Origin: Malania oleifera | Lineage: Eukaryota > Streptophyta > Magnoliopsida > Santalales > Ximeniaceae | Length of the DNA stretch: 64,000 bases | Assembly: GCF_029873635.1 (NCBI RefSeq) | Contig: NC_080422.1 | Span: 14,539,936-14,603,935 of the forward strand | Reading direction: 5' to 3' | Shown here: piece after piece, positions 1 to 64,000 of the stretch | Layout: each line of letters opens with the position of its first letter | Position numbering within the stretch: position 1 is the first letter of the stretch | Made by a program: the position numbers and the translations under genes | The notes under the pieces: model-generated | Seen by the model: only the letters and a program-made list of their open reading frames with translations | Databases searched by the model: none | What the model was told of the DNA's origin: nothing

Positions 1-524
1 ACCTACAAAACTACCGGATCAGAAATGAAAACCGAGCCTTACCTCGATTTTACGCTAGAACCCGAAAATCTCCGAAACGAGATTCAGATCCATAGAAATT
101 GTAGAGAATCCTTCCATGATCCTCGTGGTAACTTTAGATTCCTGATTCTATCAATGATCGGCGAAGAAATCTTGAGAGAGAGAGAGAGTAGGGAGAGTTC
201 TAGAGAGAGAGAGAGAGAGATAGAAATGAGTTTTCTTAATGAAGAAGTAATGAAATTTTCTATTTATAGCCCTTTGACCCGACCCAATTCGTCGACGAAA
301 TGGTGTTCTCATCGACGAATCTTTCACTGACTTCGTCGACGAATCGGTGGCCTTGTCGACGAATCTGAGATCACTGGTTATTCCGAGACTCCTTGGCTTC
401 TCCTCGTTGACGAGTCTCTGAATTTCATCGACGAAATCTGGTTTCGTCGACGAAGTCTGCCAAATTCCCAATTTGCCCCTCTCTTATTTATTTAAACCCA
501 ATTATCACGGTTCGGGTTCTTACA
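1..524 (-). mobile_element. Gypsy LTR fragment (start of LTR, minus orientation)
   Basis: This segment matches the last ~525 bp of the two LTRs of the gypsy element at 18231-26823: its first bases recur at 19527 and 26301. It ends with the same terminus (plus strand ...GGGTTCTTACA, i.e. an LTR starting TGTAAGAACCC on the minus strand). It carries a GA microsatellite (about 176-222) and about seven TCGTCGACGA-like palindromes (290-450). The window starts inside the LTR, so its other end is unseen. Confidence 0.8.
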
Positions 525-975
525 CTATATAGGTAACTGATATATGTAATATATTGTTTTTACTGTGGTTTCTAAAATAACCATAATCCCATAGAATTTA
601 TCTGAAACTCTAAATAAACTGACAGAAAATCTGATTTTTGTATAACTGAACTGCTGTCTGAATATTTGTGCAGTATGTTACTGATAAACATGTTATTCTA
701 AAATTATTGTAAATGCATATTTCTGAGTATACTAAACCAATTATCACGGTTCGGGTTCTTACACTATATAGGTAACTTATATTTGTAATATATTGTTTTT
801 ACTGTGGTTTCTAAAATAACTATAACCCCATAGAATTTATCTGAAATTCTAAATAAACTGACTAAAAATCTGATTTTTGTATAACTGAACTGCTGTTTGA
901 ATATCTGTGCATTATGTTACTAATAAACATGTTATTATGAAATTATTGAAAATGCATATTTTTGAGTAAAGTGTA
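501..975. repeat. Tandem duplication, period 239 bp, two copies
   Basis: A block beginning ATTATCACGGTTCGGG occurs at 501 and again at 740. The copies stay alignable for about 235 bp with a few percent differences by eye. Each contains the last ~24 bp of the gypsy LTR plus the adjoining AT-rich flank, so the duplication arose after the LTR was in place and then copied its border. Confidence 0.8.
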
Positions 976-1938
976 CACTAAAAAACTCGTCATTCTATAA
1001 ACATGCAAATATCATGGTATTTCTGTTAATAACTATAAACATGGTATTCACAAATTCTATAAATATAGTACTGTTTTGTTATTAACTCAAGCCACACAAA
1101 TAAATATTAATATTATCAGGTTCTGGAAACTGTAAATATATATATATATATATATAATCTGAATAATAATTTGATAAAAATATATAGTTCGTACTGAAAT
1201 TGTAAAAGGGTTTCCTAGCATAGCATATTTCCCTTACCTGACTACTAGAAAGCCCCTACTGAATATTTGTCCTACACTCGCAAGGTTTCCCACTCAACTC
1301 CCTGAAAACAACATTCACCAAAATAGATTATCATTATTTCTGTCTCCATCATTTCCTACAACTGCCAGAAGGCCAAAAACTTAATAAAAGGTCTTACCCT
1401 AATTCTAGGGAGAAATTCGACTCGATCCCACCAACGACCCGTCCTGGTAAACTTGGAGAGAACTTCGCCCGGAGTGTCGTGGTGGCCTCAGATCATCAAT
1501 CCGGTGACTGACAGGGCCGAAATTGAAGAGAGATGGAGGAGAGGCCATAAAGAGAGAGAGTTTATGTTGAAAATCCTGCGTAAAAATCCGAGGTTTACAC
1601 TATTTATATTGTGGCCTTCGTCGACGAGCCACATCATCTCGTCAACGAGTCTAATAGGCAATTCGTCGACAAACTCTCCCCTTCGTCAACGAAATTCAGA
1701 ATCGCCCAAAACATTCTCTCGATATCTTCTCGTCGACGAAACATGCCCTCGTCGACAAGACCCTCTTGTACCTTCGTCGATGAATCTCCTGTGTTCATCA
1801 ACGAGGTAATGAGAAAATTCATTGGGTTATTATATCCAAAATGCAATGTCATCGACGAAGTCGGCTGCTTCCTTTTGTTACTGTTTCCATTTCCCTCCAT
1901 CTTTATTATTTAAATACCATTATTCTTTGGGTCGTTAC
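976..1938 (-). mobile_element. Degenerate LTR remnant (minus orientation)
   Basis: There is no gene here. The right end reads ...GGGTCGTTACA, i.e. TGTAACGACCC on the minus strand, a common gypsy LTR start. The region 1620-1860 holds about nine TCGTCGACGA-like palindromes, as in the neighbouring LTRs. A TA microsatellite lies near 1137-1157. The left limit is unclear; the copy is old or truncated. Short open frames at 1453-1913 cross the palindromes and are not protein-like. Confidence 0.5.
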
Positions 1939-3759
1939 AACTCACCTTACTCAGTAAGCCCTTAGGCGGTGTGTTTTACCTCGCTTTAATTATTTATTAA
2001 CTCACGCTATTCATTTTCCATTTCATTCTTTTTTTCCATTTTCAGGTTCATTTCCATTTCTAATTATTTCCCTTTTCCATTTCCATTTCTAGCACATGAG
2101 TATCCTCGGTAACCCACACTACCGTGTCTGTAACTCATGGATGCCTTGAGGATTTTTCTCCACGCCATGCTTTCCCCCATGGTCAGGGTTGTGTGACCCG
2201 AAGGCTGGACTTAACCACGGTTGGCCGACCCGATTAAGTCAAATGTCATCACATATCTCATGTTTGTAGTACGACTGGCCAGCCAAAGCCCTGATTCGGA
2301 CTCAAGGGGCACAACAACTCTACTATATGGCTCAACTTACTACCACGCCACACACTCCACGGGCCCGTGTGGTTGCACTACTCCACCAGCAACGATACCA
2401 TGCTCTCAATATCATAACCCAACATTAGGGTTTCCATATCCATCCATCAAGGTTTCATTGCCACATACCAACAATCATTATGTGGTATTGACATTTCATG
2501 TCTGTATTCCCCGTGCGGAATTCCACATTTCATTTTTCCCAATTTAAAATACATATTGCAGAATTAACATGCAATATTCACATTTCCCTTTTCCATATTT
2601 CTTATAATCATGTTTCAAATGTTCACATTCCTCATATTCAGATTGTAGAATTTTACATTACAATATACACATTTCAAAACCAGTATTCTCAACACATTTA
2701 TCATTTCAATAATACTTTCTCAATTCATGATTCATTTCACCACATTTATCATATAAATATCTATTTTCACAAATATTCAGTGTTTCTCAAACACATTCAC
2801 ATAGTTCACATTTCCCCATTTTCTCAGAAAATACATTTCCTGTGTATTTCACTTTCATCATTTTTCCACAATTCAATTCTCATATCATAACCCATTTCAA
2901 TATCATATATTCCACAAGATAATTCATTTATCCTAGTTTAAACATTTTCCAACATAATTCACATGCCACACAAATTTCATCTGATATTTATATTATAAAT
3001 AAATTTTAGGTAAAATATCATATACCATTTCACATATTTCTCAACCCATAATTTACATAAAAATACTGCTATAATTTATTTACCTTACTTGACTTACTGA
3101 AATGCTCACAATAACACCCAATTTGACGCTCCTCGGCGTTCTCAACTCAAAAACCTACAAAATCATATTTTTACCAAATTAATCACCTCATTTCCCACAA
3201 CAATTTCAGTATAATACTACCTATATTTCAAATACCCCAAACAACTTATAATACTCTTAAATCTCTTACGTACCCTGGTTTGGGATGATGCCCAAGTTGA
3301 CCTAACAAACGAACTACTCCAGCAGACTTGAAGAGAATCTTTTTAGGAGTAGCGTGGTACCTTTCGATTGTCGATTCGGGCTTTAACAAAGCCAGAATTC
3401 TAGAGAGAAGAGGAGAAGGATGAGTTTAGAGAGGGAGAGACCAGTTGCATGAAATTTGCTCACTAAAATCCTGAGGTCAGTACTTTTATAAGGCACGAAT
3501 TTGTCGACGAGACATGTCACCTCATTGACGAGTCCATGAAGGAAGTTTGTCGACGAACTCGTAATCCTTGTCAACGAAATTTAGTCTCCCTTGAATAAAC
3601 CTCAGTAAATTCTCGTCGATAAGACACGCGTCCACGTTGACGAGCCCAGTAAGCCTATTCGTCGACGAGCAATCTGCGCTTCGTCGATGAGGCCCTACTG
3701 AATCCCCTCTTCTCTCCTTTCTTTTATTATTTATTCGCTATAATTCTCCGAGTCTCTAC
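1939..3759 (-). mobile_element. Degenerate gypsy-type LTR (minus orientation)
   Basis: The right end is ...GAGTCTCTACA (TGTAGAGACTC on the minus strand). The stretch 2180-2430 resembles 53240-53480 and, on the other strand, 57650-57920, so these LTRs share a module. The stretch 1945-1980 resembles, in reverse, repeats at 63540 and 63711. Palindromes of the GTCGAC type lie at 3490-3700. It is AT-rich between 2500 and 3100, and the open frames there are low complexity. The left boundary is uncertain. Confidence 0.5.
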
Positions 3760-3763
3760 ATAT

Positions 3764-4981
3764 GTATTCCACATTCTTGATTACTCTTCACCACAAGCCC
3801 TTCACCATGTGAAAATTCATCACTAGCCATTTTTTCTTCAATGAAAATCGAGCAATGCGCTTGTCACCTCTTCCATATTCAAACTTTCCTTGCCCCATGT
3901 AAGAGTGGTAACCAAGTTCTTATAAGTTTGAGACGTAGGTAGGGAATTTAATAGCATCAAGACCTTGTCTTTCTCCTCAAACTTTACATCAACACGCATC
4001 AAATCACTCACAATCTGATTGAATGTGTTGATATACTAGTTCAAATCTGAACCCTTCACCATCTTTAGCCAATACAACCTTTGTTTAAGAAAGAGTTTGT
4101 TCGATAAAGGCTTATACACTGCTTTCCAGTTTATGTCAAACTACTGTCGGAGAATCCTCATCCATAACCTGATACAACACATCATCAACCAAACACAGTT
4201 AGATGGTTGAGACTGCCTTTGCCTCCAATTCATTCAAAGTTGCTTCGTCCATGTCTTCTGGTTGAATTCCGTATAAGGCCTTCACCATGCCTTGTTGCAC
4301 CAAGAGATCCTTCACCCTTCTTTACCACCAACCGAAATTCCCGGTTCCATCAAACTTGACAACGTCAAATATCATAGATGAAGATCCAGAGGTCATTACA
4401 ACAATGCTCTAATACCAATTTGTTGTGTAAAAATCCCAAATATGTACAACGAAATATATATATTTGTATGAAAAGAATCAAACACAACATGCAACACTTT
4501 AATGGTGAATTTACAGAACAATCCACAACCACAACAAGTAAATGAAAGTAAGAACAATCACAATAATGCAAGGAATTACATGGTTAGACAATGCTTACAT
4601 TTACTAAAGCAAACGATAAGGATTCATTGTCTTCTTGTGTAAATTACAAGAAAAATACAATCCGCTCAACTCTTACAACCATCATACTTTAAATATATCA
4701 AATAAGACATATAAATAGAGCTCCCGGAGGTTTTCCCTCAAAACTCCAGCCATACTAACGTCCTCCCTTTCAAAATTCAAAAATATACACTGTGTTTCCA
4801 AATCAAATCATCAACGGTTTCAGACATAATGTAATTTATTTGAATTCTAGTGCCAAACCGTCGATAGTCCTAGCCAAACCGTTGACTCTTTCCCTACTGC
4901 TCTACTAACACCTTGATTTTCTACCATGTTTTCTTCCTTGTTCATACATTCCACTCAGCATATGAGTCACATATCACAACA
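3764..4981 (-). mobile_element. Ty1/copia remnant: 5' LTR plus part of gag
   Basis: The LTR is 4421-4981 (561 bp), with ends TGTTGTG...CACAACA. Directly inside it, at about 4408-4420, is a primer site reading TTGGTATTAGAGC on the minus strand, matching initiator tRNA-Met. The minus strand of 3764-4400 encodes broken gag-like sequence of the copia type. The rest of the element is absent, with an LTR of another family abutting at 3760. It is a broken fossil with several breaks. Confidence 0.65.
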
Positions 4982-5122
4982 TATGCCAACTTTTTAATTA
5001 AGATCTATGTACAAAATGAAATAAATCACAAAAATGAATTTAAAGTTTTAAAATACTATAACAATAATTTGTCACAATGACTAAATTTGACAACATGATT
5101 TGCACACGGATAGAGTTGAAGA

Positions 5123-5731
5123 TAGGGGTGTACAAAAATTATCAAAAAATCGAAAACCGAACCGAAACCATAAACGGTTTGGTTTTTTGGTTTTCTGTTT
5201 CGGTTGCGGTTTTCAAAAATAACAATGTTCGGTTTCAGTTTCGGTTTCGATTTTATGTTGAAACCAAACAAAAAAAAAAAACGAAAAACTGATTTATATA
5301 AGATATATATAATATGGTTAGTAAAAATATAGCATGCAATATAGCCATATAGCCATTATAGAAAATAAAAATCCTTAATAAATTTTTAAGAACTTTATGA
5401 AAAATAAATGTTATTTTTGTTAAAAGTGTCCAACAAATTTTATTTTGTTAAAATTATGAGTCCCTATAAAAAATTAAAATGTTCAATAAATTTTCAACAA
5501 CTTTATGAAAAATAAAGGTTATTTTTTTTGTAAAAAAAATCGGTTTGAAACCGAAAAAGCACAACCGAACCGCCACATTTTCGGTTTTCAATTAAAGCAT
5601 AATTTTGGTTCGATTTCTATTTCGGTTTAAAAATCCCAAAATCAAAAATTTTGATTCGATTTTTGGTTCTGCCTAAAACCGAACCGCACCGAATCGTGTA
5701 CAATCCGAGTTGAAGATCGTGTACAGTCCTA
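5123..5731. mobile_element. Non-autonomous hAT-type element (MITE), 609 bp
   Basis: The ends are TAGGGGTGTACA and TGTACAGTCCTA, and both are flanked by GTTGAAGA (5115-5122 and 5732-5739), an 8-bp target duplication as expected for hAT transposons. The interior is filled with CGGTTT/AAACCG motifs and AT-rich sequence and has no transposase. The right end is partly duplicated (second GTTGAAGA near 5708). It stops about 240 bp before the CHL1 start codon. Confidence 0.75.
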
Positions 5732-5969
5732 GTTGAAGATGCCTCGTTACGACTATAGAAAACTTGGTCTATCCAAATAATTATGTGGTAAAAAAAAAAA
5801 AAAAAGGAGGAGCCACAGGTTTGAAGTGAGCGGCAATGGGGGTTTTCCCGCGCTGGCAGCGGCCCTCAAGCAAGGAGTTAGCTTTTCAACCCCCAAACCA
5901 AAAAAGAAGTGCAAATACCATATTTGCAGGAACAGAGAGCATACGCCAGAGGCTGTTCAGAGCTCCTGG
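5732..5969 (+). promoter_or_regulatory. CHL1 upstream region / 5' leader
   Basis: This is the short interval between the hAT element and the chosen CHL1 start. It has an A-run (5790-5805) and no clear TATA box. From 5781 it is open in frame with CHL1 but has no ATG, so it is read as 5' leader rather than coding. Confidence 0.35.
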
Positions 5970-8900
5970 ATGGCAGCCATGGCTACTCAAACCTCAACAA
6001 TCGAGGAACACGATACCCATGGTCAAATTACAGATGCCCACCTCAAATTTCCATCGTTTCCATACACACCCTACGCCATACAGATCGATTTCATGAATGC
6101 CCTCTATCAATCTCTCAACAGAGGCGGCATCTCCATGCTCGAAAGCCCCACTGGTAGTACCCTCTCTCTCCCTAGTACATACACAAGCGCACGCACAATC
6201 TGTTGTTCGGATTTTTTTTTTTTTGGTTTGCAGTTGAGGTTTTAAGCGATTGGTTTTGATGAAGCAGGGACCGGTAAAACGCTAAGCATCATTTGCAGCG
6301 CTTTACAGTGGCTTGTTGATCAAAAACAGCAAGGGAAGTCCGAGGCAAGGGATAACTCTGAGCAGGGTCGAACAGCGGCGGGCTCGGATGACGAGCCGGA
6401 TTGGTTGAGGAACTTCGTTGTAGAAAAGGGCAATCAAGGTCAAGACAAGGGAGGGAAGAAGGTGAAGAAGACAAAATCGGGGTTTGCATATGCGAAACGG
6501 GATAAGAAAAGGGATCCAGCGAAATTTAGGGATTTTTTCTCGTGTAGCGAAGACGATGGTGATTTTGACGGGTTGAGAGGGAGAGACAGGTCGAAGAAGA
6601 AGAGTGATGTAGTCGAGATGAATGACGATGACGAGTTTTTGCTTGAAGATTATGAGAGCGAAGAAGAAGGGGGTGCCTCTGGTGGCGTGAGATCGAAGAG
6701 AAAGGGCGGTGTAGTTTGTGATAGTTTGTTCAGTGATGATGAAGATGAAGGAGATAAGTTTGATGAGGAGGAGGAAGAAGGGAGATTGAAGGTTTATTTT
6801 TGTAGCCGGACGCATTCTCAGCTATCCCAGTTCGTGAAGGAGTTGAGAAAGACAAATTTTGCTACTGAGTTGACAATGGTTTGTTTGGGGTCTAGAAAGA
6901 ATTTCTGCATCAATGAAGGTATAATATTCTTACTGGACCGTCTCCTTGCCCTCCCAAGTGAGTGTCAGGGGTTCAATTCCCCTTGGTTGCATGATGGAGT
7001 ACATAGGGGGTGGGGTTTCGGTAGTTTGATGGCCTGCTCTTATGGGAGCCCTTGTACAGGCCTGCCTCAAGTATTAGAGGGGTTGCCTGAATTTTATTTT
7101 TAGTAGCAACTTTTTTTATACACAATCATGATTGAATGAATAGTCCCATCTTTTATGGGCAATTGTAGAAATGAGTAGCCATTTTTATTGATTTTAGAAA
7201 ACTAGAAAGTTTGGCATTTTGTGTATCTTAGAAGTAATTCTATGATGTTAGTTGTGTTGATGGCTCCAGTTTTCTGTATTTCATCATTTTGCACCATGGG
7301 TCAATGCCCTCAAACTCTGTAAAACAAATGAGCGGTTCGATTTTCACAAGATATCCAAGCACATTTTTTTATTGAACAACAATATCAATTTTTCTATGAC
7401 TAAAATCCTTCTTTTGTGGATGTATTTCAGAGGTTTTGAAGCTTGGGAGCAGCACTCGTATCAATGAAAGGTGTTTGGAACTCCAAAAGAATGAGAAAAA
7501 TGAAGTATCAAAAATAAAGGTGCCATACGTCAGCGCATGCTTTAATTCCATGATCTCAAATAGATGTAATTATATTTGATTTGCAGATTGCAAATGTTGA
7601 TTCAAATCCAAACCTCTTCTTTGCTTGAGTTCTTTCTTGCAATCTTGTAATTCTTGGTTTTCAAGACTACTTCAGGAACTGGGAGAGTCATTCATTGAGT
7701 GGAGAATTTCATATTATGCACAGTTGTACTGGAAAAATTTTAAAATGTGGCTGCTAAGGAAATTGCAAAGAATTGAGCCCTATAACATGCTAGCTTTATG
7801 AACTTTCTAATTTCTTAAGGGTGTAGATGTTTTACGCATGCCATGGATCTTCTAGGCTATACTCTAATCTTCTCACACAAGTCCAGTTTTCTGTTCATGC
7901 GAACAACTTTTTATGTTGCCTTAGAGCATCAGTTAACCTTAGATGTGTGCTGCATAATTTATGGAGGAAAGAATCAGTCTAAAATGATGCCACCTCCATT
8001 TGCTAGTGTTCTGCATGTGAGCCGCTTCATATCAAGTGTAGCCCCCCATCTTGAGACAAGTAGATCACCCCTAAGCACTTGAAAAACAAATATTCCATGA
8101 GCATATTATGATTATCATCCATAATAATGGTTCTGTTTTGCAGTGTGCCATATGCTAAAATGTATGCTAGTATTAATGAGTTGGGAATAAGATTACATGT
8201 TAATTGAGAAAGTTACTTCAAGCGAAACATTTACTGGTAATTTTTAGCACCGTAGTTTGACCACTTTATTAGGTTTCTTTTAAGGAAGTTGTAAAATAAG
8301 TTGTCAATCTTTTTAGTGTGTCTGTGGAACAGACTCTAGTTATTTTGGCAGTGTTGAATTCAGGTCAGATATTGTACATTATTTTTGGGTGCATTTCAAT
8401 AGTTTATTTTGTGAGATAGGCCTGAAAATTAAATATCAAAGATCAATCGATTAATGACATATCTATGCCCTTAAATATTCATATGGGTTGACATGGAAAT
8501 ACATCTTCTATGTTTGAAAGTCCTTGGTTCATATGTGCATCCATCCAATTTTAGACTTTTCTTGCTGGATCTGATGGATTTTCGTGACTGAAGTAGCAAT
8601 GTGAATTTGCAGAGTGTAGGTGCTGGGGGAAGAATACGCCGGACTAATGCTTCCTCTGGGTGCCCAATGCTAAGGAAGCATAAACAACAAAAGGAGTTCA
8701 GGAGCGAGATCAATCAACAGGGTGTGTTGGATATAGAAGATCTTGTTCGACTTGGAAGGAGGATGGGGGCTTGCCCCTATTATGGCTCCCGAAGCATGGT
8801 TTCTGCAGCTGATCTTATCATTCTTCCCTATCAATCTCTTCTATCAAAATCATCTCGTGAATCACTTGGTCTGAATTTGAAGAATAGTATTATTATAATA

Positions 8901-11795
8901 GACGAGGCTCACAATCTAGCCGACTCCCTCATTAGCATCTATGATGCAAAAATTACTTTGTCACAGGTAAACAATTTAATGTCCCTATATTTAGTTACAT
9001 TGTATTATGGTTTGTGCCTTCATGGAAAACTACCTGGGACTCTTTTTTATTTAAATGTTTACCCAGTTTAGATGTTCGATTACTGGTCTAAATTCCATTT
9101 ATAAATTTCGCTCACAATAATCTTAAGCAATTCTAAAGGAGTAATAGTCTCCCGCTAGATGACTTAGATTAATGTTACATGTCTGGTTTATAAGATCCAT
9201 TTTACTGGAGATTTCTCAGAGAAGTGAGATCAGAAGTTTACAGTTAATCTATCTTCCGTTCAGTTGGAGCAAGTACATTCTCACATTGAAGGGTACTTTG
9301 GGCGATTTCGCAATCTTTTGGGACCTGGAAATCGAAGATACATCCAAACTCTGATAGTTCTGACTCAGGCTTTTCTTCATTTTCTACATAATAATGAGCA
9401 TGGGGGTAATGTTGATTCTTGCCGTGACACTGAGAAAGTTACTGGAGCAGAAGGTGCTTTTGATTCTTCCATGGCAATTAATGATTTTTTATTCTCCCTC
9501 AATATTGACAACATCAACTTGCTCAAACTGTTAAAATATATAAAGGAAAGCAATATTACACACAAGGTGAAAACTTACTCTTACTAAGTAGTTTTCTTAT
9601 CACTACCTTCCGTCATTCAATGTTCTCTTCCTCCCTTTGCCCGTGTTTTAACTTTTAAGGTCAAAATGTACATGGCAGGTCAGTGGGTATGGGGATAAAA
9701 TGACAAGTTTCCAAAGAAGTTTGACAGTTGACGGTTGTGGGGAAAGCAATGAAGAGGAAAGTGTTTTATCCAGTTTTCGGGCATTGATTGATATGTTGAT
9801 ATCACTGACAAATAATGATGGTGATGGGAGGATAATGATCTCAAGGGCAAGACGAACAAGCTCTGGGCAACACGTAGGATACCTAAAATATGTTATGCTG
9901 TCTGGAGAAAAGATGTTTTCTGAGGTTTGCCAGAATTTTCTCGTTTTAACATGTATGGACATCATAAATTTGTATGGCTCATATTGGAATTTCAACTGTC
10001 TTTATACAGATAGCGGATCAAGCACATGCTATCATACTGGCAGGGGGGACTCTCCAGCCTGTAGATGAGACACGAGAACGACTCTTCCCCTGGTTACCAC
10101 TGGATCAGTTGTACCTCTTTTCCTGCAATCATATTGTCCCTTCTGAGAGTATTTTGCCCCTTGCTGTTTCCCATGGACCATCTGGCCTGTCTTTTGATTT
10201 TAGCTACAGCTCTAGAGCCTCATCCAATATGGTGAGATAAATTGCAGCTTTATTTCATCATTCTTCTACAGATATTGCCATCATTACTTCTTTCTCATTG
10301 CCAGAAAGTTCTTACTAATAAATTTCTTGTATATTGGAGTGATTTGTTTTATACCTGATTAAAAGATCATCATGAGCATCCATTTTTTTTAAAAAAATTC
10401 TTGATGAAAATTTTTTTACCATAAGAATGGCTCAATTGTTGTTTTAATGGGTAGAATTCTCTGGATGTTTCCATGACTTTTGAAACTTAACCACGGTAGG
10501 CGGCTTTCTAATGTTTGTTGGCTTGATATACAGATAGAGGAGCTGGGGCTTTTGATCTGCAATTTAGTGACAGTGGTTCCTGAAGGAATTGTTGTTTTTT
10601 TCTCCTCATTTGATTATGAAGGACAAGTCTACAATGCCTGGAAAGCTTCAGGAGTGCTTGGGAGGATTATGAAAAGAAAACGGGTATTCAGAGAACCTAG
10701 AAGAAGCACAGATGTTGAAATTGTTCTCAAGGACTACAAGGAAACAATTGATTCATTGGCTGGAGTGGATCCAAAAGATCTGGCACACTTTAATGGTGCA
10801 ATACTCCTAGCTGTAGTTGGTGGAAAGATATCAGAGGGTATCAACTTCAGTGATGGGATGGGTAGGTGTATAGTCATGGTTGGATTGCCGTACCCAAGTC
10901 CGTCTGACCTTGAGTTAATGGAAAGGGTGAAATACATTGAATGGCAGGGAGATACAACCAAAAGACAGCCTCCAGCAGGCAATGAATGTGGCAATAAAGA
11001 TGTTCAAGGTGGGTTTGACATCCTAAGAAGTTGCAAGCGCAGAGGAAAAGAGTACTATGAGAATCTTTGCATGAAAGCTGTAAATCAGTCTATTGGTGAG
11101 TGCTAACTAGTTAACTATCATTTCTTATCTATAAAATCATTGTAAAAATGGGGCCAGCAGACCATAAAATAGCATAGCAGAGTTGTCTGTAACATGACTC
11201 AAATGCAGCTGAGGCAGAAACTGGCACTCTCTGGGTTCACAAATTCATAAGTAGGTATTCAGGACCAAAAACTTGCCAACTAATTCTCTAAAATATCCAA
11301 GATATCACATCCTTTGTATGATTTTCAGATAATTTCTAGTATGTGTAGGATTTATCAATAATCAGTTTCTAGCTGCAGCAATTCTCTGATCAGGCGATGG
11401 TACAATAGCCTGCCATCATGTGCCACTGTAATCCTAAGAAAGATCAAGCACTACAGTTTTACCATGCTTATGCCATCGTGATTTCATGAAAATAGGGTCT
11501 TGCATGGACTGACAAGGGTCTAAAATCATAAGCACATAAGTACTCGAAAATCTTGCTTTTGATTGACTTGCTTTTTGTTCCAGGAAGAGCAATTCGGCAT
11601 GTAAATGATTATGCAGCAGTTTTGTTGGTTGACTCACGGTATGCATCTGATCCCTTGAAGAGAAGCTTTTCTCAACCAACTAGCAAGCTTCCTCAGTGGA
11701 TTAAAAGTCGTCTTTCTATTGCTGATAACTATGGGAAAGTTCATAGGATGCTGCATCGATTTTTCAAGTTCAATAGAAATGGAGGGTGTCCTTAG
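5970..11795 (+). CDS. CHL1: CHL1/DDX11-like ATP-dependent DNA helicase, 9 exons
   Basis: This is a superfamily 2 iron-sulfur helicase of the XPD/FANCJ/DDX11 group, a nuclear 5'-3' DNA helicase that in other eukaryotes acts in sister-chromatid cohesion and replication-fork repair. The exons are 5970-6153, 6268-6918, 7431-7519, 8613-8966, 9264-9566, 9679-9924, 10010-10231, 10534-11095 and 11584-11795. All introns are GT...AG, and the phases join to 940 codons plus stop; human DDX11 is of similar length. Visible parts are an N-terminal FPFTPY-like block, Walker A SPTGTGKT across the first intron, an acidic linker in exon 2, four spaced cysteines of the Fe-S domain in exons 2-4 (NFC, ERC, SGC, GACPYY), the DEAH box in exon 4, motif V (GGKISEGINFSD) in exon 8 and motif VI (QSIGRAIRH) across the last intron. 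The start was chosen because it matches the family N-terminus; a second ATG lies four codons on. No break is seen. Confidence 0.93.
6925..7105 (+). repeat. Possible SINE-like insert in CHL1 intron 2
   Basis: Intron 2 contains a GC-richer block with GGTTCAATTCC (about 6970-6980), matching the pol III B box, followed by a non-repetitive body and a T-rich end. No good A box or target duplication was found, so it may be a truncated tRNA-derived SINE or only a chance match. Confidence 0.3.
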
Positions 11796-14200
11796 GTGTC
11801 ATACCTCTCAATCTGCTAAAGCCAAGTATTGAATGACCACATTATATACAAATAAGCAGCAACTTTTTGTGCTTTCTTTCATTGGATGCCTATCTAAGAA
11901 ACCGAGTGGCTGTTATGGGGATGTAGCAGGGGCACAATTGAAGGGCAGCTGGTAAAAGCAGCCTGATGTAGATATAAAGTTAAACTGTACAGTTACTAAA
12001 GAAAAACAGAATTTACTGTACTATCATTTGAAGAGTTAAATATTATTGGGATTGCATTTAGTTACATCTATGCATTTACTATTCTCTCCAGAGCCCAAAT
12101 ATAAGATTTGAAAGGTTTATTTGTGCATGCAACATCGATGTATGCTCTGTTTCTGTCAATTGAGTTAGTATGCGAGTAGTGTGAATTTAATATGGATTTC
12201 CATTGATGCAAAATTTGGGATAACTTATGATAAGTACTTTTTCAAAATATATATATATTTGTAAAAGTAATTTAGAATAACTTATTATTATTATTTTTAT
12301 TTTTATTTTTGGTATGCATATGTATATTGTACATGTCAATATTTGAAGAAGTTAGGCAACATTTAGCACCAACATTATTTAATCATTTACTCCAGTGCAT
12401 ATTACAGAGATTGTCGAATGATCAATTATTCTTTGAAATGTGATGCCTGGATTTTATGGTCCTCCTACTCCTACTATTATTTTTGTTTAACTGACTGTTG
12501 CTAGTGTCATTGTTATTCAAATCCTTGCTCTAACTTGGGCGAAAAATATATCTTAGGAACAAAGAACTAATTAAAAATAAATCAAAACCACTATGTAAAT
12601 GTGATTTTTGTGGCTTTTTCATAACTAACAAAAACGTACTTTGTTTCTTTTAGGACGTCGTGGTTATGATTCTTACATGATTGGTAAGATGGAATTTATT
12701 CACGAGCAGATAAGATTCTTCTTTTCCTAGTAAAATGGTTGGGCACTGACATCAATGTTTGTATATCAGGAGTCTTGAATATGGGTTGGTACGGATAGCA
12801 TAGTCATGATCGATCATATTGGGTGCAGAACCATACATAAACCCAAATGATTCACCAATTAGACCTTTTGTTTTGTTTTGTCTTGTCCTGTCTTGATTTT
12901 TTCCTGTTGAATTGTTCTTATGATTGAGATTTTGCAGATAAAAGTAGCAAGTCTGGCGGTTTAGCTCTCTAACAAAGCAAAAGAGCAGATGCTGTTTGTC
13001 TCTAAACTGGAACAAATTTTGATTTCTAAAGCTAAGGGCATACTTGTATTATTGATAGGGAGGGGTCCGTCTGTAAACCGACTGGCTACCTCCGGAACAC
13101 CTAGTTTTCACTTAAATACATGTTTGATCCCATGAGAAAATCGAACTTACGGCATCCAATTTGATGGCTCGACCCACAACTTGCCCTTGCCACTGGGCTA
13201 CCTTTGAGGGGCAAAGGCAGGTCCAAAATTAAGTCACAAAGGAAGGAAGCCACTCACTTGAGGGGTTGATGGTGGGATTTCAACTGGGCAACCGTGAGAA
13301 ATTGACTTCTCAGTGCCACAATAGAGGTGCCCCTTATCCCTTTTTCACAAGTAGCATAGTTCTGGCACCAAACAATTGAAAGATAGGGGTCCATACAGCT
13401 CTTTGTTATAAATGCATTGAAGATCAACTTGATATCAACTGCCCTAAAAAAGAGAAAGCATGATAAAGAGAGATTGTATTTGCAAACAAAAGCAGTTTTG
13501 TTTTGACTGCTGAATCATAGGAACAATGGTAATATAATTCAAAATAAATTTTAGTATTATGATTTCAGTTAGTCCCAGATAAATAAAATTGAAAGATAAT
13601 CACGTGGGCCCTCTGGTTTATTAGTTGGGACTTGGGACCCATGGTTGAAAAGGCTAACTACAACTAAACTGGTACCTTTAGCTTTTCATCTTAATCAATG
13701 CCACTCCACTTTTAACAACGGGCAGTCAAAAAAAAGAAAGTATTCACGGTCATTGGATTCCCTGCTCTCTGTATGTATTCATAGAACATTTTGCAAACAG
13801 GATGTCTTTGTGTTACTACTCGACTGCCGTTGGATTGGAATACTGTCACTTTGTAAATTGTGATTACGTGAGCTTTTAATCATATGGTCTGTTGTTTTCA
13901 TTCTAGAAGCCTTTTGCAAGTGGAAAGAGACCCAGCTAAGACAATGCAGGTGTATATGAACAAAAAAAGAGAGAAGTGAAGGCCAAAGCATGAGATGATT
14001 TCCTCTGAGTTCCCGTTGCCTTTGTTATTGGGTAACCTCGAGAGATTTCAACTGTCTCCATCTGTCTCATCTGTATATTAGAAGCAGCATTGCAGACGAA
14101 AAGAAGCCAAGAAGATTTGAGCTATTTCTGTTGTGTAGAGATATCAAGCAAGAGGGAGAGAGAGAGAGAGAGCGCTTGCTGAAAAACCATAGAGCCACAA
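11796..14200. other. Intergenic region between CHL1 and the next gene
   Basis: This holds the CHL1 3' flank, AT-rich sequence with no convincing coding frame, a probable SINE (13040-13215) and the promoter of the gene at 14201. A TATATT stretch near 14073 and a GA run at 14155-14172 in the presumed leader are the only promoter-like features seen. Confidence 0.5.
13040..13215 (-). repeat. Probable tRNA-derived SINE
   Basis: Read on the minus strand, TAGCCCAGTGG (13190-13200) fits the pol III A box, and AGTTCGATTTT (about 13137-13147) fits the B box, with about 50 bp between them as in tRNA-derived SINEs. The body continues to about 13045. No target duplication was identified, so the limits are approximate. 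Confidence 0.45.
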
Positions 14201-14857
14201 ATGTTGCTCCGAAAAACTATTTGCAAAACCAGAAATTTCCTGCACAAAACCCTCAAAAACCTCGAGTCTCTTATCATTGGAGAGTACCAAAAGTTGCCAA
14301 AGACCCCTCCCTTCAACCCATTCTCTTGCAGCAGGAGTAGCAGCCTGAAAATTCATCAGTTGGATCATGTCTATGCAGACGTCTCAAGCCAAGGGGAGTC
14401 TGATCAAGATATTGCAAGGACGAGAAAGAAGAAGAAGAAGAGGATAATGTCATCAGATGAGCCAATGAAGGACGAAGATTCTTGTAATGAAAGCCACATG
14501 AAATCTGGGAAGCAGCCACTTGTGCAGAACAAGCAAAAGGAGAAAGGAGACAAAAAGAAAAGCAAAGGAATAAGCACCAAGGAAGGAAAAAGGGGAGAGC
14601 CAAGTTGTAAGAATGCAAATGGAGGAGCATATGTCTTAGCACAGAAGATGAAGGAACTGGAGAAGATGGATGGGGGTGATCTGAATCATGGGTTGGACAT
14701 AGAAGAGGTGCTCCACTACTATTCTCTACTTAAAAGTCCAGTCTACCTCGATATTGTTGACAACTTTTTCACGGACATGTACTCAGATTTCTTCCATCCA
14801 CGGACATCTGGCAGCACTAGGCATTCACAGCGAAAACTAGGTCCGGTGAAGTTGTAG
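14201..14857 (+). CDS. Plant protein of unknown function, 218 aa, intronless
   Basis: I do not recognise a named family. The open frame has a clean ATG and stop and a basic, hydrophobic N-terminus, followed at about residues 29-42 by the block EYQKLPKTPPFNPFSCSRSS. A strongly charged, low-complexity middle (residues ~60-145) contains KKKKK and KEKGDKKKSK runs. The C-terminal part (~165-205) has the pattern of a folded conserved domain: DIEEVLHYYSLLKSPVYLD followed by an aromatic-rich stretch ending DMYSDFF. This shape resembles small plant proteins with short conserved terminal motifs and a disordered middle. Codon use is gene-like, and a leader with a GA run precedes it. The KKKK stretch could serve as a nuclear signal, but that is inference. 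It stands alone, with the nearest gene 2.4 kb away. Confidence 0.7.
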   Translation: MLLRKTICKTRNFLHKTLKNLESLIIGEYQKLPKTPPFNPFSCSRSSSLKIHQLDHVYADVSSQGESDQDIARTRKKKKKRIMSSDEPMKDEDSCNESHMKSGKQPLVQNKQKEKGDKKKSKGISTKEGKRGEPSCKNANGGAYVLAQKMKELEKMDGGDLNHGLDIEEVLHYYSLLKSPVYLDIVDNFFTDMYSDFFHPRTSGSTRHSQRKLGPVKL

Positions 14858-15241
14858 GTGCAATAGCCACCGCTCTTCCTTGTGAATATGGAATGTTGTT
14901 GGTCTGTGTGTGTTTTTGTTTCTTTTCTTTTCAATCTTTGTGTGTGTGAGCATGCATGTGCTTGTGTGCACATGGACAATGTTATCGTGCAAATATGGCT
15001 TTGCTTTCAACTTCTTACATCACTTGAGTGTATCCTGATAACTCTGTGTGGCGAGAACATGGTCATTTACGAATGCTCTGTTCTACATTGTCGGTTGTCT
15101 ATGATCTGCATACATCGTTTTTTCCCATGAAGGTGCTGGAACACAGCACAGTTATGAGGGTATTAATATACTTTTTACTCTTTGAGGGCATTATGAGGCA
15201 CTATGATAGGGTAATCTCTATACAGATGGACACCTTCTCAT
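14858..15241. other. 3' flank of the 14201 gene
   Basis: This is T- and TG-rich sequence downstream of the stop, probably 3' UTR and flank; a GTGTGT stretch lies at 14900-14970. It ends with CTTCTCAT (15234-15241), the target duplication of the adjoining hAT element. No gene is seen. Confidence 0.4.
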
Positions 15242-16182
15242 TAGGGGTGAGCATAATTCGGTGAAAACCGAATTAATCGGCCGAAATTGGTTGGTTCGGT
15301 TTGGGTAAAAAACTCGATTCGGTCGGTTCGGTTGGGTTTTTACAAAAATTTGGTTAATCGGTTTCGGTTCGGTTAACAAAAAAAAAATAATTCGGTTAAC
15401 CGAATTATTAATTAATTAAATTTTAAGTATAAATTATGAACTTGAGAGTCTCGGAGAAGGGGATGACGACGCCGAGCTTGGTGCGGTTGCGGGGGAAAGT
15501 GATGGTGTTCCGGCAGACGGAGAGGAGGATGAGGGTCATGTTGAACTTGAGAGTCTCAGCGGCGCCCTTGGTGGTGGACCGGTGGTGACGCATAAGCCCA
15601 TGACGTCGAACACCGACCGGTGCTTGTACTGGATGAACTTCCAAGTAAAGAGGGTGGCACAAATGGCGAGCCACAGTAGGATTACCCACACGCGCTTCCA
15701 GTTGTCCTCCACGAAGTACTGGAGGTTGCGGTAGCCTCTCAAGAGCAAGTTGGGTACTTGGGTTCCGTGGTGGGCACTAGCTTTTGACTAAGTAATTGGC
15801 TGTTCGTCGCCAGGTTCGCCGACTGCCCCGACGCTTGCAGGCTTGCAGCAACAGCATCTCCAGAGTCTAGCCTCTCGGCCCTCAACGTCTCAGCCACCAG
15901 CTCGCTGTGCAAAACCAGACCCCAGCCTCTCAGCCACCAGCCATCATTTTTATTAATAAAATTAATAAATAAGGTATTTAATTAATCTGGATTTGATTTT
16001 TTAATTTTTTTTATAATAATCAATTTTAAATAATTTCGATTAAAATCGGTAATTTGGTTGGGTTTGGTTCGATTTCCTCCTCCAATTCAGTCGATTCGGT
16101 TAATGGTATTATTTAACCGAATTTTTTGGTTAATTCGGTTAATTACCCGAATTTGGCCAAACCGACCGTTTGCTCACCCCTA
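15242..16182. mobile_element. hAT-type element (941 bp) carrying a host gene fragment
   Basis: It has perfect 12-bp inverted ends, TAGGGGTGAGCA and TGCTCACCCCTA, flanked by CTTCTCAT on both sides (15234-15241 and 16183-16190), the 8-bp duplication typical of hAT transposons. Subterminal regions are packed with TTCGGTT/AACCGAA motifs, often transposase-binding sites in such elements. No transposase is present, so it must be moved in trans. The middle (about 15430-15950) is GC-rich, quite unlike the ends, and contains a fragment of an RBOH gene. Confidence 0.85.
15440..15748 (-). pseudogene. Captured RBOH (NADPH oxidase) fragment
   Basis: On the minus strand two frames together resemble the start of the ferric-reductase transmembrane region of plant respiratory burst oxidases. 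One frame gives [20 protein letters not shown] and [20 protein letters not shown]; the next gives [20 protein letters not shown] followed by a KTKLGVV-like end. Intact RBOHs have DNW(K/Q)R(I/L)W, FIQYKN, VMGYC and [22 protein letters not shown] small length change near 15560-15575 shifts the frame between them. No start, FAD or NADPH domain is present, so it is not a working gene. It lies wholly inside the hAT element. A 15-bp stretch (GAGACTCTCAAGTTC) from its middle is repeated at its downstream end near 15440. Confidence 0.85.
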
Positions 16183-16331
16183 CTTCTCATCTCATCTCTG
16201 CCATGGGACATCATCCTAGTGAAGCTTGGATTCACTCAGAGCCCTCTGTTTGATACTAGCCAGCCCCATGAGAAAAGGCCTAGAGATCCCTTGGACGGCG
16301 CTCGCTTAATCCAAAATCTGCTTCTTAATCT

Positions 16332-16868
16332 TGTTAGAAAATTGAATGGGTAGGAATAGTATCACACAACTAAAATAAGAAATGAGAAAATAGGAATTGA
16401 TACCAAGATTTACGTGGAAAACCCCCAAACAAATCGAAGGAAAAACCACAGGTAAGAGTAGAAGGAATCCACTATGAAAAATAATGATACAACTTCTCTC
16501 TAATTACAAGAGGAGAACGATGATACCTCTCTCTTGAATTAGGAGTATATAAATCTCTCTAAAATTAGGAGAAACTTAAAAAACAAGCTACAATAGGGAC
16601 ACTTTACAGGAGAGTACTTGATTTCTCTTTCTAAAGGTGGAGTTGGAGATGTTTGGGATGATATCTTCCTTCAGCACCACTTCCCTATTTATAGGGGTTT
16701 TGTAAGCCTCCTTTTTCAAAGTCGTCAAATGAATAGTACAACCCCCATATGAATAGTGCAGCCACCAAATGAATAGTGCAGCCATCATATAAATAGTACA
16801 ACCACCATATGAATAGTACAACCCCTATGTTGGACTTTGAATACTAGAAATGACTTTACAATTCAACA
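16332..16868 (-). repeat. Copia 3' LTR (left)
   Basis: This is paired with 29792-30285. It carries about five tandem copies of a ~21-bp unit like GAATAGTRCARCCACCATAT at about 16729-16832, in what would be U3. Confidence 0.85.
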
Positions 16869-18230
16869 TTTTCCCACTTAAAGTCATTTTCAAACCTTTT
16901 TTTTTTTTTTTTTCTCATCCTTTCTAGTCTTGCCAGTTCCATGCCACTTACATTTCTATTAGGTCATAAGAGAATCTACACCATATGAATTTGTCAATGT
17001 TGATTGATTAGTTTTGGTGTGAATCTTATGCATGTCCACACTTCCTTATTCCACAACTTCTCGAACGAAGTGATACTGTACTCTAATGTGTTTTGTCTTA
17101 GAATGAAAAGCCGGATTCCTTACAATATGCAAGACACTCTGATTGTCACAATAGAGAGGAATTTTCTCTTGATTGTGCCTGACTTCTTCCAATAGTCTTT
17201 TAATTCATATTGTCTCCTTACAAGTCTATGTAGTTGCCATATATTCAGCTTCAGTCGTAGACAATGCCACAATAGTCTGCAACTTTGATACCCAACTTAC
17301 TCCTTCTCCTGCAAGAGTAAACACATAATCTATAGTTGATTTTCTTTTGTCAAGATCACCTGCAAAATCTGAATCAACATATCCACTAACAATAAATTTT
17401 GATCCTTCATAACATAATGCAGCATCTAAGGTCCCTTTGATGTATCTTAGGACCCTCTTCACAGCATTCCAATGCTCTCTACTAGGATTCCCCATGAATA
17501 GACTAACCGTACCAACTGCTTGAGCAATATCTGGTTTTGTACAAATCATAGCGTACATTAGGCTTCCCACTGCTAATGCATACGATACTCGAGACAATTC
17601 CATCCTCTCTGCTTCATTGTTAGGACACATACTTGAGAATAATTTATAATTGACCATAAGTGGGGTAGAAATTGGCTCACAATCTTGCATGTTGAAGTGT
17701 CGCAAGACTTTCTTCAAATAATTATTTTGAGAAAGCCAAATCTTCTTGTCTTTTCTGTCACGGTTAATTTGCATCCCTAAAATCTTGTTTTCTGGTCTCA
17801 AATCCTTCATATCAAACTCCCTAACCAATTGTGCCTTCAATTCTTGGACTCTTTCGTTGTTGGGGCCTACAACCAACATATCATCCATATACAACAATAA
17901 GATAATGAAATCATTATTACCAAACCTCTTGTAGTACGTACAATGGCCTGCACTAAGTTTGTTGTATCTGAGGCTAATTATAAAGGAATAAAATCTCTTG
18001 TACCAACATCTTGGCGCCTGCTTTAAGCCGTACAAAGATTTAGTTAACCTACAACCCAAGTTTTCTTTTCCTTTTTCTTCAAAACTTTCTGGTTGGAGCA
18101 TGTAAATCTCTTCTTCAAGTTCTCCATGAAGAAAAGCAGTTTTCACATCTAACTACTCTAGATATAAATCAAACATAGCACACATAGCCAATATGGTTAT
18201 GATAGTAGAAAGTCTAACAAATGGAGAAAA

Positions 18231-20055
18231 TGTCACGCCCCGAACCCCGAAATGGGACCCAAGGGTGAAAATATAATCTAACATGTCCTTGTATTAGATA
18301 AAACATCCAAAGATACAGTATAATGGATGATAGTCCGACCCCATGGGGTTCCCAGGAACCCTAAACACATCCAATCACAATGATATACGTAGCAGAAAAA
18401 GGTCATCTATATACACATATGCAATACCATACCAGAGTTTATATAAGAGCAAAACATGGCTCTATCACAACGTACAAACGGGTGCCCAAATACATCTCAA
18501 AATGGCAACCCACAAAAAATACAGTCTTAGCACTTACTCAAGTGTTAAACGCAGTACACCGGCCACTACGCTTCCTACACCAGGACGCTAGTTCCGGTTA
18601 CTCAAAGACCCTGTAAAAATGTACGTACAATAGGGGTGAGACACCTCTCAGTAAGGAAGAACACGGGTTATATCGGTGTGTGGCATTTGAGTGTTATCAT
18701 GATACAACATACACGCAGTTAAATGCATTCCAGTACTAATTTCCATAGTGCATACACACACATATACACATACACATGATCAGAAATCCTGGTGTCGTCA
18801 CACCCTTCGGCCCGAAGCTGGCCCGCGACATACGGTGTTGGCCCGTAGCCAACCCGTGAACACGGTGCCACCGGCACATGGCTAGTCCCCGACTCCCATG
18901 GCATCGTACCGGCTTTAACTGGTGGATCCACACCCTTCGGCCTAGTCTGTCAGAATAGGCTCACGCCCTCGGATATAGAGTCGAACACTCTTGCCTACAT
19001 GGCAGGTGATAAAACACACACCCTCGGATATAGAGCCGGACACTCTCACTACCTGGAACAATTTTGGAACTGCGTTCCTACTAGCATTTCAACATAACAC
19101 ACACACATGCATGCTCATATAACCAAAAAAACCACACCCATTTGGTAATCTAAATCATGGCTCTTCAAACACATACAGTTTAAACAAGTCAACACATGAC
19201 CATCCCTATAACACAGTATAAATCAACATATACGTTTGGTTTTCAACAAAACCAGTGATGCAACCCGTCGCCCCCTTTTTGCCAAAAATGTGATAATGAA
19301 AAACTCATAGTTTTTCCCGTTAGATCCCCCCAAAATGAGTAGCCGAAACACACACAGGACTGTGAACCACAGTTCCACCGAGTCCGATTTCAAAAATAAC
19401 TAATATAAACATAGTTCCCCTTACCTTTTTCCCGAATAACAAATCCTGAACTCTAAGGCCCCTAAACAGCAAACCGAGTTCCAAAACCTACAAATCACAA
19501 TATAGAATATACTCACAAGACAATTACCTACAAAACTACAGGATCAGAATTGAAAACCGAGCCTTACTTCGATTTTACGCCGAAACCCGAAAATCTCTGA
19601 AACGAGATTCCAATCCATAAAAGTTGTAGAGAATCCTTCCACAATCCTCATGGTAACTTCATATTCCCAATTCCAACAACGATTGGCGAAGAAATCTAGA
19701 GAGAAGGAGAGTAGGGAGAGTTCTAGAGAGAGAGAGAGAGAGAGATAGAGATAAGATTTGAGTTTCTTAGCTTGGAAGTAAAGAATATTCTATTTATAAC
19801 TCTTTTGACCTGGCCCAATTCGTTGATGAAAAGGTGCCTTCGTCGACGAATCGGTGGCCTTGTCGACGAATCTGAGATCACCGATTTTTTTGAGACTCCT
19901 CGGCTTCTCCTCATCGACGAGTCTCTAAATTTCGTTGACGAGAAGAACAAAGGCTTCATCGACAAAATCTAGCTTTGTCGACGAGGCTTGCTCTTTTACC
20001 AAAATGTCCCTCTCTTTAAATATTAAAACCCATTATCACTGTTCGGGTTCTAACA
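18231..20055 (-). repeat. Gypsy 3' LTR (left)
   Basis: 1825 bp, starting TGTCACGCCCC and ending TTCTAACA on the plus strand. It contains a GA microsatellite near 19725-19746, a cluster of GTCGAC-type palindromes at 19808-19985, and two ~60-bp-spaced copies of CCCTCGGATATAGAG (18967 and 19022). Confidence 0.9.
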
Positions 20056-23000
20056 ATCTCCAATCCTTACAAAAATTTCGTCCTCGAAATTTGCCATCTC
20101 TCATTTACAGACTCATACATACAATCAACACACATACGAACTATCAACATATATATACCACTCTTAGAGAAAAACTGGCGACCACTACAGTGTAGCCCCA
20201 TCATACACATACACAAACATACCCTCACTTATGGTAGAGAAATATCGTTGTTACATATACAACGGTCTCAAGAGTTCACAATACACACACTCCCGACGAC
20301 TAACCACTTATCCCAACCCATAGTAGGATCATGTACAAGTGCTCAAAACAACAGTGGATACTTCCGGCGTATTTTCGTTTCCAGTTCCCAAGAAGCTTCC
20401 TCAATCTCGTGGTTTCGCCACAATACCTTCACCAACGGTATCTCTTTGGTATGAAACTTCTAAACTTTATGGTCCAGAACCTGAATAGGTATCTCCGCAT
20501 ATGCTAAAGTATCCCCCATTTCCAACTCATCGTAACCAATAACATGTGAAGGATCCAACACGTACGTCCTCAACATGGATACGTGAAACACATCATGGAC
20601 CCTTGAAAGTACTAGAGGTAATGCAACTCTGTAGGCTATCGGACCCACTCGATCTAGTACCTCAAATGGTCTGATATACCTTGGGCACAACTTGCCCTTC
20701 CTCCCAAATCTCATCACCCCTTTCATCGGAGCAATACGCAGAAAAACCTTACCTCCCACTTCGAACTCTAGCTCACGGCGGCGAACATCTGCATATCTCT
20801 TCTGCCGACTTTGAGCTGATGTAACCCTCTCCCAGATCAAACTCACCTTCTCAGACGCCTGCTGCACGAGTTCAAGTCCTAACACCTGATGTTCACCAAC
20901 CTCATCCCAACACAAAGGAGATCGACACCTCCGACCATACAAAGCCTTGAATGGTGCCATCCCGATACTAGACTAGAAGCTGTTATTATAAGCGAACTCT
21001 ACAAGTGGCATAAACTGCATCCAGCTACCACCGAAGTCTAACACACAAGCTCGCAACATATCTTCCAATATCTGTATCGTGCTCTCTGACTGCCCATTAG
21101 TGTGGGGGTGGAACGCTGTACTGAAAGTAAGCTTTGTCCCCAATGCCTCCTGCAAGCTCATCCAAAATCGAGAAGTAAACCTCGAATCCCGATTTGATAC
21201 TATGGACACCGGTACTCCGTGCATTCTCACAATCTCATGCACATACAAATCTGCTAGCCTACTTAAAGGATAGCCAACCTTCATCGGTATGAAATGAGCA
21301 GATTTCGTCAATCTATCCACGATCACCCAAATAGCATTCTTCCCGTGAAGCGCTAGTGGCAAACCGGTTACAAAATCCATGGAAATATGCTCTCATTTCC
21401 ACACTGGAATAGGCAAAGGCTGCAATGGCCCTACCAGTCTCTGATGTTCAGCTTTCACCTGCTGACACGTCAGACACTGCTCCAAGAATTGAGCAATCTG
21501 CTGCTTCATACCAGACCACCAGAAGGTCTCGCGCAAGTCCCGATACATCTTTGTACTACTAGGATGTACCGTGTACATAAAACAATGCGCCTCTTCTAGA
21601 ATCGTCCTTCTGATCTCATCATCGTTCAGAACACACAATCTAGTCCCAAACCTTAATACACCCCCTTTAGAGATGTTAAATTCTGTAGCCAGTCCCTGCT
21701 GTACCTTTTCCATAACCTCTGTCAACTCTGCATCACTAGCCTGCGCGGCTTTTATACGCTCAAACAAGGTCAGTTAGATCACCAAACCAGCAAGATAAGC
21801 CTGATGATCACCAACCACCAACTCTATACCTGAGCTTTCCAAATCCCGTCTAATGTGACACTGAGTTACAACCGTAGATACATCCGTAAGCCCTAACTTC
21901 CGGCTCAACGCATCAGCCACCACATTAGCTTTCCCCGGGTGATAACTAATCGTGCAATCGTAATCTTTAATCAACTTTAGTGACCGCCTCTGTCTCATAT
22001 TCAACTCCTTCTGCGTGAAGAAATACCTGAGGCTCTTATGGTCTGTGAAGATTTCACATTGCACCCCGTACAAATAATGTCGCCAGATCTTCAATGCATA
22101 TACCACAACAGCCAAATCCAGATCATGCATAGGATAATTCTTCTCATATTCCTTCAGTTTCCGAGAGGCATAAGCTACTACCTTACCTTGCTGCATAAGC
22201 ACACATCCCAAACCTTTCAGAGACGCGTCACTATAAATCATAAACCCACCATCCCCCGAAATGAATGGTCAACACTGGAGCAGTAACGAGCCGATGCTTT
22301 AGTTCTTGAAAGCACTGCTCGCAATCACTGGTCCACTCAAACTGCACTCCTTTCCTGGTCAATCGTGCCAGAGGTCCCGACAGTTTAGAGAAACCCTCTA
22401 CGAACCGACGATAGTAACCTGCCAGTCCTAAAAAACTCCAAACCCAATATGACTCAACCAAAATTCACATTTCTTCAACTTAGCATACAACTTCTTCTCC
22501 CGCAGAATCTGTAATACTAACCTCAAATGTTCCACGTGCTCTTCCATACTCCTCGAGTATACCAGAATGTCGTCAATGAATACCACTACGAATCGATCTA
22601 GGTACTCATGAAAAACCTTGTTCATCATATCCATGAACACCGCTGGAGCATTCATCAACCCAAATGGCATGACTAAGAACTCGTAGTGGCCATATCTAGT
22701 TCGAAAAGTTGTCTTCGCTACATCCTTTGATTTGACCATCACCTGATGATATCCTGACCGCAAGTCGATCTTCAAAAAGACCCGCATCCCCTGCAACTAG
22801 TCAAAGAGATCATCTATACGCGGTAAAGGATAACGATTTTTCACAGTTACCTTATTAATCTCACGGTAATCAATGCACATCCGCATTGACCCGTCCTTCT
22901 TCTTCACAAACAGTATTGGAGCTCCCCAGGGTGAAACACTAGGTCGAATGAATCCCCTGTCTAGTAATTCTTGCAACTGCTCCTTCAAATCCCGAAGTTC

Positions 23001-25022
23001 CGCTGGAGCCATTCGGTACGAAGTTTTGGAGATCGGTGCCTTACCGGGCAACAACTCTATCGCAAACTCCACCTCACGATTTAGAGGTAAACCGGGTAAA
23101 TCATCTGGAAACACATCCGGGAACTCGCTAACTATCTGAATGTCCTCGAGTCTTAACTCATCTCATAGCGGTTCCTTCATACAAGTTAGGTATCCCTAAT
23201 ATTCGTCCAAGAGTAGCCTTCTCATCTGTAGTGCCGACAGAATCTGTGGCGCTGAACGCACACACGATCCCACGAATTCGTACTCCTACCCCCCAGGAGG
23301 TCTGAAAACTACCACCTTCTTACGACAGTCGATCACAACATAACTGGAGAACAACCAATCCATCCCCAGAATGATATCGAACCCCGATATGTCGTATACC
23401 ACAAGATTCGCCAGTAGCAGCTTTCCCTGAATTTCCACTAGGCACTCTACCAATATCTTCCTACAGAAAGACACACTCCCAGATGGCATAATGACAGATA
23501 ACACCTCATTCATGTCTCAGGTCTCAACCCCACACCGTCCCACAAAATTCACAGACACAAAGGAATGAGTCACAACCAAATCAAACAAAACAACAGTTTT
23601 ATTCAAAAGCAATAATAAGGTACCTGTCACCACGTTACCTGCATGCTCAGTGTCCGCTGGAGTAAGAGAGTATACTCTAGCCAGAGTTGTATTCGTCTGA
23701 ATGGTTCCCTAAGGTATCTGATTGCTCCCTCGGTTCCCATTAAATGCAGGCACATCTCGCTTCGGTGCACGACAATCACGAGACATGTGGCCTGGCTGGC
23801 CACAGTTGTAGCAGTTAGCCCCAAATGACCGGCACTCACCCTCGTGCCATCTATGGCATCTGGTACAACGACCACTAATCTGACTCCCCTGAGAATCCTG
23901 ACGCTCGGTATTCTGGCAATAGCCCGAGCCTTTGTTCCTTTTCTTCCACTATCCCTGATGAGATCCTATCTGGGAATTGGAAGGTACTATCCTCTTCCTC
24001 AATTCCTGATCCACCTCATCCTCTCGGATACCGATCTCAATCACCGTGCCTTTTTCCACCAATACCGAGAACTCGCGGATCTGAAGCATACCCACTAGTC
24101 TGCGGATATCCTTCCTCAGGCCCTTCTCGAACCTCTGAGTCTTTTCGTAATCGCTTGAGATCAAACATAGTGAAAAGCGGGACAGCTCTATGTACCGAGC
24201 CGTATACCCCTGCACCGTCATACTCCCTTGAGTCAGAGTAGAAAACTCATCTGCCTTCGCATCACGTGCGGAAGCCGGGAAGTATCTGACAAAAAACACC
24301 TCCTTAAAACGGTTCCACATCATCTCCTCAGGACTGGCTCTTTGCTTCTCCAGCAGACTCACCACAGTCCACCATCGACCCGCCTCCCCAGATAGCTGGA
24401 AGGTGGCATAAAGGACTCGCTGCCTATCGGTACAGTGTAGAACCTCCAAGATCCTCTTAATCTTCTCCACCTAGTCCTCTGCTGTCATTGGGTCAGGTCC
24501 TCCAGAGAACGCTGGAGGATGCATGCATGTGAACCTCTTAATGGTGCACCCCGCAGCAGTAGGAGAGCGCTCGCGTCTCCTCACACTCCACCCGATCTCT
24601 CGCAATACCTACCTCATCAAACCTCGAGGCACAGAAGGAGACTCATTACTCGCAGTCTCCTCGGAACCACTTCCCAAGTTATTATCCTTAGGCTCCATTC
24701 TACAACACAATAGGAATCTGTCAGTATCCCTACAACACATACAATTAACACAATGATCTACACTAATCATGTTAACTACTCCCTGCTAGGTCTAGGTTTG
24801 TCCTATTACACCGACACGAAAGTCATCAATTATCTGCCCTGCTTTTACTGGAATCGTCATTCTAGGAAAAACATGGAATACGGTCGATAAATCCCGATCT
24901 AGCAACCGAACAACCCTCAACCAACTCTACCTATATCCACATCCTATACTCTGGTATGTACTCACAACTAAGCCTAACCAAGTCTACAAGATCTAGTAAC
25001 CTGGTTAGCTCTGATACCAAGC

Positions 25023-26823
25023 TGTCACACCCCGAACCCCGAAATGGGACCCAAGGGTGAAAATATAATCTAACATGTCCCTGTATCTGATAAAACATCC
25101 AAAGATACAGTACAATGGATGAGGGTCCGACCCCGTGGAGTTCCCAGGCACCCTAAACACATCCAATAACAATCATATATGCAGCGGAAAAAGGTCATCT
25201 ATATACACATATGCAGTACCATACCAGAGTCTATACAATAGCAAAACATGGCAATGCACAACGGGTGCCCAAATACATCTCAAAATGGCAACCCACCAAA
25301 AATACAGTCCTAGCACTTACTCAAGCGCTAAACGCAGTACACTAGCCACTACGCTCCTTACACCAGGACGCTAGTTCCAGTTACTCGAAGGACCTGTAAA
25401 AATGTACGTACAGCAGGGGTGAGACACCTCTCAGTAAGGAAGAAAACAGGTTATATCGGTGTGTGGCATTTGAGTGTTATCATGATACAACATACATGTA
25501 ATTAAATGCATTCCAGTACTAATTTCGACAGTGCATACACGCACACATACACATACACATGATTAGAAATCCTAGTGTCATCACACCCTTAACCCAAAGT
25601 CAGCCTGCGACATACGGTGCTAGCCCGTAGCCAACCTGCGAACACGGTGCCACCGGCACATGGCTAGTCCCCGACTCCCATGGCATCGTACCAGCGCTAA
25701 CTGGTGGATCCACACCCTTTGGCCTAATCTGTCGGAATAGGCTCACACCCTCGGATATAGAGTCGGACACTCTTGCCTACATTGCAGGCGATAAAATACA
25801 CACCCTCGGATATAGAGTCGAACACTCTCAGTACCTGGAACAATTTCGGAACCATGTTCCTACTAGCATTTCAACATATCACACACACACATGCATGCTC
25901 ATATAACCAAACAAACCACACCCATTTGGTAATCTAAATCATGGCTTTTCAAACACATACAGTTTAAACAAGTCAAGGCATGACCATCCCTATAACACAG
26001 TATAAATCAACATATACGTTTAGTTTTCAACAAAACCAGGGATGTAGCTCGTCACCCCCTTTTTCCCGAAACTGTAATAATGAAAAACTCATAGTTTTTC
26101 CTGTTAGATCCCCCCAAATGAGTACACACACAGGACCATGAACCACAGTTCCACGAGTTTGATTTCAAAAATAACAAATATAAACACAGTTCCTCTTACC
26201 TTTTCCCCGAATAACAAATCCCAAACCCCAAGGCCCCTAAATAGCGAATTGAGTTCCAAAACCTACAAATCACTATATAAAATATACTCACAAGACAGTT
26301 ACCTACAAAACTACTGGATTAGAATTGAAAACTGAGCCTTATCTCGATTTTATGTAGAAACCCAAAAATCTCCGAAACGAGATTCCAATCCGTAGAAGTT
26401 GTAGAGAATCCTTCCACGATCCTCGTGGTAACTTCAGATTCCCGATTCCAACAATGATTGGCGAAGAAATCTAGAAAGAAGGGGAGTAGGGAGAGTTCTA
26501 GAAAGAGAGAGAGATAAGATTTGAGTTTCTTAGCTTGGAAGTAAAGAATATTCTATTTATAGCCTTTTTGACCCGGCCCAATTCGTCGATGAAAAGGTGC
26601 CTTCGTCGACGAATCTTTCACTAACTTCATCGACGAATCAGTGGCCTCGTCGACGAATCTGAGATCACCGGTTTTTCCGAGACTCCTCGGCTTCTCCTCG
26701 TCAACAAGTCTCTGAATTTCGTTGACGAGAAGAACAAAGGCTTTTTCAATGAGCCTTGCTCTTTTACCAAAATGTCCCTCTCTTTAAATATTAAAACCCA
26801 TTATCACTGTTCGGGTTCTTACA
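25023..26823 (-). repeat. Gypsy 5' LTR (right)
   Basis: 1801 bp, the partner of the left LTR, with many scattered substitutions and short length differences. Its palindrome cluster is at 26580-26750. Confidence 0.9.
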
Positions 26824-28177
26824 GAAAATCTCTCATTAAAATCAATACCTTCTTTCAGAGCATACCTTTTCACTACCAATCTTGCATGATATCACTCCAC
26901 CTGATCATTGCCATCTCACTTGATCTTGTAGACCCATTTATTTCCAATGGCTTTACGTCCATGTGGTAATGGAACAAGCTCCCATGTATTATTTTTGTAC
27001 AAGGCTTCAATTTCTTCCTGCATTGCTGTCATCCACAAAGAAACATCATTGCTACTAATAGCCTCATGGAAATTTGATGACTCTCCATCTTCTATTAGAA
27101 GACAATATGTAGTATTGTTTGCTATGATATAATCTGAGTGTCATGATGATTTTCTTGTTTTACCTACTGAACGTCAAACTTCTGTATCATTGGCCTCATT
27201 TGGTTCTTGTTCCCCATGCTTTAGTGTGGCTTCAGAAGAATCTTCATTTTCTTCTATTTAAACAATAGTCGTTTTTGAAATGCTGTTGTTTTCCTTATTT
27301 TGCATTTCATTTTCTACAAATATCACATCTCTACTGACTACGACCTTGCGGGCAGTGGGATCCCACAGGCGATACCCCTTGACTCCGCAGCATAACCCAA
27401 GAATATGCATTTCCTGGACTTTGGGTCCAGTTTAGTTCTTTCCTGGGCATTATACATTACATATGCAGGGCATCCAAATATGTGAAGAGAATAATACTGG
27501 GCTGGCTTACCAATCCACATCTCCATCGGTGTCTTCAAACCAATTGTTGTTAACGGTGACCGAATTATCATATAACAAGCGGTTTTGACTGCTTCAGCCA
27601 GAATGACTTGGTTAGATCTGCAGTCTTCAACATGGCTCTGGTCCTTTCCAATATGGTTCTGTTCATTTGCTCTGCTACGCCATTTTTCTTAGGTGTATGC
27701 ACAACAGTGAATTGCGTTTGAATACCCTCTTGCTTGCAAAATGAAATAAAATTGTCATCTTAATATTCTCCTCCATTATCTATCCTTAAGCACTTGATTC
27801 TTTTTCTAGATTCAAGTTCCACCTGCGCTTTGAATTCTTTGAACACTAGAAACACATATAACTTTCTCTTGATTGGATACACCCATAATCTCCTGGAGTA
27901 GTCATCAATAAATGATACAAAACAATGTGCCCCTCCTAAGGATGGAACTGGTGATTCCCATACATCATAATGAATCAAGTCTAAAATGTGTTTGCTTCTG
28001 GCAGTAGATCTTTCAAATTTTAATCTATGTTGCTTACTTGTAACACAATGCTCACAAGAAGGTAGACTTACTGATTTGAGTCCAGAAAGAAAATTACATT
28101 CTAAAAGAATCTTCAAACCACGTTCAGACATGTGACCAAGTTTACAATGCCACATTATTTTTTATTCTTCCTGGGTT

Positions 28178-28311
28178 TTTTTTTTTTTTTTTTTTTTAAA
28201 AAAAAAAGAGGGTGGCACCTCCTAAACTTTATTAGAAAACCCCTCACTTATGGTGGAGGAATACCATGGTTCCAATCTTGAGACTTTGGGACATTTAAAA
28301 CAAACACCAAG
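28178..28311 (-). mobile_element. Short SINE-like insertion in the copia element
   Basis: ATTCTTCCTGGGTT occurs immediately before (28164-28177) and after (28312-28325), a 14-bp target duplication. A long T run, i.e. a poly-A tail on the minus strand, lies at the left end. Body plus tail total about 134 bp. This combination indicates reverse transcription by a LINE. No clear A or B box was made out, so it could be a truncated SINE or LINE end. Confidence 0.7.
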
Positions 28312-29791
28312 ATTCTTCCTGGGTTGATGCAACTGATGTGTCTCCTTGTTGTATAGTATTTCCCAACAGTGTGTATGGATTTGCCACGATCTTTTCTGCC
28401 TTCATCAATACAAGGGCACCTTTGACAACCTTCAAGATCCCATTTTCAATAAGGGTCTTACAGATGAGGCCATCTAATTGTCCAAGAGACAATAAATTTT
28501 TCTTCAAGCAATTCACATGTCGTACCCCTTGAATAGTGCGAATCGTACCGTCGTACATCTTCAGTTTGATATTACTGACACCAGCGATCTCTAAGGCATG
28601 ATCATTACCCATGAATAAAGATCCTCCTGAAACAGGTTCATAAGAGTGGAACTAGTCTTGATGAGAGGTCAGGAGCCAGGTTGCTCCTGAATCCATGATC
28701 CATACATCAGTGAGTTTCTTACTACCTTTAGAGATAGTTTCCGCTTCGCTATATAGGATTTCGCCATCACTGGAGGTACTCATAGTGCATCCTTGAGAAG
28801 TGTTCTCCTCAGGAGCTTTCCCTGCATTCTTCTTCTTATGCCAACAATCCTTCGAGATGTGCCCCCTTTTGCCACAATTGTAGCATTGAAAATTCTTCTT
28901 ACTCCTTAAATTTGATCTACCATGATTGTGACTCCCACTAGACCCACGTTCTATTGATCTTCCCCTCGTCATCGATAGTGCCTCAACTTGTTGAGAACTA
29001 GATGATCTGTCTTCCTTGTTTTTGCGCCTAGATTCCTCTTCCAGAACAGCTGCCGCAACATCATTGAAGACTAGATTATCTGATTGAATATTATTTGTAA
29101 TGTTGATGATGAGTTGATCATACAAATCTAGTAGACTTTGGAGTAGAATTTCCGCCTGTTCGGTTGGCTCAATCTTATGGCCTAAAGTTGTCAGTTGGGA
29201 GAACAACGTATTAAGATTATTGATGTGGTTTGTAACCGATGTGGACTCACTCATTCGAAGAGTGTAGAGTCACCTCTTTAAGAAGATCTTATTGTAAAGT
29301 GACTTTACCTCATAGAGCTTTGTCAGCGCATCCCAAATTTCTTTTGCTGACTTCTTCTCTGCAATGCTTGATAATACTGAATCTGCTAATGCTAGATGGA
29401 GATTAGTCATAACATTGTCATCCATCTCGTTCCATTTTTTGTTAGTTATTCCTATTGGTCTGTCTCCAATTGTCACTAAGCAATTGTCCTTTCTCAGGAC
29501 CTCCTTCATCTTCAATTTCCAAAGGGAGAAATTACCCTCATTGAACTTCTCAATTTCGTACTTTGCTGCCATTGTAGTAGATAAGATCTGCTCCTTCACT
29601 AAACCGGCTCCCACTTTTTCACCGTGATCAATACTGTATACGTGAATGGTATCGTAAATGAATGGAACTGTATACTTGAACAAATCTCATATACGTTCAC
29701 AATACTGTAAAAGTATCCGGCGACACGTGTGAATAGTAACTGTGAATGGTAACCCCAACCCAAAGGCTGTAACCCAAGGCTCTAATACTGC

Positions 29792-30285
29792 TGTTAGGAA
29801 ATTGAATGGGTAGGAATAGTATCACACAGCTAAAATAAGAAATGATAAAATAGGAATTGACACCAAGATTTACGTGAAAAACCCCCAAACAAATCGAAGG
29901 AAAAACCACAAGCAAGAGTAGAAGGAATCCACTATGAAAAATAATGATACAACTTCTCTTTAATTATAAGAGGAGAACAATGATACCTCTCTCTTGAATT
30001 AGGAGTATACAAATCTCTCTAAAATTAGGATAAACTAAAAACACAGACTACAACAGAGACACTTTGCAGGAGAGTATTTGATTTCTCTCTCTAAAGGTGG
30101 AGTTGGAGATGTTTGGGATGATATCTTCCTTCACCACCACTTCCCTATTTATACGGGTTTTGTAAGCCTCATTTTTTAAAGTCGTCAAATGAATAGTGCA
30201 GCCACCATATAAATAGTACAACCACCATATAAATAGTGCAACCCCTATGTTGGACTTTGAATGTTAGAAATGACTTTACAATTTG
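29792..30285 (-). repeat. Copia 5' LTR (right)
   Basis: Partner of 16332-16868. It has only about three copies of the ~21-bp unit (30186-30250), against about five in the left LTR. Confidence 0.8.
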
Positions 30286-30853
30286 TGATTGATTATTTAT
30301 ACAAGCAAGGAAGAAAAGAAAAGACAAGGCTTGGGACATAAATAGTAAAGAGTGAGAAGTAAGCCTTCAAATTATTGTTTTAACTGTTCAAAAAGAAAAG
30401 CTTGAATGCTTGACTCATTATAAAACTTTACAAAACATAGAGCTTCTTGGTTTCACTCGCTATATATATATATGCAGGGAATGTTTTGTTAGAAGCAAAC
30501 TTCATATCTGAATAGATTCATACAGGGAATGTTCTGTAGTGGTCTGGCTAATAATGCAGTGTCAATAAGTAGACTCACATTTGGTTCATCAATCTCTCAA
30601 AAAATACAGCTACCATTTACAGGCATTAAATGGAAAATATCAACATCCATCTCTATTGCCACATAAACTACATGCTAACAGCAGACAGCTAAGAACCTAA
30701 GCATTCAAGAGACTAGTACAAGAGTAACCAAACAGGTAAAATGCAATGCTACAAAACACAAGAAGTAGCATGAGATAAGCTGAACAAATGGACTACTCCT
30801 TCCCTCCCACCCCTTCCCCTTCCAACACACAAAACAAAAACTAAAACCTACTG
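30286..30853. other. Intergenic, 3' flank of the peroxidase gene
   Basis: This is AT-rich sequence with a short TA run near 30460-30472. It probably includes the 3' UTR of the minus-strand peroxidase. No gene is seen. Confidence 0.4.
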
Positions 30854-32980
<2,127 letters not shown>

Positions 32981-33118
32981 GAACTCTGTTTCAAACATAG
33001 TGAACACCTCGATCATTTTCGTCTGCAATTTTCTCTTCCCGATTACTCTCTTCCTCTGTTGTTGATTGTTCTGAGATCTAAGAAGTTGAGTACTCTGTTG
33101 CAGAGCTTGGCATAGCAC

Positions 33119-35911
33119 AAAACAGAGGAACGTTTGGAGGGGTGAAGAAAGCGGGAAAGAACAACTATAGAATGACGAAAATACCCTTCAAACTGAAAGT
33201 TAGTTTTACTCGTTTAAGATGGACTGACCACTCTGACAAGAATACCCCTAGAGGTCTTGATGATGTCCTGTGGTTGATGAGATTTAATCTGGACCGTTCG
33301 ATGGGGAAATATTTATGTTTAATACAAAAAAAAAAAAAAATTATTAGGTTAAATTATTTGATTTGGTTGGGAAATGAAATGAGTGTGAAAGTAATGTAAT
33401 GAAAATTGGAATGAAAAGTATAATAAAATCAAATCATAAACTTATAATTTTTATTTTATATTTTTGTTTTTAAACAATTATGAAAAATTTAACTATTTTT
33501 TTTAATTTTACAGTATTTATATAAAAATAATAGATCGTAATAAAATGTTTTGATACTATTTGCTTGTATAAATAGTTTTATGTTTTATTTTAAAATTTTT
33601 AAATAATTAAAAAATTTACGTTGTTTTCCGATCATTGAATTTATATAGACATGTTGGAAAACATTATGTTATTATTTTTAGAAATTTTCTTATTTTGCTT
33701 CGTGCATGGGAGCATAGAAATCAGATCTTAGACTTTAATTTGTATAAATTATATATTAAATTTCTCCCAAGTGCACACAAATCCAAATTCAATCCCAACA
33801 TCCATAATACCAAATACTAATATAATTTAAAATAATTTTTAAAAAAAATTAAAATAAATTATCTTTTTTATAAATATTTTGGAATTAAGAAATAAAAAAA
33901 ATATGAAAAATTGTTTTGCACAACTAATCACACTCTGTGTTTTCTACATTTTTAGTACGAAGTATGGAGAACTAAAAAATAAACTAAATTTTTTATAAAT
34001 TTTTGAAAAACTAAAAAATAAAAAAGAAACTAAAATTTGAAGAAACAATGGGATCCAAGATCTATAACAAATGGCTCTTAAGACTTCATGAATTTCAAAT
34101 TCAAATGGCTCCAAACACTTCACGAACTTTAGGTTCAAATGAAGTTCAATCTTTAGTCGAGACATCTTCCAGTAATTTGTTTTGATCGCTCTCTTACGAT
34201 ACTTAAAACAATTGAAAAATGACCAAAAAAAAAAAAAATTTCAGGTTTGAAAACCATTGATAGACCAAAAATGATCTAACTAATGTATTAGAAGCAGCTA
34301 GAATTTTGATGTGAAAGGATCGCCTTTGTTTCAAATTTTTGAAAAGTTAAAAAAATTTGCTCATAACTTGATGTTTTGGAGAAAGGAAGAAATCGGGAAC
34401 ATTGAGAAGCGAATTAAGGAAAAGGAAAAATTAATTGGTTTATAATAGGACAATCGAGGTCCTTTTACCTACAAAGGGATTAATTGAATGTTACATGTAG
34501 ATACGAACCCAACCTTGGGCTCATGGAGATTACCAACAACACGTAATTCAATGTTTTGCAAGTTCGAATGGAATAAAATGAAAAACTATGACGAAATATG
34601 TAAATTTATAAATCAATTCCATTCTTACGTATCAAATAAATCTTAATTAATGTTAAGATAATAGACTAGAGCACAAACATCTCAGAAAGACTAATTTAAA
34701 AAAAAACAAACAAAAAGGGCAGCCCGGTGGACCAAGCTCCCGCATATGCGGGATTCGAGGAAGGAGCAGACCACAATAGGTCTATAGTATGCAGCTTTAC
34801 CTTACTTTTTTGCAAGAAACTATTTCCACGCCTCGAACCCATGACCTCCAAGTCATACAACGACAACCTTACCATTGCACATAAGAGGTCACACAGCGAC
34901 AACCTTACCATTGCACCTAAGCTCCCCTTCTCACAAGGACTATTATCTTCATCAAATTTGAATGTAGAATTAAAAAGCATGAAGATTCATCAACAATCTT
35001 ATATTCAACATCCTGGATTTTATGATTTATGTAGTAGAATACAATGAAATTTCAAGTATGAAATCCAATCCTACTTTTCAATTTCTCATTGCATTTATCC
35101 ATTTCATTCTAGTGCATCAAGCATAGAATTGCAGACTTACAGTTTATGCTCATGGTGTACCCAAAAAGCCAAGGGTGTTACAGGTCATGTTTTACTACAA
35201 CTACTTGGAATGCAATTGGGTAACATCCATTTTTGGATTATGGCTTCGACCATTCCTGGAGCTCAACAATTAGTTAACCATTGACATTTTAGTTAATGAT
35301 CGTATAGTAGATATACCAAGATATCGTTGCAAACCCTAAGATATTATTAAGGATGAATAAAAATCCAAAGCTCTAATTCAAAATTATATTAGATAATGCA
35401 TTTTATACTATTTGCATACGCAAAGCTTTCTGAAATGCAACTTCTGGTCCTCACCCTTGAGGATGACAATAGGATGGATAAAAATTGGGCAATTTTAAGC
35501 ATGCATGCGATCAACAATCCAACAAGAGCAAATTGCTTTATCAATCAAATTAATGTGCTGCAAAGCTTTACAAAAGCATGCCAATTAGCATGCAAATCCA
35601 ATAGTTTTCTGTAACTCGCCACAGAAAATAAAGAATCAGTGAAAAATAATAACATGCCAGGAAATGGACACAGGGTCTTAACCTGAGAAGGAAACTGCAA
35701 TCTAAAAAGCCAGTAGGGATTACCAAATACAGAATGGTTATTGAATCATCCTGCAAATTGGCCTGTTGTGTACCAAAATTTTACCAGATGACAAATGATC
35801 ACACTAGAATCATGATACCCATGGACAACCCTCATCGGCATGATCTTCTTTGTCAATAAACTCAAAGAAGTATCTTCATATCTGAAACTTGTCAGTATCA
35901 ACCATATGATA
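33119..35911. other. Intergenic region between peroxidase and kinesin genes
   Basis: The part near 33119-33300 is presumably the peroxidase promoter. 33340-34700 is very AT-rich with no convincing gene. An Au-type SINE lies at 34717-34930. The last part, to 35911, is the 3' flank of the kinesin gene. Small open frames here show no protein-like pattern. Confidence 0.5.
34717..34930 (-). mobile_element. Au-type SINE with duplicated head
   Basis: The minus strand ends in a body like the widespread plant Au SINE: GGACC..., GCATATGCGGGAGCTTGG and GGGCTGCCCTTTTT followed by a T-rich tail. The pol III B box is visible as GGGTTCGAGGC around 34830-34840. The head, with CGACAACCTTACCATTGCAC on the plus strand, is present twice (34861-34880 and 34897-34916, period 36 bp). 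Confidence 0.75.
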
Positions 35912-45239
<9,328 letters not shown>

Positions 45240-45447
45240 CTCTCCCTCTCTGAAAAATCTGGTGAAGGGTTGCTTGAATTAGAAGAGAAGATTTACAGCT
45301 ACAGGAGGAGAAGGAAGCTCCAATGGAGGATGCTGTCGAATGGCTCCGATTGCTCTTAACTTTTCTTGAACAGCAGCACGTTTGAATAGAACAGAGGATT
45401 TAAACACCCTGATTAAGACATAAATTCATCGATAATGTATAAAATAC

Positions 45448-45484
<37 letters not shown>

Positions 45485-47203
45485 AATTTTTGGGGGAGAG
45501 AGAGAGAGAGGGCAGGTGCGAGGAGGGGGAGGCACGTGCGAGGAGGGTGAGGGGAGGAAGAGAGACCACGGTCCCGACGGTGATTTAAAACCGACCACTC
45601 ATGGAGGACCGTCCCACATGGTGGGGTCACGGTTCTGCCGTTTTATCAAGTATTCATGGGTGTGTCTGCTTGTCCTGGTCCGGACGAGGCTCCCGCGCGC
45701 CTTTGGGCTTTCTACTTCAAATTTCGTACTCGGGAGGGCAATGCTCCACCGGCTCCTTGCCACGTGTCGCCATCATAGTGGTGGATCATGCATCCAAAGT
45801 TCAAATTCTGCTATTTTTGGTTACTTTTTGAATTAGTAAAATAAGTTGTAAGTGGGGTCAACAATGATTATGAAAATAAAAGTGAAATTCGTTTTATCAC
45901 TGAAATTTATTAATGGAATCATGCATTAGGCTAATAATATACTAAAATGCTAAATCAAATTGTGTTAAAGCATATTAAACCATGTGCTGTTTTGCTTTCT
46001 AACCCGATAGAGTCACTACTACTAAGTTATTTATCTAAATAAAAATTTAAGATTTTAGGTCTTCCCAATTGTAGATTTATTTAAATAAAAATTTGAGATT
46101 TTAGGTCTTCTGTTTTAGATTTTAACTCTTTTTTTTTTTTTAAGGGACATTTCAATACTAATTACTTATTTGAATGAACAATAATGTCATTGATATAATA
46201 TTCGATCTAATTTAATATTTTTAAAGTTCACAAATACTATCAAATATCATGATTGGAGTCAAAATCTCAATAAATTAATAAGACATAAGACAAAATGCAT
46301 AATGCACTTGATCACGTAAAAGATTATATTGTACTTGTTTTTTTTTTTTTCTTTATTTTGTTTTTTCAACTGCTTATTTGCATATCCACTATGAGATCAA
46401 GTTCTTACATAGTTTTGAGTTCTCATTTCATACTTTTTCTCTAAAAGTTTTGACGAAAATTTCAATTTACAAAGATTTTTTTCTGACCATAATGTAGATT
46501 GAGGTTTATGGGTCAACAAAAGTAAGGATGTACGACTAAATTTTATTTTAAAGGGTCATCAATGGTTGAGGTTTGCCTTTGAAAAATTCCTTTTTGCAAC
46601 TTTTTTTTGCTTTTCCCCCTTCTCTTTCCTTGCCTATATATTTGTTCTTTGTCTTTTTAATACATTAATAGCACATTTTTTAACCACAACTCTAAATTTA
46701 CCTTAATGCAAAGTATGATCATCTTCAAACTGATTCTTAATAAATGAATATTTTTGGGCTTATAGACATACATATGACACTCATTACTATAAAAATGGGA
46801 TTTAAATGTGATTGACAATACTTTCAACCAACCTTAATGTTACTTTTTTATTTGTACTAGCACATCTTTTGGTTAGATTAAACCAGTGTTTAGTGACATT
46901 TACACAAGTCAAAGTATACATTTCTTTTCGTGACAAAAACACAATTTATTTGTATGTATCGTTTGACACTAGAGTATATTTTGTTTAAAAGGATTGAATA
47001 ACTAGAAACAAAACTAACTAGTACATATTTTTCAAGTGGACCTAAATAGGCAGCTACGATAATATTGAAGTAATTATACTCTAATGTTATGCAAATGGTT
47101 AAAGGCCAATAATATGATAGTTTTATGGCAAGATGTAGATGAGAATGGATTGGCAGATTAAGAGCTAGCTTAATGTAACTTCTGAAAATTCTAGCTATAT
47201 AAA
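45240..47203. other. Upstream region of the kinesin gene and intergenic DNA
   Basis: 45240-45420 is the presumed 5' leader and promoter of KIN13B. GA repeats lie at 45451-45480 and 45496-45510. 45520-45800 is GC-richer with no recognisable protein, and 45840-47203 is AT-rich. The last part (about 47040-47180) is similar to 54755-54900. No gene is seen. Confidence 0.5.
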
Positions 47204-47477
47204 TTTGTTGGTTTTTTGAGTCCGATCTTTGTTTTGATGCTAACAAACACAAGCGTCTCTTATGTGTATGTCTAGTGTTTTGAACAGGTATTATTCAGGT
47301 CACACATAAGATCAAGAGAATATGAAAATCAAGATAGGTCCTAAAGTACAAATCTGGCGCATTCCATGACATCAAAGAGTAAAGGAGAAGAAGAAGACAT
47401 GTTTTGAATTGTAATTGCATTTGATTTTATTATTTGATCTGTAATAATGCATGCATTTGCATGATATGAATTGTATG
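47204..47477 (+). mobile_element. Copia-type LTR start, plus orientation, truncated
   Basis: It starts TGTTGGTTTTTTGAGTCCGA, matching in reverse the LTR start at 50248, and stays alignable for about 270 bp before breaking off at a primer site of opposite orientation. Confidence 0.65.
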
Positions 47478-47490
47478 CTCTGATACCAAT

Positions 47491-50248
47491 TATTGGAATT
47501 GGTGTGATCCCAAAAAGGGGGGGTAAATTGGGTTTTAAAAATATTTCAGCTAATTTAAACATTTACATCGATTCATCACATATTATATCCCATTTTAATT
47601 ATGGTTGTGTATGTAAAAACTGAATAAGTATTATGTGCAGACATACACGTGTATCTCATTTAAAATAAATGTGTGCATGCAATTTGTTATACCTATAAAT
47701 AAACAAGCATACACGTGTTGAATTTAAAGTACAAAAATTAAATGAGATAATTAGATAGCGACACACAATATTTGTTATTGAGGTTCGGCCAAACCAGCCT
47801 ATGTCCTCACTTTGAGCATACCCCCCAAGGATTACACTATCCCTGCTCACTTAAACGGGTGGATCAGAAGCCGTTAACACCTCTCCTTACGAGGCGAGGT
47901 AAACTCCGACTCAATTACAAGGCTGAGCCCATCTTTTCTCACTTACGGGGTTGAGACTCCCCAATTCAATTTCCGAGCTGAACCCAACCGGTCTCAATTA
48001 TAGGATTAAGACTCCCTAATTCAATATTGAGTTGAACCCAACCAATCTATTAAAAATATTTTTCATACAAAAATATGCTTTTGAATACATGCAGAGATGT
48101 ACAACTTTAAAGCTCTAAAACATACACTCTCTTCTGATATGAAATGTGCTCAGTAGAGTAAGGATGTGTTTCTCAAAATATTTTTGCAATCTTTGAACAT
48201 AATATGTATGATGAAGACTTCAAAGATTTAAACCCTAAATCAAATATTTCTCTAAAAAATATTTTCAATAAGACGTAGGAAAACCTAGGGTTATAGTTTC
48301 AAAAACTTTGCACAATACAAAATATATGCATTTGAAGATCTATGTGCAAATCAAAGCAAGTAAAAGCTCAAATAAAATACTCTCTTGTAAAAAATGATTT
48401 ACAATAATAAATGAAAGAGAGTTTTGGAGAGTAAAAGATTTGCACCAAGAAATAGTTTTTACAATAAAAAATAAGTTGGGAGAACTTTGATTAACAAGAG
48501 GTTAAAATATTTGAGAGAAAATATTTGCTAATCAAAGTTACTAATTAAACAAATGAAAGGGGTATTTATAGCTTTTCTAAAAAATATGACCATTGGGAAC
48601 AAATTAGGAATTGTAAAAATTATTTAATTATGTTTTTACCTTAATTATCTCGGTAAAAAATTGGTAATCCGAGAGGTTCGGTCACCCAGTGCAATAGGCC
48701 AATCTCCCAAACAGACACAACAAATTTGAAATAATTTTAGGGTTTGGTTTGCCCTGGGCAATGGCTAGTCAACCGAGCAAGGTGAAAATCCAAACCTTTG
48801 AGGTTCGGTTGTCCGTCCTCAAGTTTGATTTTCCGGATCATGAGCTTCACTTTGTAGAGGGCAGTAGGAAAAGTCAAAGTCAAGGTTCGGTCGTGTAACG
48901 CCCCAACTTAGGTCTACCAGGGAGCATTGCGTCTCTCCTCCTCCACCTGGACCAGACAATAGGGAGCAGGCCTCATCAGACTAATGACTGACCCCACAAA
49001 CCAACACATGTCCTTTTTAGTATGTTTTGTCCTCACTCACACACTTCTTGAGAAAACTTCCCAAAAAGTCACACATCCTAAGATTACTCCAAGTCAAGCA
49101 CGCTTAACCGTGGAATTCTTATGAGAAGGCTCCCGAAAAGAAAGGTATACCTTATTAATATGGGTAGTAACATCTAATCCTTTTAAGTCTTTCTTCCATG
49201 GGGTATCACATTCTCCCCCACTTACAGAACGCAACGTCCTTGTTGCAAACCCACATTTCCAAACTCAGACGATATGAATCTCATCACACTTTTGGTTGGG
49301 TAATTGCTCTAATATCATTTTGTAATGCCCTAAACTGGATCTACCAGGGAACACTGCATCTCTCCTTCTCCACCTAAACCAGACAACAGGGGGCGTGCTT
49401 TATCGGACTAATGACTGGTCCCACAAACTAACACTTGTCCTTTTCAGTGTGTTTTGTCCTCACTCACACACTTCTTAAGAGAACTTCCCAGAAAGTCACC
49501 CATCTCAAGATTACTCCAAGTCAAGCACGCTTAACCGTGGAGTACTTATGAGAAGGCTCCCGAAAATAAAGGTGCACCTTGTTGATATGGGTAGTAACAT
49601 CTAATCCTTTTAAGTCTTTCTTCCATAGGATATCATAGGTCGACCGTGGATATGCGTTCAAATTGGGTCGGTCGGCCGAGCTATGGTCAACATTTTGACT
49701 TTTGGACAAGTCGGTCGCCTGAAGCATTTATAAAGCAAGGAGGTCGGTCGACCAAGGCTTTTTGAAAAACTTATTTTTCCTATCTTTTGACCTTATATAA
49801 TATTGTCCCTTTTGGTGTGTTGGCAATTTAGGCTTAAGGAAATTTTCATGATGTGTCCTAAGGTCAACCTATGGCCTTAAAATAGCCCAAAAAATCCGAC
49901 GTCGATCGATCAAAGATGAACCCTAAGGCCAATCAATTGACTTGTGATTCCCTATAGTCAGTCTATGACCATCTGAGCATACTATCTATATCATGCAGAT
50001 GTATGCATTATTACATAGCAAATGATAAAATCAAATGCAATTGCAATTCAAAACATGTCTTCTTCTTCTCCTTTGCTCTTTAACTCATATAATGGGTTAG
50101 ATTTGTACTTTAAGACTTGTCTTGGCTTTCATGTTCTCTTGATCTTATGTGTGACTTGAATAATACTTGTTCAAAATACTAGGCAGGCACATAAGAGACA
50201 CTTGTGTTTGTTAGCATCAAAACAGAGATCGGACTCAAAAAGCCAACA
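47491..50248 (-). mobile_element. Copia-type LTR, minus orientation, with PPT and PBS, holding a TRIM
   Basis: On the minus strand the LTR starts TGTTGGCTTTTTGAGTCCGA at 50248, preceded by a G-rich polypurine tract (50251-50258). It ends ...CCAATTCCAATA at 47491, followed directly by TTGGTATCAGAGC (47478-47490), an initiator tRNA-Met primer site. After removing the TRIM (48894-49637) and its duplication, the LTR is about 2.0 kb. It is a fossil without coding sequence. Confidence 0.65.
48894..49637 (-). mobile_element. TRIM (miniature LTR retrotransposon), 744 bp
   Basis: Two 317-bp LTRs (48894-49210 and 49321-49637) surround about 110 bp of non-coding interior. GGTCG flanks the element on both sides (48889-48893 and 49638-49642). 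On the minus strand the interior starts with a primer-site-like AAATGATATTAGAGC (49306-49320) and ends with the purine tract AAGTGGGGGAGAA (about 49211-49223). It looks whole for a TRIM; these never encode proteins. The LTRs differ at scattered positions, so it is not recent. Confidence 0.88.
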
Positions 50249-50518
50249 ATCTCCCCCCTTTTTTATGATAATAAACACATAAGAGCAAAATGGGTATAGC
50301 CTGAAAAGGCTCCCCCCCCCCCTCCCAAAACAATATGCATAGAAAATATAAACAGTAAAGTTCAGGCATATTCACAAAAGAAGGCATTACAAATGATCAT
50401 GCATTTAATTTTAGCATTCAAGCACAGGCTCAAAAATTTCCTAACAGATTCTAAGCAAGTATTCAAAATTGATAGGGGGAGCATATTTTCTTTAAATCTC
50501 TAACTTATGTGCTCACCC
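50249..50518 (-). mobile_element. Copia 3' internal remnant
   Basis: This is non-coding sequence between two oppositely oriented LTR copies. It holds the polypurine tract of the minus LTR and a C run (about 50311-50324). Confidence 0.5.
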
Positions 50519-52635
50519 AAACTTCTGGCTCAGATCTATTTTGATGCTGACAACACCAAGTGTCTCTTATGTGTGTGTTTAGTGAACAGGTATTATTCAG
50601 GTCACATATAAGATCAAGAGAACATGGAAGCCAAGGTAGGTCTTAAAGCACAAATCCGGCGCATTCCATGATGTCAAAGAGCAAAGGAGAATGAGAAGAC
50701 ATGTTTTGAATTGCAATTGCATTTGATTTTATTATTTGCTCTATAATAATGCATGCATCTGCGTGATATGGATTGTATGCTCGGATGGCCATAAACTGAC
50801 CATGGGGAACCACAAGTCCATTGACTGACCTTAGGAGTCGACCGACGTCAGATTTTTTGGGTTATTTCAAGGCCATAGGTTGACCTTAGGACATATCATG
50901 AAATTTTCCTTAACCCTAAATTGCCAACACTCAAAAAGGGACAATATAATATAAGGTCAAAATATAAGAAAAATAAGTTTTTCAAAGAGCCTCAGTTGAT
51001 CGATCTCCTTGCATTATAAACGCTTCAGGCAACCGGCCTATCCAAAAGTCAAAATGTTGACCATAGCTCGGCTAATCAACCCAATTTGAACGCACTATCC
51101 ATGGTTGACTGAACCCTGACTTTGACTTTTCCTACCGCCCTCAGTAAACTGAACTTAAAGTTCAAAAATGCCTTAGCAAACTGAAGCCCATGATCCGACA
51201 AAATGAACTTGAGGACGGGCGACCGAACCTCAAAGGTTTGGATTTTTGCCTTGCTCGGTCGACCGGTCACTACCCACCGCAAACCGAACCCTAAAATTAT
51301 TTCAAATTTGCTATGTCTGTTTGGGCGACCAGCCCATTGCACCAGGTAACCAAACCTCTCGGTTTGCCAATTTTTTACCGGGGTAATTAGGGTAAAAACA
51401 TAATTAAACATTTTTCAAAATTCTAATCTATCCCCAACAGTTATATTTTTTGGGAAACTTATAAATACTCCTTCATTTGCCTTAATTAAGAATAGATTAG
51501 CAATTTGATTAGGAACATTCTCTTTGAAAATTATTTTACTCTTATTGCTACATTTTCTTAATTTTCAAGTATAATATACATTCTCTCCTTCATTCTTGCT
51601 TGCGAAAATCATTCATAGAGGAGATCATTAATCTCACCCTCTTCGTTTGCAAACTCATTGCAAATTGAAGAGTAATTGATATTTATTTTTGTGTGCTTAT
51701 TTATTATACTTCTCTAAAGCGTACACACTCTTACTCATTTGATTTTAAAAATATATTTGAGTGTGCTTTGAGTATTTCCCATTTTACTTAATTGGTAAAT
51801 TTTGTTGGGAAATCATTTCTTACTTGTGAGTCTTTTTGTATCTTCATTGCAAGACTCAAAAGCCTACTTTGTGCTTATTGCTAAATATATTTTTGTCAAA
51901 GCAAATATCTAATAGCTCCTGTACTTTATTTCAAAATATATTTTTTTAGAGATATTATATGTGCACTAGATCTTTGAAGAGTTGTTAATATATACAAAAT
52001 ATTTTTTAAATCAAAGATCTTTATCTCTCATATATCTCATATATCTTTTAAGAGATATAGACATATTCACATAAACTCTACTGAGCATAAAGCCTTATCA
52101 AACTTGAGTGCATTGTTAGTATTGTGCTTATCGTTATACACATCAGCTTGTATTAGAAGCATTTGTTTGTACAAAATAATTTACATCCATTGTATTCCCG
52201 ACATGTGGTCGAAAGAGGGAGATTAGCCCTGTGAATAGTCCTATACTTGCTCAGACTCAGTTAGGATAGCACCGGACTGGTTTGGACCCGGTTAGAAGAA
52301 CTAGGTGCACCATCCTGGTAAGATGCTATATTAGGTACCGCTCCACCTGTTAAGTGAGCCATAGTGGAATTCTCTTACTTGTTAGCTTGAGGCGGGGACG
52401 TAGGTAGTATTGGCCAAACCTTGATAACATTTCTTGTGCCTGCTTTTAATTTTTGTCATTTAAATTTTAGCACTTGAATTTTTGTGTTTAATTATTTGAA
52501 TATTTGATTTGGGTTTTTGATTATATAGAAAGACCCTAGGTTTGTGTAATACTATTTGTTGAATTTGAATTGACCTAGGAGAAAAATTTTAAATACCCAA
52601 TTCACCCCCCTCTTGGGAATACACCAATTCCAACA
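50519..52635 (+). mobile_element. Copia-type LTR, plus orientation (second copy)
   Basis: It is collinear, in opposite orientation, with the LTR at 47491-50248. Shared landmarks are the CATTCCATGATGTCAAAGAG-type block near 50660, the GGCCATAGGTTGACCTTAGG block near 50875 and the ending CCAATTCCAACA at 52635. The first ~20 bp are changed. Interior motifs of the GGTCGACCG type lie at 51260-51275. No coding sequence is present. Confidence 0.6.
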
Positions 52636-52671
52636 ATATTTTTTTCACTTAATAAACTCTGATACCACAAC

Positions 52672-54406
52672 TGTAAACAAAGTCAACCCGAACCCAAAGT
52701 GGGGTACTGGGGATATACCTATCATAAATACATTATAACTATGCAACGGAAAACATAACACACCACCACTTTATATACAATACTAGAGTGCTAGAGTCTC
52801 TAAAATATACATACAAACTTCCCAAAAATCCATCAGAAATCCCAAGGATTTTCAAACATAACTCCATACCCCAAAATAAACATATACCTTGTATTCCTGA
52901 AACTACACCTCCACTATCTCAAAGCTCGCTCCGTGTGGCTACCTGGATTACCTGAAATGTTTAAGATTCCTGAGGTGAGACACCTTTCAATAAGACGGAA
53001 TAAGTTATACCAGCGTGTGGCACATGAGTTTTACATAATTAACATAACTATTGTTTTAAACTGTAACTAAGATAACAATTTAACGTATATACATATCATA
53101 ACTCACACCCATGCCATTTAAAATACACATTTCTATTTGAATATACTTCTAATTGTTATTCATAGTTTCTGTTGCTATAAATCTATGTATATAAATATAA
53201 CTGTGAAAATTTCCCAGGATGGATAACTGTAATCATGAATTAACCCCGCATGATCGGGTTGTGTGGCCCGTGGACTGGACTAAACCATGGTCGGCCTACT
53301 AGGTTAAATCAAACTATAACTCGTTAGTAGTACGATTGGCCTGCTCAACTTGGTCTGGACTACCAGGGAGCTCCCCTACTCTTCACCGAGGCACAATTAA
53401 CTTCCATCACCACACTCTATCATAGATGTGTGGTTGCACTATCTATAATGTATTAGCTATGGTACCGTGCTCTGTGCTCTGTTATGGTCCATCAGGGTTC
53501 TGATACTATATAATACTATTTCTGTATATAACTATTTTACCATAATTCTGTTTAAACTGAAATACCATGATTCTATAATAACTGAAATACCATGATTATA
53601 TAAAAACTCAAATACCATGATTCTATAAAAACTATAATACCATGATTCTGTAATAATTGTAATATCATGGTTTTATAATAACTGTAATATCATGATTCTG
53701 TAATAACTGTATTATCAAGGTTCTATAATAACTGTATTATCATGGTTATGTAAAAGTTATAATATTATGTACTAAAACTAGTATTTCTCATGCCACACAA
53801 TTTGAGTAATGCTCATAATACTATATTCTGTATGGAAAAATTGTATTTTATTACTGTATGGGAAAATTATTTTCCCTGTTGTACGAAAATAATATATCAT
53901 CTATAAGGTTTTTCATGCAACCCAAATTTTTGAATTTTCTCGAATATGCATATCATTTTAAAAGAATCGTAAATTTCCATGCCCATAATTTCATATCATG
54001 TAATATCCAGAAAATTATAAACTGATATCTCATAATCTTATACTATACTTTAACTGATAAAATTGCTAAAATTTTACTGGCATAACTTAATCTCCTTACC
54101 TGATTTCCTAAGGGAACGCTCGTAGGGATCCCAAATCAGCGTCTGCAATAGTCGCACAAAACTCTATATTCCACAAATCCTAACTTTATCAGTTCAACCC
54201 CAAAATGCCGAACATCCTAACATTCCTAAGTCCACACAAATCAAATAACTAATTAATCTTAAAAAAATAACTCTCTTACCCTAGTTTTGGAGTGGTGCCT
54301 GGGATTCTCAAAATCCAAATCTACCCCGATTAAATTGACCAGGGTTGCCACTAGGCCTTGGATACGGAGTCTGATAGCCAATTTGGGGTTTTTGGAGTGA
54401 GAAAAT

Positions 54407-54462
<56 letters not shown>

Positions 54463-54736
54463 AAAATTTCCTTAAAAAAAATGACTTGCAGCCTACATAT
54501 AGTGTTTTGTCCCAAAGCAAAACCGTCGACGATTTTCTAGGGGATCTATGAAATTGTCGACGGTTTGGTCTTTAACCAAACCGTTATTAACTGTTTTACC
54601 TTTTACCCAGCCATAGTAACTCGAAACCGTCGACGGTTTTCTGAGCTCCCACAAAACCATCGACGGTTTGGTCTTTACCAAATCAAATTCCTCTTTTCCA
54701 TAATTATTTTATTAATATTATTTCTTGGGTTTCTAC
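52672..54736 (-). mobile_element. Gypsy 5' LTR (minus orientation) with primer site
   Basis: The ends are TGTAAAC... and ...GTTTCTACA on the plus strand (2065 bp). A primer-site match TGGTATCAGAG on the minus strand sits just outside at about 52658-52668. The interior of the element is missing. It contains the 53240-53480 module shared with other LTRs, a 25-bp minisatellite, a GA microsatellite (54412-54458) and AAACCGTCGACGGTTT palindromes (54520-54680). Confidence 0.7.
53541..53765. repeat. 25-bp minisatellite, nine copies
   Basis: Nine consecutive units of exactly 25 bp, consensus near CATGATTCTATAATAACTG plus TAATAC/TAATAT, start at 53541, 53566, 53591, 53616, 53641, 53666, 53691, 53716 and 53741. 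Length is constant; sequence varies by a few bases per unit. It lies inside the LTR. Confidence 0.9.
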
Positions 54737-54898
54737 ACTTAAAGTCTTGACATTGTAGCTAGGCTAGGCGATGAGAATAATATTGAAGTAGTTACATTAT
54801 AATAAATGTAAATGCTTAAGACCCAACAATGCAATAGTTTTATGGCAAATTGTAAATAAAAATGGATTCGTGGATTAAGAGTTAACTAAGAGTCTTGA
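54737..54898. repeat. Segment similar to 47040-47180
   Basis: Blocks such as ATAATATTGAAGTA, ATAGTTTTATGGCAA and GGATT...GATTAAGAG occur in the same order at 47040-47180 and here, with many differences between. Each copy is followed by TGTAAC. No gene is seen. Confidence 0.6.
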
Positions 54899-55769
54899 TG
54901 TAACGATCCTAAAAATAGTTATACTTGATTAGGGTTGTGATCCTAAAAAATAAATAAATAAACAAAAAAATTTAAATAAATAAATTAAATTAAAATTGAA
55001 ATTAAATAATTAAATAATTAAATAATAATTATTATTAATTAAATAATATAATATAATATAATATAATATATATAATGTAACTCTCCTGAAGCAGAAACTT
55101 CAAGAGATGAAATTCTTGCAGAGGCCGGCCCCCTCCCCTAATGTCTCACTCTCTCGTCGTCTCTCTCCGTCCCTCCTCTCTCTCTTCATTTTTTCAACAA
55201 ATATTTGGCTGATCGGAAAACGAAAAATACCGCTGGGTTCCTATCTCCGCTATCGACATTCTTACTGGAGTGGATTTGTCGTAGGAGTGACGTAGGCACC
55301 ACTTCTAGGGTAAGGTATCTCCATCTCTTTCCTCAATTTCTCTTTAGATCTTCAGCTAAATCGATGATCGAACACCACCACGGGGTCCTAGTCTTGATCG
55401 TCTACATTTTGGCTAGAGCAAAATTTCAATTTGGGGGTCCTAGGCACCATTCCAAGGTGAGAGTGAGATTTAGGGAATTAAGAAAATTGATTATTTTTGG
55501 GAGTTTAATTGATTATTTGGAATTTATGGGTTTAGGAAATGTTAAAATAGTATTTATTTAGGATTGATTTGATTGAACTAGGGTTATTAAATTAGAGTTT
55601 GAGTGAGCGCCGCAAGCATCGTTTTGGGGTCCCTGCTGGCGTAGTTTTTGGAAATCAGGTAAGGAGAATAAATTATTACAGTTATTTTGAGAACTACTGA
55701 TTTAATTAATACGTGAAAATGAGTGTATGATATTTTGCCCGAAATTATTATGATATGAATATCAGATAA
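54899..55769 (+). mobile_element. Gypsy-type LTR fragment (plus orientation)
   Basis: It starts TGTAACGATCC. Parts match the LTR at 61799-64000 in the same order: a run of A/T-rich ATTAAATAA repeats, a GTGAGCGCCGCA block (55603 vs 62682) and GGCGTAGTTTTTGGAAATCAGG (55637 vs 62714, similar). It breaks off at 55770 where another LTR end begins. Confidence 0.6.
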
Positions 55770-56506
55770 TGTAATGCCCCGACTCATCACATGGGCCCAA
55801 GGTGTTACTTTAGTGACACCTGTGCACCTAATACCATAGTCAAATATACTAGCAGCAGAAAAAAATATTGTAGTCTCCATAATGCATTACCAGAGTTCAC
55901 TAATTTATATCAACATCTCTCAGAAATTCATAATACAAACCATAGTACGATACCATAACTAACTCAGTATATACACCCATATTACATACTCAGGGCTTCA
56001 AACCCAATTTAGTTACAAGAGAGGTCTTACTAACACTCATATAAATCTAACTGGCTATCAACCCACCCCGGAGTTCGCTAACCTCGACCATGGGATTGTA
56101 ACGACCTGCTTATTTTATCATATAATTTTTTTTTCATAATAATATCCAATATAATAATTTTGAAAAATCATATTCAATCTGGTAAATCATAATCCACCTG
56201 AACCCAAGGGTACTAGGGGTATACCTGAAATACAATACTAATACTTAAGCAGCAGGAAACATAAAATCATATACATAACAAATTGTCCAACCAACACAAT
56301 ACCAGAGTCTTACTACAACTGTCATATACATACACATATCCCAAAACATCCAAAAGTGGCCTTGGGTCACCATCCAAAAATCTTTCTAACCCTAATAAAA
56401 TACTTACCCTTCAAATAAGGTAGGTTAGCTGAATCCTAATGCTGCAGAGCTTTATCCGCTCTTCTATCTGGGGCTTCTGAAATATTTATATAATTGGGGT
56501 GAGACA
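55770..56506 (-). mobile_element. Two stacked LTR end fragments (minus orientation)
   Basis: TGTAATGCCCCGAC at 55770 and TGTAACGACCTGC at 56097 each look like the end of a minus-orientation LTR (plus strand TGTCAC/TGTAAC...). Both are followed by text resembling the left part of the 18231 LTR. The second runs to GGGGTGAGACA at 56506. No gene is seen. Confidence 0.45.
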
Positions 56507-59500
56507 TGTAATAACCCAAAAAATTAGAAGGGTTCTCGTCGATGAACACAGGGGATTCGTCGATGAGGATATAAGAGGAGCTCGTCGACGATGACAAGTT
56601 TCATCGACGAGAAAATACCGAGAGAGGTTTTTGGGGCAATCTGAAATTCATCGACGAGGGAGGAAGTTCGTCGATGAAATTCCTTAAGGACTTGTTAACG
56701 AGATGATGTCTCTCGTCGACGAATCTGGGCCTATAAATAGTGAAAACCCGAATTTTTCACTCTAAAATTGCGCAGGAAACCCTCTATTTCTCTCTTTACG
56801 CCCCTCTCCCCTTCTCTCTTCGATCCCGGTCCCATCTCTCGTCGGATTGACGATCTGAAGCCACCACGACGCTCCTAGGGAAGTTCTATGCAAGTCTGCA
56901 GGAGCAGATCGTTGGTAGAGGTAGTTTAAAATTCATTCCAAATTCAGGGTAAGGTATTTTATTCAGAATATGTTTTCCCTGTGGTTATAGGAAATGTTGT
57001 ATGTAGGAAAATATGGATGTTTTGTTTTGGGAAATGTCGTTTTCAAGGTTTTGAGTGGAGAACTCTGCGGGTGTAGGGTTAGAGTATTGTTCGAACTTTT
57101 CAGAAATAAGGTAAGGGAAATATGTTATGCTAGGAGATTTACTTACGTTATCAAAAATTATATATATGCATGTATACCAGTTATTATGCATAATACGAAT
57201 TTTTAAAGTATGTGTGGCCTGAGTAGATATTATCTGATATGGAGTTTTATACAGTTTTTCAGTATATCAAGTTGTACAGATATAGTTTTATAGATTTTAT
57301 ACAGACAGAATGTGTATACATATACAGTTTTTATTCAAATGGTTACACAGACATATATATAACAGTATACAGATGTTTATTCATATCAGTATATGCAGTG
57401 TATATAGAAAGTTATGTCTTCCTAAATGCCATAACACTCAGTATACAAATAAATTATACATACAGATGATACAGTTTTAGCATCAAGATGCTACAGATAT
57501 TATAGTATAGAGTTATAGTGTTATGGTTATTTTGGAAATATGATGAAAACAGTAAAAGAGTATATATGTATATATATATATAGTATGAAATCCCGATGAA
57601 AAGATTACAAACTAGTACAGATACAGATATAGATACAGATACAGAATACAGAGCACAGTACCGTTGCCAACACAGATAGAGTGCAACCACATATCTCAGA
57701 TAGTGTGTGGGTACCGTCAACTGTGCTCGGAGAGTATGCAGCTCCCCAATTCACTAGGTTGAGGGGGCCAGTTTGATGAGGTAGCAGTCAGTCCCGCGCC
57801 TAGAAGAGTATGCAGTTTGGTCGGGCTGAGGTAGTGTAGAGTATAGTGACTTATCTGGAGGGCTGACCAGATTAAGTCCCACCTACGAGTTGCACAACCC
57901 TGTCATGAGGGGTCAAATCATGACATACAGAGTTCCAGGGATAAAACACAGTTATGTATATGTATATAGTTTTACAGTATTTGATAAATATAGTATGATA
58001 TTAGCAGTATGAAAAGTAGAAAACTTAGATGATACAATTATGGTTTAAATTGCAAAAAAAAAAAAAAATGTAAGATATGCTTTACAGATTTATCTTTTAT
58101 TACAGCTTAGATGTTATTTAAAGTATATGTAACTTAGTCGCCACACACTAGTAATAGCATATTTCCACTTACTAAGCGTCGTCTCACCCTATTATTCTAA
58201 CATTTTTTAGGTGAGCCAGTTAGGCGAGCAGATTAGGCTCGCGGATAGAGATTTCTTAGTTACCCTTGTTACAAGGTAAGATGGTGTAGAGTTTTGTATT
58301 TTTAAGATAGATTTTACTAAGGAGAGATGCATTTTGTGACTATGTGATGGAAATACTGAGTTCTGGTATTGTATGGTATATGGGATTATGTAATTTATGT
58401 TTCCACTGCGTAGGTATGATTTTTGTTTACAGGATTACCCCGGTGCCTTCCGTGGCCCGAGTTTCATAGCAGGGGGTATCAGAATAGTTCATATGTGAAA
58501 AAAAAAATGATTTAATTTTGAGGTTGTTACAATTTGGTATTAGAGCCTAGGTTGCTAGGTTCAGTAGACTCTAGAGTGCAGCGGAAAACAATACCAGAAT
58601 ATAGGAAAAAGGATTTGAGGTTTGTTTTGTGGTCTAGATACATGATTTTCATGGCGGTTTCTGTGTTTTTCTTGGGGTGACGATTTTAGGAAAGTCATAG
58701 TAAACTATCAACGAGTCATGTGTTTGGGTTGCAAGATTGAATTTTGGGGCTAGGATTAAGAGAGATGATTAATAGAGGATTTGAAGTTTTAGTTAAATAA
58801 AATAAGTTGGGTCTATATGGGAAATAAGATTTTGAAATGGTGTTCTATATATTTGCAGGATGGACCCAGGAGGCAGTAGCGCTCACGCTAGTGGGGACGA
58901 TGGTGTTAGGCCTTATGACGTAGGAGGTGCGGATTCAGATGTTGTGCTACGCAGTGTGGCTTAACAAGTTATGGCTGAGATAACGTGGAGTTCTAGAGAG
59001 CAAGGAGGTCCATCTCCAGCTCAAGGATGTACCATAGAGAAATTTATGAATATAAACCCGCCAGCATTCTCTGGAGCAGCTGACCTTGCGGTTGTAGAGA
59101 ATTGGTTGCAGGAAGTGGAGAAGATTCTAACAGTACTGTTGGTTGCCCCAGCCTGGGAATATATAGTCTAGAGGGGGGATGAATAGACTCTTTTCATGGA
59201 ATACGTATTTTTCTACAAATAAAAACTCTTTGCAAGATACAAGAAATTATATCGCAATATGAATATAAATCATGCACAAGATATAAAATAAAGAGTTTAA
59301 GGGAGAGAAAGAATAACACCGGTATTTTTACGTGGTTCGGCACCAAGCCTACGTCCACGCCTTGGCGCCAAGCCAAAGATTCCACAATCCACTATAATCA
59401 CTCCTTCCGCAGCAGAGCAAGCCTTACAAACTTGGGAACAAATCCCTACCGCTCACAAAGAGCTTTTATCAATTCGGTTCACAAAGAACCTTACAACATG

Positions 59501-61798
59501 GTTCACAAAGAACCTTTCACATGAAGATGGAAGATTACAAAGAATGATCCTTACAATGAGCAAATATTATTTAAAACTCAAACCTCACACTATTCTCTCA
59601 ATAATTGAATCAAACACAATAAGTGAGTAAGAGAGAATGAGCACATGTAATGAAGAACTAATATGCAATGAGCTAGGTTTTGTATAAAATGATGTTTTAA
59701 TGATCAAAGACCTTCAAAACCATGTTAATACAAGTCTAATGGCTTGTATTTATAGCCCAAGAGCCTTAGGAGCCGTTAACTAGCCATTGGGGGGAAGAAA
59801 AAATATTTTATTTGGCAAACTAACCGTTTTCCGCCCGTTAGTGTCATTTTGCCCGTTGAACTCGTCGATGAATCTCCTGTGTTCGTCAATGAGGTCTCTG
59901 AATCAGAAAAAGTCATAAAAATTAAAGTTGTGGAATTTTGTCTTAGCTTTCCAAGGACACCAAGATCGTCCCATTTGGACCTTTTTATCAAAAGTTATGC
60001 CCAAAATACCAAAGGGTGTTCAGGACTCAAGGTTGCACTACGGTAGTGACGATTGTTTTGTTTTTCCTTGTCAAAAAGCGTTTTAATGACTTAAAACATT
60101 CTTGAACAAAAGTATATGAAATATATTGAGTCTAATGAAGATTAAAACTTATCCAAGTGAGTTTCCCTATGAATATAAGATATCTTGTTTTATGAAAACA
60201 TATTTGATAACTCATTTCGATATCCTATATGCTTAGTATGTCCTTTATTGAAAATATGCTTGACTTTTAGGACTTTCAGATGTAGAGCTAGTTTTGTAAA
60301 ATCAGGACCAAGTTTTGAAAATGTTTATAACTCATATATTACTTAACACTTGTCCCATTTTGAAAACTTAATTGAGTATAAGATTATTTTGACAACCTCT
60401 TTGTTTTTACTTTGAAAACTATGGATTTTGAGTTTGTTACTTTTGTGCAGATCCTATATGCTCATGTGTCCTAGTATGCTTATGCAATGACTCAACTCTT
60501 ACTCAGAAATCATGCAAGACACACACCGCAAGAGTTATAATACACACTCACTCACACAACGCTTATTACAATTAATTTATACACAATAAAAACTTCGAGA
60601 TGTGCTTTGGTGCTTCCGAGTCAGTGTCCTTACGATCTTTTCTATTTGATGTCTACTAGGTCCGATCTTTGCTTCTAATTTGGCACCTCTGTGTATCTGA
60701 CACTTTGTACCTATACTAGATAAGATCTACAAGGATGGAAAAAACTAGAAACAACAAATAGGTTAATATCATCAAAACATATAAACCAAGATAGTGTAGC
60801 TGATAGGGCTAACAAGTACTTCACTGCACTGATGAGTAGAGAGTTTTATATGCTACGTATAGGCTGGCGGGGGAGACTGAGAGATGGTGGTCAGCCACCA
60901 GACTGTTGGAGGAGTAGAGGATGATTCTAGTATCGATGACCTGGGCACGATTCAAGGACGTGTTCTTCAATAGATACTATCCTGCCTCAGTTAGAAAGGA
61001 TCGAGTACAGGAGTTTCTGAATTTGTCCCAGGGATCATTGGCTGTCTAGCAGTACGCTGCGAGATTTATCGAGCTATCATGTTTCTGCCCCTATATTGTC
61101 CCAGATGAAGTGAAGAAGGTAAGAATGTTCGAGAGGAACCTGAGGCAAGATATTTATAGATAGGTGGCAATACTGAGGATCCAAGATTTCTCAGAGTTGG
61201 TTGTTAGGGCTATTCTAGCATAGGAAAGTTTGTTGAGGGAAACTAAGATGTAGAGTCAGAAGAAGAGGACTGCACCCTTGGGTTTTCAGGTAGGTCCCAT
61301 CCGAGGCCCTTAGAGAGGTGGTAGATCTAGCGGGGGTCAGAGGCAAATACTAAAGCACGATGGATTTTAGGGCGGACAATTTCCTGCCATTTGTCCTAAA
61401 TGTGGACGAAGACACCCAGGTGAGTGCTGGCTGGGGGAGAATGTTTGTTATCATTGTGGGAGGCCTAGCCATATGACTCGATCGTGTCAAATGTCGTTGA
61501 ATTATGCACCGGCTCCTAGACCACTTCGAGGTGGATATCAGGCACCTCGCGGAGGTCAACAGAGGAATACTGCGTCGGCGAGAGTCTATGCGCTGACACC
61601 GGGTGACGCTAAGATGACCGGGGACGTAGTTATAGGTATCCTTACTTCTTTACCATATACAATTATTGTTTTGTTTGATACAGGTTCCACCCATTCCTTT
61701 ATATCGGCGGGATATGTGAAAATAGCTGGAATAGAGACACAGTCATTAGATATAGAATTGTTTGTGGGTACACCTATGGGGTCTGTGGTGAGGTGAAA
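56507..61798 (+). mobile_element. Ty3/gypsy element, 5' part, broken
   Basis: The 5' LTR is 56507-58531 (2025 bp, TGTAATAACCC...GGTTGTTACA), followed by a TTGGTATTAGAGCC primer site (58534-58547). Gag starts at 58860 (product begins MDPGGSSAHASG), is interrupted by a solo LTR (59137-60814) and continues to two zinc-knuckle-like motifs (CPKCGRRHPGEC and CYHCGRPSHMTRSC, about 61388-61490). The start of a protease with the DTGSTHSF motif (about 61677) follows. The element is cut at 61798 by the next LTR; everything downstream is missing from the window. It is broken, with several breaks. The 5' LTR has a palindrome cluster at 56535-56720. Confidence 0.8.
59137..60814 (+). mobile_element. Solo LTR inside the gypsy gag region
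   Basis: 1678 bp, starting TGTTGGTTGCCCC and ending GGGCTAACA, with AGTAC on both sides (59132-59136 and 60815-60819). No PBS, PPT or coding sequence accompanies it, as expected after LTR-LTR recombination. It includes CTCGTCGATGAATCTCCTG near 59863, nearly the same as a stretch near 1774. The orientation is inferred from the TGTTGG...GGGGGATGAAT opening common to plant copia-type LTRs. Confidence 0.85.
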
Positions 61799-64000
61799 TG
61801 TAATACCCCGAAAATAATAACCCGAAAAAAAAAATAATTAATTAATTAAAAAAATTAATTAAAATTAAAAGTAATTATTGATTAGTTAATCAGTTAAATA
61901 TTATTAAATTAATGTATTAAATAAATAAATAAATAAAATAGAAAAAAATTATATTTAATTAAAATTATTTATTAGTAATTAATTAGTTAAATATGATTAA
62001 CTTGAATTAATTAATGTAAGTAAAATGGTGATTATATATATATACATATATGAATGTATAAGGATAAGATATATATATATATATATATATATATAAGGAT
62101 ATGATATTTAAGTTTAAATAAGTAAATAAAAAAAAAAAAAAAAGGAAGCTAGAATCTTCTTCATCAGATTTCAGATTGAAATCTGTTTCAGAGTTGTAGA
62201 GAGCTGTGCCCCCTCCCTTTGGAATTCTTCGTCGTCTCCGTGAATGCCTCTATATTCCTTCCCTTATTTCTCGACAAGTTTATAGCAAATCGGAAAACGG
62301 AAGGTGTCGTTGGATTCGTAACTCCGCCACCGACATTTCTACTAGAGCAGATTTGTCGTGGGAATGACTTAGGCACTGCTCCTAGGGAAAGGTAATTTTT
62401 TCCAAATTTCTCAATTTCTAGTTAAATTTGCTGTGAAATCGAAAATCAGGCACCACCACCGGGTCCTAATCGTCGTTGTCGTCATTTTGGCGTAGGTAAT
62501 TTTTTAATTGGGATTTTTTAGGCCCTACTCCAAAGCGAGAGTGGGATTTGGGAAATTTGACAATTTGGCTAAATTTAAGGGTATATTTATTTATTTAATA
62601 ATTATAACCCTAGGAAATATTTAAATAATATTTTATTCAAGAATAATTTATTGAAATTAGGAATTTAATTTCAGGGTCCGGGTGAGCGCCGCAGGTATTT
62701 TTCAGAGTCCCTGTTGGCGTAGTTCAAGAAATCAGGTAAGGGAAAAAATATATATTAAATCAGAATTTTTATGAATTTAATGAAAAAATAAATTGTATTA
62801 TATATACGTGTATATGTTCTAGTATGGGTAAAATGCCAACTGTTTAAATTATATTTTTTTCGAGTTTAGGGCTGTTTATTAGATATGTATATGCAAAAAC
62901 GAACTGATGAAAGTGGGAAATATTTTCAGGATAATTAAGTAAGAAATGAAATGTATTTTTAGTATATAAACATTAAATGTTGGTTGGCTTATTTTACAGG
63001 CAATGTATGAATTTTACTGTTAAATTGTGTGGCATGAGATTCTGTGCAAATATATGTTAAATGTATGAGATGCAAGCTAAGTAAGTAAAACAATGAAAAT
63101 AAAATATGATATGGACAATGTTGCCTGTGTATGTTAAATGCAACCATGTAAATGTAAGACAGTTGAAAGAGAGTCATGTTAGCAGATCTAACACACTTCT
63201 GTGTAGACTAACTGATGACAGCTAAAAGTAGCTGTGTTAGCAGATTTAGCACGTTTCTACGTAGACTAACTGATGATGGCTAAAGACCAGCTGTAGTACG
63301 AAGTAATGAAATGAAATGTTATGCAATAAAATGACGATAAAATGACAATGAAATGAAATGACAAAGGTAAATGATGTAAATGGGAAAGAGTCACTTAAAG
63401 TGAAACGAAATGCAAAGTTAAGTTATGAACCGGAATAAATGTGCATGAATGTATAATGACAGAAAAGAATGATGTATTATGATATTAGAAGTATGTATGT
63501 ACATAGAACATGTTACAATTGGGCAAGGAGTACCTTTCGCCTGAGGGCTTGCTAAGTAAGGCGAGTGCACTAGTAGTTTCAGATGTGGCAGTAGCTGCAT
63601 AATGCACTAGGATAGAGGGAACCTACTTGTATGGGTGGGTAGAATTCCCTATCCTTAGGGCCTTTGCCGGTAAACTATTGTTAAATGCGTGAATACGAGA
63701 TTAATTTAACACTTGAGGGCTTACTGAGTAAGGTGAGTGTTCTAGTATGTTTTAATTGTGACCTTAGGGTTACCTAAGTATCAAAGCAGAGGGGTGCTAC
63801 TTGTATGGGCGGGTAATTACCCCTATCCTTGGGTAATCTCATAGGTTAAACATTTGTATGTGATTGTTTAGGTTCAGAAAACGATTTCAATGTTATATGA
63901 TGATTTGCATATGAAATAAAAATGATATCTATCTATCTCATGTTGGCCACACGCTGAGTTTAATATATTGTTTCTTCCCTTACTGAGATGTGTCTTACCC
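61799..64000 (+). mobile_element. Gypsy-type LTR running off the window
   Basis: It starts TGTAATACCCCG directly after the interrupted protease frame of the preceding element. It contains A/T-rich repeats (61830-62000), a TA run (62070-62095), the GTGAGCGCCGCA block shared with 54899-55769, two ~59-bp direct repeats (63177 and 63236) and two ~170-bp-spaced copies of GAGGGCTTNCTNAGTAAGG (about 63542 and 63715). The far end is not in the window. No gene is seen. Confidence 0.65.

Follow-up and report, generated by a model that had tools for sequence, protein, structure and literature searches.

A Pack-hAT family whose cargo was very probably captured from genomic RBOH DNA, and the order in which its copies were assembled

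The RBOH-bearing element of the window (the whole 64,000-base stretch of Malania oleifera DNA analysed here, placed at G000:C6:14539936-14603935 in a genome of 1,494,336,490 bases, or 1.49 Gb) is very probably a late member of a Pack-hAT family (non-autonomous hAT elements) with a cargo captured from genomic RBOH DNA. The earlier note on this DNA had a hAT element picking up RBOH sequence and then moving to its present site: the uptake of RBOH DNA by a hAT element is borne out, but the capture took place in an ancestor, not in the window copy. This copy is a late derivative, with its introns lost, a self-copied patch at one border of the cargo, and a microhomology fusion at the other. Pack-hAT elements are a known kind, and what is unusual here is that the order of assembly events can be read: one genome holds a donor-type gene, copies at early, intermediate, and late stages, relatives that lack RBOH, and a likely autonomous partner, and because all of these stages sit together, the order of capture, scarring, and trimming is readable and testable. 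How cut-and-paste transposons acquire gene pieces is unsettled: it is described as not known (PMC3260210), and the origin of Pack-MULEs as perplexing (PMC8277862, abstract).

The window element, at 15242-16182, has the perfectly inverted 12-bp ends and the 8-bp target duplication that had been reported for it (Table 1), in keeping with the hAT superfamily, which has 8-bp duplications and short TAGGG-type terminal inverted repeats. With up to two mismatches allowed, the end 12-mer TAGGGGTGAGCA has seven matches in the window, of which only the two element ends are exact. The centre is GC-rich as described, with a GC content of 0.57-0.61 against 0.28-0.33 in the arms. As in Pack-TYPE elements generally, there is no transposase, host gene DNA lies between transposon ends, and the donor gene is elsewhere; the longest open frame has 117 residues and no Pfam match. 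Two other kinds of gene-bearing transposon were considered and set aside. Pack-MULEs have a 9-bp duplication and usually long inverted repeats, whereas the window element has an 8-bp duplication and 12-bp inverted ends; Helitrons with captured genes have neither inverted ends nor a target duplication, whereas the window element has both. A scan of viral contigs for the end motif gave 0 matches, and none of the papers listed by a literature search on the end sequence looked related from its title and the opening of its abstract.

Table 1. Coordinates, in the window, of the features of the RBOH-bearing hAT element.
Feature	Position	Strand	Remarks
Target site duplication, left copy	15234..15241	.	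CTTCTCAT (8 bp)
Terminal inverted repeat, left	15242..15253	+	TAGGGGTGAGCA
Left arm, AT-rich	15242..15436	+	ACCGAATT subterminal repeats; 76% over 111 bases to L055 left arm
Copied patch, 19 bp	15437..15455	-	repeats the element's own RBOH coding DNA
Captured RBOH exon	15456..15862	-	donor L029 4578-4184
Footprint-like 8-bp near-duplication, shifts frame	15571..15586	.	minus strand ACCACCGG / TCCACCAC, donor ACCACCGC; register by eye
Footprint-like 8-bp near-duplication, shifts frame	15749..15764	.	minus strand AACCCAAG / TACCCAAC, donor AACCCAAC
Exact 8-bp duplication, shifts frame	15833..15848	.	minus strand CTGCAAGC / CTGCAAGC
TGGAGA, 6-bp microhomology	15857..15862	.	read on the minus strand; where leader-like piece meets RBOH exon
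Remnant of GC-rich block, about 42-bp units	15863..15941	.	common to RBOH-free relatives
Right arm, AT-rich	15942..16182	+	84% over 244 bases to L055 right arm
Terminal inverted repeat, right	16171..16182	-	perfect inverse of TAGGGGTGAGCA
Target site duplication, right copy	16183..16190	.	CTTCTCAT (8 bp)

The RBOH identity proposed for the minus strand of the centre holds. At the DNA level, 15456-15862 aligns to positions 4184-4578 of an RBOH gene in the same genome (L029) at 83% (E 1e-128), and identity to the exon part 4256-4622 of that gene is 89% over 355 ungapped aligned bases. At the protein level, the minus-strand translation, with two frames joined across a frameshift, has 76% identity over 49 residues with the published tomato RBOH motif 4, and the donor exon gives 84% over 50 residues. 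The proposed extent needs correction at both sides: homology reaches about 115 bp further right, and 15437-15455 on the left is a copied patch, not continuous RBOH. The RBOH-like peptide lies in pieces spread over all three minus-strand frames, and because its reading frame is broken, the window copy is most likely without protein function. Neither the window fragment alone nor the donor exon matched any family in Pfam searches. A PDB search with the fragment alone gave no match at E 0.001 and only two weak phosphodiesterase matches (E 0.2 and 0.35) at E up to 10; a scan of viral contigs for RBOH-like protein gave 13 stretches that fitted a pattern, none of them confirmed. RBOH pieces of such elements could be mistaken for RBOH genes in annotation.

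A genome search with window 15420-15790 returned 52 candidates, 40 of which were scored; all 40 matched and were fetched. With 40 of 52 candidates scored, the family counts are lower bounds and rarer forms may be missed. One match is the exon of an RBOH gene on contig C4 (L029), and the other 39 are hAT elements of a single family (at least 39 copies) on twelve contigs (C1-C12). Ends of the TAGGGGTGAGCA type are present on both sides in 38 of the 39, with at most two mismatches per end, and the 8-bp duplications flanking these 38 are identical in 26 cases, differ by one mismatch in 11, and by two in 1; unrelated flank pairs, as a control, were identical over 8 bp in 2 of 3876. The 38 target duplications are 38 different sequences. 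With 39 of 40 scored matches in elements and 38 distinct target duplications, the cargo was amplified along with the element, as in Pack-TYPE elements. The claim that a hAT element with captured RBOH DNA moved as a unit is correct. In one copy (L042, about 1-2010 of the printed reverse strand), other DNA breaks in near donor position 4372, and no hAT end was seen there when the copy was read for a nested hAT; its other arm is absent from the fetched stretch, and it was excluded from the tree and from the target-duplication count. For L002, the inner rather than the outer end was used in the copy comparison and in the same count. Among the first 20 copies fetched, the mean pairwise difference is 8.4% within the 14 class B copies and 11.9% within the 6 class A and C copies (classes defined below), and transitions make up 77% of changes. 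Three relatives (L052-L054) have the same arms and ends as the family and no RBOH; copies with and without the insert, for which the earlier note had suggested a search, are both present in the same genome. Each of these three has an inner end-like motif such as TAGGGGCGGGCA.

The likely autonomous partner is an apparently complete 5.8-kb hAT element at C1:107506249-107512053 (L055 50-5801 and L056), with both ends exact, the duplication CCTCAAAC on both sides, and a 732-residue open frame matching Dimer_Tnp_hAT (3.3e-33), hAT-like RNase-H (8.8e-25), and zf-BED (2.5e-4). It has its first 35 bases in common with the window element, and we infer, because ends and arms are shared, that it drives the family; full-length elements with these ends would have supplied the transposase that spread the copies. 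Searches with the right arm (1597 candidates, 40 scored) and for the hAT dimerisation domain (1711 candidates, 150 scored) place 8 of the 40 scored arm matches 1.1-1.9 kb from a same-strand transposase match, the C1 element being the one fetched.

The RBOH parent that the note had proposed looking for is represented by the donor-type gene on C4 (L029). NADPH_Ox matches lie upstream of the captured-type exon (one of them contains a stop where the search reads on, so that the gene may not be fully intact), and Ferric_reduct and further oxidase-like frames lie downstream. With splice sites placed by eye, the upstream exon ends GGATACATTGAG, followed by GT at 3722, and the captured-type exon spans 4174-4602, followed by GTATATACATATTC. 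NADPH_Ox also led to three other RBOH loci; among the matches listed (8 of 20 elements), these align with the elements at 65-87%, over shorter stretches. The L029 intron also holds, at 3801-3893, the motif TTTTGGTGAGCA, three mismatches from the hAT end, with the near-inverse CCCACCAAAA about 80 bp further on (by eye), perhaps an older small insertion.

Set against this exon-intron layout, the copies differ in how much of the gene they keep. Class A (10 copies: L011, L014, L019, L033, L036-L039, L041, and L043) aligns to L029 4043-4622, that is, the end of the upstream intron, the whole exon, the splice donor, and the start of the next intron; class C (three copies: L013, L016, and L020) starts at 4085-4096 and runs to 4622. 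The five class D copies join an upstream stretch (3647-4040 in L044, 3647-3962 in L046 and L047, 3795-4040 in L045 and L050) to a second one, from 4246-4263 to 4622, and L044, L046, and L047 hold the end of the upstream exon as well as intron. In class D2 (three copies: L048, L049, and L051), about 3767-3962 is joined to 4236/4256 up to about 4580. Some of the upstream RBOH intron survives in all copies of classes A, C, D, and D2, together 21 of 39, and a processed pseudogene was rejected on this ground; L044 is 94% identical to the donor. None of the outer capture borders coincides with an exon join; they fall within introns or an exon. Because intron flanks the exon on one or both sides in these other copies, comparison with the parent's layout decides, for the family, in favour of capture from genomic DNA. 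The 3' border near 4622, in the downstream intron, is common to classes A, C, and D and to L035 (19 of 39 copies), which argues against a separate capture for the intron-bearing copies; a single capture of about 976 bp (L029 3647-4622) or more would account for the family.

The earlier note had named as fatal to its reading a target duplication around the GC-rich centre itself. None was seen, the flanking 8 bases being different (ATAAATTA vs CATCATTT), nor was the centre seen to be a later separate insertion: comparison of the copies shows that its two borders arose separately. At one of them is the 19-bp patch, a copy of an upstream coding segment, found in 16 of 39 copies (L001-L010, L012, L015, L017, L018, L034, and L042) and reading GCCGAGACTCTCAAGTTCA in most of them, which replaces the end of the exon and the first bases of the intron, together some 55-60 bp, retained in 19 of 39 copies. 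In the window element, it gives a 16-bp repeat, with 15437-15452 identical to 15542-15557; this repeat was considered as a border scar of the first capture and dropped, since the copies show a later patch. Class D2 carries another copied patch at its 3' border, unlike the first, and L040 has its own deletion.

At the other border, class B (17 copies including the window's) has a shortened GC-rich block fused directly to the exon at TGGAGA, a motif present in both partners: on the leader side in the chimeric L013, L016, and L020, and on the exon side in the donor and class A. In class C, the block stands before the RBOH intron, and the same block occurs in the RBOH-free L052-L054. It looks like the transposon's own 5' leader: that of the transposase-bearing L055 matches the L052 block at 83% over 96, 94% over 32, and 96% over 25 bases, the L013 block at 87% over 30, and window 15894-15925 at 84% over 32 bases; the L016 block gave no match to this leader. 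The stretch at 15863-15941 is GC-rich yet resembles the transposon's own leader, and a second captured gene there was considered and dropped. The number of units of about 42 bp in the leader-like block differs between copies L001-L020, as in a small tandem array. The 5' loss seems to be the earlier of the two events because L035 begins at 4181, like class B, yet retains the full 3' border. In a tree of 38 elements and the donor, in which bootstrap values had not settled and 3 of 36 inner branches are well supported, one clade (99/95) of 20 rows unites 16 class B copies (including L040), the 3 class C copies, and L035 and is nested inside class A: the chimeric and patch-bearing copies fall within the intron-bearing ones. 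L041 groups with the donor (66/66) despite carrying two footprints.

These observations suggest the following sequence. An ancestor would have taken up about 1 kb of genomic RBOH DNA, at about 3647-4622 of donor L029: the tail of one exon, the intron of about 450 bp that follows it, the next exon in full, and 20 bp at the start of the intron after that. The uptake may well have occurred by template switching during repair of a break inside the element, a route that we moderately favour and that is read from the scars only. The transposase of full-length elements would then have amplified the RBOH-bearing copies; later nested hAT insertions would have left 8-bp footprints upon excision; deletion at a microhomology would have brought transposon leader and exon together; and the 19-bp patch would have been copied into the other border during repair. 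A possible, if rather doubtful, alternative to template switching is that two neighbouring hAT ends bracketed host DNA and jumped as one unit, the tandem-insertion model already proposed for Pack-TYPE elements (PMC8903248). Arrays of this kind do arise in this hAT family: at 798-1106 of L002, another left-type end occurs 289 bp beyond the element, and the 8-bp sequence CTTGTTTG precedes each of the two ends and also follows the element, possibly a tandem-end intermediate of the sort proposed for uptake of host DNA. However, the matches to donor L029 consist of the RBOH part and short AT-rich stretches, with none to the arms as such, no inner terminal inverted repeat is seen by eye at the capture borders of L014, L043, and L044, and the patch copied from inside the cargo suggests repair synthesis, though only for a later step.

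Relative to the donor exon part 4256-4622 (367 bp), insertions longer than 2 bp never exceed 8 bp, and deletions of 3-12 bp occur at 10 places, each in one copy. In pattern tests allowing one or two errors, three insertions are nested in the family: none is in the eight D and D2 copies; L043 has only that at 4455, as does L042, which lacks the other two sites; those at 4455 and 4286 are in L039 and L041; and all three are in the remaining 27 copies, except that L009 and L018, in which the site is altered, do not fit the 4455 pattern. Private insertions occur in L034; in L010 with L017; in L005, L008, L009, and L018; in L007; in L012; in L037; and in L048, L049, and L051. The last three copies have five 6-8-bp near-duplication sites in common in the exon. 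We infer that the footprint-like sites reflect nested hAT insertion and excision within the cargo. Footprints of Ac/Ds centre on the complement of the bases adjoining the transposon (PMC5873905), and at four sites here (AACCCAAC, ACCGCAAC, ACCACCGC, and CCAAGCTC, register by eye) each of the two junction bases may be read as complementary to its donor counterpart. Replication slippage is an improbable source of these near-duplications, even though short tandem duplications can arise in that way, the duplication at 4198 is exact, the 4455 site carries an additional change and has just one of its two junction bases altered in L043, and insertions of 3-7 bp and deletions occur too. The 8-bp ceiling on insertions in the exon part and the Ac/Ds-like junction bases speak against it, as does the rarity of such scores among random 8-bp insertions (n=20000), of which 0.28% reach at least 14 of 16, as three footprint sites do, and 0.8% at least 13, as the 4455 site does. 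No copy with a hAT still in place at a footprint site was found among the 39. Tentatively, GC-rich gene DNA inside a hAT element could be a repeated target of the same transposon system, with nested hopping driving the remodelling of the cargo; if so, the breaks opened in this way would expose the cargo to trimming, to patching with copies of itself, and to fusion with transposon DNA, and the family would record these steps in order.

It is very unlikely that the family has been kept because antisense or small RNA from its RBOH pieces would tune the donor gene: RBOH does stand antisense to the transposase direction (the arms being collinear), and of the 524 21-mers of the two joined donor exons, 51 occur in the window copy and 263 across all 39 copies, but such sharing is explained by descent alone, and the copies decay (mean pairwise difference 8-12% among the first 20). 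Capture from spliced RNA, to which the window copy taken alone might point with its exon and no intron left, is least probable of all and can be practically discounted, given the upstream intron end, exon, and next splice donor in the 10 class A copies, the upstream exon end plus intron in L044, L046, and L047, some upstream intron in 21 of 39 copies, and outer borders that avoid exon joins.

Gene capture by hAT elements had been described in the earlier note as little reported. A study of maize Ds, with 11 gene-bearing elements, does call it rare (PMC3260210), but it is in print also in PMC2528002, PMC8903248, and PMC8277862. Among the papers listed by literature searches, none points in its title or the opening of its abstract to RBOH within a hAT element, and a term search of the text of a 2026 review (PMC13317346) gave no whole-word match for hAT. 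Among animal Pack-TIRs, 208 of 370 belong to hAT (PMC8277862); like the present family, they point to gap filling or template switching with microhomology and to later multi-copy amplification, whereas their hosts are animals and a nested footprint series was not found in the parts of their description consulted. The grapevine hAT family Hatvine-6 likewise has a variable inner part drawn from genic DNA (introns and exons) and non-genic DNA, but its elements share a transposase coding sequence (PMC2528002), of which the window element has none. The Pack-hAT elements of maize and rice are similar in having hAT ends, no transposase, host coding DNA, and multi-copy clusters, but were found with Bg and Ac ends (PMC8903248); the present family has other ends, and its intermediates, copied patch, and footprints are resolved within one lineage. 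Maize Ds2 and Ds-l4 are also non-autonomous hAT elements with an 8-bp duplication (Ds-l4 is about 1 kb), and their filler DNA comes in a few cases from host genes, with introns and with the donor elsewhere; they have 11-bp Ac ends (TAGGGATGAAA) and number 11 gene-bearing elements in all (PMC3260210), whereas the present family is one capture in at least 39 copies with ordered intermediates.
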